From contig JAPPCR010000006.1 of the NCBI GenBank assembly GCA_028875725.1, positions 1,743,786 through 1,807,785 on the forward strand: a DNA stretch of 64,000 nt. Direction: 5' to 3'. The DNA comes from Acidobacteriota bacterium (GTDB lineage Bacteria; Acidobacteriota; Thermoanaerobaculia; Multivoradales; Multivoraceae). Every line of letters begins with the position of its first letter. Position 1 is the first letter of the stretch. This document shows, one piece after another, positions 1-64,000 of this stretch. The notes beneath the pieces are model-generated. The model saw only the letters and a list, made by a program, of their open reading frames with translations, searched no databases and was not told the origin of the DNA. A program made the translations under genes and the position numbers.

Positions 1-534
1 CGCCACGAGCTCCTCAGCCGTGTCGGCCGCGCCGCGATTGTAGGCGTCGATCATCGCGTAGAAGCCCGTCGTGGCTTGTTCGATCGCGCCCTGGTCCCGG
101 GCCAGCCGCGCCAGCTCGAACGAGGCGACCAGGGCTTCCCCGCGCCCGGCCAGGCGTGCCGACTCGAACGCCTCTCGGGCTCCCTCGCGGTCACCGTCCA
201 GCAGAGCCACCCGGCCACGGAGAACGCCGAGTCCCGCGTCCGCCGGATCGACGCCCTCGAACGCCGCGGCGGCTTCCTCGTAGCGCCCGGTAGCGATCAA
301 CGCCTCTACGAGCAGTCGCAGCGCGCGCGGCGCTGCCGCCTCCCCGGCGCTCGTCCGCACCTGCAGCCGGGAGATCGCGTCCTCGTACCGGCCGGTCCGG
401 AGCATCGACTCGATCTCGTCGAGCGAGGCCGGCTCCTGCGCCGCGGCCGGCCAGGTCCCGGCCGACCAGACGACCGCCAGCGCCAGCACGCTCGCCGCGG
501 TTCCTGCCAGGGAGCGCCTGCCGCCAGAGATCAC
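1..534 (-). CDS. TPR-like secreted protein, C-terminus cut by window edge
   Basis: The minus-strand frame is open from a GTG at 534 to base 1, so 178 codons of a longer gene are present. The N-terminus reads as a signal peptide (a basic start, then an Ala/Val/Leu-rich core ending in AAAQ). It is followed by alpha-helical repeats of the tetratricopeptide type (GRYEDAI, GRYEEAAAAFEGV, GDREGAREAFESARLAG). The GTG overlaps the TGA of the preceding gene as GTGA, so the two are probably translationally coupled. In many bacteria a TPR protein accompanies VWA-type membrane genes such as those just upstream. A periplasmic scaffold role is inference; the partner is not visible. Confidence 0.75.
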   Translation of the reverse strand, partial: MISGGRRSLAGTAASVLALAVVWSAGTWPAAAQEPASLDEIESMLRTGRYEDAISRLQVRTSAGEAAAPRALRLLVEALIATGRYEEAAAAFEGVDPADAGLGVLRGRVALLDGDREGAREAFESARLAGRGEALVASFELARLARDQGAIEQATTGFYAMIDAYNRGAADTAEELVA

Positions 535-1562
535 GGATCGGGCTCCCCGCCGGCGCCGCCCGCCTCCTCCAGCTCCCGATCGACCAGTGCCAGTTCGACC
601 ATCAGCTCCTGGAGTTCACTCAGGTAGACCTCTTCGTCCAGCGTCTCCCGCTGCAGCCGCAGCTCATCGATTCGCCGCTGTATCCCGGCACGCCGCTCCG
701 TCAGTTCCCGCGCCTCCGCGGTGAGCGTCGAAGGCTCCGCCTCCTGAGCCAGGTACACGAGACTCGCAAGCCGGCCGTCGGTCGCTTCCGACGCCTCCAG
801 GCCGGCCGGCTCCGAACTGCCCAGACCGTCGCCGTCGTCGTCGAGCAGCGCATTCTCGGTGCGCAACAGCCCGGTCTGCCGGTAGTAGCGCTCGATCTCG
901 CGCTGAGCGAACTCGAAGGCCTCCAGCGCCGACGTGCGGCCGTCCTTGTTCGCGTCCCCCGCGGCGCCGTCGAAGGCCTCCGCCAGGAAGCCGCCGAACA
1001 GCGACTCGTTGCTCTGGCCTCCCGACTTGGTCGCCGTGATGACGACGCGGCCCTCCTGCGACAACGGTCCGACGAAACCGCCCGACGCGGAACTCGCATT
1101 GATGAACACGACGCGGCGATCCGGGAGCTGCTCCAACGCCGCGGCGTACTCCGCGGCGACCAGGTCGCGACCGGGAAGATTGAACCGCGGCGGTCCCGCG
1201 GCGCCACTGCCATGGCCGAAGAGGACGATCCACACGTCGTCGCCGGGGCTCGAGCGCTCGGCCAGGGCCGCGATCTCCGCCAGCACGTTCTCCCCGGTCG
1301 AGCGCGCGCTGATCCGCTCGGGATCGATGTCCTCGCGCTCCCCCAGGTAGACGACGTTCTCCGGCCGGAGCCCGGCGGCGGCTGCCGCATCCGCGACCCG
1401 CGTCGACCACAGATGGAAGCGTTCCGTGTAGGCATCCTCGCCGCCGACCCCGGCCACGACCAACAGGTGAGCGTCGGCGCAAAGCGGCGCCACCGAGAGC
1501 AGGCCGGCCACCGCCAGGCGGGATGCCAGGACGGCGCCGCGGCGCGCTTCCGCACGGTTCAC
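531..1562 (-). CDS. Secreted caspase-like (clan CD) protein, catalytic Cys apparently missing
   Basis: About 343 residues. The GTG at 1562 is chosen because it overlaps the upstream stop as GTGA and leads directly into a signal peptide; an ATG at 1592 would add ten residues. The fold signature is that of caspase/legumain-like proteins: a beta strand ending in the His motif VLFGHGSG (about residue 113), then VVFINASSASGGF (about 150), where active clan CD peptidases carry a Cys after the strand. Here the position is Ser/Ala, so the protein may be an inactive relative or use another residue. A DxNxDG calcium-binding-like loop (DANKDGRTS) and an acidic DDDGDG stretch follow, and the C-terminus is predicted coiled coil. 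It lies in an operon with VWA and DUF4159 genes. Confidence 0.7.
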   Translation of the reverse strand: MNRAEARRGAVLASRLAVAGLLSVAPLCADAHLLVVAGVGGEDAYTERFHLWSTRVADAAAAAGLRPENVVYLGEREDIDPERISARSTGENVLAEIAALAERSSPGDDVWIVLFGHGSGAAGPPRFNLPGRDLVAAEYAAALEQLPDRRVVFINASSASGGFVGPLSQEGRVVITATKSGGQSNESLFGGFLAEAFDGAAGDANKDGRTSALEAFEFAQREIERYYRQTGLLRTENALLDDDGDGLGSSEPAGLEASEATDGRLASLVYLAQEAEPSTLTAEARELTERRAGIQRRIDELRLQRETLDEEVYLSELQELMVELALVDRELEEAGGAGGEPDP

Positions 1563-3877
1563 GCCATCCCCAGACGGCGACGGACAGCCCACTCGCCGCC
1601 CAGCAGCGCGACCAGGACCAGGAACAGGATCGGCATGTCCCAGAGATCCCTGGCCTCTCTCACCAGGGTGCCTTCGCGGCTCACCGAGAGGTCCTCCACC
1701 AGGCGCTCCGCCTGGCCGAGTCCGACCTGCCGGCCGCCCGTTTCGCTCGCGATCCGCGTGAGCACGGAATCCCGGCGGGCCGCGCCGAACAGCTCCTCGT
1801 TCAGTTCATCCACGGCAAAGCGGGAAGTCGCAACGCCGAGCAACTCGCCTTCAGACCGCGCGTCGACCTCGACCCGGTAGAGGCCGGGCTCCCTTGCCGT
1901 GAAGGTGCCGATGAACTCTCCGTCACGTTCCACCGACCAGTCGAGCGGTACCTCGACCTCCTCGCCGGACGGCTGCTCGATCGCCGCCACGACCTGGGCC
2001 CGGTTCACTTCCTGGAACGCCTCGTCCCGGACCGTCGCGCGCAGCGTCACGGTGCTTCCCGGCTCGAAGCGGTCGCGGTCCGCCTCTATCTCGATCCGAT
2101 CGGGCACGTAGGACACCAGCCAGCGCAGCATCTGCCGCCAGAGGCGCTCGTGAGTCTGGTCCTCGAGCGGGATGTCGGCGCTCATCTGCCAGTGCCAGGA
2201 GTCGTGAGGCGTGAACGCGATCGCCCGGCCACGGCCGATCCGATGGTGCGCCAGGACGATCATCGGATCTCTGACCATCGGACTCTCCGCCTGAAGCAGC
2301 GCCGTAGCGCCGGCCTTCAGTTCCGTCGCCCGCTGGTAGGCGGAAAGAGGCGGCAGCGTGGGCCAGAGTTCGTTCGCCTCCTGCCGGTCGTCGCGCAGGA
2401 GCGTTGCCGGGTGGCCCCGCCCCTGAGGCGTCAGATCGATCCGCAGATTCGTCATCAGTTCCGGGCGACCCTGGTCGGCCGGCCGGTCATAGAGCACGAC
2501 CGGTGAGAGTTCGGCAAGCGGAGTGCCGGCAAAGCCTCCCTCGGAGAAGGCCCGCCGACCACCCAGGAGCAACACGCCGCCGCCGCGCTGGCTGGCGAAG
2601 TCGACCAGCATCCGCATCTGGTCGTGAGTGAAGAAACTCGCCTCCATGCTGCCCAGGATGACGCCGCTGTACTCGAACAGCTCCTCGCGCCGGGTCGGAA
2701 ACCCCTCGAAGCGCCGCGTGTCCTCGTCGAAGTTCATGCCGTAGAACTTGTTGGCCGCCTGCCTCGTCATCGACACGACGTGCAGATTCTCGTCCTGACT
2801 CACCGCTCGCCGCAGGAACTTCGACTCGTCGCGCGGCTCGCCCTCGAAGAAGAAGACCTTCTCCCGCCGCTTCAGCACTTCCACCAGGGCGGTCCGCTCG
2901 TTGTTCAGCACCAATTCCTCACCCGGTTGGCCGGCGACCTGAAACCGGAACTCCCTGGCGCCCTCGTCGTTCGCCGCGAACATGACGCGGGCCGTGACGG
3001 CCGAGCCGCCACGTGGGAACGTCACCTGCTCGAGGTTGACGATCCGGCCGTCGTCTTCGACCTCCAGATCCACGGTGCGGCCGCCGAACCCCGTTTGGGA
3101 CAGTGTGACCTCGACCTCGACCGTTGAACCCTCGAGCACCCGCCTGGGGGCGACTACCCGGGAAACCTCGATGTCCTTGCGAAGCCGCGGCCGGCCGACG
3201 CCGACCGTGTACACGGGTGTGCCGGCGGCCTTCAGCGTGAGCAGGGCGTCACCGAGCTCGGCCGGCGCCGAATCGGCGCCGTCCGAGAGCAGAACGAGGC
3301 CGGAGAGCGGCAGTCCGGCCAGTTCGTCACTCGCGGCGACCAGCGCCTCGCCGATCCGGCTGTCGGCGCGTCCAAACCGAAGCTGTTCCGTGGACTCGAT
3401 CCGCTCGGCGCTGCGCCCGAAGGCGAGGAGCCGTACCTGGAAGCGCTCAGCGAGGCGATCCAGCATCGAGCCGGACTCGCCGGACAGGGCCTCGAGCACG
3501 GCTCCCGCGCGCGTGCCGTCGGCGGCCGCCGCCTCATCCGGCATGGCCATGCTGCGCGAGTCGTCCACCACGACGCCGACAAACGTCTCCTGCGGCACCA
3601 CGGTCGACAGGACCAGGGCCGGCTGCAGCAGGCAGAAGACGAGGACACTGATCGCCAGCGACCGGAACACCGGAGGCAACCAGCGCAGGCGCTCGGCGCC
3701 GGCGGTGCGGTCGGCCGTACCAGCACCGAGGCGGCGGTAAGAGAACGCGGCGAAGACGAGCAGCGCGCCGGCGAGGAGCGCCGCGACCTGCATCCAGCCC
3801 GGGCTGACGAAGGTGAACCGGCCCTCCTCGAACAGCGCCGGCCGGTACTTGAACAGAAACTCGAACAGGCCAACCAT
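1559..3877 (-). CDS. VWA / glutamine-amidotransferase-like membrane protein
   Basis: 772 residues. Two N-terminal membrane segments (about 28-46 and 70-90) are followed by a von Willebrand A domain whose metal-site motif reads DDSRSM near residue 102 and whose later strand reads VLLSDGADS. Next come Ig-like beta segments and a class I glutamine-amidotransferase-like domain (about 380-560) around the strand GVLLLGGRRAFSEGG, where no catalytic Cys-His-Glu triad is evident. A further beta domain and a C-terminal membrane helix (about 748-766) end the protein. This architecture is typical of BatA-like proteins in MoxR/DUF58 operons. The gene follows a DUF4159 gene by 43 bases and overlaps the next by GTGA. 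It is probably a membrane-anchored, metal-dependent adhesion or assembly factor. Confidence 0.85.
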   Translation of the reverse strand: MVGLFEFLFKYRPALFEEGRFTFVSPGWMQVAALLAGALLVFAAFSYRRLGAGTADRTAGAERLRWLPPVFRSLAISVLVFCLLQPALVLSTVVPQETFVGVVVDDSRSMAMPDEAAAADGTRAGAVLEALSGESGSMLDRLAERFQVRLLAFGRSAERIESTEQLRFGRADSRIGEALVAASDELAGLPLSGLVLLSDGADSAPAELGDALLTLKAAGTPVYTVGVGRPRLRKDIEVSRVVAPRRVLEGSTVEVEVTLSQTGFGGRTVDLEVEDDGRIVNLEQVTFPRGGSAVTARVMFAANDEGAREFRFQVAGQPGEELVLNNERTALVEVLKRREKVFFFEGEPRDESKFLRRAVSQDENLHVVSMTRQAANKFYGMNFDEDTRRFEGFPTRREELFEYSGVILGSMEASFFTHDQMRMLVDFASQRGGGVLLLGGRRAFSEGGFAGTPLAELSPVVLYDRPADQGRPELMTNLRIDLTPQGRGHPATLLRDDRQEANELWPTLPPLSAYQRATELKAGATALLQAESPMVRDPMIVLAHHRIGRGRAIAFTPHDSWHWQMSADIPLEDQTHERLWRQMLRWLVSYVPDRIEIEADRDRFEPGSTVTLRATVRDEAFQEVNRAQVVAAIEQPSGEEVEVPLDWSVERDGEFIGTFTAREPGLYRVEVDARSEGELLGVATSRFAVDELNEELFGAARRDSVLTRIASETGGRQVGLGQAERLVEDLSVSREGTLVREARDLWDMPILFLVLVALLGGEWAVRRRLGMA

Positions 3878-3920
3878 TGGGAACGTCGAGAAGAAGAACG
3901 CCGAAGCCGGGAGACGTCGC

Positions 3921-4805
3921 TCAGTGCGACATCGCGTACACGACGAAGTTGACCCCCATTTGGTACGCGTAGTGGGAGAACCGCACCGGGTACCACTCGT
4001 CTTCCGCCCATTCCCAGGCGTCGCCGAGGTCCGTGTTCCAGTTGATCACGACCAGCAGGCGGCCGTCCTCGTCGAAGATGCCGCGAACGTGAGGGGTGAA
4101 GCCGTCCTGCTCCCAGGTCGGGCCCCCGTACCTGCCCTGACCCACGTTGGGCACCTGGATGATCTCCTCCACATCGTAGAAGCAATGGAAGATCGGGTGA
4201 TCAAGAGGAATCTCGACGATCGGGTACTCCGGCAGCAGCAAGGACAGCTCCCGCTCCAGGTTCGCCCACTCCCAGGAGCCCCAGAAATCGTCGATGACCC
4301 AGAAACCGCCGGCCAGCAGATAGCGCCGCAGTGCCTCGCGCTCCGGTGGACTGAGGGCCATGTAACCGACCTCCACCGAGTACAGGAAGGGGAAACGAAA
4401 GAGCTCGGGATCGGTCGCCGGCAAGGCGTGGTCGTAGTCGTAGGCGTCCAACTGGTCGAGCAGCCGCTTCAGCCCGACCATGAACTGGCGATCGGCCTTC
4501 GGATAGTCGATCGACCAACTCCCCGCAAACCCCCTGTACATGTGGCCGCTGTAGGCCAGCCGGGTGAAGTAGAACTCCCGGAGCACCTCGTCCGGGTGAA
4601 CGGGTCTGTACAGATACCTCTCGAAGGTCCGCATCGCCTGAGGCGGCAACGGTCCGCGATGGCGGCCGCGAAAAGCCCGGCGCTCGTCGGAGGCGCCGAC
4701 CTGGGGTGTCGCCGGCGGCGCCGCACCCCTGGCCACCAGGGCCGCCGCTCCACCCGCGAGGAGGGCGGCAACCAGGACCACGAAGGCTGTTCGCCGGCTC
4801 GGCAC
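3921..4805 (-). CDS. DUF4159 domain protein (copy A)
   Basis: About 294 residues from a GTG at 4805. That start is chosen because it gives a short basic N-terminus followed by one hydrophobic export or anchor segment (VVLVAALLAGGAAALVA), and because a TACGAT hexamer lies six bases before it. The body matches DUF4159, a GATase-like fold often found with VWA genes: RLAYSGHMYRG, FPFLYSVEVGYMALS, LLAGGFWVIDDFWGSWEW, EIPLDHPIFHCFYDV and the closing GVNFVVYAMSH. It is clearly paralogous to the gene at 45365-46207. The molecular function of DUF4159 is unknown. The position directly before the VWA protein suggests the two act together in the envelope. Confidence 0.85.
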   Translation of the reverse strand: MPSRRTAFVVLVAALLAGGAAALVARGAAPPATPQVGASDERRAFRGRHRGPLPPQAMRTFERYLYRPVHPDEVLREFYFTRLAYSGHMYRGFAGSWSIDYPKADRQFMVGLKRLLDQLDAYDYDHALPATDPELFRFPFLYSVEVGYMALSPPEREALRRYLLAGGFWVIDDFWGSWEWANLERELSLLLPEYPIVEIPLDHPIFHCFYDVEEIIQVPNVGQGRYGGPTWEQDGFTPHVRGIFDEDGRLLVVINWNTDLGDAWEWAEDEWYPVRFSHYAYQMGVNFVVYAMSH

Positions 4806-4811
4806 GGCGGG

Positions 4812-4817
4812 ATCGTA
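4812..4817 (-). promoter_or_regulatory. Candidate -10 box of a leaderless transcript
   Basis: TACGAT on the minus strand ends six bases before the GTG at 4805. No Shine-Dalgarno sequence is present. It belongs to a set of TANNNT hexamers placed 6-9 bases before start codons in this window. No -35 consensus is visible. Confidence 0.4.
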
Positions 4818-4891
4818 CCGCACTGAACGGCCGGACGGTCGGCCAGGCGGAGTCCCCGCGAGGCGCCCGATCCGCCAGCGATCCTGCCCGG

Positions 4892-5593
4892 TCAGCGGTC
4901 GTGCGATTCCCAGACCTCGGGCAGCACTTCGACACCGGTCAGGGACTCGACCAGGGTGAAGATGAGGTCGTCCTCGTCCGCGCCGAGTTGCGCCGCGAGA
5001 TTCCGCATCACACCGTCGATCGAAGAGACGAAAGAGCTGAACCGGAACTTCCACTGCCCATCCTCGTTCACGAAGCGGTACTCGAGTTCATCCATCCCGC
5101 CGGCGAGGGAAGGGTCCTCGAGCGACGCCCGGGTTCGGGCCGCAGCCACGGCCTCGCTTCCGTCCATCCGGCCGTTCTCCTCGATCCGGATGGGGCCGAC
5201 CGCGAGCTGCTCGATCGCTGTCGAGTTGATCCAGCCGAGATCCATCGCCCGCACGATCACGTCCGCGAGTTCCATCGCAGCCAGTTCGTCGCTGCCGAAC
5301 TGATGACGGAAGGCGACGACCAGGAAACGGTCGACGAACGTGCGCTGGCGGACTTCCTCCTCGCTTCCTTCGAGCACCAGCCGCTTGAGCTGCCGGTAGT
5401 ACTCGCCGGTCTCCCGATCGACCAGGGAGGCCGCCAACTCACCGTCGCCGGCCATCAACGCCTGGCGATACGCCTCGAAGGTCGCGCGGACTGCCTCCGC
5501 GTCGCCCGTGCCGGCGGGTGTCTGCGCGGCAGCCGGCAGGCACAGCAACGCCGGCAACACGGCCCGGGCAAGGCGCGGGCCGGCGAGCGTCAA
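4892..5593 (-). CDS. Secreted SnoaL/NTF2-like protein of unknown function
   Basis: About 233 residues from a TTG at 5593 that overlaps the preceding stop as TTGA and leads straight into a signal peptide (ARAVLPALLCLPAAAQ). The mature part begins EAVRATFEAYRQALMAGDGELAASLVD, the usual opening helix of SnoaL/NTF2-like cone folds. It ends with a strand pair around YRFVNEDGQWKFRFSSF, also typical of that fold. The specific role is not recognisable. The coupling to the isochorismatase-like gene upstream suggests co-expression, not necessarily a shared pathway. The start codon is the least certain part of the call. Confidence 0.6.
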   Translation of the reverse strand: MTLAGPRLARAVLPALLCLPAAAQTPAGTGDAEAVRATFEAYRQALMAGDGELAASLVDRETGEYYRQLKRLVLEGSEEEVRQRTFVDRFLVVAFRHQFGSDELAAMELADVIVRAMDLGWINSTAIEQLAVGPIRIEENGRMDGSEAVAAARTRASLEDPSLAGGMDELEYRFVNEDGQWKFRFSSFVSSIDGVMRNLAAQLGADEDDLIFTLVESLTGVEVLPEVWESHDR

Positions 5594-6231
5594 GCGATCT
5601 GTCCTTCTCTCAGGAGCCGGTTCACGCCCTTGAACTGCGGGTGGTTCTTGTCTCTGGCGAGCTCGAAGGCCACAGACTCGTGGTTCGTGATCTGGGCGCC
5701 CGCGTTGCCCATCCGCTCGAGCGCGTGGCGGCGGTACTCCTCGCCGCGCGAGCTGACGCAGTCCCAGCAGACGTGGACGTCGGTCCCGCGCGCCGTCAGA
5801 TCGAGCACGGTCTGCACGACGCAGATGTGCGCCTCGATCCCCGCCACGACGACCTGGCGCTCGGGCGCCGGCAGTCCCGGCCTGGCGGCATCCAGGGCCT
5901 CCTCGAACGCCGGCACGCCGCAGCAGCCGAAGGAGTCCTTCTCCACCCGCCACGTGCGGTCGCCGTCCGGATCCGTCTCCAGAATCGCCGCCTCCACCTC
6001 TTCGCGAGTCGACCCCAGCCCCTGCGGATACTGCTCGGTGACGATCACTGGCAGGTCGAACAACTGCGCCAGACGCAGCAGCCTCGCGGTGCCGTCGAGC
6101 AGCATCCGGGACCGGTCCATCAGGTCCACCAGACGACCCTGGAGGTCGATGACCACAACGATGGCCCGCTCCCGGTCGAGCGTCGCAACGGCGGAGGCAG
6201 GGTTGACGACGGAAGAAGCGGCTTCGGTCAT
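5590..6231 (-). CDS. Isochorismatase-family cysteine hydrolase
   Basis: 213 residues from ATG 6231, which has a GGAG eight bases upstream. The family triad is visible: Asp29 in VVVIDLQGR, Lys near 97 in RVEKDSFGC, and the nucleophilic Cys near 136 in AGIEAHICV, with the conserved Glu-Ala-His before it. The length and the motif SVAFEL near the C-terminus match the YcaC/nicotinamidase-like branch of the family, usually cytoplasmic amidohydrolases of unknown substrate. No signal peptide is present. It sits in the minus-strand run after the TPR lipoprotein and overlaps the next gene by TTGA. Confidence 0.88.
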   Translation of the reverse strand: MTEAASSVVNPASAVATLDRERAIVVVIDLQGRLVDLMDRSRMLLDGTARLLRLAQLFDLPVIVTEQYPQGLGSTREEVEAAILETDPDGDRTWRVEKDSFGCCGVPAFEEALDAARPGLPAPERQVVVAGIEAHICVVQTVLDLTARGTDVHVCWDCVSSRGEEYRRHALERMGNAGAQITNHESVAFELARDKNHPQFKGVNRLLREGQIA

Positions 6232-6308
6232 GGGTAGCTCCGGATGGTCGATTCGTGGCGACCGTGCCCCGATCGGCACGGCGGGTTCGACGTTGCCGAT
6301 CGACGACG

Positions 6309-7643
6309 TTACTGAATCAGATGCAGCGTCCGGCGCAGTGCTTCCACCGCCTCCGGCCCCGAGATCGCCCGTTCAGGGCGGCAATCCGCCTGTTCCGAGA
6401 TAAGCCGGCAGCGCAGGGCAGCCTCACACACGACGTCCACGTCGTCCGCGGCCGGCCCGCCCGCCTCGCCGACGCAGGCCGCACCGCCGCCGACCCGGCC
6501 CGGCATCCGGAGCAGCGCGGCCAGTGCCGGACCGCGCCGCATGTAGTTGTTCGGCCCGAAGCGGCGCACCGCCGCGTCCGCCGGCTCCATCAGTCCCAGG
6601 TTGAGGAGCCGCGCGATCTCGCGACGATGCGGATGCTCCAGGATGTCGCTGACGATCACCGTGGTGCCGGCCGGCCCGGTTCGGATGCCAGGCACGAGCC
6701 AGGCCGTGAGCGCCGCGAAGTCGCCGCGCAGGAGGCTCGAGGCCTCGAAGAGCTCACGCACGCTCTCCGGCAGCAGCCTGGTTCGCCAGGTGAAGCGAGC
6801 CGCGGCCAGACCCGCAGCGATCTCGCTGTTGCCGGGATGCCGTTGGGCGAGCTCTTCGTACAGCTCGAGTCCCCGGCGGGCGTCGCCCGCCTCGAGTTCC
6901 AGCGCCGCCTGGCGATGGAGCACGTCCAGCGAGTCGTTGCCGGCCGCAACGAGTTCGCGCGTCGCCGCCAGTTCGGCGCCGGTGTCCCCCCGCGCCAACG
7001 CCAGGCGCCGGCCCAGGTCGAGGGCCGCCGGGTAGCCCGGCGCCCAGACGCGCAGGGTCTCGAGCGCCGTTCCGGCGTCCGCAAGTCCGCCGCCATCGAT
7101 GGCCGCGGCGATCCGGCCGCTCAACTCTGCAACGGCCTCGTTCTTGAGCGCCCCGGCGCGCTCCGCCGCGACCTCGTCGAAGGCCGCGATGCTCCGGTAG
7201 GCCCGATAGGCGGCGACCGCGTGACCGGTCCGTTCCGCCGCCCGCGCATAGACGAGCTGACCCGCCGTGTAGCCAGGACGAGCCGCCAGCGGCGCCGCCA
7301 GGAGGTCGACCGCCAGCGCGTTCTCACCGGCCGCGAAGTGGGTCTGGGCCAGCAACACTGAGGCCGGCAACAGCGTCGGGTCGATGCCGAGCAGCGTCTC
7401 CGCGCTGGTACGGGCTACCTCGACCTCGCCGCGCCTCAGCGCCGCCGACGCGCCAGCCAGCTCGTAGCGGCTCTGCTCCGGGATGTTGCCGTCGTAGCCG
7501 AGAAGCGGTTCACGAAGGAAAGAGCGAACGCCGGTGTCGAGCTCAGTGATCTCAGGTGGCGCTTCGACAATGGCGGTCGTCACGCAGGCAACGCCCCACA
7601 GGCAGGCGACGAGCAGCGCCGCCATGCGGCCCGCGGCGCTCAC
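6309..7643 (-). CDS. TPR-rich putative lipoprotein
   Basis: About 444 residues from a GTG at 7643 that overlaps the miaA stop as GTGA; an internal ATG at 7625 is the alternative. The N-terminus (MAALLVACLWGVACVTT) has a hydrophobic core ending in a Cys, a plausible although not ideal lipobox (GVAC). The rest is helical repeats of the TPR/Sel1 kind, with Ala-rich helices such as SYRAYRSIAAFDE-like and GDARRGLELYEELAQRHPGN. The C-terminal 120 residues (VSDILEHPHRREIARLLNLGLM, four Cys near the end) resemble an S-layer-homology-like helix-turn region. Function unknown; probably an envelope scaffold. Confidence 0.7.
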   Translation of the reverse strand: MSAAGRMAALLVACLWGVACVTTAIVEAPPEITELDTGVRSFLREPLLGYDGNIPEQSRYELAGASAALRRGEVEVARTSAETLLGIDPTLLPASVLLAQTHFAAGENALAVDLLAAPLAARPGYTAGQLVYARAAERTGHAVAAYRAYRSIAAFDEVAAERAGALKNEAVAELSGRIAAAIDGGGLADAGTALETLRVWAPGYPAALDLGRRLALARGDTGAELAATRELVAAGNDSLDVLHRQAALELEAGDARRGLELYEELAQRHPGNSEIAAGLAAARFTWRTRLLPESVRELFEASSLLRGDFAALTAWLVPGIRTGPAGTTVIVSDILEHPHRREIARLLNLGLMEPADAAVRRFGPNNYMRRGPALAALLRMPGRVGGGAACVGEAGGPAADDVDVVCEAALRCRLISEQADCRPERAISGPEAVEALRRTLHLIQ

Positions 7644-8647
7644 GGCGCCGCCTCGAACGGCCGGTCGTCGATCAGCGCTTCGACGATCCGCCTCCGCGCC
7701 CGCTCCGGGTCGCCGGTTGCCGCCGCGTCGATCCACCAGACCTGCGACTCCTTCCGGAACCACGTCTCCTGTCGCTTGGCGTAGCGGCGCGTCGCCTGGA
7801 CCGTTTCCTCCAAGGCCTGCTCCAGCGTCAAGTTCCCATCAAGGTGATCGGCAAGCTGCCGGTAGCCGATGGCCTGGAACGCCGGCAACTCCCCGAGGGA
7901 GCAACCGCCACGCCCGCGCGCATGTTCCGGGAGATAAGTATCCCGCAGGCGCTCGACCTCGGCCAGCCAGCCGCGCTCCAGCATGCGTCTGGCCCGTTTC
8001 TCCACGGCATCGTACAGAACCGCTCTCGGCAGGGTCAATCCGACCTTCAGCAGCCTTCGATCGAGCCGGCCCTCCGTGCCCCGGCGCTGCCACTCGGTGA
8101 GCGGCCGGCCGGTTGCCCTCACCACCTCGAGCGCGCGCAGCACACGCTGCGTATCGCCCGGGGCAAGCGTTTCGGCGCCCTCCGGATCCACTTCCCGCAG
8201 CTCCCGGACGAGCCTGCAGAGTCCATGGGAGCGAAGGTCCGCCCGCAAGGCCTCGCGCACTTCCGCGCCGACCGGCGGCACCGGCGCCAGCCCTTCGAAC
8301 AGCGCGCGCAGGTAGAAGCCGCTGCCGCCCACCAGGACCGGCAGCGCCCCGCGCGCTTCGATCTCCTCTACCGCCACCGCCGCGCGTCGCGCGAACGCCC
8401 CGGCCGAGAACGCCTGGTGCGGCTCGATGACGTCGATCAAGTGGTGGCGAACCCGAGTCCGCTCTCTCGGTCCGGGCTTCGCCGTGCCGATCGTGATTCC
8501 CCGATAGGCCTGCAGCGCGTCGGCGCTGATCAACTCGACGTTGAGACCCCGTTCGGCAAGGTCGGCGGCCAACGCCATCGCGAACGCGCTCTTGCCGGTG
8601 GCGGTCGGACCGAGGACAGCGATCACCTGCCAGGGAGGCGAGGACAT
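7640..8647 (-). CDS. miaA: tRNA dimethylallyltransferase MiaA
   Basis: 335 residues, close to the usual 300-330. MiaA transfers dimethylallyl from DMAPP to N6 of A37 in tRNAs that read UNN codons. The P-loop reads GPTATGKS at residues 13-20, followed by ISADALQAYRG (DSxQxYRG in most homologues), IGTAKP, HHLIDVIEP, the GGSGFYLRAL motif, and the C-terminal RYAKRQETWFR tRNA-binding motif. The start ATG has no Shine-Dalgarno sequence but a TATCCT hexamer six bases upstream. It follows comEC by 27 bases. Confidence 0.97.
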   Translation of the reverse strand: MSSPPWQVIAVLGPTATGKSAFAMALAADLAERGLNVELISADALQAYRGITIGTAKPGPRERTRVRHHLIDVIEPHQAFSAGAFARRAAVAVEEIEARGALPVLVGGSGFYLRALFEGLAPVPPVGAEVREALRADLRSHGLCRLVRELREVDPEGAETLAPGDTQRVLRALEVVRATGRPLTEWQRRGTEGRLDRRLLKVGLTLPRAVLYDAVEKRARRMLERGWLAEVERLRDTYLPEHARGRGGCSLGELPAFQAIGYRQLADHLDGNLTLEQALEETVQATRRYAKRQETWFRKESQVWWIDAAATGDPERARRRIVEALIDDRPFEAAP

Positions 8648-8653
8648 CGTTGC

Positions 8654-8659
8654 AGGATA
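8654..8659 (-). promoter_or_regulatory. Candidate -10 box of a leaderless miaA transcript
   Basis: TATCCT on the minus strand lies six bases before the miaA ATG, in the gap after comEC. There is no ribosome binding site between them. It is one of the TANNNT series described under findings. Confidence 0.4.
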
Positions 8660-8674
8660 GCTCCGGCGTCGACC

Positions 8675-10975
8675 CTACTCCGCCTGGCGCCGCGGCCAGG
8701 CCGCGACCCGCACGACCGGGCGCCGGCCGCCGGAACCGTCGCGGCGGAAGCGAACCTCGATCCGTCCGTGGAGGTCCGTCCGAAGAACCCGGACTCCGCG
8801 GTCCTCCATCCGTGACACGACCTCCGGCGAGGGATGGCCGTACGGGTTGCGTCGGCCGGCCGACACGAGGCCCAGGCGCGGCCTCACCGACGCCAGCAGC
8901 CCGGGACCGGTCGAGGTCTGGCTGCCGTGATGCCCAACCTTCAGCACGTCGCTTCGGAGCGGGATCCCGTAGAGCCGAGCCCGGGCGAGAAGTTCCCGCT
9001 CGCCCGCGAGATCGACATCCCCGGTCAGCAACGCGCAGGACCGGTCGACGCACGCCCGTACGACCATCGACGCGGAGTTGCCGCCGTCCGCGCGGTCCGG
9101 CGGAGGATGGAGGACCTCCAGGCTCCAGGCCCCGAACTGGCCGCTTTCACCCTGCCCCACTCCACGCACGCGCCGGCCCAGGCGGTCGGCGAGGGCTCGC
9201 CCGCATCCGTCGCGAAGTTCAACCGGCACCGCCCACAGCCGCTCGATCCTCAGGTAGTACGTCAACTCGAGCAGTCCCCGGCAGTGGTCCGAATCGCCGT
9301 GCGAGAGGATCGCCAGGTCGATCCGTTGAACCCCTTCCGCCGCGAGAGCCTGAAGCAGCGCCGCCTCCGCGAAGTTGCCCCGCCGGTAGCCGCCGCCGTC
9401 CACCAGGATCACGGGGCCTCGCTCGCCGCTCCGCAGCAGGATCGCCTCCCCCTGGCCCACGTCGAGCATCGCCAGGCTCGGTTCGTCCCCCGGCAGCGCC
9501 GGAGTGCAAACCAGAACCAGCGCCAACGCCCACAGGGCGCGCCGGAACCCGGACACCAGGACGCCGAGCCAGATCGCGAGCGCCAGCGCGGCGACCAGAT
9601 CGACGCTCAAGGGCAAGGCCAGCCAGGAGCCCGCCGGCAGGTGTGCGAGCGACGCGAACGGCAGGGTGAGAAGGTCGAGAAGCGCCTGGAGCAAGCGAGC
9701 ACCGGGTCCCAGGATCTCCCCCAGTACGGGAACCGAGGCCGCGAACGCCAGACCGACCCAGGCCATCGAGACGCCGAGCGTGACGGCGGTGAGCGGTACG
9801 AAGGCCAGGTTGAGCAACGGCGAGAACGGCGTCAGCAGGCCGATCTCGAAGGCGGTAGCTGGCAGGGTGGCGAGTTGAGCAGCGATCGTCGCCGCCAGAC
9901 CGACCATCAGGGCCTCCGGGCCGGCCATCGTCGGCCGCGCCTGTCCGGCGAAGGCAGGACGCCGCCACCACCTCAGCAGTCGGGGCGCCAACACCAGAAT
10001 GCCGGCGGTAGCCAGGAAGCTGAGCTGGAAGCCCAGATCGAATGCGGCAGGCGGATCGAAAGCCAGGATGACGAGGAGCGCGGCGGAGAGAGAGTTGAGT
10101 GCCTGAGGCGGACGCTCGACGGACAGCGACAGGATGACGAGCAGCGCCATCACCGACGCGCGGAGCAGCGATGGCCTTGGACCGACGAGGCAGCCATAGA
10201 AGAGCAGCACCGCAACCGCGCCGACCGCCGCGACCCGGCTCGGGAGCGCACCCGTGAGCCACCACAAGCCGCCCAGGAGCAGTCCGACGTGAAGACCCGA
10301 AACGGCAAGCAGGTGAGACAGGCCGGCTCGACGGAGCCCCGTCCGCCACTCGGGCGGCACCCGCCGCGCGTCGCCGAACACGAGTGCCCGGGCCAGCAGG
10401 GCGCCAGGCCCCGGCGTCTCGTCGAGCGGGCGCAGTAGGCGCTGCCGCAGTTTGGCAGCGACCCGAAGGCCCCACGCCGTCGCTCCTCCCATCGGCTTGA
10501 TCAGCCCCAGGCTCTTCACGTTGAGCCCCCAGTCGCCCGGCCGCGACCGGTTCAGGTTGCGATACGCCGGCCTCCGGCTGAAGTACCCGCGCACGCGAAG
10601 CCGTCGCTCGGGCGGCGGCGACCCCTCGCCGCGCAACCGGAGCCAGGCGCGCTCCGGTCCGGCAACCGGCCTCCCCGCCTGTTCCACCGCGTGGACGTCA
10701 ACTCGTGCCGTCCACCCTTCGTCGGTACGCTGCCAGGCCGCGGCGCCAAGAACGGGCACGACGACATCCACCGTGACCGCCCGCTCCGGGTCGAAGGAGA
10801 GAAGCTCCCCTCGCTCCCTGCCGGCCGCGAGGATCACCAGCACGAACAGCGCGGCCAGGGGCAGGAGCGGCGCCCGGGCCAGCGCCGTACTCCAGTCGAC
10901 AGAGGTCGAGGCCGCGGCCACACTGACTAGGACGCAAGAGAACGCCGCGAAGCCGTTTGGCGGCCAGTTCCACAC
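8675..10975 (-). CDS. comEC: ComEC/Rec2-type DNA uptake channel protein
   Basis: About 766 residues from GTG 10975; an earlier GTG at 11083 would add a polar, Pro-rich leader and would overlap the divergent dnaE start. In competent bacteria ComEC carries single-stranded DNA across the inner membrane. The N-terminal part has paired membrane helices and an OB-like domain (AAWQRTDEGW to SRRPAYRNLNRSRPGDWG). The central Competence domain contains AGLSHLLAVSGLHVGLL and many helices. The C-terminal third is a metallo-beta-lactamase-like domain with AILSHGDSDHCRGL and the second-site KVGHHGSQTST, so the metal-site residues appear intact. Whether this strain is competent cannot be told here. Confidence 0.92.
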   Translation of the reverse strand: MWNWPPNGFAAFSCVLVSVAAASTSVDWSTALARAPLLPLAALFVLVILAAGRERGELLSFDPERAVTVDVVVPVLGAAAWQRTDEGWTARVDVHAVEQAGRPVAGPERAWLRLRGEGSPPPERRLRVRGYFSRRPAYRNLNRSRPGDWGLNVKSLGLIKPMGGATAWGLRVAAKLRQRLLRPLDETPGPGALLARALVFGDARRVPPEWRTGLRRAGLSHLLAVSGLHVGLLLGGLWWLTGALPSRVAAVGAVAVLLFYGCLVGPRPSLLRASVMALLVILSLSVERPPQALNSLSAALLVILAFDPPAAFDLGFQLSFLATAGILVLAPRLLRWWRRPAFAGQARPTMAGPEALMVGLAATIAAQLATLPATAFEIGLLTPFSPLLNLAFVPLTAVTLGVSMAWVGLAFAASVPVLGEILGPGARLLQALLDLLTLPFASLAHLPAGSWLALPLSVDLVAALALAIWLGVLVSGFRRALWALALVLVCTPALPGDEPSLAMLDVGQGEAILLRSGERGPVILVDGGGYRRGNFAEAALLQALAAEGVQRIDLAILSHGDSDHCRGLLELTYYLRIERLWAVPVELRDGCGRALADRLGRRVRGVGQGESGQFGAWSLEVLHPPPDRADGGNSASMVVRACVDRSCALLTGDVDLAGERELLARARLYGIPLRSDVLKVGHHGSQTSTGPGLLASVRPRLGLVSAGRRNPYGHPSPEVVSRMEDRGVRVLRTDLHGRIEVRFRRDGSGGRRPVVRVAAWPRRQAE

Positions 10976-11076
10976 CCGCTTGCGTCGGCCTGCCGCCGGT
11001 GAGAAGCTAGGCGCTGTCTCCGCCCGGGGCGGACCGGTTCGAGGTTCCGGCCGCGGCGTGGACTCATCACCCGCGC

Positions 11077-14000
11077 ATGGCACCGGACTTCGTCCACCTT
11101 CACCTCCATTCCGAGTACTCGCTGCTCGATGGAGGCAACCGGATGGAGTCCCTGGTGGACCGGATCGCCGGCCTCGGCATGGACGCGGTCGCCCTCACCG
11201 ACCACGGCAACCTGTTCGGCGCCGTCGCCTTCTACGAGGCCTGTCGGAAGAAGGGCGTCAAGCCCATCCTGGGGATCGAGGCGTACGTGGCGCCCGACAT
11301 CAGGACGGAGACGTCCGACCGCCGGTTCAAGGAGACCCAGGGCGTCGCCGACGGCGGCTTCCACCTGGTGCTGCTGGCTCGCAACGAAGCGGGCTGGCGC
11401 AACCTGGTCAAGCTCTCGTCCGACAGTTACATCGAAGGCTTCTACTACAAGCCCCGCATGGACAAGGGAACGCTCGAGCGGTGGAACGAGGGCCTGATCG
11501 CGATCAATGGCCACCTCGGCTCCTCCCTCGCCTACCACCTGAGAAAGCACATCGAAACCGGGGGCGACGATCACTACGAGAGGGCCCGGCAGGAAGCCGA
11601 GTGGCACCGGCGCACCTTCCCGTCCGATGAGGCCGGCGAGCCCTGCTTCTACCTCGAACTGCAGCGCCACGACACGCGTGAGCAGGAAGAGGTCAACGAG
11701 CAGATCCTGCACCTAGCTTCGGACCTCGACCTGCCCGTCGTCTGCGACAACGATTCGCACTTCCTCACTGCCGAGGACTGGGACAGCCACGACACGCTGA
11801 TCTGCGTTTCGACGAGCAAGTCGAAGCAGCAGGAGGACCGCCTCCACTACCCGAGGGACCTCTACGTCAAGAGCCCCGAGCAGATGGCCGAGCTCTTCGG
11901 CGCGCCGGAGACGGTCGACGCCCTGGTGAACACCCGGCGCATCGCCGACCGCTGCAACGTCGAACTCGACTTCTCCGCCAATCACGCGCCGCTGGTGCGC
12001 GTCGAGCGCCTGGAGCCTCCTCCACCGGCGGCGGGAACGGCAGAGCCGGAACCGGGCAGCGGGGCCTGGTTCGACCGCTTCTGCGCCGGCTACCGCGTCG
12101 AGCCGCTGGCCGAGCAGCCGGGCGAAGAGGAGCTGGACGCCCTCCATGCCGACTGTGACCGGGCGCTGCGCGAACTCAGCGAGGCCGGCCTCGTCTGGCG
12201 CTACGGCGACCGGGTCGAGGACGCGCACCGCCGCCGTCTCGACCATGAACTCTCGGTCCTCGCCGTCAAGCGGATCAGCGCCTACTTCCTGATCGTCTGG
12301 GACTTCGTGAACGAAGCCAGGAAGCGCGACATCCCGGCCACAGCGCGCGGCTCGGGCGTCGGCACGATGGTCGGCTACACGCTCGGGCTCTCGCACGCCT
12401 GCCCGGTGCGTTACGGCCTGCTGTTCGAGCGCTTCACCGACCCTGACCGCAGCGAGTACCCGGACATCGACATCGACCTCTGCCAGGACGGCCGGGCCGA
12501 GATCCTCGAGTACGTCCGCGAGAAGTACGGCTACGTCGCCCAGATCATCACCTTCGGCACGATGAAGGCGCGCGCCGCGATCCGCGACGTCGGACGCGTG
12601 CACGAGCTCCCGCTCGCCCAGGTCGACCGCATCTCGAAGCTGATTGGCGCCGAACTCGGTGTCACGATCGAGCAGGCCCTGGGTCGCGAGAAGGAACTGA
12701 AGGAGCTTTACGAGAGCGACGAACAGGTCCGCGAAGTCATCGACACGGCCCAGGAACTCGAGGGGATCACCCGGCACAGCGGCGTCCACGCGGCCGGGCT
12801 GGTCATCGCGACCCAGCCCCTCGAGAACCTGGTGCCGCTGGCCACCAGCCGCACCCAGGGCTCGAAGGACGTGCTGGTGACCCAGTGGGACGGGCCCACG
12901 GTCGAGAAGATGGGCCTGCTCAAGATGGACTTTCTGGGGCTGACGACCCTGTCCATCATCGAGCGTTGCCGCCAGCTCGTGCGCGAGACCCTGCCGCCCG
13001 GCGCGATCGCCGAAGCGGTTCCAACCTGCCCCGAGGGCCGGCACCCACTCGACCTCGACCACATCGACCTCGCCGACCCCACGGTCCTGCAGGTCTTTTC
13101 CAGCGCCGACACCGCCGGTACGTTCCAGTTCGAATCGGAGGGTATGCGCAACCTGCTGCTGCAGATGAAGCCCGACCGGCTCGAGGACCTGGTGGCCGCC
13201 AACGCCCTCTTCCGTCCCGGGCCGATGGCGTTGATCCCGAGGTACTGCGACCGCAAGCACGGCCGCGAGGAGACCCCCCAGGTCCACGAGATCGTCGACC
13301 GGCACACGGCCGACACCCACGGCATCATGGTCTACCAGGAACAGGTCATGCAGATCGTCCACGAACTGGGCGACGTGCCGCTCCGCGAGGCGTACACGCT
13401 GATCAAGGCGATCAGCAAGAAGAGCCGCAAGACGATCAACGCGGCCCGCCAGCGCTTCGTCGCCGGCGCGCTGGCAAAGGGACTCCCGAAGCAGCAGGCG
13501 ACCAGACTGTTCGGGCTGATCGAGGAGTTCGCGGGCTACGGCTTCAACAAGTCCCACTCGGTCGGCTACACCCTGCTCGCGTACCAGACGGCGTACCTCA
13601 AGACCTGGTTCCCGGTCCAGTACATGGCGGCCGTCCTCACCTATGCCGCCGACAGCACGGACAAGCTGGTCCACTACGTCGACGAGTGCGCGCGCGTGAA
13701 GCTCCCCGGCGGCCGCCGTGGCATCGACGTCGGAGCGCCCGACATCGACCGCTCCGGCGTCCGCTTCCATGTCGTGTTCGAGCCCGGGGAGGAGCAGGCA
13801 AGCGGCAACGGACACATCCGCTTTGGCCTGTCGGCGGTCAAGGGCGTCGGCGAGAAGGCGGTGCGGGCGATCCTCGAGGCGCGCGAGGAAGGCGGCCGCT
13901 TCCGCAGCCTTTGGGACTTCTGCCGGCGCGTGCCGCTCCAGACCGTCAACCGCTCGACGATCGAGGCGCTGATCAAGTCCGGCGCCTTCGACGGCATCCA

Positions 14001-14886
14001 CGGCAAGGACCAGCGTGCGGCGATGATCGATGCGCTGAGCGCCGCGGTCAAGGCCGGGCAGCGAGCGGCGGCCGACCGGGAGAGCGGCCAGGCCAGCCTC
14101 CTGTTCGGGGGCGGTTCGAAGGACTCGCCCGAGCCCGATGACGACGCCCGCCAGGAACTGCCGGCGGTGCCGCCATGGAGCGCCGGCGAACTGCTGGCGC
14201 ACGAGAAGGAGGCGCTCGGGTTCTTCGCCTCCAGCCACCCCCTCGACGACCACCGCGACCTGCTCGAACGTTTCGGCAACGTGAACGTCGAGCAACTGAA
14301 GGCCTTGCCGGCCGACACGGAGGTCGTCCTGGGGGCGCTGCTCGGCTCGCTCCGCACCACCCGCACCCGGAAGGGACGCAATCCCGGCCAGAAGATGGCG
14401 ATGATCCAGCTCGAGGACAAGAGCGCGCGCGTGGAGGGCGTGCTGTTCGCCGATGCCTACGCCGAGTACGAGGAACAGTTGGAGCGCGGCGCGGTGCTGT
14501 TCTTCACCGGGCGCGTCGACCGGCGGCGCGAAGAACCGAACCTGGTGGTCAGCAAGGTCGTGCCGGTCGAAGAGGCGCCGGTGAAACTCGCCCGCCGCCT
14601 GCGCATCCACCTCGACCTCCGGGGCGAGGCCCAAACCCGGGACGAGCCCCTGAACGAAGAGCTGGAACAACTGCGCGACCTGCTCGACAGGCGCCGCAGC
14701 CGGGGCAGGAACGGCGGCGTCGAGGTCGAATTCGAGCTGGAACTCCGGGACCGCACGGTACTCGCCGGTGCGAACGGCAGCCGCGCGCCCGTCGACGATG
14801 CCGTGACCTCCGAGATCGACGATCTGCTCGGTGATCGCGGCCATTGCCGCTACATCGGCGCACCGCCACCGCCTTCCCGGCCCTGA
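11077..14886 (+). CDS. dnaE: DNA polymerase III alpha subunit DnaE
   Basis: 1269 residues, the replicative polymerase subunit. The PHP domain opens the protein (FVHLHLHSEYSLLDGG; DHGNLFG). The palm carries RGSGVGTMVGYTLG and the catalytic pair in YPDIDIDLCQDGR near residue 463. The fingers contain ITRHSGVHAAGLVIA and HGIMVYQEQVMQI. The helix-hairpin-helix region (GYGFNKSHSVGYTLLAYQTAYLK) and a C-terminal OB fold (MAMIQLEDKSARVEGVLF) are in order. An acidic insertion around residues 315-340 (PPPAAGTAEPEPGSG) looks like a lineage-specific linker. It is divergent from comEC. Confidence 0.98.
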   Translation: MAPDFVHLHLHSEYSLLDGGNRMESLVDRIAGLGMDAVALTDHGNLFGAVAFYEACRKKGVKPILGIEAYVAPDIRTETSDRRFKETQGVADGGFHLVLLARNEAGWRNLVKLSSDSYIEGFYYKPRMDKGTLERWNEGLIAINGHLGSSLAYHLRKHIETGGDDHYERARQEAEWHRRTFPSDEAGEPCFYLELQRHDTREQEEVNEQILHLASDLDLPVVCDNDSHFLTAEDWDSHDTLICVSTSKSKQQEDRLHYPRDLYVKSPEQMAELFGAPETVDALVNTRRIADRCNVELDFSANHAPLVRVERLEPPPPAAGTAEPEPGSGAWFDRFCAGYRVEPLAEQPGEEELDALHADCDRALRELSEAGLVWRYGDRVEDAHRRRLDHELSVLAVKRISAYFLIVWDFVNEARKRDIPATARGSGVGTMVGYTLGLSHACPVRYGLLFERFTDPDRSEYPDIDIDLCQDGRAEILEYVREKYGYVAQIITFGTMKARAAIRDVGRVHELPLAQVDRISKLIGAELGVTIEQALGREKELKELYESDEQVREVIDTAQELEGITRHSGVHAAGLVIATQPLENLVPLATSRTQGSKDVLVTQWDGPTVEKMGLLKMDFLGLTTLSIIERCRQLVRETLPPGAIAEAVPTCPEGRHPLDLDHIDLADPTVLQVFSSADTAGTFQFESEGMRNLLLQMKPDRLEDLVAANALFRPGPMALIPRYCDRKHGREETPQVHEIVDRHTADTHGIMVYQEQVMQIVHELGDVPLREAYTLIKAISKKSRKTINAARQRFVAGALAKGLPKQQATRLFGLIEEFAGYGFNKSHSVGYTLLAYQTAYLKTWFPVQYMAAVLTYAADSTDKLVHYVDECARVKLPGGRRGIDVGAPDIDRSGVRFHVVFEPGEEQASGNGHIRFGLSAVKGVGEKAVRAILEAREEGGRFRSLWDFCRRVPLQTVNRSTIEALIKSGAFDGIHGKDQRAAMIDALSAAVKAGQRAAADRESGQASLLFGGGSKDSPEPDDDARQELPAVPPWSAGELLAHEKEALGFFASSHPLDDHRDLLERFGNVNVEQLKALPADTEVVLGALLGSLRTTRTRKGRNPGQKMAMIQLEDKSARVEGVLFADAYAEYEEQLERGAVLFFTGRVDRRREEPNLVVSKVVPVEEAPVKLARRLRIHLDLRGEAQTRDEPLNEELEQLRDLLDRRRSRGRNGGVEVEFELELRDRTVLAGANGSRAPVDDAVTSEIDDLLGDRGHCRYIGAPPPPSRP

Positions 14887-14897
14887 ACCCACCAGAG

Positions 14898-16310
14898 ATG
14901 ACCCGCGAGCGGCGAAACATCGCCCTGGTGCTGACCGCGGTCCTGGCGGTCGGGCTGTTCGGTCACTGCCGGGGCAGCGGTTACCGGAACTTCTTCCGCC
15001 ACGATCCCCGGCAGGCCCACGACTACGCTCTCGACCGGCGCGACGGCACGACCTGGGAGGTCCGCCTCGGCCGGGACGGCTTCGACTGGCCGGGCGAGGC
15101 ACCGCGCCGAAACATCACAGCTCTGCTGGAGCTCCAGGCCAGGACCAGACCCCTGCTGCCGTCGCTATCCCCCAGCATCGAGTTCCGCGCGGACGGCCGG
15201 AGCTTCACCCAGTCCTTCGCGCCGCGCTCGACCGGCCGCCGCTACCTGAATGTCTCGCCCGCGGCGGGCGCCGACCGAATCGAGATGGTCGGCCGGCAGA
15301 TCGGCTGGCAGCTCGGACCGACGCGCCTGGTCGTGTTCGAGAACCCGCCCATCGACGAGGCGACCCGCGTTCTCGTCGTCGCGCCCCACCCGGACGACGC
15401 CGAGATCGCCGCCTTCGGCCTCTATGCAACGACGCATTCCGACGTCGTCACCGTCACGGCGGGCGACTACGGCGGCATGAACTATGGCGGCCTTTTCCCT
15501 GACATCGGCGAGCACTACCGGATCAAGGGCTGGATGCGAACCTGGGACAGCCTGACGGTGCCCTTCCTGGGCGACGTTCCGTTCAATCGGGCGCGGAACC
15601 TGGGCTACTTCGACGGCACCCTCCGCCGCCTCTACGAGCAGCGGCCCGAGACTGTCGACTCGATCCTCGCCGACCTCGAGGAACCGGCCCACTTCCGCCG
15701 GCTGAACACGGAACCGCAACTGGCCACGCGGCCGTTCACGTCGACCTGGTCCGAACTCGTCGCGGACCTGCGCCGGGAGGTGGACTGGACGGGCGCCGAA
15801 CTGATCGCGACGGCGAACCCGCTGCTCGACAGCCATCCGGACCACCAGTACGCGACCGTCGCCCTGATCGAGGCGATCGAACAGAACGGCTGGGACGGTC
15901 GCCTCCTCTTCTACACGAACCACGCGACCCGCGCCGAGCCCTATCCCCTGGGGCCGAACACCGCGCTCGAGTCACTGCCACCCTGGTTCGGCGACCCGAT
16001 GCCCTTCGGCTCCATCCTGTCCTACCCGGTCGACGAGACGACCCGCCGGCTCAACTACCTGGCACTCGAGGCGATGCACGATCTCCGGCGGTTCGAGCAC
16101 CGGGTCGTGACGCCGTTCTCCGAGCGCGCCCGCGGCCTCGCGACCGAAGCGTTCTGGCGGATCCTCGGCCGTCACGACAAGCTCCCCGGCTATCTCTACG
16201 ACTACCTCCGCCGCGGACCGAGGCCGAACGAGATCTACCTCGTGCTGGACCGGGACCAGGCGGTCCGGCTGAAAGAGCGATTCCTCGAGATCGAGGCGGC
16301 GCGGCGCTAG
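14898..16310 (+). CDS. PIG-L family deacetylase, exported
   Basis: About 470 residues from ATG 14898, 11 bases after dnaE. A basic N-terminus plus one hydrophobic segment (IALVLTAVLAVGLFG) predicts export or a membrane anchor. A beta-rich N-terminal domain precedes the PIG-L/LmbE zinc motif VVAPHPDDAEIAAFG near residue 155-170. The second motif SHPDHQYATVALIEAI (about 312) supplies the HxxH ligand, and the DSHPDH form is typical. Members remove N-acetyl groups from amino sugars. The substrate is unknown. The C-terminus ends three bases into the convergent neighbour. Confidence 0.88.
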   Translation: MTRERRNIALVLTAVLAVGLFGHCRGSGYRNFFRHDPRQAHDYALDRRDGTTWEVRLGRDGFDWPGEAPRRNITALLELQARTRPLLPSLSPSIEFRADGRSFTQSFAPRSTGRRYLNVSPAAGADRIEMVGRQIGWQLGPTRLVVFENPPIDEATRVLVVAPHPDDAEIAAFGLYATTHSDVVTVTAGDYGGMNYGGLFPDIGEHYRIKGWMRTWDSLTVPFLGDVPFNRARNLGYFDGTLRRLYEQRPETVDSILADLEEPAHFRRLNTEPQLATRPFTSTWSELVADLRREVDWTGAELIATANPLLDSHPDHQYATVALIEAIEQNGWDGRLLFYTNHATRAEPYPLGPNTALESLPPWFGDPMPFGSILSYPVDETTRRLNYLALEAMHDLRRFEHRVVTPFSERARGLATEAFWRILGRHDKLPGYLYDYLRRGPRPNEIYLVLDRDQAVRLKERFLEIEAARR

Positions 16311-19300
16311 CGATTCAGAAACGCGAGCAGGTCCGCCATGTCGGCGGGTTCGAGGCCCGCTTCGAGCTCCTCCGGCATCATGGACAGACTGTCGCTGCGG
16401 ACCTCCCGGACTCGTTCGGCGGGCACTTCGACCAGAAGGTCTTCGGCCGCCCGCAGGACGATCCCGCCGCCGGCGCTCTCGGCCAGAAGACCCGAGTGGA
16501 CCTCGCCGTCCGTCGTCTCGACCACGTAGTTCACGTAGGCGGCGTCGACCGCCGCGTTCGGGTCCAGGATGTCGTGCAGAAGGGTCTCCGCACTCTTGCG
16601 GCCGACGCCGGACAGGTCCGGGCCCGGGCCACTGCCGGCGCCGCCGCTCCGGTGGCAACGGGCGCAGAGTTCGTGGAACAGGGCTTCTCCCCTATTCGGA
16701 TCGCCGTCGAGCTGGAGCGCCGGCCGCATTGCCTCGATCGCCTCGGCACGGGTAACGACGCCGGCATCGTCGAACAGGGCCCGCGCCCGCCGGCGGATCT
16801 CCTGGTCGGGCGAGCGCAGCAAAAAGCGCCGCCGCTCCAGAATGAAGTTCATCTCCCCGAGCCCGATGCGTCCGCTCTCGAGCGCGTCGAGAAGAGCCCC
16901 GTGCCGGCTCCGGCTTCGGATCAGGTAGCTGCCCGCATCGCGCCGGGCGTCCGGTCCCAGGTACGACCAGCGTTCGACCAGGTACGCCGTGACCGCCCCC
17001 TCGTCCGCCGACGCCAGCTCCGCCATCGCCGCTCGCTGCACCCGTCGGGGCTGGTCCGCGTCGAGCAGGGCACCCATTCGCTCCAGCCACGTTTCTCCGA
17101 CCGGGACCGTCTCGGCGACTCGAGTTTCGGCGGTGTCGGCGGCTTCCGGGCAGCGCGGGACGACCTCTTCCGACGCCGCCGGCCAGTGCCGGCGTAGACC
17201 GAAGAGAGCCACCGCCTCAAGCCTCTCCTCCAGGCCACCGGCCGGGTTCGCGGCCCGCACGCCGGCACAGTCGAGAAGACCGACTTCTGCAGGAGACGCC
17301 TCGGCCCCCAAAGCCGCACTCAGGCGCCAGGCGGAGGCCGCGAGGACGTCGTCGCCGGATTGCCGCAGGCGCCGCAACGGACCGGCCAGGGCTGAGTCGT
17401 CGACCGTTCGGTCTCCCTCGCCGGTGGCCGCGGCCGTCAGGCCGGCGAGCAGGGCGTCGCCAACCCCGGAACGGCCTTCAGCGGAGGCGGACAGGGCCCG
17501 GAGCACCGGCTCGCCCGCCATCAGCTCGCCCAACCGTTCCGCGGGCAGCAGAGTCGCGACCCGTTCGACGACTTCGCCGTCGGCGACGCCCGAGGTCAGC
17601 AACAGCTCGAGCGAACGGACCGGATCTACGGCGAGGACGGAGGCCGCGGCGAGCCGGAGCCAACGCTGCCCGGTTGCCGACTCCGCCGGCACCGGCGCCT
17701 CCTCTGCCGCGGATGTGACTCCGGCCACCACCGCCGACATCGTCGCGCCCCGAAGCGGCGCCTCGCCCCCGACCTCCGACCGGAGGAGCATCCCGGACGT
17801 CAGCATCGCCTGGAGACGCACGGCCGGATCGGGATCGCCGATCAGGGCCACGACCCGGGGCACGAGGGGCATCAGCGGACTGGCGGGCGCGTCGTCCCGA
17901 AGCGTCTCCTCAAAGGCCAGCACGGCGTTGCGCCGAAGCTCCGGGCCGGGGTCGTCGAGCGCGGCCTCGAGCGACTCCCGGTCGAGTTCACCGAAGCCGC
18001 TCAGGGTCCAGAGCGCGTGCAGTCTCCCGAGCGGCTGCGCGTTCTCCAGCATCTCCCGCAGGTCCCCGACGAGCGCCTCAGGCGGGGCCGCCGCGAACTC
18101 CTCGACCAGTAGCCGCTGCGCGGCAAGGCGCCGCCACCGGTTCGGGTGAGACAACGCATCGAGCAGGTCCGCAGGGCGCGAGCGGTCGAAACCCGCGAAG
18201 TCTTCGAACGCAGCCGGCAGTCCACGGGCAGGCACGATCCGGAAGATGCGGCCCCGATCGCCACCTTCGTAGAGGTCGAGTTCCGCCTCCATCGGGTCGG
18301 GAATCCACTCCGGGTGTTCAACGACGGCGCGATGCATGTCGAGGACGTAGAGGGCGCCGTCAGGCCCCACCGTCAGGTTGACCGGCCGAAACAGCGGGTC
18401 GGTCGAGGCCAGGAATTCGACTCCGGGCCGACCCCTGACCGCCTCCGCCGCCGCGCCGGCCGTGTCGACGACCGCGCGATGAACCACGTTCGCGGACGGG
18501 TCGGCGATGAACACCTGGGTTCCCTGTTCCTCCAGGCCGACGCCGTCGAACGCGCCGCCGGCATACACGGTGACCGAACACGCGGCCGAGAAGCTCCTGG
18601 ACTGCTCCGGGTGGTTCGGGCGCGTCTGCCGCACGCCGATCGGAAACAGCTCGGCCGGACCACCCTCCGGAGGCGCCGCCAGTCGCAGGCGGCCGTCCTG
18701 CCAGGCCGCCGGCAGCGGCTCGAGGTAGCGGCGCGGAATGACGACCTGGCTGAGGTGGTCCAGGTTGTGGGTGCCGAAGACGCGGCCCCAGGGACCGAAG
18801 GTCATGCCGAAGCCGCCGGCGCCACGACCGGTGCGCTCGAAGCGCCGGGCGCCGAAGTCGACCCGGAAGTCGTCCTGCCCGATGTCCTCTTCCGCGCGCG
18901 GCAATCCAACCTCGTCCGGCGATTCCGGCCAGAAGACGCGGGCGCCGTTGCCACCGTTGACGCCGTAGATCCAGTTGTCCAGGCCGTAGCGGAGCGCGTT
19001 CACGTTGTGCTGGGGGTTGCCTTCGGCGAAGCCGCTCAGAAGCACGTCCCGGCGGTCCGCCCTGCCGTCGCCGTCCGTGTCCTCCAGGTACACGATGTGC
19101 GGCGGCGCCGCCACCAGCAGCCCCCGGCGCCACGGCAGGATCGAATCCGCCATGCCGAGATCGTCCGCGAACAACCGGCGGTGGTCCCACGTTCCGTCGC
19201 CGTCGCGGTCGGCGAGTTCGACGATTCGGGCCGGCCGCTCCATGTCGGGGTAGCCCGGCAGTTCGAGGACGAAAGCCCGCCCCCTTTCGTCGAAGGCAAG

Positions 19301-19516
19301 GTCGATCGGATCGACCGTGACCGGCTCGGCGGCCGCGAGTTCGAGCGCGAACGCCGGGTGAAGCTCGAAGCCCGACGGCACGCCATCGAGCACCGGCCCG
19401 TTGGACCTCGGCCCAGCGCAGCCGGCGACCACCAGTGCGGCGGCCGCCAGCGCCAGGCCGGCCGACCGGCCCTCCGGAACGCTACTCGCCGCCGCCGCCG
19501 GCCGCGGCGGCCGCAT
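16307..19516 (-). CDS. PVC-type cytochrome/HEAT-repeat lipoprotein
   Basis: About 1069 residues from ATG 19516 (GAGG five bases upstream), overlapping the end of the upstream gene by 35 bases. A lipobox (VVAGC, Cys33) predicts a lipoprotein. The N-terminal half is a beta-propeller of the membrane-bound dehydrogenase/glucose-sorbosone type (AFDERGRAFVLELPGYPDM, WIYGVNGGNG, PDGALYVLDMHRAVVEHPEW). Residues of about 430-900 are Ala/Leu-rich HEAT-like repeats. A c-type haem site CARCH is near residue 952, followed by GPDLSGVGRK and the ILDPNAAV segment typical of Planctomycete-style PVC haem-binding domains. It probably oxidises a sugar-like substrate outside the cytoplasm; the substrate is unknown. 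Confidence 0.85.
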   Translation of the reverse strand: MRPPRPAAAASSVPEGRSAGLALAAAALVVAGCAGPRSNGPVLDGVPSGFELHPAFALELAAAEPVTVDPIDLAFDERGRAFVLELPGYPDMERPARIVELADRDGDGTWDHRRLFADDLGMADSILPWRRGLLVAAPPHIVYLEDTDGDGRADRRDVLLSGFAEGNPQHNVNALRYGLDNWIYGVNGGNGARVFWPESPDEVGLPRAEEDIGQDDFRVDFGARRFERTGRGAGGFGMTFGPWGRVFGTHNLDHLSQVVIPRRYLEPLPAAWQDGRLRLAAPPEGGPAELFPIGVRQTRPNHPEQSRSFSAACSVTVYAGGAFDGVGLEEQGTQVFIADPSANVVHRAVVDTAGAAAEAVRGRPGVEFLASTDPLFRPVNLTVGPDGALYVLDMHRAVVEHPEWIPDPMEAELDLYEGGDRGRIFRIVPARGLPAAFEDFAGFDRSRPADLLDALSHPNRWRRLAAQRLLVEEFAAAPPEALVGDLREMLENAQPLGRLHALWTLSGFGELDRESLEAALDDPGPELRRNAVLAFEETLRDDAPASPLMPLVPRVVALIGDPDPAVRLQAMLTSGMLLRSEVGGEAPLRGATMSAVVAGVTSAAEEAPVPAESATGQRWLRLAAASVLAVDPVRSLELLLTSGVADGEVVERVATLLPAERLGELMAGEPVLRALSASAEGRSGVGDALLAGLTAAATGEGDRTVDDSALAGPLRRLRQSGDDVLAASAWRLSAALGAEASPAEVGLLDCAGVRAANPAGGLEERLEAVALFGLRRHWPAASEEVVPRCPEAADTAETRVAETVPVGETWLERMGALLDADQPRRVQRAAMAELASADEGAVTAYLVERWSYLGPDARRDAGSYLIRSRSRHGALLDALESGRIGLGEMNFILERRRFLLRSPDQEIRRRARALFDDAGVVTRAEAIEAMRPALQLDGDPNRGEALFHELCARCHRSGGAGSGPGPDLSGVGRKSAETLLHDILDPNAAVDAAYVNYVVETTDGEVHSGLLAESAGGGIVLRAAEDLLVEVPAERVREVRSDSLSMMPEELEAGLEPADMADLLAFLNR

Positions 19517-20585
19517 CGGCCTCGAGCAGCCGGGCGCCGCGCATGATGTTGCCCATCGCATAGTTGCCTTCGTGGCAGGCGTACTCGTAGACCCTGCCAT
19601 CCGCGGCCGGCCACGGGAACTCGCCGCTCCAGGCTTTCTCCCAGGTCGTCGGATCCTCGACCGTGAAGCTGTAGTTCAGCGTGTCTTCATCGATCCGGCT
19701 GAAGCGCTCGGTGACCTTGAGGCTTTCGCCGGCGCCGTAGGTGTACATGCCGGGTTTCTTGCCGAAGTTCCTCGTCTCGACCACCAGAGTGTCACCGTCC
19801 CAGCGACCCACGGAGTCACCCATGTAGGCCGTCATGCCGTCCCGCAGGTGGGCGCCGCCGATCCGGATGATCCGGGCGTCGTGGATCATCTCGGCCAGGA
19901 TCATCACGTAGTCCTCGGTCTGCACCACCCGCTTCAGGTTGTTGTAGGCGGTAGGCAGCATCGGCGGGCCGGAGGTCGAACCGAATCCGAGGATGCACCG
20001 CTCGCCGAGCGGACGCTGCTCGATGTCGTCGTACGGACCCGGTCCGTCGTTCTCGAGCCACCAGGCGGTGCCGGTGTTTTCGCGGAAGAGCGTGAAGAAC
20101 GCCATCCTCTTCTGCTGCGCCTCCGGCGTCATCTCCGGCAGGCGGCCGTTGGGCGGATCGAAGACGAGAGACGTGCGGAACCGGCCGTCGATCGAGATCG
20201 AGCGGCTGCCGTAGTCGAGCCAGAAGTCGTTGTAGCCGCCGACGTTGCCCGCGGCGCCCGGGGAGCCGTCGCCGCCCGGCGGCGGCGCCTCCCGGGTCGG
20301 GTCGCTCGCCTCGAGGTCGGCGGCCCGGCGGTCGGCGACCGTCCGCGCGATCTCTTCGGCCTCTTCCGGGGACAGATACAGATTGTCCCCGAACTTGGGA
20401 TCGCGCTCGAGTGGCGTCAGCGTCGCGATGTCGTAGACGCCGGTGAGATCCGGTCGTCCGCTCGCCGTCCGCGGAATGTCGCCGGCGCCGTCCGCGGCGG
20501 ACAGGGCGGCGGGCAGCAGCAGCACCGCACCCGACAGTGCGGCGGCGCCCGCGGGGGAAGCGATGCGGTGTCCAATCGTCTTCAT
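19482..20585 (-). CDS. Secreted protein of unknown function, acidobacterial type
   Basis: 367 residues with a clear signal peptide (MKTIGHRIASPAGAAALSGAVLLLPAALSAADG). The mature start (PRTASGRPDLTGVYDIATLTPLERDPKF) resembles a family of secreted acidobacterial and gammaproteobacterial proteins that begin xRTxxGxPDLxGxW and have no assigned function. Later motifs are RFRTSLVFDPPNGRLPEMTPEA, RWDGDTLVVETRNF and ERFSRIDEDTLNYSFTVEDP, which look like a beta-sheet, lipocalin-like body. The gene ends in an Ala/Gly-rich tail. It overlaps the lipoprotein gene downstream, so the two are probably co-transcribed. The start codon lies in a tandem duplication (see 20576-20620). Confidence 0.75.
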   Translation of the reverse strand: MKTIGHRIASPAGAAALSGAVLLLPAALSAADGAGDIPRTASGRPDLTGVYDIATLTPLERDPKFGDNLYLSPEEAEEIARTVADRRAADLEASDPTREAPPPGGDGSPGAAGNVGGYNDFWLDYGSRSISIDGRFRTSLVFDPPNGRLPEMTPEAQQKRMAFFTLFRENTGTAWWLENDGPGPYDDIEQRPLGERCILGFGSTSGPPMLPTAYNNLKRVVQTEDYVMILAEMIHDARIIRIGGAHLRDGMTAYMGDSVGRWDGDTLVVETRNFGKKPGMYTYGAGESLKVTERFSRIDEDTLNYSFTVEDPTTWEKAWSGEFPWPAADGRVYEYACHEGNYAMGNIMRGARLLEADAAAAAGGGGE

Positions 20586-20620
20586 GATCTGCTCGACCTC
20601 GTCTTCATCATCTGCTCAAC
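20576..20620. repeat. Tandem duplication over a start codon
   Basis: Two copies of 22 bases, at 20576-20597 and 20599-20620, agree at 20 of 22 positions and are offset by 23 bases. On the minus strand both contain the GAGCAGAT-ATGAAGACGA core with a start codon. The outer copy has the only strong ribosome site (AGGAGGG) and starts a nine-codon frame whose TGA overlaps the true start as ATGA. The result looks like a coupled leader peptide. Confidence 0.7.
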
Positions 20621-20743
20621 TCCCTCCTGGAAGGTCGGCTGCAGCGAGCTGCCAGTCTAAGCTACACTCCCGCCGCCACGACCACCAAGCGCAACGCCGT
20701 CCGGAGTTCGAAGAGTAGGGCGGTACCGAGAACGGAGAACCCC

Positions 20744-21265
20744 ATGAGATGCCTCGTGCCCGCCGCAATGCTCGCTAGCGCCGTCACGCTCGCCTCGGCG
20801 AGTGCCGGCGCCGCGAACCTCGCCGTCGGCGACGCCGCGCCGGACTTCACCCTGCCGAGCACCGACGGCAGCCAGGTGACCCTGTCCTCCTTCGCCGGCC
20901 AGAAAAACGTCGTCCTGGCCTTCTTCCCCAAGGCCTTCACCGCCGGCTGAACGATGGAAATGAAGGGATACCAGGCTGGTATCTCCGACTTCACGGGCAG
21001 TGATTCCATCGTGTTCGGCATCAGCACCGACGTGCTGGACGAAAACAAGCGGTTCGCCGAGGAGCTGGAGCTCGACTTCGCGCTCCTGAGCGACGCCGGC
21101 GGCGAAGTCGCCAAGCAGTACGGCGGCATGATGGAGCGATTCCCCACGGCCGCCAACCGCGTCACCTACGTGGTCGGCAAGGACGGGAAGATCGCCTACA
21201 TCGGCGAAGGCGCCGAAGCAATGAACCCGGCCGGCGCGAAGGACGCCTGCCTGGGCCTGGACTAG
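20744..21265 (+). CDS. Selenocysteine-containing peroxiredoxin, exported
   Basis: The frame from ATG 20744 is open to TAG 21265 except for one TGA at 20948-20950, codon 69. It falls where AhpC/BCP-type peroxiredoxins have the peroxidatic Cys: FFPKAFTAG, then UGA, then TMEMKGY (normally TPGCTxE). Both halves are in the same frame and both are well conserved in type: a signal peptide and [16 protein letters not shown] before, and [20 protein letters not shown] and [10 protein letters not shown] after. A perfect hairpin follows the UGA (20965-20985). The product would be 173 residues, with a possible resolving Cys169 in KDACLGLD. It would reduce peroxides in the periplasm. Start support is GGAG nine bases upstream. 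Selenoprotein peroxiredoxins are known in other bacteria; that this one is decoded as Sec is inference. Confidence 0.85.
20951..20986 (+). promoter_or_regulatory. Candidate bacterial SECIS element
   Basis: Directly after the in-frame UGA, GATACCA (20967-20973) and TGGTATC (20977-20983) form a perfect seven-pair stem with a GGC loop. A G-U and a G-C pair (20965-20966 with 20984-20985) extend it to nine. The loop begins 23 bases after the UGA and starts with GG. Both fit the known bacterial pattern of an apical-loop guanine at about 16-37 bases. The element lies inside the coding sequence, as expected for bacteria. Confidence 0.75.
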
Positions 21266-21270
21266 CAGCA

Positions 21271-21309
21271 TCTCGCCGCGGAACGCGGCGTAGCAAGTCT
21301 GCGGCGAGA
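21271..21309. terminator. Possible bidirectional hairpin between convergent genes
   Basis: TCTCGCCGC (21271-21279) pairs with GCGGCGAGA (21301-21309). An alternative inner stem GCCGCG/CGCGGC (21275-21280, 21284-21289) is also possible. It lies between the peroxiredoxin and the convergent VOC gene. There is no T-run, so intrinsic termination is uncertain. Confidence 0.35.
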
Positions 21310-21374
21310 GGCCGCCGGTCAGGACGGGATGGGCCGAAACGCGGCGCTTGCGACGGGTTTCGGGGCTGCGGCAA

Positions 21375-21830
21375 TCAGGCCTGCGCGGCGCTGAGGGCCG
21401 CTTCGACGCGGGGCTGGTACAGCTCGACCCGGTTCCCGTCTCCGTCCAGGATCCACGCGAACAGGGCGTAGCCCTCGTCGTCCGTGCGAAGGGGCTCGAC
21501 GCCCCGCTCAGCGAGGTGTGCCAGCAGGGCGGCGAGGTCCCGAACGCGCAGGTTGACCATGAACGGCTGATCGCCGTACATGTCGCCCTGCCCCACGCCC
21601 TCGTTGCGGGCCATCCGTGGCACCGGACGCTTCGCCTTCATGATCGCGAACGTCGTGTCCATGACCCACGCGGGATCCTCCGGGTCCGCGGCCACGTAGC
21701 GGACGTAGAAGGCCCCGAACTCTTCGCTGCCTTCGAACTCGATGCCGAGGTGCTCCGTGTACCAGTCGGCGAGCCGTTTCGGGTCCTCGCTGAACACGAA
21801 GGCGCCGCCAACGCCATCGATCAGGCTCAT
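21375..21830 (-). CDS. VOC (glyoxalase/dioxygenase superfamily) protein
   Basis: About 151 residues from ATG 21830. The protein opens GGAFVFSEDPKRLADWYTEHLGIEF, the classic first beta-alpha-beta unit of VOC proteins. A second module reads FMVNLRVRDLAALLAHLAERGVEPL and closes with FAWILDGDGNRVELYQP, in which the Glu is the usual metal ligand. The closest broad match is the bleomycin-resistance/glyoxalase I-like group. Substrate unknown; cytoplasmic. The start codon lies in one copy of a 35-base direct repeat, the other copy of which covers the stop of the upstream VWA gene, so the original arrangement was probably an ATGA overlap. Confidence 0.82.
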   Translation of the reverse strand: MSLIDGVGGAFVFSEDPKRLADWYTEHLGIEFEGSEEFGAFYVRYVAADPEDPAWVMDTTFAIMKAKRPVPRMARNEGVGQGDMYGDQPFMVNLRVRDLAALLAHLAERGVEPLRTDDEGYALFAWILDGDGNRVELYQPRVEAALSAAQA

Positions 21831-21903
21831 GGCGAGCCGCCGTCCGGATTCGGCCCCATCAAGGGGCAGCCAACGCCATCGATCAGGCTCATGGCGAGCC
21901 GCC
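21807..21903. repeat. 35-base direct repeat over a gene junction
   Basis: Identical 35-base copies at 21807-21841 and 21869-21903, offset 62. The downstream-gene start (ATG 21830) lies in the first. The stop of the VWA gene (TGA 21889-21891) lies in the second as part of the same ATGA motif. A single duplication of 62 bases thus separated two genes that formerly overlapped. Confidence 0.85.
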
Positions 21904-23556
21904 CGTCGTCGTCGGGTCCATCCGCGACCTGACCTGCGTCCGCACACTGACGGTCTGGCGGCTCACCGGGTCGTGCACCGAAACCAGGAGATCGTGAGGC
22001 CTACGGCGCAGGGTCAGGACGGTGTCGTATGACACGACCGCATCCGGCGCCGGCTGTGTCCCGCCGGCCAGGTTGAGCGGAATGACCGGCATCCGCGCCT
22101 GCTGTCCGTTCCGGTCGACGACGGCGAAGCGGAGTTCAAGCCGGGCCAGGAACCGATCCTCGAAGGGAAACACCGGGAAGTAGCCCACCGGGATGTAGAC
22201 GGTCACCGGCACCAGCATCTTGCGGCGAAACGGCCCGGTCGGTTCCGGCTCGCCGACCTCCACGCGCAGCACCGGTTCTCCGTGGGTACGGGTTTCCTCG
22301 GGGAACAGTAGCCGGCCCTGCGTCTCCATGTCGGCTTCGGCCCGGCGCGAGAGGTCGACGTAGCCGCTGCGCGAACGGACCCGCAGGCCGGGCCGCCGGA
22401 GCTCAACCCGCACCTCGTGCGCCCGATCGTCGCGGCGGTACTCAGGCACGAAGCCGAGCCAGTAGTAGTTCGAGGTGTCTTCACTGACCCTCCGGAGCGC
22501 TCCGAGGTTCGCCCCGGCCACGTAGGCCCTGCCGCCCGTCTGCTCCGCGATCTGCCGCAGGTTCTGCCAGCGCATCAGACTCGGCCGCTTCTGCTGATCC
22601 ACCGGATAGACGGTGTAGCCGAGGACGTTCGCGGTGTCGATCAGCGCGTCGAGGATGCTCCAGTCCGAGCGGAGTCCGATTCCCTGACTCGCCAGCCGAA
22701 ACGAGCCGACCGGCCAGTCGCCCGCCAACAGCAGGAGCACCTTCCGACCTTCCGGCACGTCGAGCGACCGCATCGTCGAGCTGACGGCGGTGACGGAGAA
22801 CTCGAGATCCCGCGCCAGGCTCTCGGCCCGCGCTTCGCTCGCCGCGCTCGGCAGGTCCATCGCCGCGAACGGCAGGTCGGCGGCTACGGAGGTGAGGTCT
22901 TCGTCGAAGCGGGCGCCCGGCGCCAGACCGCCCTCCGCGTTCCGGGCGAAGCGCGACTGGTCGATCAGCCGCGGCGACCTCAGCAGACCTCCGAAGGAAC
23001 GGCCGCTTTCGAGTTCCGCCAGCGCGGCGCGGGTCCGCCGGCGGTCCGTCGTGAACGGGCTGAGAACCTGCAGCCGGCGGCGGCTCTGCACGACGACCGC
23101 GACCTGATCCCGCAGACCGAGGTTCGCCAACTGGTTGCCGAACCCGCGGACAACGGGCCGCCTGAACGTGACGTGAGTGTGGTCGTCGTCGACGAACAGG
23201 AGGTAGTTCGTCGGCACCGAATCGCCCTCGCCGATCGCCGGCGGCACCTCGCCTCCGCGCGACTCCACCGCCCTGTTCTCCAGGATCTCGGTGAAGTAGT
23301 CGACCCCCACCTCCAGGTCGTCCACGAAGATCCGGAAATCGTCGGCGTCGAGCCCATGCACTCGGTTGCCCGACCGATCCTCGACCACCACCTCCAGGTT
23401 GACCACCCGGACGTCGATCTCCTCGCCGAAGAAGAGATCGGGAGCCGGTTCGTCCGACTGCCCGGACGGCGGCTGCGCTACAGCCGTCTGCGTCCAGGCG
23501 AGGATCAGAGCAGCCGCGAGTACGAGTGAAGACCTGGGGGAGTTGGAGTAACCCAC
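21889..23556 (-). CDS. VWFA-related protein, tandem copy 1
   Basis: 555 residues with a signal peptide (SLVLAAALILAWTQTAVAQ). It begins with the signature EIDVRVVNLEVVVEDRSGN and LDADDFRIFVDD, then YLLFVDDDHTHV, seen in the VWFA-related proteins first catalogued in Acidobacteria (TIGR03436-like). The region near residue 265 (RKVLLLLAGDWPVG) and SILDALIDTANVLGYTVYPVD belongs to a Rossmann-like VWA core, although the MIDAS motif is altered to FVDDDH. The C-terminal part (YYWLGFVPEYRRDDRAHEV, RSRSGYVDLSR) is a beta domain. Function unknown; secreted. It ends 16 bases downstream of copy 2, and its stop is duplicated with the VOC start. Confidence 0.85.
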   Translation of the reverse strand: MGYSNSPRSSLVLAAALILAWTQTAVAQPPSGQSDEPAPDLFFGEEIDVRVVNLEVVVEDRSGNRVHGLDADDFRIFVDDLEVGVDYFTEILENRAVESRGGEVPPAIGEGDSVPTNYLLFVDDDHTHVTFRRPVVRGFGNQLANLGLRDQVAVVVQSRRRLQVLSPFTTDRRRTRAALAELESGRSFGGLLRSPRLIDQSRFARNAEGGLAPGARFDEDLTSVAADLPFAAMDLPSAASEARAESLARDLEFSVTAVSSTMRSLDVPEGRKVLLLLAGDWPVGSFRLASQGIGLRSDWSILDALIDTANVLGYTVYPVDQQKRPSLMRWQNLRQIAEQTGGRAYVAGANLGALRRVSEDTSNYYWLGFVPEYRRDDRAHEVRVELRRPGLRVRSRSGYVDLSRRAEADMETQGRLLFPEETRTHGEPVLRVEVGEPEPTGPFRRKMLVPVTVYIPVGYFPVFPFEDRFLARLELRFAVVDRNGQQARMPVIPLNLAGGTQPAPDAVVSYDTVLTLRRRPHDLLVSVHDPVSRQTVSVRTQVRSRMDPTTTGGSP

Positions 23557-23571
23557 GCGCAGCCGATTCTG

Positions 23572-25299
23572 TCAGGGATTCGGCTCGACCCTTTGCGGCG
23601 CCACCCGCATGCGCGCGCTGGCGGTCTCTCGCGACAGTGGATCGTGCACGGTGACCACCACGTCGTGGAACAACCGGCGCAGAGACAGGGACGTCCGGTA
23701 CAACACGACATCGTCCGCGGCCGGTAGGGAAGCGCCGCCGAGGCGCAGGTGCTGCACCGGTGCACCGGTCCGCCGACCCACGCGGTCGACGGCGGCGAAG
23801 CGAACTTCGAGGTCCTGCACGAACTGCCCGTCGTAAGGCAGTGCCGGGAACCTGCCCACCGGCAGGTAGACCGTGATCGGAACGTTCATCCTGCTTCGTT
23901 TCACGCTTTCCGCTGCTCCGACCTCGACCAGCAGCGGACCGCCGCCCGGCTTTGCTTCCGCCGGAAACAGGAGCTCGCGCAGAGCTTCCATGCCGGCTTC
24001 CCCGCGCCGGGACAGGTCCAGGTAGCCGCGGCGGGACCGGACCCGCAGGCGCGGCCGCTTGACCTCGACCCGGACGTCGTGCGCCCGGTCGTCGCGCACG
24101 TATCCGGGCACGAAACCCAGCCAGTAGTAGTGCGACGTGTCGGCGTTGACGATCTCCAGGGCCTTGACGTTGCTCCCCGCCATGAACGCCCTGCCGCCCG
24201 TGCCGTGCGCGACGTAGCGCATGTTGGCCCAAAGCCATCCGCCGGGGCCGCCCTGCTGGTCCACGGGATAGACGGTGTATCCGAGCAGGTTCGCCGTGTC
24301 GATCAGAGCGTCCAGGAGGTGGAGATCCGTCGACTTTCCGATGCTGGCCAGCCCAAGGTCCCCCGAGGGCCAGCTTCCCGCAAGCAGCAGGAGCACCTTG
24401 CGACCCTCCGGAGGGTCGAGAGCCCGCATCGTCGAAACGACCGCGTCGACGGAGAACTGCATGTCCCGGAACTGCATGTCGGGAGCCACCCAACCGCCAA
24501 GTCCAAACGTCCGGATACCCTGGGGACCGAGCGGAGCGAAGGTGGCTATACCCCTGCCCGGCCATCGAGCCTCAGGGTCCAGTGAGCCCTCGCCGGCGTA
24601 GGACTCCGCTTGCGCCAACTCCTCCGAATCGATCTCGCCCCGAATCGACGCGGCCGACACGGAGTCCCGGGAGGAAACGGCGTCTCCGCCTCCGGGCAAG
24701 CCATGATCGTCGGCAAGCCGCAGGCGCCGTTGGGTGCGCAGAAAGCCACCGAAGCGGCCGCCCTTGTCGAGGTCACCGAGGGCCCTGCGGGTCGCCTCAC
24801 GGTCCGTAGTAAACGCACTCAGGATCTCCAGTTGGCGCCCGCTCTGGACGACAACCGCGACCTGGTCGCCCGCAGGCAGCTCCGCCAGCCGGTCCCGAAA
24901 GCCAAGCAGCACCGGTCGCCGGAGGACCACCTGAGAGTGGTCGTCATCAACGAAGAGGACGTAGTTCGTGGCAACGGTTTCTCCGGCTCCGATCGAAGGC
25001 GGACTGCCCGACCTGCCGCTGGCTACGGCCCGCTTGCCTCGGACTTCGGTGAAGTACTCGATAGCTACCTCGTCTCCGTCGACGAGAAGCCGGAAATCGT
25101 CGCTGTCGAGCCCGGTCACCCGCTCGCCGGCACGGTTCTCGACCACGACCTCCAGGTTGATCACCCGGACGTCGATCTCCTCGCCAAAGAGCAGCTCGGC
25201 CTGCGGTACGCCCGTCTGCTGAGCCGCCGCCGGCCAGCCGAAGCCCAGTACGAGCACAAGGGCTGCGAGCGGGCTACGGATGGTCCGGGTTCCCGTCAG
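23572..25299 (-). CDS. VWFA-related protein, tandem copy 2
   Basis: About 575 residues. No ATG precedes the signal peptide. A CTG at 25299, overlapping the previous TGA as CTGA, gives a good one (RTIRSPLAALVLVLGFGWPAAAQ), and a GTG at 25257 would leave only a hydrophobic stub. The body repeats the family pattern: EIDVRVINLEVVVENRAG, LDSDDFRLLVDGDEV, YVLFVDDDHSQVV, RKVLLLLAGSWPSG, ALIDTANLLGYTVYPVDQQ, SHYYWLGFVPGYVRDDRAHDV. It differs from copy 1 mainly in a variable Gly/Ser-rich insert at about residues 200-290, which may be the specific surface. The non-ATG start is the weakest point. Confidence 0.8.
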   Translation of the reverse strand: MTGTRTIRSPLAALVLVLGFGWPAAAQQTGVPQAELLFGEEIDVRVINLEVVVENRAGERVTGLDSDDFRLLVDGDEVAIEYFTEVRGKRAVASGRSGSPPSIGAGETVATNYVLFVDDDHSQVVLRRPVLLGFRDRLAELPAGDQVAVVVQSGRQLEILSAFTTDREATRRALGDLDKGGRFGGFLRTQRRLRLADDHGLPGGGDAVSSRDSVSAASIRGEIDSEELAQAESYAGEGSLDPEARWPGRGIATFAPLGPQGIRTFGLGGWVAPDMQFRDMQFSVDAVVSTMRALDPPEGRKVLLLLAGSWPSGDLGLASIGKSTDLHLLDALIDTANLLGYTVYPVDQQGGPGGWLWANMRYVAHGTGGRAFMAGSNVKALEIVNADTSHYYWLGFVPGYVRDDRAHDVRVEVKRPRLRVRSRRGYLDLSRRGEAGMEALRELLFPAEAKPGGGPLLVEVGAAESVKRSRMNVPITVYLPVGRFPALPYDGQFVQDLEVRFAAVDRVGRRTGAPVQHLRLGGASLPAADDVVLYRTSLSLRRLFHDVVVTVHDPLSRETASARMRVAPQRVEPNP

Positions 25300-27068
25300 G
25301 GCTTCACCTCGATACGGGCGCTCGCCGTCTGGCGCGACACGGGATCGTGGACCATGACGACCACGGTATGAGGCAGATGCCGCATCTCCAGGTCGGCGCG
25401 GAACCAGTGCACGCTGTCCTGGGAAGGAGCGGCGTCGTGACGCAGGTCGAGAGGAATCGCCGGCTGTTCCGCCCGCCAGCCGTCGCGATCGATGGTGGCG
25501 AAGCGCACTTCCAACCGCTGGACGTACCGGCCGTCCCAAGGTACCGCCGTGAAGCTCCCGACCGGGATTTCGACATCGACCGGAACGCTCATTCGCTTCC
25601 CGCGCAGGGACGTGGCGGTGCCGGTTCTCACCCTCAGCCCGATTTCGTCCGCTTCCCGCTGCCGCGGAAACAGGAGATGCCGTTGAGCCTCCATGTCGGC
25701 TTCTGCGACTCGCGACAGGTCCAGGTATCCCCGGCGAGCCCGCAGCTGGACGCCGCGGGCTCGTACCCGGACTTCGATGTCGTGTACGCGATCGTCGCGC
25801 CGGTACTCCGGCACGAAACCCAGCCAGTAGTAGTTCGACGTGTCGCTGGCGACCAGCTCGAGAGCCGAGATGTTGCTCCCAGCCATGAAGGCCAAGCCGC
25901 CCGTGTCGCGCGCGACGTAGCGCAGGTTCTGCCACAGCCTCGTGTTCGGCGAACCGGTCTGCTGGTCCATGGGATAGATCGTGTAACCCAACAGGTTCGC
26001 AGTGTCGATCAGACCGTCCAGTAACTCGAGATCGGTCCGCAGCCCGGCACCCGGACCGGAGGGCCGAAACTCCCCGGTCGGCCAGTATCCCGGCAGAAGC
26101 AGAAGCACCTTGCGTCCCTCGGGCGGATCGAGCGCCCGCATCGCCGAGACCACGGCATCGACCGACAGGCTCAGATCCTGCTCGAGGATCGAGCCTCTCG
26201 CTTCCTGCTCGAAACTGTCGGGCTTCATGCCGGCGAACACAAGGTCGGACGCCACGATCTCCCCTGCGGCGCCCAGGCTCTCGGCAACGACCGTCCGGCT
26301 GTCCAACGGCCCGACTGTTCCCGTTTCCCCGTCAAAGTAGTCCGTCACGCCTCCGCCGTGGCGAGCGAGGTCCGCCGCTGCCTCGGACGCCCAGCTCTGC
26401 GGCCCGGCATCGCGGAAGTACGCGGCCGTTCCGCCACGACCTCCGGTGAATGTCCTGAGGACTCGCCGGGAATCCAGCAGGCCGCGAAAACGTCGACCCC
26501 GATCGAGCTTCCCGAGTGCGGCCAGGGTCGCCTCGCGGTCCGTCGTGAACGGACTCAGGAGCTCCAGGCGCCCGTCGTTCTGCACGACGACGGCCACCCG
26601 GTCGGCCGGATCCAGTAGGCCGAGCCTGTCCGCGAACCCCCGCAACACGGGCCGCCTCTGGGCCACCAGAGTGCGCTCGTCGTCCACGAAGAGGAGGAAG
26701 TTCGTGGCGACGACATCGCTCTCGCCCACGGCCGGCGGCGTCTCGGCGCCGGACGTCGACCGCGCACGCCCCTGCGAGACCTCGGTGAAGTACTCGACAT
26801 CGACCTCCTCACCGTCTACCAGCACCTGGAAGTCGTCCGCCATGAGCCCCGGGACGCGGCGTCCCTCACCGTCCTCGGCGACGACCTCGAGGTTGACCAC
26901 CCGGACGTCGATCTCCTCGCCGAAAGCGACCTCAGATGAGGACGATGCGTCCGGCTCCTGGGCTCCCGCGGGATACCCGAACGCCAAGGCCGCCGCGAGG
27001 ACGGCCAGCAAAGCCCGACAGGAGTCTCTCCTGCCGCAGAGCCGCGGATGGAGGTTCACGATTGTCAT
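25296..27068 (-). CDS. VWFA-related protein, tandem copy 3
   Basis: About 590 residues from ATG 27068 with AGGGGA upstream; this is the first gene of the three-gene operon. Signal peptide ALLAVLAAALAFGYPAGAQ. Family motifs are EIDVRVVNLEVVAEDGEG, LMADDFQVLVDGEEVDVEYF, FLLFVDDERTLV, RKVLLLLPGYWPTG, LIDTANLLGYTIYPMDQQ and SNYYWLGFVPEYRRDDRVHDI. The central insert, about residues 205-275, is unlike those of copies 1 and 2. The three copies share the ends but not the middle, consistent with duplication followed by divergence of one exposed region. Role unknown. Confidence 0.85.
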   Translation of the reverse strand: MTIVNLHPRLCGRRDSCRALLAVLAAALAFGYPAGAQEPDASSSSEVAFGEEIDVRVVNLEVVAEDGEGRRVPGLMADDFQVLVDGEEVDVEYFTEVSQGRARSTSGAETPPAVGESDVVATNFLLFVDDERTLVAQRRPVLRGFADRLGLLDPADRVAVVVQNDGRLELLSPFTTDREATLAALGKLDRGRRFRGLLDSRRVLRTFTGGRGGTAAYFRDAGPQSWASEAAADLARHGGGVTDYFDGETGTVGPLDSRTVVAESLGAAGEIVASDLVFAGMKPDSFEQEARGSILEQDLSLSVDAVVSAMRALDPPEGRKVLLLLPGYWPTGEFRPSGPGAGLRTDLELLDGLIDTANLLGYTIYPMDQQTGSPNTRLWQNLRYVARDTGGLAFMAGSNISALELVASDTSNYYWLGFVPEYRRDDRVHDIEVRVRARGVQLRARRGYLDLSRVAEADMEAQRHLLFPRQREADEIGLRVRTGTATSLRGKRMSVPVDVEIPVGSFTAVPWDGRYVQRLEVRFATIDRDGWRAEQPAIPLDLRHDAAPSQDSVHWFRADLEMRHLPHTVVVMVHDPVSRQTASARIEVKP

Positions 27069-27160
27069 GCCTGTCCCCTGTGAGCCGACACCATAGTCCA
27101 CATCCTGATTCGATCAGGCCAACTGTGCTGCAAACGAGGTGCCATCGGGTGTGCCGCTGC

Positions 27161-27166
27161 TAGCCT
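27161..27166 (+). promoter_or_regulatory. Candidate -10 box of a leaderless amidase transcript
   Basis: TAGCCT lies seven bases before the ATG at 27174, without a Shine-Dalgarno sequence. It belongs to the TANNNT series of this window. Confidence 0.4.
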
Positions 27167-27173
27167 GCGGGCC

Positions 27174-28661
27174 ATGAGCGAACTCTCTCCCGTCATCTCC
27201 ACCGATCCGGCGCCGGCCCTGAACGCTGCGTACTGGTCCGCCACCGAAGCGGCCACCGCCATCCGGACCCGCCGCGTTTCCTCCCGTGAGTATCTCGAGC
27301 ATCTGCTCGACCGCGTCGAACGGTTGAACCCGCCTCTCAACACTGTCGTCACCCTCGACGCCGACCGTGCCCGCCACGAGGCCGACGCCGCCGACCGGGC
27401 GTTGGCGGACGGCCGGAACCTGGGCCCGTTGCACGGCGTCGCGATGACGATCAAGGACTCCTTCCAGACCGTCGGCATGCGCACGACGTCCGGCGCGCCC
27501 GAGCTCAGCGACCATGTCGCGGAGGTCGATGCGGTACCGGTCGCCCGCCTGCGCGGCGCCGGCGCCGTCATCTTCGGCAAGACGAACCTGCCGATCTACG
27601 CCGGCGACACGCAGAGCTACAACGCGGTCTTCGGCCAGACGAACAACCCCTGGAACCTGGAACGGACGCCCGGCGGATCCTCGGGAGGATCGGCCGCGGC
27701 ACTGGCGGCCGGGTTCACTCCGTTCGAACTTGGCAGCGACATCGGCGGTTCGATCCGCGGCCCCGCCTCGACCTGCGGCGTCTTCGGCCACAAGCCGAGC
27801 TACGGCATCGTGCCCGCTCTCGGCCAGATTCCGGGTCCTCCCGGCACCCTGACCCAGGCCGACATCGCCGTAGCCGGACCGATGGCGCGCAACGTCGAGG
27901 ACCTCAGACTCGGGCTCGACCTCCTCGCCGGGCCGGACGAATGGCACGCTTCCGGCTACCGACTGGAACTGCCGCCGCCTCGCCACGGCAACATCTCGGA
28001 CTACCGGGTCGCCGTCTGGTTCGAGGAACCGTCCTGCCCCATCGACGACCGGGTCCGGGAACGCCTCGAGGCCGCCGCGGAAGCACTGGAGGCCGCCGGC
28101 GCCACCGTCGATCGCGAGGCCCGACCCGACTTCACGTTCGACTACGCGACGCGCGTCTTCGGCCAGCTCCTGGGCGCCGCCATGTGCGGCGGGTTCAGCC
28201 ACCAGGAGATCGAGGAACTCGCCGAGCGCGGCCTGCGCGAGGAAGAGGAAGGCGCGCTCGCCGCGCGCTGGGCCTCGCAGCGACACCGCGCCTGGCTGTC
28301 GGCGAACGAACGCCGGCTCCAGATGCGCCGCAAGTGGCACGAGTTCTTCAAGGACTGGGACGCCGTGCTTCTGCCCTGCCTGCCGACCACGGCGATTCCC
28401 CACGATCACGGCGAACCGATGGGCGCGCGCCGCATCACCGTCAATGGCGAGCAGCGCGCCTACGGAGAGCAGACGTTCTGGGTCGGCCTCACCGGAGTCG
28501 CCTACCTGCCGACGACCGTGATCCCGGCCGGAACCGCTTCGGACGACCTGCCCGTCGGACTCCAGATCGCGGGGCCCTTCCTCGAGGACCGCACGACCCT
28601 CGACCTCGCCCGGCGGCTGAGCCGGCGCATCGGCGGTTTCGAGCCCCCGCCGGGCTACTGA
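27174..28661 (+). CDS. Amidase signature family hydrolase
   Basis: 495 residues, usual for the family. The Ser-cisSer-Lys machinery is intact: Lys near residue 92 in GVAMTIKDSF, the Gly/Ser loop GGSSGGSAAALAAG near 166, and the nucleophile in FELGSDIGGSIRGPAS near 193. The C-terminal part has LPTTAIPHDHGEP and the closing DLPVGLQIAGPFLEDRTT typical of fatty-amide and aryl amidases, unlike GatA, whose partner genes are absent here. There is no signal peptide, so it is cytoplasmic. The gene faces phhA and overlaps it by seven bases at the 3' ends. Confidence 0.93.
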   Translation: MSELSPVISTDPAPALNAAYWSATEAATAIRTRRVSSREYLEHLLDRVERLNPPLNTVVTLDADRARHEADAADRALADGRNLGPLHGVAMTIKDSFQTVGMRTTSGAPELSDHVAEVDAVPVARLRGAGAVIFGKTNLPIYAGDTQSYNAVFGQTNNPWNLERTPGGSSGGSAAALAAGFTPFELGSDIGGSIRGPASTCGVFGHKPSYGIVPALGQIPGPPGTLTQADIAVAGPMARNVEDLRLGLDLLAGPDEWHASGYRLELPPPRHGNISDYRVAVWFEEPSCPIDDRVRERLEAAAEALEAAGATVDREARPDFTFDYATRVFGQLLGAAMCGGFSHQEIEELAERGLREEEEGALAARWASQRHRAWLSANERRLQMRRKWHEFFKDWDAVLLPCLPTTAIPHDHGEPMGARRITVNGEQRAYGEQTFWVGLTGVAYLPTTVIPAGTASDDLPVGLQIAGPFLEDRTTLDLARRLSRRIGGFEPPPGY

Positions 28662-29599
28662 AACCCGGCGTCCAGGAAGGAGCGCAGGTCCTCCCGGCTG
28701 ACCGCCGGCTCGCCGGAGGCCACGTTGTCCAGGCGACCCTCGCCGAGCCAGCGCTCCAGCCGGCGCACCTCGCGCTCCAGGTGACGGAAGCTGTCGACGA
28801 CGAACAGCAGCGGCTGCCGCGAGTCGATCTCGAAACCCTGGTTCACGACCCATTCGAGCTGGAAGGGCACGCGCTGCACCCTGGGAGACTCGAGCGCGTA
28901 TCCGATCTCGCCCGCCGAACTCAGGAGGCCGCTGCCATAGGCGCAGAGTCCCGCGCCGACCGGACGGCGCATCAGGCCGAACTCGATCGTGAACCAGAAG
29001 AACCGCGCCAGTGCCCTGAGCGCCCCTTCGACCCTGGAAACTCCGGCGACGCTCCGGCAATCGCCGTCCCCGGCACGCAGTGCCGCCGCCCGCGCCGCGT
29101 CTCCGAAGCGGACCAGCACGTCGGCGAAGGCCGGGTCCGTGTGCATCGGCACGTGCCCGGCCAGGTCGTGGAAGATGTCCGGCTCGGGAAGGTAGTCGAG
29201 CCGGTCGCCGTCGCGGACAGTAATCGTCGTCGGGAACTCCCGGCGGCGCAGACAGTCGAAGAACAGGTAGGCCGGCACGTAGCCGCTGACCGCCCGCGCC
29301 CTGAACCCGCTCAGCGGCTCGAGAAAGCGGTTGACGTCCTCGAGCCTCGGGATGCGATCCGGATCCAGGCCCAGACGCGCCACGCCGTCCAGGAAGCGCG
29401 GGTGGGCATGCTGCTCCCACTTCCCGGCAAGCGCCCGGTACAGCCGCCTCCAGGTCTCCTGGTTCGCCTCGCTGTAGAGATCGTAGGGCTGCTCGACGAA
29501 CAGGTCGCCCCGAGTCTGCGCGCGCTCGATGAAGTCGGCCCGGCCGGTCGTCAGGTCCCCGCTGGCGACCGGGACCGGCGGAGCCTCGACCGCGCTCAC
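28655..29599 (-). CDS. phhA: Phenylalanine 4-monooxygenase
   Basis: 314 residues from a GTG at 29599 that overlaps the hppD stop. This iron- and pterin-dependent enzyme turns Phe into Tyr. The two iron His ligands are in DIFHDLAGHVPMHTD near residue 140-150, and the Glu ligand is in FFWFTIEFGLM near 205. The pterin-binding region (DRIPRLEDVNRFL, RAVSGYVPAYLFF) is also recognisable. It is longer at the C-terminus than Pseudomonas PhhA. It is the last gene of the catabolic operon aminotransferase-hppD-phhA. Confidence 0.94.
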   Translation of the reverse strand: MSAVEAPPVPVASGDLTTGRADFIERAQTRGDLFVEQPYDLYSEANQETWRRLYRALAGKWEQHAHPRFLDGVARLGLDPDRIPRLEDVNRFLEPLSGFRARAVSGYVPAYLFFDCLRRREFPTTITVRDGDRLDYLPEPDIFHDLAGHVPMHTDPAFADVLVRFGDAARAAALRAGDGDCRSVAGVSRVEGALRALARFFWFTIEFGLMRRPVGAGLCAYGSGLLSSAGEIGYALESPRVQRVPFQLEWVVNQGFEIDSRQPLLFVVDSFRHLEREVRRLERWLGEGRLDNVASGEPAVSREDLRSFLDAGFQ

Positions 29600-30756
29600 A
29601 GGTTCCCCCTCGCCGCCTGCTCCCGCTCCAGCGCGACGAACAGGCTCTTGAAGTTCCCCGCGCCGAAGCCGGTGGCGCCGTGCCGCTCGATGATCTCGTA
29701 GAACAGCGTGGGACGGTCCTCGACCGGCTTGGTGAAGATCTGCAGCAGGTAGCCGTCTTCGTCGCGGTCGGCGAGGATGCCGAGTTCCGCCAGGCGATCG
29801 ATGGGCTCGTCAATCGTCCCGACCCGCTGCTCCAGGTCCTCGTAGTAGGAGACCGGCACGTGCAGGAACTCGACGCCGTTCTCGCGCAGGCGCGTGACGG
29901 TGCCGAGAATGTCGTTCGTCCGGCAGGCGATGTGCTGCACGCCCGGCCCTTCATGGAACTCGAGAAACTCCTCGATCTGCGACTTCTTCCGGCCCTCGGC
30001 CGGCTCGTTGATCGGGAACTTGATCGCGCCCGTGCCGTCCTGCATGACCTTCGACATGAGCGCCGAGTACTCGGTCGAGATCGCCTCGTCGTCGAAGTGG
30101 ACGAGCTGGCTGAAGCCGAGCACTTGCGAGAAGAAGGCCGCCCAGTCGTTCATCCGTCCGAGCTCGACGTTGGCCACCAGGTGGTCGATCGCGACCAGGC
30201 CGCAGCCGCGGCCGGCGGCGGCGCCGGGGATCACGGGCGCCGCCCGGAAGCCGGGACCGAAGACGCCTCCGTAGCCCCGGCGATCGATGAACTGAAGGAC
30301 GCAGTCGCCGTAGAGACGGATCGACGCGTGCCGGAGCCGGCCGTGAGTGTCTGCGGCCGTCGCCGGGACCGCGGCCACCTCGGCACCACGCGCCACGGCG
30401 GCGCTGAACGCCGCGTCCGCGTCCGGCACGGACAGCGCGATGACCGCGACCGAGTCGCCGTGCCGCCGCACCGAGCGCGCGGCCTGATGCGAGGAATGGA
30501 GACCGCTGGTCAAGAGGAGGCGGATGTCCCCCTGTTCGACGAGGTAGGACGCGCACTCCCGTTCTCCGGTCTCCAGACCGCGAACCGCGGTGCACTCGAA
30601 TCCAAAGGCGTGGCAGTACCAGGCGGCCGACTGCTTCGCGTTGCCGACGTAAAGCTCCAGGTGATCGAAGCCGAGAATCGGGCAGAAGTCCTCTTCCGCG
30701 AGGGCGCTCGCCGCCAGATACCCCGTCCCTGTTGTCTCCGCTACTCCCAAACTCAT
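29596..30756 (-). CDS. hppD: 4-Hydroxyphenylpyruvate dioxygenase
   Basis: 386 residues from ATG 30756 with GGGAGGA upstream. It converts 4-hydroxyphenylpyruvate to homogentisate. Two VOC modules are present. The iron ligands lie in the second: His near 188 in VAIDHLVANV, His near 273 in GVQHIACRTND, and Glu near 353 in LFYEIIERHG. The C-terminal gating helix GFGAGNFKSLFVALEREQAARG is complete. It lies between the aminotransferase (37 bases) and phhA (GTGA overlap). Homogentisate dioxygenase and fumarylacetoacetase are not in this window. Confidence 0.96.
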   Translation of the reverse strand: MSLGVAETTGTGYLAASALAEEDFCPILGFDHLELYVGNAKQSAAWYCHAFGFECTAVRGLETGERECASYLVEQGDIRLLLTSGLHSSHQAARSVRRHGDSVAVIALSVPDADAAFSAAVARGAEVAAVPATAADTHGRLRHASIRLYGDCVLQFIDRRGYGGVFGPGFRAAPVIPGAAAGRGCGLVAIDHLVANVELGRMNDWAAFFSQVLGFSQLVHFDDEAISTEYSALMSKVMQDGTGAIKFPINEPAEGRKKSQIEEFLEFHEGPGVQHIACRTNDILGTVTRLRENGVEFLHVPVSYYEDLEQRVGTIDEPIDRLAELGILADRDEDGYLLQIFTKPVEDRPTLFYEIIERHGATGFGAGNFKSLFVALEREQAARGNL

Positions 30757-30793
30757 GTTTCTTTCCTCCCGTTGTCTTCCTTTGCCGCCTTCG

Positions 30794-31963
30794 TCAGAGA
30801 CAGGCCGCGAACTTCGCTACGGCTCGACGCAGCGATTCCGGCTCCAGCGTCGAGAAACTCAGTCGGACCGCATTGGCCGGCGCGTCCAGGTCGTGGACAT
30901 CGGCAAACGCCGCTGAGGGCACGAAGGCCACTCCGTGCTCGTCCAGGGCCCGCTCGAGCAGTCGCTCTCCATCCGTCCCCGGGGGCAATTCGACCCAGAC
31001 GAACATGCCGCCGGCCGGTGCTGAGAAAGCGCAGCCGTCCGGGAGGCGATCCGCCAGCTCTTCGAGCAAGGCGTCCCGGCGGCTCCGGTAGGTGGACCTC
31101 AACAACTCGAGGTGGCGTTCAACGTCGAGCTCGGCAAGCAGACGGCCGACGGCAAGCATGGTCAGCCTGGAGCACTCGAGGTCACCCGCCTCCTTGACGG
31201 CCGCGAACGTGTCGACCAGCGGCCGCGGCAGGCGCATCCACCCCAAGCGCAGAGCCGGCGCCAGGATCTTCGAGAACGTGCCGACGTGAATGACCCGCTC
31301 CGAGTCGAGAGCCGCGAGCGGCTGCTCGAACTCCCCGTCGCAGCACAGCAGGCCATACGGATCGTCCTCGACGATCGCGAAGTCGTAGTCCTCGGCCAGA
31401 ACGACGAGCCGCTCACGTTTCTCCCGGGTCAAGCTCACCCCGAGCGGGTTGTGGGCGTCCGGAATCACGTATACGAGACGCGGCCGTTCCCCGGCCAGCA
31501 GATACCGCTCCAGGGCCTCCACGTCGAGCCCGTCGTCCAAGCTGCTGGGCAGCGTGAGAAGCCGCGGCGAATGCGGCGCGAGCGCTTCGCGGATGCCGGT
31601 GTAGACGAAGCGCTCGAGTGCGACGCATTCACCCGTTGCCACCAGCGCCTCCACCGCGACCTGCAACGCCTGCTGGGCGCCCGCCGTGATCAGAATCTCC
31701 TCCGGGCGACACGGAACGCCGCGCCGCTGCATCAGGAGAGCGACCTGCTCCTTCAGCGCCCCGCTTGGCGGCCCGTACTGCACGGAGCACGGGTCGGCCA
31801 GAAGCTCGCACAGCTTCGCGCCGTACGTTTCGGCCGGAAACAGGTTCACCGCCGGCAGGCCGCCGGCCAGCGACATCACGTCGCGGCGAGCACCCTGGTT
31901 CACCAAGCGACGCAGCAGGGAACGTTCGCGGCCGCGCAGCCAGGGCGCCAGCAGGTGCGCCAT
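30794..31963 (-). CDS. PLP-dependent aminotransferase, probably aromatic
   Basis: About 389 residues from ATG 31963; an upstream extension to 32212 is open but unlike a protein start. It is a class I/II aminotransferase of the ARO8/LysN subgroup: SLAGGLPAVNLFP, VQYGPPSGALKEQ, ITAGAQQALQVAV, VYVIPDAHNPLGVSL, and the PLP Lys near 230 in VGTFSKILAPALRLGW. The Arg that binds the substrate carboxylate is in NAVRLSFST. Its place before hppD suggests it deaminates tyrosine or phenylalanine, but related enzymes act on 2-aminoadipate or branched amino acids. Confidence 0.88.
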   Translation of the reverse strand: MAHLLAPWLRGRERSLLRRLVNQGARRDVMSLAGGLPAVNLFPAETYGAKLCELLADPCSVQYGPPSGALKEQVALLMQRRGVPCRPEEILITAGAQQALQVAVEALVATGECVALERFVYTGIREALAPHSPRLLTLPSSLDDGLDVEALERYLLAGERPRLVYVIPDAHNPLGVSLTREKRERLVVLAEDYDFAIVEDDPYGLLCCDGEFEQPLAALDSERVIHVGTFSKILAPALRLGWMRLPRPLVDTFAAVKEAGDLECSRLTMLAVGRLLAELDVERHLELLRSTYRSRRDALLEELADRLPDGCAFSAPAGGMFVWVELPPGTDGERLLERALDEHGVAFVPSAAFADVHDLDAPANAVRLSFSTLEPESLRRAVAKFAACL

Positions 31964-32144
31964 CGTGGGTTGCCGAGGCGGCTGCCCGCCAATCGGCGGA
32001 GGGAAGGCGCCGTTCCTGGTGCCACGATGTATCTCAACAGCCACTTGCGGGACGCTATCAGAACCAACAGGTGCGAACAAGTGAAGATTCCACTCTCCAC
32101 ACTCTCGTCCGGGCCAACTCCCACTCTGTGCAAGAATCCGCCCA

Positions 32145-32702
32145 ATGGACTCCAAGAGCAACCACCAGAGCACCGAGTCGCAGCGCTCGGTCGGCCGCCC
32201 CCTCGACGCCACGGACTACGCGATCCTCGAGTTGCTGCAAGAGGACTCGAACCGCACCGATGCCGACATCGCCCGGCGGGTCGAACTCTCCGCCTCGGGC
32301 CTGAAGAAGCGCCTCCGGAAACTCGAAGACCGCGGCGTGATCCAGCGTCAGGTCACCCTGCTGGACCGCAACGCCGTGAATCTCGGTTTGCTCTGCTTCG
32401 TTCAGGTCTTCCTCACGCACCACCAGGCGGACGCGGTGCGCCGCTTCAGCCAGGTGATCAGCGAGCTCCCCGAAGTGCTCGAGTGCCACTTCCTGACCGG
32501 CGAGCACGACTACCTGCTGAAGATCGTGGCCCGCGACTACCGGCACCTCGAGCACATCCTGGCGGACGAACTCGCCGCCATCCCCGGCGTCGACCGCCTG
32601 CTCACCAGCATCGTGCTGAACGAGATCAAGCGCACGACCGCACTGCCGCTCGAGTCCCGAACCCCGACCGCGGAAGCGCAAGAAGGACGCGAGCGCCGAT
32701 GA
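32145..32702 (+). CDS. Lrp/AsnC-family transcriptional regulator
   Basis: 185 residues. A helix-turn-helix (LDATDYAILELLQEDSNRTDADIARRVELSASGLKKRLRKLE is the region, residues 20-60) is followed by the RAM ligand-binding domain (VFLTHHQADAVRRFSQVI, VLECHFLTGEHDYLLKIVARD). The C-terminal tail (PLESRTPTAEAQEGRERR) is longer than usual. It is divergent from the aminotransferase-hppD-phhA operon over a 181-base gap, so it is the likely regulator of that operon, with an aromatic amino acid as the expected effector. It is also 25 bases upstream of the ThDP enzyme gene. The start has AAGAAT seven bases upstream. Confidence 0.9.
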   Translation: MDSKSNHQSTESQRSVGRPLDATDYAILELLQEDSNRTDADIARRVELSASGLKKRLRKLEDRGVIQRQVTLLDRNAVNLGLLCFVQVFLTHHQADAVRRFSQVISELPEVLECHFLTGEHDYLLKIVARDYRHLEHILADELAAIPGVDRLLTSIVLNEIKRTTALPLESRTPTAEAQEGRERR

Positions 32703-32712
32703 GGCGGCTTGC

Positions 32713-32718
32713 TACCCT
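32713..32718 (+). promoter_or_regulatory. Candidate -10 box before the ThDP enzyme gene
   Basis: TACCCT lies nine bases before the ATG at 32728 with no Shine-Dalgarno sequence between. It could give the ThDP/IDH-like operon its own start site, separate from the regulator gene. Confidence 0.35.
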
Positions 32719-32727
32719 CCCGCTCCG

Positions 32728-34281
32728 ATGAACGGCGCCCAGGCCATGCTCCGGACCGCCGCAAACGCCGGCGTCGAAGTCTGTTTCGCGAATCCGGGCA
32801 CCTCGGAGATCCACCTCGTCGCCGCGCTCGACGAGATTCCCGGCGTCCGCGGCGTGCTAGCCCAGTTCGAGGGAGTGGCCACCGGCGCAGCCGACGGCTA
32901 CGGCCGGATGACCGGCAAACCCGCCCTGACTCTCGTCCACCTCGGACCGGGCTTCGCGAACGGATTCGCGAACCTCCACAACGCCCGCCGCGGACGCACT
33001 CCCCTCGTCAACGTGATCGGCCACCACCCGACCTGGCACCGGAACTACGACCCGCCGCTCAACACCGAGGTCGAGAGTCTGGTCCGGGCAGTGTCCGACT
33101 GGCAGCGCACCGCGGCCTCGGCCGAACACATCTCCCGCGACATGGCGGACGCGATCTCGGCGGCCCGCCGTCATCCCGGCCAGATCGCCACCCTGATCGT
33201 GCCCACCGATTGCCAGTGGAACGAGGCATACGGTCCGATCGTCGAACCAACTCCCCCGCCCGCCGCGCTTGTAGGCCCCGAAGCGGTCGATCGAGCCCGC
33301 ATCGCCACTCTGAAAGGTGAGCGAACGATGCTGATGCTCGGCAGCTCCGGCTTCACGGAAGCCGCCCAGCGCGAGGCGGCCAGGGTGCAGGCGAAGACGG
33401 ACTGCCGCCTCGCCGCCGAGACCTTCTGTGGACGCATGGAGCGCGGTCCGCATCTGCCACCGCTGCCGCGCGTCCCCTACTTCCCCGAACCGGCGGTCGA
33501 CTTCTTTCGCGGCGTTGACACCGTGGTCCTGGCCGGCGCGCTCGACCCCGTCGCCTTCTTCGGCTACGAGGGCGGCGTCAGCCGGTTGATCCCGGAGTCC
33601 ACGGACGTCGTCGTCCTCAGCCACCCGACGGAGGACAGCGGCCACGCCCTCAGCGAGCTCGCTGGCGCGCTCGGCGCGAAGGAGGAACCTCCGGCCCGGA
33701 CGGTCGAGAGGCCACCGACGCCCACAGGGTCCATCGGCGTCCGGGTCGCGGCCCAGGCAATCGCCGCTACCCTGCCCGAGCAGGCGATCGTGATGGACGA
33801 GGGGATCACCGCCGGCGCCGGCTTCTATCCGGCGACGATGAACGCGCCGGCCCACACCTACCTCCAGGAGAACGGCGGCGCCATCGGCATGGGCCTGCCG
33901 GCTTCCCTCGGCGCCGCCATCGCCTGTCCGGACCGCAAGGTCCTGAACCTCGAGGGCGACGGCAGCGGCCTCTACACGATCCAGGCGCTGTGGAGCCAGG
34001 TCCGCGAGGGCGTCGACGTCGTGAACCTGGTATTCGCGAACGACGTCTACCGCATCCTCCAGGTGGAGCTCCACCGCGCCGGGGTCGAAGAGCTCGGGCC
34101 ACAGAGCGTCAACCTGACCGACCTCTCCGGCCCCCGCGTCGAGTGGCTCGACCTGGCCCGCGGCTTCGGCATGCCGGCCGTTCAGGTGCGGACCGGCGAG
34201 GAACTGACGGAGGCGCTCGAACGCGGCTTCGCGGAACCGGGCCCCTGCCTGATCGAGGCGATGGTCGACGACGCGGCTTGA
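32728..34281 (+). CDS. Thiamine diphosphate-dependent enzyme (acetolactate synthase/benzoylformate decarboxylase type)
   Basis: 517 residues with the three-domain order of the pyruvate decarboxylase/AHAS superfamily. The catalytic Glu is in the Pyr domain (AQFEGVATGAADGYGRM). The PP-domain cofactor motif starts at GDGSGLYTIQALW and ends near VVNLVFANDVY. No intersubunit FAD-binding insert can be seen clearly in the middle domain, so a decarboxylase or lyase is more likely than a true acetolactate synthase; this is inference. It overlaps the next gene by TTGA, so the operon ThDP enzyme plus two IDH-like proteins is tightly coupled. Substrate unknown. Confidence 0.85.
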   Translation: MNGAQAMLRTAANAGVEVCFANPGTSEIHLVAALDEIPGVRGVLAQFEGVATGAADGYGRMTGKPALTLVHLGPGFANGFANLHNARRGRTPLVNVIGHHPTWHRNYDPPLNTEVESLVRAVSDWQRTAASAEHISRDMADAISAARRHPGQIATLIVPTDCQWNEAYGPIVEPTPPPAALVGPEAVDRARIATLKGERTMLMLGSSGFTEAAQREAARVQAKTDCRLAAETFCGRMERGPHLPPLPRVPYFPEPAVDFFRGVDTVVLAGALDPVAFFGYEGGVSRLIPESTDVVVLSHPTEDSGHALSELAGALGAKEEPPARTVERPPTPTGSIGVRVAAQAIAATLPEQAIVMDEGITAGAGFYPATMNAPAHTYLQENGGAIGMGLPASLGAAIACPDRKVLNLEGDGSGLYTIQALWSQVREGVDVVNLVFANDVYRILQVELHRAGVEELGPQSVNLTDLSGPRVEWLDLARGFGMPAVQVRTGEELTEALERGFAEPGPCLIEAMVDDAA

Positions 34282-35315
34282 AGTACGCGGTCACTCTCCT
34301 CCCGGGAGACGGAATCGGCCCCGAGGTCAGCAAGGCGATGGTGCGCGCGGTCGACTTCGTCACCGGCGGCCGGATCGAATGGGAACCGGTCGTGGCCGGC
34401 AGCACGGCGGTCGACCAGGGACTGTCGCCGCTCCCCGACGAGGCGATCGACTCCATCCGCCGCAACCGGATCGCCATCAAGGGGCCGCTCCAGACGCCCG
34501 TAGCGGGCGGCTGGCGCAGCGTCAACGTCCTCCTCCGGCAGTCCCTCGACCTGTTCGCCTGCGTCCGGCCCGTGCGCTCGATGCCGGGCAACACGCTGGC
34601 CCGCTACCAGGATGTCGACCAGATCATCGTCCGCGAGAACACGGAGGGGCTCTACAGCGGCCGCGAGCACGAGGTCGTCGACGGCGTGGTCGAGGCGCTC
34701 AGGATCGTCACCCGGGACGCCTCGCGCCGCATCATGCAGTTCGCTTTCGAGTACGCCCGCAGCCACGGCCGGAAGAAGCTGACCATCGTGCACAAGGCGT
34801 CCATCACGCCGCTGTCGGACAACCTGTTCCTGGACTGCGCCCGCGAGTGCGCGCGGCGCTACCCCTTCTTCCAGGTCGACTACCTGCCGCTGGACAACCT
34901 CGCGCTCGAGCTCGCCACGGACCCCACCCGCTTCGACATGCTGGTCATGGGCAACCTCGACGGGGATCTGATGAGCGACCTCTGCGCGGGTCTGGTCGGA
35001 GGCCTCGGCGTCGTTCCGGGAGCGAACTACGGCGATGGTTGCGCCGTCTTCGAGGCCGTTCACGGCACCGCCCCCGATATCGCCGGCCGCGACCTTGCCA
35101 ACCCGATCGCCCTCATCCTGTCGGCGGAGCTGATGCTCCGGTACGTCGGCGAATCCGACGCCGCGGATCACCTCCGCGCCGGCGTCGAGCGACTGCTCGT
35201 CGGCGGGAAGTCCCTGACCCGCGACCTGGGGGGCTCGGCCAACACGTCCGAGCTCACGGACGCCCTTCTCCACGAACTCGAGGGCGTTGCCCTGGAGCGG
35301 GAGGCCGGCCGATGA
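34278..35315 (+). CDS. Isocitrate/isopropylmalate dehydrogenase-like protein, subunit 1
   Basis: About 345 residues from a TTG at 34278 (TTGA overlap). It is a beta-decarboxylating NAD dehydrogenase: LLPGDGIGPEVSKAM, the substrate Arg in CVRPVRSMPGN, IIVRENTEGLYSG (catalytic Tyr), TIVHKASI (catalytic Lys), and NAD site AVHGTAPDIAGRDLANP. The metal-binding strand reads MGNLDGDLMSD, with Asp where the family has Tyr/Phe before GD. It resembles NAD-isocitrate dehydrogenase of the eukaryotic IDH3 type (GLVGGLGVVPGANYG). It overlaps the paralogue downstream by ATGA, which suggests a hetero-oligomer. Confidence 0.88.
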   Translation: MKYAVTLLPGDGIGPEVSKAMVRAVDFVTGGRIEWEPVVAGSTAVDQGLSPLPDEAIDSIRRNRIAIKGPLQTPVAGGWRSVNVLLRQSLDLFACVRPVRSMPGNTLARYQDVDQIIVRENTEGLYSGREHEVVDGVVEALRIVTRDASRRIMQFAFEYARSHGRKKLTIVHKASITPLSDNLFLDCARECARRYPFFQVDYLPLDNLALELATDPTRFDMLVMGNLDGDLMSDLCAGLVGGLGVVPGANYGDGCAVFEAVHGTAPDIAGRDLANPIALILSAELMLRYVGESDAADHLRAGVERLLVGGKSLTRDLGGSANTSELTDALLHELEGVALEREAGR

Positions 35316-36376
35316 CCGCGAACGGCAACGCCGGTTCGGGGGCGGATCGGAACACGGCGCGGCCCAGGGTGGCCCTGATCGTCGGCACGAGCGGCATCGG
35401 CGCCGAGACCGCGCCGCCGGTACTCGAGATCCTCGAGTCCGCGGGCGCCCGTTTCGATTTCGTCCGCGTCGATGTGCCGACCGCAGTGCGACGGAACACG
35501 GAAACCGTTCTCGGTGAAGCCGCCGAGGCGATCCGCGACTGCCGGGTGGCACTCAAGACACGGCTCATCGGTCCTGGCCCCGACGCCGTGCGGGTCGGAC
35601 CCGGGCCGCAGAACCCGAACGTCGCGCTCCGGCAGATGCTGGGACTCTGGGCCAGCGTGCGCCCGGTCCGGTCGATGCCGGGTCTCCCCACCCGCTATCC
35701 CGACCTGGACGTGCTGCTGATCCGCGAGATCACCGAGAGCGTCTACCGCGGCATCGAGCACGAGATCGTCGACGGCGTGGTCGAGAGCATGAAGGTGGTC
35801 AGCCGCGACGCCTGCCGCCGGATCGCCGACTACGCCTTCCGCATCGCCAGGCGGCACGACCGCAAGAGGATCACCGTGATCCACAAGGCGAACATCATGA
35901 AGCAGAGCGACGGCCTGTTCCTGGACACGGTCCGCTCCGTCGCCGCCGGGTACACCGACATCGAGGTCGACGACTGCATCGTCGACGCGGCCTGCATGCG
36001 CATGGTGCTCAACCCGTACGACTTCGACGTCATGCTGATGGACAACCTCTACGGCGACATCCTGAGCAACCTCGGCGCAGGCCTCGCGGGCGGCATCTCC
36101 ACCGGCCACGCGATCAACGTCGGCGACGACTGCCACGTCTTCGAGGCGGTCCACGGCGACGCCCCCCATCTGATCGGCACCGGCCAGGCGAACCTGCTGC
36201 CGCTGTTGACGCCGGCCACCGCCCTGCTGCGGCATTTCGACCGCCACGACGACGCGGCCCGGATCGATCAGGCCGTGACCGCGGTCCTCGAGGAAGGCCG
36301 CAGTCTGACGCCCGATCTGGGCGGGCAGTCGTCGACCTGGCAGATGGCGCGCGCCATCATCGCGGCGATGAACTAG
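35312..36376 (+). CDS. Isocitrate/isopropylmalate dehydrogenase-like protein, subunit 2
   Basis: About 354 residues. It is a close family member of the preceding gene: SVRPVRSMPG, EITESVYRGIEHEI, TVIHKANIMKQ, AVHGDAPHLIGTGQAN. Differences from catalytic members are clear. The N-terminal loop is VGTSGIGAETA in place of GDGIGPE. The metal strand reads MDNLYGDILSN, with Asn where the family has Asp. The NAD loop is also changed. It may be a regulatory or partly active partner of subunit 1. It has an N-terminal extension of about 18 residues. It converges with the fusion gene, the stops overlapping by four bases. Confidence 0.87.
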   Translation: MTANGNAGSGADRNTARPRVALIVGTSGIGAETAPPVLEILESAGARFDFVRVDVPTAVRRNTETVLGEAAEAIRDCRVALKTRLIGPGPDAVRVGPGPQNPNVALRQMLGLWASVRPVRSMPGLPTRYPDLDVLLIREITESVYRGIEHEIVDGVVESMKVVSRDACRRIADYAFRIARRHDRKRITVIHKANIMKQSDGLFLDTVRSVAAGYTDIEVDDCIVDAACMRMVLNPYDFDVMLMDNLYGDILSNLGAGLAGGISTGHAINVGDDCHVFEAVHGDAPHLIGTGQANLLPLLTPATALLRHFDRHDDAARIDQAVTAVLEEGRSLTPDLGGQSSTWQMARAIIAAMN

Positions 36377-38676
36377 CGCTGCAGCCCCGCCAGAAGCCGC
36401 GCCAGTCCGGCGCGCACTCTCTCCGTCTCCACGCCGCTCAGATACGACGCGAGGACCTCGAGGTCTTCGGGGGCGGGCTCTCGGACCGGTCCGGCGGCCA
36501 TCGCCCGCAGAGCCCGCACCTGGCGCTCGCCGAGGCGGATCAGGGCCGGCCGCATCGCGTCCAGTTCCAGTGTCGGCGCCGGCGGCGCGGTCCGGCCCTG
36601 CACCGCCTTCGCCAGGTCGATCTGGAGCGCGAACCACTCGCGTACCGGCGCCGGGTCGAGCCCGAACTCCGCCGCCGTCCGCTCGGCCGCCTCCAGCACG
36701 ATCCGTTCGCGTTCCGGATCCTCGACCGGCACGCCGCGCGCCGCCTTCCAGACCGCTATCGGCGGCATGAAGGCGAGCCGACGGGCCACGAGATCGAGCA
36801 GATGGTCCAGTTCGTCGCGGCCCTGGCCGCGGCCGAACCACTCCTCGCGCCGACCTTCCAGCCAGCCTTCGTTGCGCTGGATCCAGCGGTCGATCGCGGG
36901 TCCGAGGTCGTCCGCGCTCCCGGGAGCGACCCAGAAGACCTTCCGGTCGACCGGAGCTTCGCAGCGACGCCGCCAGTCTTCGCGGCCGAAGTGCTCGACC
37001 TCGAACGAATCGGTGACGAAGGCGTCGACCTCGCCGCGTTCCAGGCGGCCGGGTAGAGACAGGTTGTCGTCCACGGCGACGATCCGGGTGGCGCCGTTGC
37101 CGAAGCGGTCCCGCGTCCAGGGCTCCAGGATGCCGCCGCGATTCACCGCCACGCGGGTAAGCGGCGAAGGCGCGTCCTCCGCCGAGACGACGCACGGCCC
37201 GCCGGATGCGACCGCCCGGCTCATCCATCCGGCAGCGGCGCGGCCTGGCCGCCAGGTCACGCCGCCCATCGCCACGTCGAAGCCGTTCGCCGCGACCGCG
37301 CTCCCCAGGTCCGGCCAGGCGAAGGGGACGAACTCCAGGTCGTAGCCGAGGTCCCGCGCGAGGCGCTCAGCAACCTCGACGGCGAAGCCGCTGCGACTCG
37401 CGGAACCATCGGTCGCCACGTCCCCGACGGTCGAGAACGGCGGATAGTCGCCGCTGGTCCCCACCCGGAGCACGGGCTTCGGAGGCACGCCTGCCGGCGC
37501 CGCTGATGAGGCCTCGTCCAGTTCCGCCACCGCGAAACGTACGGACGCGATCCAGGGTTCCTCCCCCGGCGTGAAGTGACCGTAGGTCGTCGTCACGAAG
37601 GTGCCGTCCGGCAACAGCTCGAGGCCCGGGTACGCCGTGTCAGCGGCGTACCTGTTGTCCATCAGACGCACCCGCGCCTGGCCCGCCCAGGGTTCGCGGG
37701 CACCCCGGCGTAGATCCTCGTAGCGGCCCAGCCACCCGACCCAGTCGCCGCGCCACGGGCTGGCCGGCTCCTGATCGCGGAACGTGATGAACAGGCGGCC
37801 GTCCGGCGTATAGCGGCCGACGTGCCGGTCACCGGTGAGCGAAGCCGGCAGTTCGATCGGCCGGCTCCAGGTACGGCCCTCGTCGGGCGAGAAGATGACG
37901 AAGGAGTTGAACCGGCGGCTGTTCTCCCTGAGCAGCACGGCGATCTCCCGGCCGTCCGGCGAACGGATCAGCCCCGGCTCGCAGAGGTGCGCCTCGGGAT
38001 GCCGGGCGATCACTTCCGGCTCCAACCAGGTGAGACCGTCGTCGAGCGAGACCGTCTTGTAGACCTTGAACTCCGGTTCGAAACCGGGGATTCGCTCGTA
38101 GCGGGACGTCGGCCGGCGAAAGAAGCGTCCGTCGTCGTGGAACAGCGCCATCAGTTCGCCATCCAGGCTGCGCAGGCGCTCGACCGACGACATGGCGACG
38201 ACGCCGCCGAAGTGACCGATCGGCTCGAGTTCGGTCCAGGTCTCGCCCTCGTCGTCCGAGCGAGCCATCCGCACCGGGTAGAGCCCCGAGAACATGATGA
38301 GCCGCCGCCGGCCGTCCGCGAGGTCGACCGGAAAGACGGTCGGCGTCTCCATCGACGTCGCCCAGCTCGCCGGCGTCGGCTGCCGCTGGCTCCAGCTGAG
38401 TCCGCCGTCGCCGCTGCGCTTCATGACGACCGGACCGGCCCCGTGGCCCTTCGGATAGACGGTCAGGATCGAGCGCTGGTCGGAGAGGAGCACCGTCGTC
38501 GGATGGCCGAGGTACTGGCCCGGCTCCCGGTCGACGACGACCTGACGATGGGTTTCGTTCGCCCAGTCGACCCAACGGAGCCGCTCGTCGCCGGCGCCCC
38601 GGCATGCCAGCGCCGCCGGCAGCAGAAGCGCCGCGACGAGGACGGCGGTCCCGCGCCGGATGGAAGCCGTCCTCAC
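36373..38676 (-). CDS. Three-part fusion: sialidase-like propeller + PheC-like binding domain + exported chorismate mutase
   Basis: About 767 residues from a GTG at 38676 (GTGA overlap with the AlkD-type gene). A signal peptide with a lipobox-like LAC at residue 25 predicts a periplasmic lipoprotein. Residues 30-390 form a BNR/sialidase-like propeller with four Asp-box motifs (SGDGGLSW, SDDEGETW, SLDDGLTW, SPDEGRTW). From about 400, VLRVGTSGDYPPFS starts a type 3 solute-binding domain of the cyclohexadienyl dehydratase (PheC) kind. From about 620 comes an AroQ-gamma chorismate mutase with LVARRLAFMPPIAVWKAARG, DPERERIVLEAAE and GLDPAPVREWF, including the expected Arg and Lys residues. PheC plus mutase would make phenylpyruvate from chorismate outside the cytoplasm. 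The role of the propeller is unknown. Confidence 0.85.
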   Translation of the reverse strand: MRTASIRRGTAVLVAALLLPAALACRGAGDERLRWVDWANETHRQVVVDREPGQYLGHPTTVLLSDQRSILTVYPKGHGAGPVVMKRSGDGGLSWSQRQPTPASWATSMETPTVFPVDLADGRRRLIMFSGLYPVRMARSDDEGETWTELEPIGHFGGVVAMSSVERLRSLDGELMALFHDDGRFFRRPTSRYERIPGFEPEFKVYKTVSLDDGLTWLEPEVIARHPEAHLCEPGLIRSPDGREIAVLLRENSRRFNSFVIFSPDEGRTWSRPIELPASLTGDRHVGRYTPDGRLFITFRDQEPASPWRGDWVGWLGRYEDLRRGAREPWAGQARVRLMDNRYAADTAYPGLELLPDGTFVTTTYGHFTPGEEPWIASVRFAVAELDEASSAAPAGVPPKPVLRVGTSGDYPPFSTVGDVATDGSASRSGFAVEVAERLARDLGYDLEFVPFAWPDLGSAVAANGFDVAMGGVTWRPGRAAAGWMSRAVASGGPCVVSAEDAPSPLTRVAVNRGGILEPWTRDRFGNGATRIVAVDDNLSLPGRLERGEVDAFVTDSFEVEHFGREDWRRRCEAPVDRKVFWVAPGSADDLGPAIDRWIQRNEGWLEGRREEWFGRGQGRDELDHLLDLVARRLAFMPPIAVWKAARGVPVEDPERERIVLEAAERTAAEFGLDPAPVREWFALQIDLAKAVQGRTAPPAPTLELDAMRPALIRLGERQVRALRAMAAGPVREPAPEDLEVLASYLSGVETERVRAGLARLLAGLQR

Positions 38677-39473
38677 GGCTCCGTCCCCACGTGACATCCC
38701 CGCGCCCGCTGACGGGCGCGGGGACTGCGACGTTTCTCGCGCGCCAGCGCGCGATCCAGGTTCTTCAGCGCCTCCCGCCGACTCAACGGGCTCAGCCGCT
38801 CCTCGTGCGCACGCACGAACCGCCGCACCTCCTCCGGATCGTGCCAGGCCAGGTCGCGCAGCGCCCAGCCGATCGCCTTGCGAATGAAGAACTCGCCGCC
38901 GAAGCGCGACTCCAGCAGGTTCTCGCCGATCGTCGCGTACAGAAGGTCCAGATCCATCGAGCCCTTGCGGCCGAGCTGACAGATCATCGACGCGCGCCGC
39001 TTCCACATGTCCGGACACCGGCTCCAGACCTTCATCCGCCTCGCCATCGTCCTCGGATAGCGCTCGACGAGTTCTCGCAGCCGGTGGCTCGCCACCGCGT
39101 CGACGTAGTCCCACCAGGCGCCGGAAGCGATCATCTCTTCGAAGACAGGCAGAGCCTTCATCGTGCGGATGGGCTGGTAAGCGCGGTAACCGCTCAGGTC
39201 GATCGCGGCGTGCCGTTCCTCGCGGCGGCCGGCCGTGCGCCAGAGGTCCAGAACCGTCGAGCGCCACTCCTCGAAGCCGTCCAGCGGATGGCGCTGGAAA
39301 GCTGCGCGGCCGATCTTCCTCAGCTCGGGCGTCTTCACGCCCCAGAAGGGCATCTCCGACTTCATGTAGGCCTGCTGCCCCTTCGCCCGCTCGGGGTCTC
39401 CGGCGGCCTTCAACTCGCGCCGCAGTTCCAGAATCAGCTTCCGGCCCACCGGCGGGGGCCGCAGTTCATGCAT
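38673..39473 (-). CDS. DNA alkylation repair protein, AlkD family
   Basis: 266 residues of helical HEAT-like repeats in the AlkC/AlkD DNA glycosylase family. Motifs include [22 protein letters not shown] near the start, [16 protein letters not shown] near 120, and [26 protein letters not shown] near 205, the DNA-contact region of AlkD with its conserved Trp and Asp. Members remove bulky or charged alkylated bases. The C-terminal 40 residues are basic and Arg-rich. The start ATG has TACCAT eight bases upstream, overlapping the divergent neighbour's promoter region. It overlaps the fusion gene by GTGA. Confidence 0.9.
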
Positions 39474-39481
39474 CGCGGCGA

Positions 39482-39487
39482 ATGGTA
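39482..39487 (-). promoter_or_regulatory. Candidate -10 box of a leaderless AlkD-type transcript
   Basis: TACCAT on the minus strand ends eight bases before the ATG at 39473. With 39499-39504 on the other strand it forms a compact divergent promoter pair. Confidence 0.4.
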
Positions 39488-39498
39488 CAGCGGCGGGC

Positions 39499-39504
39499 TA
39501 TCCT
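39499..39504 (+). promoter_or_regulatory. Candidate -10 box of a leaderless DUF255 transcript
   Basis: TATCCT lies seven bases before the GTG at 39512. It decides that start over the ATG at 39482, which would lie upstream of the promoter. Confidence 0.4.
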
Positions 39505-39511
39505 CGATGGC

Positions 39512-41992
39512 GTGCAGACCGCCGCCTGGATCGCAGGGGGCTTCATCGTCGCCCTGCTGACCGTGTCGAACGCCCCCGCCCTCGCCGTCCCGCCTCCCGG
39601 CGCCGGAGAACGTCCGCCGGAAGTCCAGGCCCGGCTGGAGGCGGCGCTGGCGGAAATGCCAGCCGACTACGAGCCCCGCACCGAGCACGTCGACGCCGAT
39701 GGCCAGCCGCACTACCTGAACCGGCTGATCCTGGAGACATCGCCCTATCTCCGCCAGCACGCACACAACCCGGTCGACTGGTTCCCCTGGAGCGAGGAGG
39801 CGTTCGAGCGGGCGCGGGCGGAGGGCAAGCCGGTCTTCCTCTCGATCGGCTACTCCACCTGCCACTGGTGCCACGTGATGGAGCGCGAGAGCTTCGACAA
39901 CGTCGAAGTGGCGCGGCTGATGAACGAGCTGTTCGTCTGCATCAAGGTCGACCGGGAGCAGCGGCCCGACATCGACGACATCTACATGACCGCGGTCCAG
40001 GTGACCCAGCAGCGGGGCGGCTGGCCGATGTCGAGCTTCCTGCTGCCCGATCGCCGGCCTTTCTTCGGCGCCACTTACTTTCCGCCCCAGCAGTTCGTCA
40101 ACCTGATGCGCCAGGTCGACACGGCCTGGCGCGAGCGGCGTGCGGACCTCGAAGCCAGCGCCGCCCAGATCACGGACCTCGTTCGGCAGATCACGGCGGC
40201 CCGCGGCGCGGCGAAGAACCTGGGCCGCGCGGTGATCCGCCAGGCGGTCCAGGGTCTCGTCGCCAGCACGGACCGGCTCCACGGCGGCTTCGGCGGCGCG
40301 CCGAAGTTCCCTAACGAAACGAACCTGCTATTGCTGCTGGAGGAGGCGCTCCGCACCGGCGACAGGGCGCCGATGGACGCCGCGCTGATCACGCTCCGCG
40401 CGATGGCCCGCGGCGGCATCCACGACCAGGTCGGGGGCGGCTTCCACCGCTATTCGGTGGACGGGCACTGGCTCGTGCCCCATTTCGAGAAGATGCTCTA
40501 CAACCAGGCCCACCTGCTCCGCGCCTATGCGCTGGCCTACCGGCTGACCGGCGACCCGCTGCTGGCCCGGGTGGCCCGCCAGACCGCCGATTACGTCCTG
40601 CGCGACATGACCTCGCCCGAGGGCGCCTTCTACTCCGCCACGGACGCGGACAGCGAGGCCGCAGACGGCGAATCGGTCGAGGGCGAGTTCTTCGTCTGGA
40701 CGAAGGACCAGCTTCGCGAGGCGCTGTCACCCGACGACGCCGAACTGACGATCCGGCTCTTCGGCGTCACGGATACGGGGAATTTCGAGCACCGGAACAT
40801 TCTCTTCCTCGACCGGCCGCTCGACGAGAACGCCGCCGATCTGGGCGTGCCGCTCGGGGATCTCCTGGCCAGCCTCGACGCCGTTCGCGAGCGCCTCTAC
40901 CCGATCCGAGAGGAACGGCCGCACCCCCTGCGCGATGACAAGATCCTGACCTCCTGGAACGGGATGATGATCCGCGCCCTCGCCGAGGCCGCCGACGCAC
41001 TGGCCGAACCGGCCTACGCCGAGGTCGCCGCGCGGGCGGCGGACTTCCTGTGGCGACACAATCGCCGCGACGACGGCGGCCTGTGGCGCGTCTGGCTGGA
41101 CGGCGAAGCGTCGACCCCCGGCCTGGTCCAGGACTACGCCCACCTGGCTCACGCCTTCGTCGCTCTGCACGATGTGACGTCCGACGGCAAGTGGCTCGAA
41201 CGATCCGCGACGGTCGCGGCGGAAATGGTCGAGCGCTTCTGGGATCACAGTCCGGCTCCGGCAGAGGAAGGCGCCCCCGCTCCACCGAGCCTCGGCAGCG
41301 GCTTCTTCATCGCCGAGCGCGAGAAGGCCAACCTGCTGATCGCCCAGCCGAAGAGCCCGACCGACGGCGCCGTCCCCTCCGGCAACTCCGTGGCCGTCCG
41401 CGCGCTCGCCGAACTCGGGCGCCGCACCGGCGACCGGAACGCCACCGACCGCGCTCTCGCCACCGTCGCCGCGTTCGCCGCCAACATCGAACGGATGCCC
41501 GCCGCCTACACCTACATGCTGACCGGCCTCGCCGTGGCGCTCGAAGGCGACGCCGGTGCCCGAGCCACCGCCGGCAACGGCGCCGTGGTTGCCGCCGCCA
41601 CCCTGAGTCCCGCCAGCGACACCGGCGAGTACGAAGTCAACCTCGACCTCGTGATCAGGGAAGGATGGCACCTCAACGGCCCCAAACCCCTCCAGGAAGA
41701 CCTGATCGGAACCACGGTCGAAGGTGCCGGCAGCCGCTTCGAGGTCACCAAACTCCGCTACCCGGAACCCCGGCGGACTCAGGTCAGCACCCAGTCCGGC
41801 GATGTTCTGATCTACGAAGGCACGCAGCGCATCACCTTCGCGCTCCGCCCTTCAAGCTCCGCCCCGGAACAACTCCCGGCGTCAGTTCCGATCTCGATGC
41901 GTCTCCAGGCTTGCGACGACCGCCTTTGCCTGCTTCCCGAGATGGTCGTACTGGAACTGCCGGTGCGCCGGCCGGTTCAATCTACGGAGTAG
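39512..41992 (+). CDS. DUF255/YyaL-type thioredoxin-domain protein with C-terminal DsbD-like domain, exported
   Basis: About 826 residues. GTG 39512 gives a signal peptide ([24 protein letters not shown]). The thioredoxin-like domain has [15 protein letters not shown] and the redox pair TCHWCH near residue 116. Then follows the (alpha/alpha)6-barrel of the SSP411/YyaL family ([51 protein letters not shown]). The C-terminal 110 residues ([34 protein letters not shown]) resemble the DsbD/TlpA-family alpha domain with two Cys. The C-terminal fusion makes a role in periplasmic disulfide exchange plausible. Substrate unknown. Confidence 0.9.
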
Positions 41993-43331
41993 CTATGCAG
42001 TACAGGTTGCTGCGGCCGCGCAGGTAGATCTCGTCGCCGACGATGGCAGGCGACGCGTCGAAGCGGTCGTCGAGTTCGTTCTCCGCCAGGACCTCGAAGG
42101 TCGGCCCCGCCTTTGCCACGAGGAACTCGCCGTCGCGGCTGGTGAAGTAGACGCGGTCGCCGACCGCGACCGGAGAGGCGTAGATGTTGCGCACGGGCCC
42201 CAGTCGCTGGTTCGCATAGAGCGCTTCGCCGCTGGCCGCGTCGAACGCCGACAGAATCCCGTTGTTCGACTTCGTGAAGTAGATGACGCCGTCGTGCAGC
42301 AGCGGCGAGGGCACGTACGGCGTGTCCCGGTCCACCGACCAGACCACATTGTCCGTTCCGGTGATGTCGCCCTCAGCGCCGTCGAGCCGCACCGCCATCA
42401 GCTTGCTGCCGCGGAAACCACTGGTCAGGTAGACGACGCCGTCCGAGTAGACCGGCGAAGGGATCGCGTTCAACGTCATCCCCATCGCCTGCCAGATCGG
42501 CTCCCCTGTGTCCGCATCGTAGGACCGGACCCGGTTCGTCGCACTCGTGATCACCTGCGTCCGGCCGTCATGCTCGACCACCAGAGGCGTCGTCCAGGCC
42601 GTCATCTCGTCGCGGTCGCGACGCCAGATCTCCTCGCCCGTCTTCTTGTCGAGAGCGACCATGAAGGAGTCGTCCTCGTGGTCCCAGATGACGAACACCC
42701 GGTCGCCGTGAAGCGCCGGCGAGCTTCCCTCGCCGAAGCCGAGCCGGGTCCTCATGTCGCCGAAGTCGCGGCGCCAGAGTTCCGTCCCGTCGAGATCGAA
42801 GGCGTAGAGGCCCTGCGAACCGAAGAAGGCCACCAGCACCTCGCCGTCCGTGACCGGCGACCCGGAGGCCCAGGTGCCGTCGGGATGGGTGCCGCCGGAC
42901 GGCGCTTCCGTGCGCACGGTCCGCTTCCATACAGTCGACCCGTTCGCGCGGTCCAGCGCGTGGACCTCGTAGCTCAGCACCTGGTCCGGCGGGATGCCCT
43001 CGCGCCTGCCGCCCCGCGGCGCATCGCCAACCTTCTCGCCGGTCGGCACCGCGGTCGTCAGGTACAACCGCTCTCCCCACACGATGGGCGACGACAGGCC
43101 GAGACCCGGCACCGCCTTCTTCCACCGCACGTTCTTCGTTTCGGACCACTCGATCGGCGGATTCCCCGCCGGCGCCGATCCGGTTCGGCTCGGGCCACGC
43201 CACGCCGGCCAGCCGCCTTCCACATCCGAAGTCGCGGGCGGCGCCGCCATCGCAACGGTCGCAAGAACCAGCGTGCCCGCCACCGCGACCCGCTCCGAGC
43301 GCAGCACTCCATCCAAACGCATGACCGGCAC
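41982..43331 (-). CDS. Secreted PQQ-type beta-propeller protein
   Basis: About 449 residues from a GTG at 43331, with AGGAGGG six bases upstream at the preceding stop. An N-terminal signal peptide ([18 protein letters not shown]) precedes [14 protein letters not shown], the start usual for planctomycete- and acidobacterium-type BamB/PQQ-like proteins. Repeating blades follow: [62 protein letters not shown]. It lacks the residues expected for a true quinoprotein dehydrogenase, so protein binding is more likely than catalysis. It is the last gene of the run from the DUF4159 gene at 46207. Confidence 0.88.
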
Positions 43332-43341
43332 GGCGACCCTC

Positions 43342-44238
43342 CTACAGACTCTCGTGAATCGAAGTGATGAAGACCGACTCGTTGATGAAACCGGAAGCCC
43401 AGCCGCTCCATTCCTCGGGCAGTCCGGCAGCCTGGATCTCCTCCACCGACTTGCCGGCGGCCTTGCCGGCCTTGACCGTGGCGACACACTCCGTGAGCAT
43501 CCGGTGGTACGTCTTCAGGTCGTCGACCGACGACAGGGGCCCGTGGCCGGGAATCACCTTCGCGTCGGCCGGCAGGTGCTCCAGCACCTCCCCGATGCTG
43601 TCGCGCAGGCCCACCGCGTTGCCGCCGTTGCCGACGTCAACGAAGGGAAAGCGTCCTGCGAAGTACTGGTCGCCCAGGTGGATGACGTTCGAGTCCGTGA
43701 AGTAGATGTAGCTGTCGCCGTCCGTGTGGCCGCCGGTCAGGTGACCGATCATGATCTCCTCGCCGTTGAAGTGGATCGACACTCCGTCGTCGTAGGTCAC
43801 CACGGGGAGAGCCTCCTTCGGCGCCGGCTCGGCGGGCCGGCCGCGCACGCCGGCGCCCTCCGCCAGACGCTTGCGCACGTTCGTATGCGCCACGATCAGC
43901 GCCTCCTTGCCGAAGATCACGTTGCCGCCCGTGTGGTCGAAGTGGAAGTGGGTGTTGACGACGAACTCCAGGTCGCCGGGCGAAATCCCCGCGAGCGCCG
44001 CCCGGATCTTGTCGGCCAGCGGCGCGAACTGATCATCGACGATCAGGATGCCGTCCTCGCCGGCCGAAACGCCGATGTTGCCGCCGGCGCCGGTCAGCAT
44101 GTGGACGGTGCCCGCGACGTGTTCGCCGGTCACCTCGACGGCCGAGAAGTCCTGCTGCGCTGCGGCGGGGAGGGCAAGCAGGGCTGCGACAGCGCCAGGG
44201 GTCGCCAGGAAACGGGAACGAAGCGTCATGGGTGCCAT
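43342..44238 (-). CDS. Secreted metallo-beta-lactamase-fold hydrolase
   Basis: 298 residues with a signal peptide ending at AAAQ. The full metal-site set is present: THFHFDHTGG (HxHxDH), TGGHTDGDS, HLGDQYF and IPGHGPL. These belong to the subclass B3-like/CphA-related group often annotated as MBL-fold metallo-hydrolase, whose natural substrates are mostly unknown. It is 110 bases downstream of its degenerate paralogue and 11 bases upstream of the PQQ propeller gene. Periplasmic by prediction. A lactamase role cannot be claimed. Confidence 0.9.
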   Translation of the reverse strand: MAPMTLRSRFLATPGAVAALLALPAAAQQDFSAVEVTGEHVAGTVHMLTGAGGNIGVSAGEDGILIVDDQFAPLADKIRAALAGISPGDLEFVVNTHFHFDHTGGNVIFGKEALIVAHTNVRKRLAEGAGVRGRPAEPAPKEALPVVTYDDGVSIHFNGEEIMIGHLTGGHTDGDSYIYFTDSNVIHLGDQYFAGRFPFVDVGNGGNAVGLRDSIGEVLEHLPADAKVIPGHGPLSSVDDLKTYHRMLTECVATVKAGKAAGKSVEEIQAAGLPEEWSGWASGFINESVFITSIHESL

Positions 44239-44348
44239 GCGTCTGTCCTCGCAGGAGGGTGGTGAGGCCGCGCCGGCAACCTCCGGACGCGTTGTCGGAC
44301 CCTATAGCAGTCCGCGTCGGTGGACCGGACAATCCGTTCCCGATCCTC

Positions 44349-45365
44349 CTACAGGCTGTCGTAGATGAAGCCGATGAAGACCGGTTCCGTGATGCCGCCC
44401 CAACCCCAGCCACTCCACTCCGTGGGGAGTCCGGCCGCTCGGATCTTCTTCAGTCGCTTCCCGGCATCCTTGGCATCCTTGACCACGGCTACACACTCCG
44501 TGAGCATACGGTGGTACGTCTTCAAGTCGTCGACAGACGACACCGGGCCATGGGAAGAGACCACCTTCACGTCGTACGGCAGGTAGTCGATGAGCCACCC
44601 GATGCTCTCCCTGAGCCCGACCGCGTTGCCACCGTACGACATGTCGACGTACGGAAACCGGCCGGGTCGGAACTGGTCGCCAACGTGGACGACGTTCGAG
44701 CCGGTGAAGTGGACGAAGCTGTCGCCATCGGTAACCCCGGCCGGCAGATGTCCGATCACGACCTCCTCGCCGTTGAACTGAATCGACATGCCGTCGTCGT
44801 AGGTCAGTACGGGCATCGCTTCCTTCGAGTAGGCACTCCGAACGCGCCGTACCGGCCGCCGCCGGTCCCAACGCTCCCAGAAGCTCTCAGAGTGGCTGCC
44901 TCGGTGGGGAGGGCCGACCACCGCTTCGATGCGCCTCTTTCCCGGCCGGAGCTTGCCGGTCAGACGGTCGCGAACCTTGGTGTGCGCCACGATCCTTGCC
45001 TCCGCGCCGAACATCGCGTTCCCACCGATGTTGCTACTGTGCGCGTGCGTGTTCACGACGAACCTGGGCGATCCCGAACCGATCTCCTCGATCGCCGTGC
45101 GGAGCTGCTCAAGCAGCGCAACATAGCGCCCATCCGTCAGGGGAACGGGCCCACTGTCCACGAGCAGGAGGCCATCGCTTCCCGCCGACGCCGCCATAGT
45201 GCCTCCCGCGCCGGTCAGAAGGTAGACGGAGCCGGCGAGGTGCTGGGCAGCGACTGTGCGCACTGGGGCATCCGGCTCCGATTCAACGGGAGCAGCGAAG
45301 GCGGTCGTGGCGGTCAAAGCTGCGCCGGCTGCGAACAGCAGGGAACTGCGCGTCCTTCGAGCCAT
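44349..45365 (-). CDS. Metallo-beta-lactamase-fold paralogue with eroded metal site
   Basis: 338 residues, signal peptide ending at AFAA. It aligns with the next gene along its whole length, including FVVNTH, TYDDGMSIQFNGEE, HVGDQF, and the shared tail VDDLKTYHRMLTECVA. However the HxHxDH site reads THAHSSN, the second His site AGVTDGD lacks His, and the loop before the last His is SSHGP. Of the usual ligands only some remain, so zinc catalysis is doubtful. An insert of about 30 basic residues (HRGSHSESFWERWDRRRPVRRV) follows the lost site. It overlaps the DUF4159 gene as TGATG, so it is co-expressed. Confidence 0.85.
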   Translation of the reverse strand: MARRTRSSLLFAAGAALTATTAFAAPVESEPDAPVRTVAAQHLAGSVYLLTGAGGTMAASAGSDGLLLVDSGPVPLTDGRYVALLEQLRTAIEEIGSGSPRFVVNTHAHSSNIGGNAMFGAEARIVAHTKVRDRLTGKLRPGKRRIEAVVGPPHRGSHSESFWERWDRRRPVRRVRSAYSKEAMPVLTYDDGMSIQFNGEEVVIGHLPAGVTDGDSFVHFTGSNVVHVGDQFRPGRFPYVDMSYGGNAVGLRESIGWLIDYLPYDVKVVSSHGPVSSVDDLKTYHRMLTECVAVVKDAKDAGKRLKKIRAAGLPTEWSGWGWGGITEPVFIGFIYDSL

Positions 45366-46207
45366 CAGTGCGACAGCGCGTACAGAACCAGGTTGACGCC
45401 GAACGGATACGACTTCGTCAGCGAGAAACGCTCGAAGAACTCCCGCGACTCCCCTTCACGCTCCCAGCCGTCCGCGATGTCCGTGTTGTGGGTCATCGCG
45501 ACCATGAGCCGGCCGTGCTCGTCGAAGATGCCGCGGAAATGCGGCTCGGCGGAGCGGTGGCCCCGTTCCGACGTGTCCGCCCGGCCGGTCATGTTCCAGT
45601 ACTGGATCGACGGGATCTGCGGCACTTCCTCGACGGTGAAGAAGGTCCTGAAGATGGGGTGGTCCAGCGGAATGTCCACGATCGGGTACTCGCCCGGCGG
45701 CAGCACCCGCCCGATCTGACCCGCCCAGCGGTCCCAGGCCTGCGGGCCCCAGAAGTCGTCGACGTAGAGGAAGCCTCCGGCCAGCAGGTACTTCCGCAGG
45801 TTCTCCGCCTCGACATCGTCGATACCGATCGTGCCGACGTCCGACATGAACAGGAACGGAAACTCGAACAGACGCGGATCGTCCAGCGTTAGAACCAGAT
45901 GCTCCGGGTCGCCGTAGGCGGTGCGCTGGATCTCGACCGTCGTCAACTGGGCCAGGCGGGTCATGAAGTTGTACTCGGAGTCGGGATAGTCCGTGAACCA
46001 GCCTTGCCCCAGCCACTCGTCCACGACCTGCCGGTACTGGCCACGGCAGAACACGAAGCCCTCGAGGTACTGGCGTCCTTCCTCCGGGTAGCGCGCGGGC
46101 ACCGGGCGCCACCACTGGGCGGGCAACAGGGAGGCGAGGAGCAGGGCGAACGCGGCCACGCCCGTCGGCGCCAGCCACCTTCTTCCCGAGCCTGCCCTGA
46201 ACTTCAT
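45365..46207 (-). CDS. DUF4159 domain protein (copy B)
   Basis: About 280 residues from ATG 46207, chosen because a TACGAT hexamer lies seven bases before it and because it gives a basic N-terminus with one export segment (VAAFALLLASLLPA). The DUF4159 motifs match copy A at 3921-4805: FPFLFMSDVGTIGIDD, LLAGGFLYVDDFWGPQAWDRW, DIPLDHPIFRTFFTVEE, FDEHGRLMVAMTHNTD, and the closing GVNLVLYALSH. Unlike copy A it is not next to a VWA gene but heads a DUF4159, MBL, MBL, PQQ run. Function unknown. Confidence 0.88.
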   Translation of the reverse strand: MKFRAGSGRRWLAPTGVAAFALLLASLLPAQWWRPVPARYPEEGRQYLEGFVFCRGQYRQVVDEWLGQGWFTDYPDSEYNFMTRLAQLTTVEIQRTAYGDPEHLVLTLDDPRLFEFPFLFMSDVGTIGIDDVEAENLRKYLLAGGFLYVDDFWGPQAWDRWAGQIGRVLPPGEYPIVDIPLDHPIFRTFFTVEEVPQIPSIQYWNMTGRADTSERGHRSAEPHFRGIFDEHGRLMVAMTHNTDIADGWEREGESREFFERFSLTKSYPFGVNLVLYALSH

Positions 46208-46214
46208 CGCGACG

Positions 46215-46220
46215 ATCGTA
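46215..46220 (-). promoter_or_regulatory. Candidate -10 box of a leaderless DUF4159 transcript
   Basis: TACGAT on the minus strand lies seven bases before the ATG at 46207, the same hexamer as before DUF4159 copy A at 4812-4817. Confidence 0.4.
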
Positions 46221-46292
46221 CCCCGCGGCGAACAGTACAATCGAACTTCCCTCTCCACTCCAGGCAACGACGTCCACCGGGAGGACTGACCC

Positions 46293-47159
46293 GTGAACCC
46301 AGAGTCCCTGTCCCGCCGCACCCTGATCGCCGGCGCCGCTTCGGTAGCCGCGGCTGCTGCCGTTCCCACGGCTACTCCCGCCCAACAGGAGCGAGTGATC
46401 ACGAACGGGAGAATCCGCCAGTCGGTGTGCCAGTGGTGCTACGGCCGCATGCCGCTTGAGGAACTCGCCGCCGCCGCCAGCGCGATGGGCCTCGAGTCGA
46501 TCGAGATCCTCGGCCCCGAGGCCTTCCCGACGCTGCGGGAACACGGTCTCTCCTGCGCCATGACGAACAGCCACGGCATCACCGAGGGCATCAATGATCC
46601 CGCCAACCACGAGGCCTGCCTGGCGGCGATCACGGCCGCGATCGACGCCACCGCCGAGGCCGGTTTCCCCAACGTGATCACCTTCTCGGGCAACCGCAAC
46701 GGCATGCCCGATAGCGAGGGCCTCGGGAACTGCGTGGCGGCCCTGAAGCAGATCACCGGCCACGCCGAGCAGAAGGGCGTCACGATCTGCATGGAGCTGC
46801 TGAACTCCAAGGTCAACCACGCCGACTACATGGCCGACAACATGCCCTGGCTGGTCGAACTCGTGGACCGCGTCGCATCCGACCGTTTCAAGATCCTCTA
46901 CGACATCTACCACGCCCAGGTCATGGAAGGCGACGTGATCCGCACGATCCGCGACTACCACGAACACATCGGCCACTACCACACCGCCGGCAACCCCGGA
47001 CGCAACGAGCTCGACGAGAACCAGGAGCTGTTCTACCCGGCGATCATGCGCGCGATCCTCGAAACCGGCTACACGGGCATCGTGGGCCAGGAGTTCATTC
47101 CCAAGAGCAGCGACAAACTCGCTGCTCTTGCGCATGGTGTGAGTGTCTGCGACGTCTGA
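46293..47159 (+). CDS. Tat-exported hydroxypyruvate-isomerase-like TIM barrel
   Basis: 288 residues from GTG 46293 with GGGAGGA upstream. A twin-arginine signal (SRRTLIAGAASVAAAAAV) opens the protein. The body is a xylose-isomerase-like TIM barrel of the Hyi type: QSVCQWCYGRMPLEELAAAA, GITEGINDPANHE, NVITFSGNR, ICMELLNSKVNHADYM with the metal Glu, LYDIYHAQVMEGDV, and YTGIVGQEF. Many members act on small sugars or 2-hydroxy-3-keto acids. The last 18 codons have unusual, AT-richer third positions, and a second version of the same tail follows the stop (see 47098-47243). Confidence 0.88.
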   Translation: MNPESLSRRTLIAGAASVAAAAAVPTATPAQQERVITNGRIRQSVCQWCYGRMPLEELAAAASAMGLESIEILGPEAFPTLREHGLSCAMTNSHGITEGINDPANHEACLAAITAAIDATAEAGFPNVITFSGNRNGMPDSEGLGNCVAALKQITGHAEQKGVTICMELLNSKVNHADYMADNMPWLVELVDRVASDRFKILYDIYHAQVMEGDVIRTIRDYHEHIGHYHTAGNPGRNELDENQELFYPAIMRAILETGYTGIVGQEFIPKSSDKLAALAHGVSVCDV

Positions 47160-47243
47160 CGATCGCAGACACTGCACGACATCCCCAAGGGCGAGGACAA
47201 GCTGGCCGCGCTAGCTCACGGCGTTCGCGTCTGCGACGTCTGA
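47098..47243 (+). repeat. Doubled gene 3' end with two perfect hairpins
   Basis: The tail of the TIM-barrel gene is present twice, offset 84 bases: DKLAALAHGVSVCDV then, after the stop and in the same frame, DKLAALAHGVRVCDV. Of 48 aligned bases 11 differ, nearly all at third positions, and the last 15 (through TGA) are identical at 47145-47159 and 47229-47243. The first copy also forms two perfect inverted repeats: 12 pairs (47102-47113 with 47119-47130) and 11 pairs (47142-47152 with 47163-47173). The stop codon lies in the second loop. Confidence 0.85.
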
Positions 47244-48502
47244 TCCCGGAACAACGCGCCAAACCCCAACATCGTGACCAGCGCCAGCGCCGACAGCGAG
47301 TACCACAGCGCCGAGTAGTCCAGCACGCCGGCGTCGTTCGTGAAGGCTTCGGACAGCACCTGGAGCACCGGCGCCGCCAGGACCGGCCCGAGACCGAGAA
47401 TCACGATCCCGAACACGGTCTGGGCCGAGTGGCGGACGTCCGGCTCGGCGATCCGGTCGACGTAGATGAAGGCGGCGGCGAAGAAGCATGCGTAGCAGAG
47501 GCCGTGCAACGCCTGGCTGGCGACGATCACCTCGACGGGCAGGAAGTCGCTGCCGAAGATCGCGTAGCGGGCGCAGTAGGCGAAGGCGCCGATGACGATC
47601 ACGCCGCGGAACCCGAGCCGGGCCAGCAGCCAGCCGGTGGCCACCATGACCGCGATCTCGGCAAACTGGCCGATGCTCATGGCCGGTCCGATCCGGCTGT
47701 CCGGAAGCCCCAGGACCTCGCTCATGAACGGCGCCGTCTGCATGAAGTAGATCTGGTGGATCACCGCGATCGGCAGACTCGCCGCGACCAGCACGGCGAA
47801 CGAGCGCTGGCGGAACAGCCCGAAGGCCTTGGCGAAGGCGAGCTTCTCCTCCGCGTCCCGCCGCGGCGGCGTCGGCGGCAGGAAGAGGCAGAAGAGCGCG
47901 TAGCCGAACGCCAGTACGCCGCTCCAGATCAGTGAATCGACCAGTCTGGCGGTCGCATCCACCGCTTCCGTCCCGGCATAGAACGGCGGCAGCCAGGAGA
48001 ACCGGACGTCGGAGAGCAGCCAGAACAGCGGGAACGCCCAGCTCGCCGCGATCCAGCCGATCGTGCCCCAGACCCGCACCTTCGGGAACTGGGTGTCGGG
48101 ATCGTCGAGATTCGCGAAGGCGAGCGAGTTCGAGAGCGCCAGCGTTGGCGTGTAGAGGACGGAATACGCCACGGAGAGCCAGAGCCAGGCGGAGAAGCTC
48201 GTCTGGTACGCCGTGACGATCTTGATCGCGCCGCCGGCCAGCAGCAACACGGCGAGGACGCGCTGGGTCGAGAACGAGCGATCGGCGAGCTGGCCGGCGA
48301 CGAACGGCGCGGTAACGGCGCCGATCGAACTCGCCAGGCCCAGAATCCAGCCGACCTGCCCGGGGCTGAACCCCAGACCGCCCTCGGCCTGACCGGCCTG
48401 GAGGTAGCGCGCCAGCACCGGCAGCCAGACACCCCAGACCCCGTACTGCAGGAGCATCATGACGGACAGCCGGAGATAAACCTGACGATTCACCCGAGGC
48501 AT
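47216..48502 (-). CDS. MFS transporter, nucleoside:proton symporter-like
   Basis: About 428 residues with twelve predicted membrane helices. It opens RLSVMMLLQYGVWGVWLPVLARYL, close to NupG/XapB-type and related sugar/nucleoside symporters, and contains GQLADRSFSTQRVLAV in the cytoplasmic loop 2-3. In the second half, FGRVHG-like motifs are replaced by HGLCYACFFAAAFIYVD. It is next to the TIM-barrel gene in convergent orientation, so a shared sugar-like substrate is possible. Its last nine residues (DQTSQTRTP) are encoded antisense to the duplicated TIM-barrel tail, so the present C-terminus is probably recent. Confidence 0.88.
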   Translation of the reverse strand: MPRVNRQVYLRLSVMMLLQYGVWGVWLPVLARYLQAGQAEGGLGFSPGQVGWILGLASSIGAVTAPFVAGQLADRSFSTQRVLAVLLLAGGAIKIVTAYQTSFSAWLWLSVAYSVLYTPTLALSNSLAFANLDDPDTQFPKVRVWGTIGWIAASWAFPLFWLLSDVRFSWLPPFYAGTEAVDATARLVDSLIWSGVLAFGYALFCLFLPPTPPRRDAEEKLAFAKAFGLFRQRSFAVLVAASLPIAVIHQIYFMQTAPFMSEVLGLPDSRIGPAMSIGQFAEIAVMVATGWLLARLGFRGVIVIGAFAYCARYAIFGSDFLPVEVIVASQALHGLCYACFFAAAFIYVDRIAEPDVRHSAQTVFGIVILGLGPVLAAPVLQVLSEAFTNDAGVLDYSALWYSLSALALVTMLGFGALFRDQTSQTRTP

Positions 48503-48545
48503 CCTACGCCCTTCCGATCTACACTCCCCGCCTCCATCCAGGTCC

Positions 48546-51062
48546 ATGCAGAACGAAGACACCACTACCGGAGCCCTGGCCGGGATCCATGTCGTCGACC
48601 TCGCCGGTACGGTCGCCACCGCCTACTGCGGCAAGCTCTTCCGCGACCTCGGCGCGACGGTGACGAACCTGGAGCCGCCGGGCGAAGGCCACCCGATTCG
48701 CCGCCTGCATCCGATCCATCCGCAGACGTCGGCGCCCGAAGCCAGTGCGCTCGCGACCTGGCTCTCGCTCGGCAAGCGAAGTGTCGCGGCCGGACCGGAG
48801 GACCCCGACGCCCGCGACCTGCTCACCGGCGCGGATCTCATCCTCGACGACGACCCCGCCGTCGAAAGGCAACTGCTCGACGGCCAGACCCGGATCTCGA
48901 TCTCCTGGTTCGGCGCCTCGGGTCCCTACGCCAGACGCCCCGCCACGGACCCCGTCATCAGCACCCACACTGGCGCTGCCAGGGCGATCGGACCGGCCGA
49001 GGGGCCACCCATCCTGGCCACCGGGCACACGCCGCAAGTGGTCGCCGGGACGCTGGCCTACGTCGGCGCCGTCGGCCACCTGCTGGCGCGGGAGACGGGG
49101 CGGCTCGACGCCCCGTTGCACCTGGACGTCTCGATCTACGAGGCGGCCATGTGCATCACCGAGCCCGGCCCGTCGGGAACCCTCGCGACGGGGGAAATCC
49201 GGCCCCGGATCGGCATCAACCGCTTCTGGCCCACGTATCCGGTCGGCATCTATCCCTGCCGTGACGGCTGGCTCGGTGTGAGCACGGTGACGCCCTCCCA
49301 GTGGCGGAGCCTGTGCGCGCTCCTGGGGCTTGACGAACTCGGGACAGAGCCCCGCTACCAGGTGTCAATCAACCGCCTCGAAGACGCCGACGCGATCGAC
49401 GCCGCGATCGGGCCACGGCTGCTGGAACGGACCGCCCACGAGTGGGTGGAGGCAGGCCAGGCAGCGCGCGTCCCCCTGGCGCTCGCGCCGACACCGGCGG
49501 AGCTGTTCGACCTCGAGCAGTTCCGGGATCGCGGCGCCTGGGTCAAAGCCGAACACCCCGACCAGGGCAGCTTCGTCGCGCCCGGCGCTCCGTACCGCCT
49601 GCACCGCACGCCCGCCACGCCAGGGGGCTCGGCTCCGCGCCTGGGAGAGCACGGCAGAAGGCGGGCCTGGGGGGAGGCGCCCAGCGACCTCGGAGCGAGC
49701 GACTGCCGATGCCGTGCGAAAACCGACGCCCAACCAGAGCGAGCGGAGCGGAGCGAACGCCCTGCCCTCCATCCACCGAGGAGGCGTGAGCGTTCGCTGG
49801 GCGCCTCCCCCCAGGCCCGCCGTCCCACGCTCCTTGGCGACATTCGCATCGTCGATCTGACGATGGGCTGGGCCGGCCCACTCGCCACCCGCCAGCTCGC
49901 CGACCTGGGCGCCGAGGTGATCAAGGTGGAGTCCTGCCAGTACTTCGACTGGTGGCGCGGCTGGGAATCGACGCTCGAGTCGATCGCCCAGAAGCTCTAC
50001 GAGCAGTCGACCGCCTTCAACACGACCGGCCGCAACAAGCTGGGGATCACCCTCGACCTGACCAGCCGGCGCGGCGTCGATCTCCTGCTGCGCCTCGTCG
50101 CGAAGTCGGACGCGGTGATCGAGAACTACACCGCCAGTGTCCTGCCCAAACTGGGCCTCGACTACGAGAGGCTTCGCCAGGTGAACCCCGAGCTGGTCAT
50201 GGTCTCCATGCCGCCCTTCGGCAGGAGCGGCCCATGGATGAACCACCGCGCCTACGGTTCGACCGTCGAGCAGGCGTCCGGACTGCCCCATCTGAACGGC
50301 CGCGCCGGCGACCCGCCGACCATGCAGCACGTCGCCCTCGGCGACCCGATCGCCGGTATCAACGCCGCCGCGGCGCTCCTGACCGCCCTGCGCCACCGGC
50401 GGCGAACAGGCGAGGGCCAGTACGTCGACCTCTCCCACGTCCAGTCCATGTTCCCGCTCGCCGCCCACGGCCTGATCGAGCAGGCGGTCCGCGGCGCCCC
50501 ACCCGAACGCTCAGGCGGCCGCCACCCGCTGTTCGCGCCGTGGGGCGTCTACCCGTGCATCGGCGCGGAGCCCTGGATCACGATTACGGTCGAGACCGGG
50601 AGCCAGTGGCGGGAGCTCTGCGACGTTCTGGGCATGGACGCCGAGGACCCGCGTTTCGCAGATGCCACGAACCGCAAGCAGCACGAGGACGAACTCGACG
50701 CGGCTCTGGCTACCCGCACCAAGCTCCACGACGGTCTGGCCCTGGAACGGCGCCTCACCTCCGCGGGCGTGCCAGCGGCCGTGCTGCGCAACACGCTCGA
50801 CGTGCTCTACGACCCGCATCTCGAGACCCGCGGCTACTGGCAGTGGCGTGAGCGGGCGTACGTCGGCAATCAGCCCAACCCCTCCGCGCCGTTCCGTCCG
50901 GCGGCCCAGGATGGCGCGAGCCGGCCCTATGCCGTCGAATGGCCGGCGCCGACGCTCGGCCAGCACAACCGCGAGGTGCTGACGCGCCTGCTCGACCTGA
51001 GCGAGGATGAGCTCGACGCGTTGGACACCGATCGGGTCATTGGAACCGAGCCGGTCGTATGA
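48546..51062 (+). CDS. Double-domain class III (CaiB/BaiF) CoA-transferase
   Basis: 838 residues made of two CaiB/BaiF domains. Domain 1 (about 1-370) starts GIHVVDLAGTVATAYCGKLFRDLGATV. Domain 2 (about 428-838) starts IRIVDLTMGWAGPLATRQLADLGAEVIKVE and has the usual Asp region near YVDLSHVQSMFPL. Such tandem proteins occur in several bacteria. The linker, about residues 372-425, is a low-complexity Arg/Ala/Pro stretch encoded by a palindrome-bounded 162-base insert (49660-49821). Domain 1 lacks a clear catalytic Asp motif, so one half may be inactive. The CoA donor and acceptor are unknown. Confidence 0.88.
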   Translation: MQNEDTTTGALAGIHVVDLAGTVATAYCGKLFRDLGATVTNLEPPGEGHPIRRLHPIHPQTSAPEASALATWLSLGKRSVAAGPEDPDARDLLTGADLILDDDPAVERQLLDGQTRISISWFGASGPYARRPATDPVISTHTGAARAIGPAEGPPILATGHTPQVVAGTLAYVGAVGHLLARETGRLDAPLHLDVSIYEAAMCITEPGPSGTLATGEIRPRIGINRFWPTYPVGIYPCRDGWLGVSTVTPSQWRSLCALLGLDELGTEPRYQVSINRLEDADAIDAAIGPRLLERTAHEWVEAGQAARVPLALAPTPAELFDLEQFRDRGAWVKAEHPDQGSFVAPGAPYRLHRTPATPGGSAPRLGEHGRRRAWGEAPSDLGASDCRCRAKTDAQPERAERSERPALHPPRRRERSLGASPQARRPTLLGDIRIVDLTMGWAGPLATRQLADLGAEVIKVESCQYFDWWRGWESTLESIAQKLYEQSTAFNTTGRNKLGITLDLTSRRGVDLLLRLVAKSDAVIENYTASVLPKLGLDYERLRQVNPELVMVSMPPFGRSGPWMNHRAYGSTVEQASGLPHLNGRAGDPPTMQHVALGDPIAGINAAAALLTALRHRRRTGEGQYVDLSHVQSMFPLAAHGLIEQAVRGAPPERSGGRHPLFAPWGVYPCIGAEPWITITVETGSQWRELCDVLGMDAEDPRFADATNRKQHEDELDAALATRTKLHDGLALERRLTSAGVPAAVLRNTLDVLYDPHLETRGYWQWRERAYVGNQPNPSAPFRPAAQDGASRPYAVEWPAPTLGQHNREVLTRLLDLSEDELDALDTDRVIGTEPVV
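49660..49821. repeat. Palindrome-bounded insert inside a coding sequence
   Basis: A perfect 28-base inverted repeat bounds 162 bases: arms 49660-49687 and 49794-49821, beginning GGCGGGCCTGGGGGG in the first arm and ending CCCCCCAGGCCCGCC in the second. The length is 54 codons, so the reading frame of the CoA-transferase is kept. The inserted peptide is basic and has no counterpart in CaiB proteins. This resembles Rickettsia-type palindromic elements that insert into open frames. Confidence 0.8.
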
Positions 51063-51074
51063 TCCCGACCACTC

Positions 51075-52811
51075 ATGTTGGCCACACTGGCGCTTTCCGT
51101 CACCCTCGCCGTAGCGCCCGGAAACCTCGAAGACGCCGCGCCGGCATTCGTGGAGGCCGGCGCCGACCTGGGGATCGACTTCGTCCACTTCAACGGCATG
51201 ACCGGGCAGCTCTACACCGCCGAAGTGGTGGGCGCCGGGGTCGCCCTGTTCGACTACGACAACGACGGCGATCTCGACGTCTACCTCGGCCAGGGACGCT
51301 TCTTCGACGGTGACGAGAACCGGAAGCCCGTCTTCCCGCCGCCGGCGGTCGAGCCGACCGACCGCTTGTTCCGGAACGGTCTCGCCGAGACCGGAGAACT
51401 CCGCTTCACCGATGTCACGGCCGAGGTTGGACTCCACGAGCCGGGCTACAACATCGGAGTCGCCACGGCCGACTACGACCGGGACGGCTGGATCGATCTC
51501 TACCTGACGAACCTGGGCTCGAACCGGCTCCTCCGTAACCTCGGGGGCCGCGGCTTCGAGGACGCCACGGCGACCGCCGGAGTTGACGACCGGCGGTTCA
51601 GCGTGCCGGCCGTCTTCTTCGACTACGACGCGGACGGCTGGGTCGACCTCTACGTCGGCAACTATCACCGCTTCCACCGCGCCAACCGAAAGCGCTGTTT
51701 CCTGACCAGCGGGCAGCCCGACTACTGCGGGCCACTGAGCCAGCCGGCCGAAGCCGACCGGCTCCTGCGCAACCTCGGCGACGGGACCTTCGTCGACGCC
51801 ACCGTCAGCTCCGGCCTGGGCGCCGACTCGGTCAAACCCGGCACTGCGCTGGGCGCGGTCGCCGACGACTTCAACGGCGACGGGCTCGTCGACCTCTATG
51901 TCGCCAACGACCAGATGGCCAACCACCTGTGGCTGAACCAGGGCGACGGCACGTTCATCGAGGACGCGGTGTTCGCGGGCGCCGCCTTCGACCGGGACGG
52001 GCGGCCGCAGGCCAGCATGGGCGTCGCGGTCGGCGACTTCGACGGCGACGGCTCACCCGACATCTTCCTCTCCCACCTGGTTCGCGAGCACAACACGCTC
52101 TACCTGAACGACGGCGACGGGCTCTTCGACGACCGCAGCCGCGAGGCCGGCCTGATCGACGCGAGCTGGCCGATGACCGGCTTCGGCGCCGCCAGCCTCG
52201 ACGCCGACGGCGACGGCGTGCTCGACCTTTTCGTCGTGAACGGAGCGGTGCGGCGGATCGAAGCCCAGGTCGAAGCCGGCGACCCGCACCCGCTGCGGAT
52301 GGAGAACCAGCTCTTCCGCGGCCTCGGCGGCGGCCGCTTCGAGGCCGTGTCGGCTGAACGCCGGGAGCGGCCGGTCCACCTCGAGGTCAGCCGCGGCCTG
52401 GCGGTCGGTGACCTGGACAACGACGGGGACCCGGATCTCGTCATCTCCAACAACGCAGGACCGGCCCACGTGCTCCTGAACCAGCGCCGCCCGGGACGCG
52501 ACTGGATCGGCCTGAGACTCGTCGAGGCCGCCGGCGACGACGGGCAGGGGATCGTCGACGTCTACGGCGCCCGCGCCCGCCTCGCCGCCGGAGGCGGCTG
52601 GCGGAGAGTCCACACCGACGGCAGCTACGCCGCGGCCCGCGATCCGCGGCTGCTGTTTCCGCTGCCCGGCGACAGCGATTCGGCCGAGGAAGGCGCCGTC
52701 CGCGCCATCGAAGTCCGCTGGCCAGACGGAACCACGAAGACAATCACGCTGGAGACTGGCCGCTACCACATCGTGCGGAGGGGCGCGGAAGACCGAGGGG
52801 CACCGCCTTGA
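51075..52811 (+). CDS. Secreted FG-GAP/CRTAC1-type propeller protein, copy A
   Basis: 578 residues with a short signal peptide. Repeated calcium-loop FG-GAP/VCBS blades are plain: LFDYDNDGDLDVYLGQG, ADYDRDGWIDLYLTNLG, FDYDADGWVDLYVGNY, DDFNGDGLVDLYVAND, GDFDGDGSPDIFLSH, GDLDNDGDPDLVISNN. The C-terminus is an ASPIC/UnbV domain (RRVHTDGSYAAARDPRLLFPL). CRTAC1-like proteins are extracellular; in Acidobacteriota they often lie near TonB receptors. A TATGAT hexamer lies 11 bases before the ATG. It overlaps the TPR gene by TTGA. Confidence 0.9.
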   Translation: MLATLALSVTLAVAPGNLEDAAPAFVEAGADLGIDFVHFNGMTGQLYTAEVVGAGVALFDYDNDGDLDVYLGQGRFFDGDENRKPVFPPPAVEPTDRLFRNGLAETGELRFTDVTAEVGLHEPGYNIGVATADYDRDGWIDLYLTNLGSNRLLRNLGGRGFEDATATAGVDDRRFSVPAVFFDYDADGWVDLYVGNYHRFHRANRKRCFLTSGQPDYCGPLSQPAEADRLLRNLGDGTFVDATVSSGLGADSVKPGTALGAVADDFNGDGLVDLYVANDQMANHLWLNQGDGTFIEDAVFAGAAFDRDGRPQASMGVAVGDFDGDGSPDIFLSHLVREHNTLYLNDGDGLFDDRSREAGLIDASWPMTGFGAASLDADGDGVLDLFVVNGAVRRIEAQVEAGDPHPLRMENQLFRGLGGGRFEAVSAERRERPVHLEVSRGLAVGDLDNDGDPDLVISNNAGPAHVLLNQRRPGRDWIGLRLVEAAGDDGQGIVDVYGARARLAAGGGWRRVHTDGSYAAARDPRLLFPLPGDSDSAEEGAVRAIEVRWPDGTTKTITLETGRYHIVRRGAEDRGAPP

Positions 52812-54610
52812 TCCGGCGCCGCTTCCTCTGGGTGCGCGGGTCTTCTGACCCGCTGCCGCCGCAGGCGGCCAGAAGAACGCCGGCCGCAGGCCGACCGCTT
52901 CCAACGAGCGTACTCGTCCTCAGCTTCTCGCTCGCCGCCGTGGCGGCCGCGCAGGCCGCCGCCCAGGAGCCGCCGACCACCGACGACGCTCGCCGGGTAC
53001 GCGCCCTGCTCTCGCTCGACGCCGTGCCGGAACCGACCCTCGACCACCTCGACGCCGAGACCCGGCAACAGATCGCCGCCGACCGCCTCGCCGCAACGGA
53101 GGCCCTCGCTGCCGCCGCCACCGACGAGGAGGCGCAACACGCCGCGAACGTCTTCGGCGACCTCTGCCTCCAGTACCTCCACCACGAACTCCACGGTGCC
53201 GCCGCCGTGTGCCTGGCCCAACTCCGCCTGCTGGCGCCGAACGACTTCCAGTGGACCTACTATGAGTTGCTGCTCCACGACGCCACCGGCAACCTGGAGC
53301 GCGCCCGGCTCGCGGCACGCGCCGCCCTCGCACTGCGCCCCGACGACACGGCGACCCTGATCCGCAGCGGCGACCTTCACCTCGACGCCGGCGATCTCGA
53401 TGGGGCCGCAGCCGCCTATGCGCGGGCGCTGGAGGCTCGCCCCGAAAGCGCCGCGGCGCGGTTCGGACTCGGCCGGGTGGCGATGGACCGGGGCGAGATC
53501 GGGGAGGCGATCGTCGCATTCGAGGAGGTGCTGGCCTCGCAACCGGAAGGAAGCGTCGTCCACCACCACCTCGGAATGGCCCTGCGGACCGGCGGCGACA
53601 GCACCAGGGCGCGCGCCGAGCTGGCGCGCAACCTGCAGGTCCCGATCGCGATCGTCGATCCCCTCCGTGACCGGCTCCGGATCTACGGAGTGAAGACCGA
53701 GGCCCGGTTCGACCGCGCGGTGCGGGCCGCCCGTTCCGGCCAGAACGACGAGGCGATCGCCCTGTACCGGGAGCTCCTGGCCGAAGACGGCGGCGACCCG
53801 GAGGTCCACTTCAACCTCGCCCGCTCCCTGATCGAGACCGGCGACCAGGCGGGCGCCGAGGAGCATCTCCGGCGCGCGATCGAAGCAAACCCCGCGCACG
53901 GAGCGGCTCACTTCAACCTCGCCCTCCTGCTCGGCCGCACCGGGCGCACCGCCGAAGGCGCGCTGCACCTGGAGCGGGCCGCCGACATCGACCCGGAGAA
54001 CCTGCAGTGGCGGATGATGCGGGCCCAGGCCCGTGCCGACGCCGGCAACGCCTCCGGCGCCCGCTCCGAGCTCGAGGAGATCGTCCGGCTCGACCCTGGC
54101 GCGATCGAGGCGCACCGGCTGCTGGCGGCCATGCTGCTCGAGGCGGGCGAAGCGGCCCGGGCCGCCGACCACCTGGAGGCCCTGGCCGCACTGACCCCGG
54201 ACGACCTGCGGGTCCACTTCAACCTCGGTCTGACCCGGTTCGGGACCGGACAGTTCGCCGCCGCCCGGGAGGCGCTGGAGACCGCGCTCGAGCGCTTCCC
54301 CGGCGACCTCGCGGTGCGACACCTGCTCGCCCGCCTTCTCGCCACCAGCCCCGACGCCGCCGTGCGCGACGGCGAGCGGGCCGTGGAACTCGCCCGCTCC
54401 GTCGTCGACGAGCAACCGGCCCTGGACCACCTGGAGACGCTGGCGATGGCGCTGGCCGAGGCCGGCCGTTTCGAGGACGCCGTCTCCTGGCAGCAGCGAG
54501 CCCTGGACCGCGAACGGGAGACCGCCGGCGGCAACTCGCCGCAGCGCCTCGATCGTCTCCGCCTCTACCAGGCAAGCCAACCGCTCCGCGCTCCCGGAGG
54601 CGGTCCCTAG
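52808..54610 (+). CDS. Secreted TPR protein between two CRTAC1-type proteins
   Basis: About 600 residues from a TTG at 52808 overlapping the previous stop as TTGA. The basic N-terminus is unusual: about 30 residues encoded by a hairpin-rich segment (52836-52885) precede the hydrophobic signal LVLSFSLAAVAAAQ. At least eight TPR units follow, such as PEVHFNLARSLIETGDQAGAEEHLRRAIEANP and AHFNLALLLGRTGRTAEGALHLERAADIDP by type, and the C-terminus has LETLAMALAEAGRFEDAVSWQQRAL. A role as a periplasmic binding scaffold for its neighbours is likely but not shown. Confidence 0.85.
   Translation: MIRRRFLWVRGSSDPLPPQAARRTPAAGRPLPTSVLVLSFSLAAVAAAQAAAQEPPTTDDARRVRALLSLDAVPEPTLDHLDAETRQQIAADRLAATEALAAAATDEEAQHAANVFGDLCLQYLHHELHGAAAVCLAQLRLLAPNDFQWTYYELLLHDATGNLERARLAARAALALRPDDTATLIRSGDLHLDAGDLDGAAAAYARALEARPESAAARFGLGRVAMDRGEIGEAIVAFEEVLASQPEGSVVHHHLGMALRTGGDSTRARAELARNLQVPIAIVDPLRDRLRIYGVKTEARFDRAVRAARSGQNDEAIALYRELLAEDGGDPEVHFNLARSLIETGDQAGAEEHLRRAIEANPAHGAAHFNLALLLGRTGRTAEGALHLERAADIDPENLQWRMMRAQARADAGNASGARSELEEIVRLDPGAIEAHRLLAAMLLEAGEAARAADHLEALAALTPDDLRVHFNLGLTRFGTGQFAAAREALETALERFPGDLAVRHLLARLLATSPDAAVRDGERAVELARSVVDEQPALDHLETLAMALAEAGRFEDAVSWQQRALDRERETAGGNSPQRLDRLRLYQASQPLRAPGGGP
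52836..52885. repeat. Hairpin-rich segment at the 5' end of the TPR gene
   Basis: Stems GCGGGTC/GACCCGC (52836-52842, 52847-52853) and GCCGCC/GGCGGC (52855-52860, 52864-52869) follow each other, and a TCTTCTG/CAGAAGA pair (52841-52847, 52870-52876) offers an alternative. The segment codes for residues that do not fit a signal peptide. Confidence 0.55.
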
Positions 54611-54612
54611 GC

Positions 54613-56859
54613 ATGCAAGCCCACTCTTCGCTTCTGGCCATTCTCCTCCTGGCCCCAAGCGCCACCGCCACCCAGCAACCCGCTGCCCGGATCGCCGCCG
54701 TGGAAGCCAGTCACCAACGCATGCTCCAGGCCCTGGAGACGATCCGCACGGAAGACCTTGACCGCAACCCATGGCTCGGCGAGGCACCGGCCCGCGCCGC
54801 GCGTGAGGCGCTCGCGGCGGCCGCGGACGCTCCCGCTGTCACGCGATTCCGGCTGCTGGTCGAACTGGCCGAACAGGAACTTCGGCTCGGCGACGAAGCC
54901 GCCTCTCTCCTGCGCTTCGGCGAGGCCCACAACCTCCTGACCAACCCGGCCGGACCGGCCGCCGAACTCGGGAGCGAGGCAACCGAGGTCCTGTTCCGGA
55001 TCGCCGTCGCCTGGCTTCGCTACGGCGAGAGCCGCAACTGCGTCGGGATGCACGGCGCAGACGCTTGCATCCTGCCGATCCGCGGCGAAGCGGTCCACCG
55101 CGAGCGCGAGGGCTCGGAGCAAGCGGCTCGCTTCCTGCGCGAGTACTTGGCGGCCGTGCCCCCGAACTCCGTGCAACAGGTCAAAGCCAGGTGGCTCCTG
55201 AACCTGGCCCACATGACCCTGGGCGATCACCCCGCGGCGGTCGAGCCCGAGCACCGGCTGCCGCTCGCGGCCTTCGGTTCGGAAGCTGAGTTTCCCCGCT
55301 TCGTCAACGTCGCGCCGGACCTCGGCATCGACAGCTTCAACCTCTCCGGCGGCGCCGTCGTCGACGACTTCGACGGCGACTTCGACCTCGACATCTTCAC
55401 CACGACCTTCGATCCGGCGGGCTCGCCCCGGTTGTTCCTGAACGACGGGCGCGGCGAGTTCACGGACGCCTCCACCGCGGCGGGACTCGACGGACTCTAC
55501 GGGGGACTGAACGTCGTCCACGGCGACGCCGACAACGACGGCGACGTCGATCTGTTCGTGCTCCGCGGCGCCTGGTTCGGACCCCACGGCCGCCACTCGA
55601 ACTCGTTGCTGCTGAACCAGTCGGCCGATGGCGGCCAGGCCGGGCCGCCTGTCTTCCGCGACGTCGCCTTTCTCTCCGGCCTGGGCGACACCCACTACCC
55701 CACCCAGACCGCCGCCTGGGCCGACTTCGACAATGACGGCGATCTCGACCTCTTCGTCGGCAACGAGCACAGCCCGGCGGTCGACGCGCCGTCGCAGCTT
55801 TTCCGCAACGAAGGGCCGGGCCAGGACGGCGTCGTGCGCTTCCGCGATGTCGCGACGGAAGCCGGCGTCGCCACCCGTGCCTTCGTCAAGGCGGCGGTGT
55901 GGGGCGACTACGACGACGACCGCTTCCCCGACCTCTACGTCTCCGTGCTGGGCGGGCCCAACCGCCTGTACCGCAACCGCGGCGACGGCAGCTTCGAGGA
56001 TGTCGCGCCCCGGCTCGGCGTCACCCGGCCCCGGCAGAGCTTCCCGGCCTGGTTCTGGGACTTCGACAACGACGGCAACCTGGACCTCTTCGTCTCCAGC
56101 TACACCGGAGACCGGGGCGGCCTCGGCTTCGTTGCCGCCAGCTACCAGGGCTATCCCGGTCCGTGGGAGTCGGCGCGGCTCTACCGGGGCGACGGCGAGG
56201 GCGGCTTCGAAGACGTGGCCGCGAGGAGCGGCCTCACCCGCCTGCAGCTTCCGATGGGCTCGAACTTCGGCGACCTCGACCACGACGGCTACCTCGACTT
56301 TTACCTCGGCACCGGCTATCCCGACTACGAGGCGGTCATGCCGAACGTCCTCTACCGGAACCTGGCGGGCCGCCGGTTCGTCGACGTCAGCCTCGCCGCC
56401 GGCTTCGGCCACCTGCAGAAGGGCCACGCCGTCGCCTTCGCGGACCTCGACGGCGACGGCGACCTGGACGTCTTCGAGCAAATGGGCGGCGCGTATCCCG
56501 GAGACCGCTTCGGCGACGCCCTGTTCCGCAACCCCGGCTTCGACAACCGCTGGCTGGCGCTGCGGCTGGTGGGAACGGAGAGCAACCGCTCGGCGATCGG
56601 CGCCCGCATCCAGGTCGACCTCGTGGACCCGGACGGTGCGCGACGCAGCATCTACCGCCGCGTTAACGGCGGCGGCAGCTTCGGCGGCAATCCGCTCCGC
56701 CAAACGATCGGCCTGGGCAGGCCGGAAGCAGTCGAGCGAATCACCGTGTACTGGCCGGCAACGAACGTCTCGCAGACCTTCGGCCGCGTCGAACCGGACC
56801 GGCTCTACCGCGTCGTCGAGGGGCGAGACGAGCTGGAGGCCGTCGCAGCACGGCACTGA
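54613..56859 (+). CDS. Secreted CRTAC1-type propeller protein, copy B, with helical N-terminus
   Basis: About 748 residues from ATG 54613 (GGAGG upstream, two bases after the previous stop). Unlike copy A, it has a helical N-terminal domain of about 200 residues (LVELAEQELRLGDEAASLLRFGEAHNLL) with a Cys pair in SRNCVGMHGADACILP. FG-GAP blades follow (DDFDGDFDLDIFTT, GDADNDGDVDLFVL, ADFDNDGDLDLFVGNE, WDFDNDGNLDLFVSS, ADLDGDGDLDVFEQM), then an ASPIC/UnbV end (RIQVDLVDPDG, GGGSFGGNPLRQTIGLG). It completes the coupled CRTAC1, TPR, CRTAC1 set just upstream of a TonB receptor. Confidence 0.9.
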   Translation: MQAHSSLLAILLLAPSATATQQPAARIAAVEASHQRMLQALETIRTEDLDRNPWLGEAPARAAREALAAAADAPAVTRFRLLVELAEQELRLGDEAASLLRFGEAHNLLTNPAGPAAELGSEATEVLFRIAVAWLRYGESRNCVGMHGADACILPIRGEAVHREREGSEQAARFLREYLAAVPPNSVQQVKARWLLNLAHMTLGDHPAAVEPEHRLPLAAFGSEAEFPRFVNVAPDLGIDSFNLSGGAVVDDFDGDFDLDIFTTTFDPAGSPRLFLNDGRGEFTDASTAAGLDGLYGGLNVVHGDADNDGDVDLFVLRGAWFGPHGRHSNSLLLNQSADGGQAGPPVFRDVAFLSGLGDTHYPTQTAAWADFDNDGDLDLFVGNEHSPAVDAPSQLFRNEGPGQDGVVRFRDVATEAGVATRAFVKAAVWGDYDDDRFPDLYVSVLGGPNRLYRNRGDGSFEDVAPRLGVTRPRQSFPAWFWDFDNDGNLDLFVSSYTGDRGGLGFVAASYQGYPGPWESARLYRGDGEGGFEDVAARSGLTRLQLPMGSNFGDLDHDGYLDFYLGTGYPDYEAVMPNVLYRNLAGRRFVDVSLAAGFGHLQKGHAVAFADLDGDGDLDVFEQMGGAYPGDRFGDALFRNPGFDNRWLALRLVGTESNRSAIGARIQVDLVDPDGARRSIYRRVNGGGSFGGNPLRQTIGLGRPEAVERITVYWPATNVSQTFGRVEPDRLYRVVEGRDELEAVAARH

Positions 56860-56900
56860 GCCTCGGTCGCGCCTCCGCGTGCAGTCGAACGCCAACACTC

Positions 56901-56930
56901 CAAGATGCTGGACGCCGAACCAACATCTTG
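56901..56930. promoter_or_regulatory. Inverted repeat upstream of the TonB receptor gene
   Basis: CAAGATG (56901-56907) and CATCTTG (56924-56930) form a perfect seven-base inverted repeat with a 16-base spacer, 122 bases before the receptor start. A TTGACA lies at 56969-56974. The spacing suits a regulator site, but no T-run supports a terminator. Confidence 0.35.
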
Positions 56931-57051
56931 AATCGAAGCGTCCCATTCCACCTCTATGCGGACCCGATTTGACATTGGACATGGACTCAGTGAGGATGCC
57001 CCGCTTTCTTCTATCCGTACGTCATCGAACCAACCAAGGAGGATGATCTCG

Positions 57052-60000
57052 ATGAAGCGATTCCTGGTGGCCGCGTTGCTGCTGCTCCTGCCCGTCGGCG
57101 CCCTTGCCGACGCGCCGGAAACGGCAACGATCAGCGGTCAGATAGTTGACCCCGGCGGTTCCCCGCTACCCGGCGTGAGCGTCACGCTGAGCGGCGAGCG
57201 CGGGGACAAGTTCGGCATCACCGACGAGAACGGTAACTACCGCTTCGTCGGCGTAACGCCCGGCGACTACAGCCTGACCGCCACGCTGGAAGGCCTCGGC
57301 GAAGCCGCGGCTCAGGTGCGCGCCGTAGCCGGCGATCGCACATCCCTCGACCTCACGTTGCAGGCTGCGATCGAGGGCGAGGTCACCGTCACCGGCGAGA
57401 CGCCCATGGTCGACAAGTTCAACGTCTCCGCCGGCGCCACGGTTTCCGGCGAGATCGGCGAGCAGATCGGCGGCGTCACCCGCACCTACTACGGGATCAT
57501 CAACGCGCTGCCCGGCGTCACCGCCGACGCGGAGAACGACGACATCCAGCAGACCCGCCCCTCGGTCAACGGCGCGCACTTCGCCGACCAGGGCGTCTTC
57601 ATCGATGGCGTCGACACCACGTTCGCGAAGTTCGGCGGCAGCCGGGTCCGGGTGCCGACGACGGCGTTGACCGAGGTTTCGATGGAGGCCGGCGGTTCTT
57701 CGGCCGAGTACGGCCGCTACGTCGGTTCGGCAACGAACGTGATCGTCAAGTCCGGCACGAACCGGTTCCACGCCGACACGCTCTGGAACCACCAGCGGGT
57801 CGACTGGGGCGCCGACTACAAGGACCAGCCCTCGCTCACCGAGCGGACGAACAAGCCCTACCCGGCCGACTGGTTCAGGCGCTGCCACGGCGATGAGCGG
57901 GACCAGGGCCGCGGTCTGATTCCCGGCGGCACGGACGGCTCCCGCGAGCTAGAGCCCTGCCGGCCCGGCGGCTCCGAGTGGGCCGGTGCCAGCGACGGCT
58001 TCGAGGTCTCCCTCGGCGGGCCCATCGCACGCGACAAGTTCTGGTTCTACACCGGCTACAGCGAGTTCGACGACGCGTACTCGGAGCGGCTGGTCGGCGG
58101 CGACCCGTACGACATCAGCCTGTTCGACGACACGCGCATCATGAAGCTGAACCTGCAGGCGAGCAACGCCCACTCGATGAACGCTTCGTGGATCGAGACG
58201 CCGACGTTCCGGAACTACTTCAACCCGCAGTCGTTCGACTACTGGACGCCGACGCCGCACGAGAACGACAGCGACCTGATTACCGCAAACTGGAACTGGG
58301 CGATCTCGTCCAACTGGTTCCTGGAGGCCAAGCTGGCCGAGCAGGAAACGCAGGAGAACAAGTTCCTCGGCTGCCACAACACGCTGGCCCAGGAGAACCC
58401 GGAAGTTCTCGACGTTGACGGTCAACCGATCCTCGACTGGCTCGGCCTCAGCCATCTGCCGGAGGTTCCGGCCGAGATGGTCACGACCTGCCTGCAGGCG
58501 AAGGCGCTCGACCGCGGCCCGGAAGCGGGCCACTCCGAGTTGAACACCTCGGGCGGGGATACGAACTTCCCGCTGCGGTTTCCCTTCGACCCGAGCATGG
58601 GCTTCTTCTGGCCGGGAAACAACTACAAGGTCTACGTCGACGGCGAGAACCTCGGCGCTTGGCACAACGGCTGGATCCTCTCGGACGGTTTCGGCTTCAA
58701 CGCGTTCCCGCGCGAGCAGGCGAACGTCGGCCTCACCCAGTTCGTCGGCGCCAACCACGAGCTGAAGTACGGCATCGACTACCAGGATACGAAGTGGGAG
58801 GGTGAGAACGCCCGCACGTCCTTCATGGACGGCTGGGGCTACGACTCCTACAACCCGTTCGGTTACGGCGGCGCCGGCGGCTTGGGCGACGACAGTTGTT
58901 CGCTCACCCGCAACGCCGCCACCAGCCCAGACAACCCGCACTGGTCGGGGCTTACGACTCGCGGTCGCGGCTGCGTGTACGTCGACTACAACTCGCCTAA
59001 GCTGAGTTGCCAGGGTGAGATCGGCGCCGAGCTCACGCCGGTGGAGATCACCAGAGTCAACGGTCAGGTTCATCGCACGGACTTCAGCGACATCACGAGC
59101 TGCATCGGCCGCGGTACTGGCGACGCCGAGATGAAGGACACCGCCTTCTACCTGAGGGACCGCTTCACGGTTGGGGATCACTGGACTTTCAACCTGGGCG
59201 TCCGCGCGGAGGTCCAGGAAGGCTGGAACGACGTTCGTCGCAAGGTCGTAGACTCCACCTACGCGGATCCGCGCGTGAACATTACCTACGACGTCAAGGG
59301 CGACGGGCGGTTCCTGCTCACCGCGAACTGGGGTCAGTATCACGCAATGCTCAACCAGGCCTGGATCTCAGGCGGCGGCGACACCGCGGGCGGCATGCAC
59401 GATCAGTGGAACGGCTACGAGGGCTACGAGGTCTGGCTGTTCTGTGACCCGATCGAGGCGATCGTGTTCTGCCGCGTCCCGGACCGGGAGGACACCCGTC
59501 GCGCGGGCACGGCCGGCTTGCCGCTCCCCGGCTACAACTTCGCCTGGAGCACGTTGGTGCCGGGCCTGATGTGGGACGCGGTCCGACCCTGCCAGGACGG
59601 CGAGATGTCCGGCGTGGACTGCGAGATCTGGGGCCACGACATCGATCCCTACTACCGGGACGACCTGATCCTCGGGATCGAGTGGCAGTTCGCTCCCAAC
59701 TGGGCGCTCGACGTCAAGTACATCGACTGGCAGATGCAGGACATGATGTTCTCCAACACCCAGTACGACCACAAGGGCCGGAACATTTTCATCACCGGCA
59801 ACTACCACGACCTCGCCCCGATCGTGACCGCGACGGCGGATGCGCGTGAGGCCAGGGGCCAGCCGCGCAATCTGAACGACGAAGCGCTTGCTCAAGCCGA
59901 CTCGGCGAGGAACTCCTACCGGGGCCTGCAGCTCCAGCTCAACCGCCGGTTCGCGGACGGCTGGGCTCTGTACAACAACGTGTCCTGGTCCGAGACCGAC

Positions 60001-60678
60001 ACGACCGGCGCCGGCGCGTGGTGGAACAACACGAACAGCAGCTACCTTGAGAACCTGAGCGTCGTGCTGACCGAGGGCCACATCGAGCAGTGCAACGCTG
60101 GTCAGGCGGTTCCCGACCGGCGTACCGGTCGTACAGAGCTCTTCCCGGTGGACTGCACCCAGGCCCTCACGCCGTGGCTCGGCTATCCCGTGTCCATGAT
60201 CAACCGGCGCGGTCTCAACGGCGCCTACGACCGGACCTGGATCTACAACTCCTTCGGGTTCAAGACCTGGCGCATCGGAAGCCAGGATCTCACCTTGTCG
60301 GGACATCTCTCCTTCCAGACCGGCACTCCGTGGGTCCGCAGCGAAGGAACGTCGATCGACTTCGACGATCTGGAGCGGGTCCAGCGCAACCCGAACGATC
60401 CGAAGCCCGGCACGGCCAACACCGGCGTCGGCTTCAACCTGCATCCTCCGGGCACGCAGGGACGGTTCACGTCGGACGAGTACACCATCAATCTGAGCGG
60501 CGCCTGGGGCTTCCCCATGGGCTACCGCGACGTGCGGGGTGAAGTTCGGGTCGAGGTCCTGAACGCCACCAACCAGCAGCGGCGACGCTCCTGGGGCGGC
60601 GACGGTCAGGTGTACCCGGTGCGACGCTTCTTCCAGCGTCCGCGCCAGGTGCGCGCCTCGCTGAGGTTCCGCTTCTAG
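57052..60678 (+). CDS. Oar-like TonB-dependent outer-membrane receptor
   Basis: About 1208 residues from ATG 57052 (AAGGAGG ten bases upstream). Signal peptide MKRFLVAALLLLLPVGALA. Residues 25-110 are a carboxypeptidase-regulatory-like domain (TISGQIVDPGGSPLPGVSV, YRFVGVTPGDYSLT). A plug domain follows (GEVTVTGETPMVDKF, GVFIDGVDTTFAKFGGSRVRVP). The beta-barrel ends in RASLRFRF with the terminal Phe used by the BAM machinery. Extracellular loops hold an unusual number of Cys residues (for example DDSCSLTR, RPCQDGEMSGVDCEIWG), suggesting disulfide-stabilised loops. The substrate is unknown. Two hairpins terminate it at 60694-60755. Confidence 0.92.
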   Translation: MKRFLVAALLLLLPVGALADAPETATISGQIVDPGGSPLPGVSVTLSGERGDKFGITDENGNYRFVGVTPGDYSLTATLEGLGEAAAQVRAVAGDRTSLDLTLQAAIEGEVTVTGETPMVDKFNVSAGATVSGEIGEQIGGVTRTYYGIINALPGVTADAENDDIQQTRPSVNGAHFADQGVFIDGVDTTFAKFGGSRVRVPTTALTEVSMEAGGSSAEYGRYVGSATNVIVKSGTNRFHADTLWNHQRVDWGADYKDQPSLTERTNKPYPADWFRRCHGDERDQGRGLIPGGTDGSRELEPCRPGGSEWAGASDGFEVSLGGPIARDKFWFYTGYSEFDDAYSERLVGGDPYDISLFDDTRIMKLNLQASNAHSMNASWIETPTFRNYFNPQSFDYWTPTPHENDSDLITANWNWAISSNWFLEAKLAEQETQENKFLGCHNTLAQENPEVLDVDGQPILDWLGLSHLPEVPAEMVTTCLQAKALDRGPEAGHSELNTSGGDTNFPLRFPFDPSMGFFWPGNNYKVYVDGENLGAWHNGWILSDGFGFNAFPREQANVGLTQFVGANHELKYGIDYQDTKWEGENARTSFMDGWGYDSYNPFGYGGAGGLGDDSCSLTRNAATSPDNPHWSGLTTRGRGCVYVDYNSPKLSCQGEIGAELTPVEITRVNGQVHRTDFSDITSCIGRGTGDAEMKDTAFYLRDRFTVGDHWTFNLGVRAEVQEGWNDVRRKVVDSTYADPRVNITYDVKGDGRFLLTANWGQYHAMLNQAWISGGGDTAGGMHDQWNGYEGYEVWLFCDPIEAIVFCRVPDREDTRRAGTAGLPLPGYNFAWSTLVPGLMWDAVRPCQDGEMSGVDCEIWGHDIDPYYRDDLILGIEWQFAPNWALDVKYIDWQMQDMMFSNTQYDHKGRNIFITGNYHDLAPIVTATADAREARGQPRNLNDEALAQADSARNSYRGLQLQLNRRFADGWALYNNVSWSETDTTGAGAWWNNTNSSYLENLSVVLTEGHIEQCNAGQAVPDRRTGRTELFPVDCTQALTPWLGYPVSMINRRGLNGAYDRTWIYNSFGFKTWRIGSQDLTLSGHLSFQTGTPWVRSEGTSIDFDDLERVQRNPNDPKPGTANTGVGFNLHPPGTQGRFTSDEYTINLSGAWGFPMGYRDVRGEVRVEVLNATNQQRRRSWGGDGQVYPVRRFFQRPRQVRASLRFRF

Positions 60679-60693
60679 GAGCGGTCCTCACAG

Positions 60694-60755
60694 ACGACGG
60701 GTTTGCCCGTCGTTTCAGGAATCCAAAGGGGAGAGAGCTTCGGCTCTCTCCCCTT
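60694..60755 (+). terminator. Double hairpin terminator after the TonB receptor gene
   Basis: ACGACGGG/CCCGTCGT (60694-60701, 60706-60713) is followed by a 13-pair stem AAGGGGAGAGAGC/GCTCTCTCCCCTT (60726-60738, 60743-60755) with a TTCG tetraloop and a T-rich tail. The second is one of three similar terminators in the next 1.7 kb. Confidence 0.85.
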
Positions 60756-60761
60756 GCTTCT

Positions 60762-60975
60762 TTATGTGTCCCCGGCCACTTCACCCTGGTCGCGCCTCCG
60801 ACACCTGTGCGGCCTAGTCGGGTGGGTCGTCTCTTGCTGCACGTTCACTTCGCCGCAGCTTGGGCAGCACAAGCCCATCGGACCACCGCTGTACGTAGCA
60901 CCGGCGTTCCGCCGCCTCGTCGTCGTCCGGGAACATCTTCCTTACGAGACTCGGCCAAGGAAATCGAGCTCCTAC
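60762..60975 (-). pseudogene. Remnant of an IS1595-type transposase N-terminus
   Basis: On the minus strand, read across two frameshifts, the segment gives LDFLGRVS, then KMFPDDDEAAERRCYVQRWSDG, then LCCPSCGEVNVQQETTHPT and RPHRCRRRDQG. This is the N-terminal region and zinc ribbon (CxxC...C) of IS1595-family transposases, in which the core FPDDEAA...RWxDGxxCPxCG is standard. It stops at a TAA after the ribbon, with no catalytic DDE part and no terminal inverted repeats. It is a dead fragment; recognition is by motif only. Confidence 0.7.
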
Positions 60976-61419
60976 TGAGGCGAGCAACTTCAGCCGGTAT
61001 CCGGGCCCGCGGCTTCGGTCACGGTCACGGCGGCCATCGTGGAGGACTTGCGCCACTTGAAACTCCTCCGATGTGCTCCACCCAAAGGGATACCGGAACG
61101 TCAGGGAGGCAATCGAATCGAAACTGGACGGTGATGCCGGGCCAGTGAATCGCCATGCGCGTGGAAACGGCAAGGTGCCCGCCTTTTCACCGGGCAGAGG
61201 AGCGACCCCGGCCCTTCAACGGCTCTGGTATGGGACGGGTGACCCGGCGCAAAGGCCGACCACGCACTTGACGATTCAATCCGAAACCTACCATATGGTA
61301 GGGATTGACGCGCGAGCCCTAAACTGCGACCGTCGCTGCTTCCGCCAGCGAGACAGCCTTCAGGATGTGGTGAATCGCACCGCGAACTGCCTCGTTGGGA
61401 GAGACAGGAGGGTTGCATA
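60976..61419. other. Region without recognised gene before a secreted protein gene
   Basis: No frame here has the codon pattern or motifs of a real gene. It holds the 16-base palindrome at 61287-61302 and two TTGACG sequences (61268-61273, 61305-61310). It may be the regulatory region of the gene at 61420 together with further decayed mobile DNA. Confidence 0.5.
61287..61302. promoter_or_regulatory. Perfect 16-base palindrome, possible operator
   Basis: CCTACCATATGGTAGG, an exact palindrome 118 bases before the start at 61420, is flanked on both sides by TTGACG. The form fits a dimeric repressor site. No regulator gene is adjacent. Confidence 0.4.
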
Positions 61420-61878
61420 GTGAAACACACGACTTGGGTCGGATTCGTTCTAGTGGCCTCACTCTTGGCGGTTCCCGCCGGAGCCCAGGCAGACGACGGG
61501 CGAGCGACCGGAACGGAAAGTCCCGCGGTCGATGGAAGGGCTTCCCAGTCAAGGCAAGCTAGCGTTGCGGTGCCACGCGGCCCAACTCCCCAATACCAGC
61601 GAGACTACGACTCGTCTCAAGGGCTGATCCAGGCTAGCCAAGGTGGGCCAAGATCCGAGTTGGGCAAGAGTGACGACACGTTGATCGTCGCGAGTGCGGC
61701 CGCGTCTCAGGGAAGTTGTGAGCTACCCTATCCGTCTTGCACCGCAGGCCCCTACTTCGGTAACGCCTGCTGCGTCCTGCTTCCCCGGATTCCTGGTCTA
61801 GGACAGCCGTACTTCTGCCTCGCCAAGGACGGCAACGGTTTTCCAATAACCTGCATTGCCAGCGGGATGTGTCCCTAG
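61420..61878 (+). CDS. Small Cys-rich secreted protein, unknown
   Basis: 152 residues from a GTG at 61420 with AGGAGGG nine bases upstream. The signal peptide reads TTWVGFVLVASLLAVPAGAQA. The middle (about 25-90) is polar and Ser/Gln-rich and looks disordered. The last 60 residues contain seven Cys (GSCELPYPSCTAGPYFGNACC, FCLAKDG, TCIASGMCP) and probably fold by disulfides. I do not recognise a family. A strong intrinsic terminator follows at 61922-61952, and a palindrome lies in the upstream region, so it is a separately regulated unit. Base composition is lower in GC than its neighbours, consistent with acquired DNA. Confidence 0.7.
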   Translation: MKHTTWVGFVLVASLLAVPAGAQADDGRATGTESPAVDGRASQSRQASVAVPRGPTPQYQRDYDSSQGLIQASQGGPRSELGKSDDTLIVASAAASQGSCELPYPSCTAGPYFGNACCVLLPRIPGLGQPYFCLAKDGNGFPITCIASGMCP

Positions 61879-61921
61879 CCACGACCTCATGTGACGACGA
61901 CTCTTCACGCTGACTAGGCAC

Positions 61922-61952
61922 AAGGGGAGAGAGCCGCGGGCTCTCTCCCCTT
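61922..61952 (+). terminator. Intrinsic terminator after the Cys-rich protein gene
   Basis: A 14-pair stem AAGGGGAGAGAGCC/GGCTCTCTCCCCTT with a GCG loop, followed by TTCCTT. The stem shares the AAGGGGAGAGAGC sequence with the one at 60726. Confidence 0.85.
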
Positions 61953-61953
61953 T

Positions 61954-62490
61954 CCTTCTCCTGCCGACAGGAGGTCCGACTTGCGCCGCCCTCGAATCGG
62001 CTCTTTGAGGCCGCCGCGCACGGCCATACCTAGCGACTGCAATTCGAAGTCCTACACGTTGACGCTGCTTGCACTAGTCCGGGTGGCACCGGTCACGAAC
62101 AAGCCCCGCTCCGCACACGCAATGGCAAAGTCTCCTCAGTGATGAAAGGGCCTCCGTCCCTTAGCGCTCAACGACGACGGCATGCCGACGAGCGGCCAAT
62201 GACCTCACGGGCACTATCTAGTCGGCCAGTTGCGGCCAACAACGGACATTGGTGAGTGTTCGCAACCGACTCGGCCTCAACCCGTACATCTATGGCCTTG
62301 ACGGCGCCCCGTCAAGACGCTGGGCCTCGGGCCTGGCGTTCAAGAAGAAACAGGGGGAGAGAACTTTCGGCCTCTCCCCTTTCTCGTTCAGACCCGGACG
62401 GGCATCCGATAGCCTGAACACAAGAAGCGTCCGGTCGTACTATCTGCCCACTTCTGGCGAGAGCGCGGAACGAACCAGGAAGGGGGCAGA
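61954..62490. other. Non-coding stretch before the antitoxin gene
   Basis: No supported gene. It contains a third terminator-like hairpin at 62352-62381 that has no gene before it. It also has a 27-base segment at 62317-62343 matching 63523-63549 at 24 of 27 positions. The hairpin suggests that a gene once ended here and was lost. Confidence 0.5.
62352..62381 (+). terminator. Orphan terminator-like hairpin
   Basis: AGGGGGAGAG pairs with CTCTCCCCTT across a ten-base loop (62352-62361 with 62372-62381), followed by TCTCGTT. It is the least perfect of the three related hairpins, and no intact gene precedes it. Confidence 0.6.
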
Positions 62491-62727
62491 ATGGCCCGGA
62501 CGATCGGAGCCGCCCAGTTCAAGGAGAAGTGTCTGGCGCTTCTCGATCAGGTCGACCCGGATGGCGTGGTGATCACCAAACCCGGACGCCCCGTAGCCAA
62601 GCTAATCCCGGTCGCGCGAACGTCAGAGCACCTGATCGGCAGTCTCAAAGGCAGAATCCGCGTCCACGGAGACATCATGAGCACAGGTGTCAAGTGGGAT
62701 GCCGAGTCCTTGACACCCACACCCTGA
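62491..62727 (+). CDS. Phd/YefM-type antitoxin
   Basis: 78 residues from ATG 62491 with GGAAGGGGG upstream. The Phd/YefM fold is plain: GAAQFKEKCLALLDQV, then VVITKPGRPVAKLIPV, where most members have VVITKRGxPVAxLxPx. The C-terminus (HGDIMSTGVKWDAES) is the toxin-binding arm typical of antitoxins paired with VapC. Such antitoxins repress their own operon as dimers. Here the toxin gene that overlaps its end is cut off after about ten codons, so it is an orphan. The sequence itself is intact. Confidence 0.85.
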   Translation: MARTIGAAQFKEKCLALLDQVDPDGVVITKPGRPVAKLIPVARTSEHLIGSLKGRIRVHGDIMSTGVKWDAESLTPTP

Positions 62728-62735
62728 TCCACACG
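62694..62735 (+). pseudogene. 5' stub of a VapC (PIN) toxin gene
   Basis: In the frame of a GTG at 62694, overlapping the antitoxin end, the sequence reads CRVLDTHTLIHT. This is the N-terminal strand of PIN toxins, whose first catalytic Asp is in LDTHxLIW. Similarity stops after about twelve residues, and the coiled-coil gene follows on the other strand. Confidence 0.65.
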
Positions 62736-62768
62736 AACGGCACCGGCTGCGGCCCGAACGACCGCAGC

Positions 62769-63401
62769 TCAGGACAGCAGGTCGCGGAAGAGGAGGATCA
62801 TCAGGGACACCGTCGTACCGGTGTAGAGCGTCAGACCGACGCCCATGAACCAGAGGATGAGCCTCAGGCGGCCGTCCAGGCCGTCGAACCGCGCGTTGAC
62901 TTCGCCCCTGAACCCCTCGAACCGAGCGTTCATCTCGTCCCGCGCACCGTCGAACCGGGCATTGAACTCGTCCCGCGCACTGTCGAACCGGGCATTGACA
63001 CCGTCGAACCGGGCGTTGACCTCGCCTCGCGCACTGTCGAACCGGGCATTGACACCGTCGAACCGGGCGTTGACCTCGCCTCGCGCACTGTCGAACCGGG
63101 CATTGACGCCGTCGAACCGGGCGTTGACCTCGTCTCGCGCACTGTCGAACCGGGCATCGACACCGTCGAACCGGGCGTTGACCTCCTCCCGCGCGCCGTC
63201 GAACCTGGTACTGAACTCACTCCTCAGACCGTCCACCGCAGAGCGAACAGCGGCGATCTCGCGCTGCATCTCGATGCGGAAAGCCCGGTCCTCGCCGGTC
63301 ACCTCGACCAGCGCCTGGGCCTGTTCATCGCCGAAACCGGCCTCCCTGAGGCGTCGTCTCGTCATGGCGTCGTCGGAGCCTACTACGGCGGTTCCCTGCA
63401 T
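62769..63401 (-). CDS. Coiled-coil membrane protein with 18-residue repeats (DUF1640-like)
   Basis: 210 residues from ATG 63401. The N-terminus (RRRLREAGFGDEQAQALVEV) matches the opening helix of DUF1640/CCDC90-type coiled-coil proteins. The C-terminus has a membrane helix (ILWFMGVGLTLYTGTTVSLMILL). In between, a unit of the form NARFDGVNARFDSARGEV (18 residues) is repeated about four times, followed by variants. It is encoded by a 54-base DNA repeat. The 18-residue step is a heptad plus a hendecad, so it suits a continuous coiled coil. It is placed between two vapC relics. Function unknown; bacterial members are not characterised. Confidence 0.75.
   Translation of the reverse strand: MQGTAVVGSDDAMTRRRLREAGFGDEQAQALVEVTGEDRAFRIEMQREIAAVRSAVDGLRSEFSTRFDGAREEVNARFDGVDARFDSARDEVNARFDGVNARFDSARGEVNARFDGVNARFDSARGEVNARFDGVNARFDSARDEFNARFDGARDEMNARFEGFRGEVNARFDGLDGRLRLILWFMGVGLTLYTGTTVSLMILLFRDLLS
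62974..63215. repeat. 54-base tandem repeat in a coding sequence
   Basis: Units begin at 62974, 63028, 63082 and 63136 with very few differences. A fifth, degenerate unit begins at 63190. Each codes for 18 residues of coiled coil on the minus strand. The near identity suggests recent expansion. Confidence 0.9.
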
Positions 63402-63540
63402 CGTCTCGATCTCCCGTGGTGACGAAGAGCCCGATACCGCTCGGGCCTCTACAGGATCCAGACGGATTCGGCGAAGTCCCCTTTGTGCGGTCGCCCAACT
63501 CCAGGAGCGACGCCCATGAAGAACGCTGGGTCTCGGACTT

Positions 63541-63717
63541 GGCGTTCAACACTCACATCTTGATCCGCAGCCTCGAGGATGCTCTGGGTCCCGCGGCGAT
63601 CCGGCCGACGAGCTGATCGCGGCAACCGGCGTCGTCGAGCAGGTGCCCCTGCTCACGCGGGACGGGAAGATCCGCGCCTCACGGCTCGTGCCGCTGGCGC
63701 GCGAGCCGCAGCGCTGA
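63541..63717 (+). pseudogene. Internally deleted VapC (PIN) toxin gene
   Basis: One frame gives LAFNTHILIRSLEDALGPAA, matching the PIN N-terminus (LDTHILLWxLED...LGPAAR) with Asp changed to Asn. After a frame change the sequence gives RGDPADELIAATGVVEQVPL and LTRDGKIRASRLVPLA, matching the PIN C-terminus with DPADRxIAATA. About 70 central residues are missing. No product is expected. Confidence 0.75.
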
Positions 63718-63839
63718 GCAGAGACCTCTCCAGAGAGTCGCCCCTGAGCTCCCGGAGAACGTCCACTACCGCCGATGGCGTGCCCTCGATCCAACGATCT
63801 GGATCCAGCACACCATTTCAAGGCCAGTCCGCCCCGTTC

Positions 63840-63867
63840 TTGACATCCGTCCAGCCCGTCATATAGT
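63840..63867 (+). promoter_or_regulatory. Sigma-70-type promoter of a TonB receptor gene
   Basis: TTGACA (63840-63845) and TATAGT (62-67 of the same row, 63862-63867) with a 16-base spacer, 43 bases before the start at 63910. It is the best promoter match in the window. Confidence 0.7.
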
Positions 63868-63909
63868 GCTCTCTTCCCATTCCCGTACAACTTGATCCGA
63901 GGAGGAGCT

Positions 63910-64000
63910 CTATGAAGCGACTCGCAGCGGTCCTGATGTTGCTGGTCCCGTTCGGTGCCTTGGCCGACGCACCGGAGACGGCAACCGTCAGCGGCACGAT
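63910..64000 (+). CDS. Oar-like TonB receptor, second copy, cut by window edge
   Basis: 30 codons are present from ATG 63910 (GAGGAGG upstream). The sequence (MKRLAAVLMLLVPFGALA, then DAPETATVSGT) matches the start of the receptor at 57052 (MKRFLVAALLLLLPVGALA, DAPETATISGQ) in both signal peptide and the first strand of the carboxypeptidase-regulatory domain. The rest lies outside the window. It is therefore a paralogue, 3.2 kb downstream of the first. Confidence 0.85.

Follow-up and report, generated by a model that had tools for sequence, protein, structure and literature searches.

E1, a palindromic repeat family at gene 3' ends in one genus of Acidobacteriota, with a copy lying in frame in a CoA-transferase gene

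A long palindrome, lying in frame in a CoA-transferase gene within the 64,000-nucleotide stretch of DNA analysed here (the window), belongs to a repeat family, termed E1, whose other members in the same genome sit between genes, mostly at the 3' ends of genes. E1 is, in our judgement, probably a non-autonomous, REP/MITE-like palindrome of ~190 nt, which would have spread as a hairpin mobilised in trans, is kept behind stop codons and would act on transcript ends. The family is apparently undescribed so far, as no description of it was found in the open-access library searched, a scope outside which most subscription papers fall. With E1, the palindromic repeats of bacteria gain a well-supported family from a phylum that has few known ones.

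The first-pass annotation had reported a perfect 28-base inverted repeat at this place, and all 28 of 28 pairs were recovered (Table 1); allowing one mismatch, the arms extend to 31 nt (49657-49687 and 49794-49824; 97% complementarity), with 106 nt between them. This pair stands alone, since no second inverted repeat of at least 24 nt (arms within 250 nt) occurs in the 64 kb window, and the folded strand of the palindrome exceeds its dinucleotide shuffles in stability by 6.6 s.d. Chance was ruled out as its origin by this uniqueness and by the further copies in the genome. The score given in Table 1 is that of a sequence which is itself among the 16 in the alignment of model R1, so that independent support comes from blastn within its own genome, where E1 copies are 70-82% identical to the window copy. 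Helix P2, whose window coordinates were assigned by hand, encloses a loop that differs from copy to copy.

Table 1. Features of the window discussed in the text
Feature	Position	Strand	Basis or remark
E1 window copy, positions 1-190 of model	49649..49834	+	cmsearch, model R1, 136.5 bits
Terminal stem P1, 5' arm	49660..49687	+	perfect 28-nt complement of 49794-49821
Terminal stem P1, 3' arm	49794..49821	+	perfect complement of 5' arm
Helix P2, with tandem G-A motifs, and its loop; 49695-49703 pairs with about 49736-49744	49695..49744	+	consensus structure, covariation on 16 and 57 copies
Helix P3 and variable loop; 49753-49760 with 49784-49791; GC-GA-ACGC / GCGT-GA-GC	49753..49791	+	consensus structure, covariation
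Host gene, two-domain CoA-transferase family III, 838 aa	48546..51062	+	ORF open through E1; Pfam; orthologues
Intergenic site without E1	41955..41983	.	four relatives with intact E1; others with an internal deletion or the feet alone

The host reading frame runs through the palindrome, in agreement with the earlier claim that the protein stays open on both sides. CoA_transf_3 is matched twice in the protein by Pfam, the second stretch covering residues 430-808, and the insert therefore sits between domains. The accompanying claim, that exactly 54 codons had been inserted, holds loosely: the segment does measure 162 nt, but its ends fall off codon boundaries and orthologues lacking it are not shorter by exactly 162 nt, the motif-to-motif linker being 255 nt long in the window versus 174-228 nt in orthologues without E1. 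The predicted structure of the enzyme is of low confidence (mean pLDDT 38), and no conclusion rests on it.

Orthologous linkers, whose comparison for presence or absence of the palindrome had been proposed, gave a mixed picture. In four of them the same E1 is present and has a second palindrome (E2) inserted in it near P3; four others retain just the 3' part of E1, plus E2; the remaining ones are devoid of E1, several of them having a REP-type repeat (encoding an RMPARGPAHRQ-like peptide) or E2 alone. All are in frame throughout except L055, a contig-start fragment with a stop in the translation across the join. E2 (ACCCATGTGGCGCG..CGCGCCACATGCGTCGCAGGCCGTGCGTCCG) is a shorter, double-hairpin repeat of ~70 nt that lies inside some E1 copies, in some relatives on the 3' side of P3; it was seen at L038:7032-7356 and in the own-genome copies L088, L090 and L093, and the L051 and L055 linkers have E2-like repeats by themselves. 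One linker has in this way gathered three palindromic repeat families in frame across sister species, which makes it a natural case for the study of repeats becoming protein.

In the four orthologues with a full-length E1, third codon positions inside E1 share 93-98% identity with the window copy, versus 57-81% in the rest of the gene. Over the 56 nt upstream, identity is 96% for L044, L045 and L048 and 71-80% for L038, L040, L043, L052 and L054, out of step with overall gene similarity; across 49600-49834, which comprises the linker and these 56 nt, the distant relatives L044, L045 and L048 are far closer to the window than they are in the rest of the gene. Such high identity may reflect constraint on the nucleic acid, exchange between species, or chimeric assembly of the metagenome-assembled genomes (MAGs).

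The first-pass annotation had also proposed a BLASTN search for further copies, and this was rewarded: besides the query and its self-complement, the 201-nt region matched 19 places in its own genome, and a covariance model for which 16 copies had been aligned recovered at least 57 full-length copies there (103-181 bits), 185-197 nt long except for three of ~260 nt. All 21 genus genomes searched contain E1, with 9 to at least 63 matches each. In a phylum sample of 396 genomes (E <= 1e-8), 14 genus members and one doubtful match of 62.6 bits were retrieved, and nothing else; the search that covered the genus genomes had weak matches in two further genomes of the order. Candidate distant copies in G029, G032 and G040, which belong to other families of the order (L124-L126; 44-66 bits), are treated as probable chance long palindromes because the palindrome of L124 continues into its flanks. 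Neither plasmids and phages, queried with one E1 copy, nor viral contigs, queried with one narrow exact pattern, gave a match, and with these limited queries a phage or plasmid element was set aside. Across the space searched (Acidobacteriota, plasmids, phages and viral contigs), E1 is restricted to one genus of Acidobacteriota (Thermoanaerobaculia / Ca. Multivorans MAGs), with doubtful weak matches elsewhere. The named relatives are Acidobacteriota MAGs titled Holophagales, Thermoanaerobaculia or Ca. Multivorans, and from these titles and general knowledge we take the genus to be sponge-associated.

Genes were positioned with a purpose-built, simple codon-score gene caller. In the own genome, 56 of the 57 copies lie between genes or touch a gene end, and in 48 of these 56 the 3' end of E1 faces an opposite-strand stop codon at -3 to 73 nt. 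Over 157 distinct copies of the genus, (i) between tandem genes, the fixed orientation is taken by 62 copies and the other by 11 (P = 9e-10), (ii) in convergent pairs the E1 3' end is the nearer to its stop in 52 versus 5 (P = 6e-11), these two P values overstating independence since orthologous copies are included, (iii) 14 copies lie in divergent pairs, and (iv) the median distance from the E1 3' end to the stop codon of the opposite-strand neighbour is 17 nt. The own genome alone gave 23 versus 1 in tandem pairs (P = 3e-6). TAG is the stop codon in 34 of 48 genes adjoining E1 versus 12 of 38 well-scoring window genes (P = 0.0004). Two of the 157 copies were flagged as intragenic, namely the window copy and one whose orthologue is intergenic, the latter probably a mis-called ORF.

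Divergently oriented E1 pairs were also observed (L069:3895-4561, L072:3952-4580, L061:3950-5819, L164:2182-3691, L165:2353-3938), some 1.2-1.5 kb apart with a gene enclosed, larC-like in L061. A composite E1-gene-E1 transposon was considered for L061 and rejected, the enclosed protein reading, by eye, as LarC and not as a transposase.

Every E1 copy forms a long stem with almost perfect pairing. The foot of E1, TCCAGCC...GGCGGGTG (TCC-A-GCC ... GGC-GGG), is conserved, including one bulged A. The proximal stem ends in CCCAGCGG/CCGCTGGG and leads to a three-way junction with P2 and P3, marked by tandem G-A motifs. The distal stem is hypervariable, yet it is complementary nearly always. In 57 copies, 97.8% of the cells assigned to pairs are paired, versus 40-47% in slid controls, both partners have changed in 35 of 43 pairs, and covariation scores 0.503 versus 0.05-0.08 in controls; the alignment was fitted to the model structure and is biased towards it, although slid controls and raw arms agree. 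Over 155 copies, the 4948 cells of P1 include 4800 Watson-Crick, 47 G-U (~1%) and 38 A-C (0.8%) combinations. Since G-U and A-C are balanced, this stem gives no evidence for RNA as the selected form; its near-pure Watson-Crick pairing would fit maintenance at the DNA level, whether by selection for a DNA hairpin or by correction of the palindrome through template switching, no less well than a role in RNA. An initial G-U to A-C ratio of 39:6, taken as a strand preference, came mostly from one systematically mismatched column, and P1 was balanced once the columns were fixed. The strict orientation to the adjacent stop codon and the arms that covary as Watson-Crick pairs with almost no G-U are the unusual, testable properties of the family.

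The own-genome copies have a median pairwise identity of 0.685 and, to judge from this divergence, are mostly old, and many E1 copies of the genus are shared by several species at orthologous places. The own genome also has a young subfamily with 80-92% identity among its members (L016, L019, L024, L057, L082). At two conserved loci, to which the stem-conservation test is confined, the arms are 86-100% identical and third codon positions in the gene next to E1 71-98%; in most comparisons the arms are more conserved than these positions and the loops less. The presence of E1 varies within the genus at orthologous places. In the intergenic region at tatC, a gene identified by eye, G000 and G007 have E1, G011 a truncated E1, and other close relatives REP pairs or short remnants in its place. 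At the second locus compared across the genus, window 41955-41983, relatives show intact, stem-only and scar forms of E1. Neither tatC nor this site yielded a clean empty site bearing a target duplication, other repeats and deletions having overwritten the sites; given this and the clear deletions, insertion at any single locus can at most be presumed.

In the proposed spread, a transposase would have acted in trans on E1 as a hairpin. The candidate mobiliser is a resident RAYT-like Y1 protein, though E1 does not flank the Y1 gene: no E1 was found near the Y1 genes of seven genomes, and the flanks in the four genomes examined hold other, smaller inverted repeat pairs. E1 was accordingly rejected as the repeat of this RAYT, its gene being flanked by other palindromes, and four E1-rich genomes of the genus gave no Y1 match. 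In the own genome the Y1 gene lies at L133:3560-4530 (C5, about 242.6-243.5 kb), encodes an MPNHVHVLL motif and has inverted pairs of the REP CTGGGTGCGCGGGTC..GACCCGC on either side, thus forming a REPtron, which is present once per genome in most of the genus. The window holds one REP of this type, at 52826-52853 on the minus strand, 15 nt behind the gene at 51075-52811. E1 would be retained behind stop codons, and there the hairpin, within the 3' UTR of the upstream gene, would block or trim the transcript end. The window copy would be a rare insertion that survived because it kept the frame and landed in the variable linker joining two domains of the enzyme.

The fixed orientation of E1 to stop codons is also what a strand-specific 3'-end device would show, be it a terminator, a stabiliser of transcript ends or a barrier to convergent transcription, inherited vertically and with any mobility ancient and over. 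Stems that mostly evolve more slowly than synonymous sites at the two loci, copies shared at orthologous places and the age of most own-genome copies agree with it, but the young subfamily and the turnover at tatC among close species suggest later movement. A plain terminator, moreover, would not need an orientation, as the E1 arms look alike in both, and no T-tract was seen. We consider this vertical scheme unlikely. Slightly less so, but still doubtful, is a bolder variant in which E1 would be a DNA hairpin domesticated as an orientation-specific device for the 3' ends of genes and would form a separate class, set in one orientation after dozens of genes, with its arms kept complementary at the DNA level and with inter-domain protein linkers that capture palindromes and exchange them between species. 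A structured non-coding RNA on the model strand, antisense to the adjacent gene, has in its favour the three-way junction, the tandem G-A motifs and the covariation; the excess of G-U over A-C at the apex (21 versus 6 on the model strand, 155 copies) hints at the same strand. Set against this are a P1 stem almost purely Watson-Crick, unusual in an RNA stem that changes freely, the absence of a conserved upstream sequence as possible promoter, an opposite strand that folds more stably than the model strand, and an apex in which neither strand is more stable than its shuffles. Rfam gave no match above the gathering score, by which a known RNA family was rejected too, and an E1-encoded RNA seems to us distinctly improbable.

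Least credible, and to our mind very improbable, is the reading favoured by the first-pass annotation, a family whose niche, like that of the Rickettsia palindromic elements, is insertion in frame into proteins. The window copy is in frame, common to four orthologues and in part to four more, and in other species this linker has two further palindromic repeats that keep the frame. Intragenic copies number only 1 of 57 in the own genome, however, and neither length nor frame shows a coding bias: lengths fall evenly into the three classes modulo 3, and the ~80% of copies with some open frame on either strand are expected at about 72% G+C. What stands of the proposed new protein-inserting family is thus that E1 is repeated, apparently undescribed and in frame in one copy; the other 56 are intergenic, and with no coding adaptation E1 does not behave as the Rickettsia elements do. 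We infer that the in-frame state in the window is best read as the survival of one tolerable outcome, a single insertion tolerated in a variable CoA-transferase linker.

Among known systems, the Rickettsia palindromic elements (105-146 bp, in frame in 19 reading frames; PMC2229807) share with E1 a long palindrome in frame inside a protein gene, but E1 differs in length and in its nearly exclusive intergenic place, a distinction drawn from descriptions of the Rickettsia elements. The REPs and BIMEs associated with RAYTs (GTAG, CGTC) are palindromic, multicopy and placed behind genes, in tandem or convergent, sometimes inside genes; REPs are 20-40 bp long with stems of 5-13 bp, and GTAG REPs often supply TAG stops (PMC3733652). 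E1 resembles them as a multicopy palindrome at gene 3' ends with TAG stops enriched next to it, but is much longer, with stems of ~30 bp and an internal junction; the CGTC tag is present at the 5' foot of only part of the copies, and whereas a GTAG REP flanks its RAYT gene, that place is taken in this genus by the separate small REP pairs. E1 also shares general features of MITEs, being non-coding, within 70-300 bp, with inverted repeats, multicopy and dispersed. In general type it belongs with REPs and MITEs, and the closest in behaviour, size and place is YPAL (RU-2) of Yersinia, a palindromic intergenic repeat of about 168 bp with target duplications of 3-26 bp, empty and filled sites between relatives, a suggested effect on upstream-gene transcripts and occasional in-frame fusion (PMC2229807). 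The two differ in host group, in the target duplications, none of which was recognised for E1, and in the conserved three-way-junction apex and fixed stop-codon orientation of E1, unreported for YPAL in PMC2229807; they are alike in size, palindromic form, intergenic place, presence or absence between relatives, suggested effect on transcripts and occasional fusion in frame.
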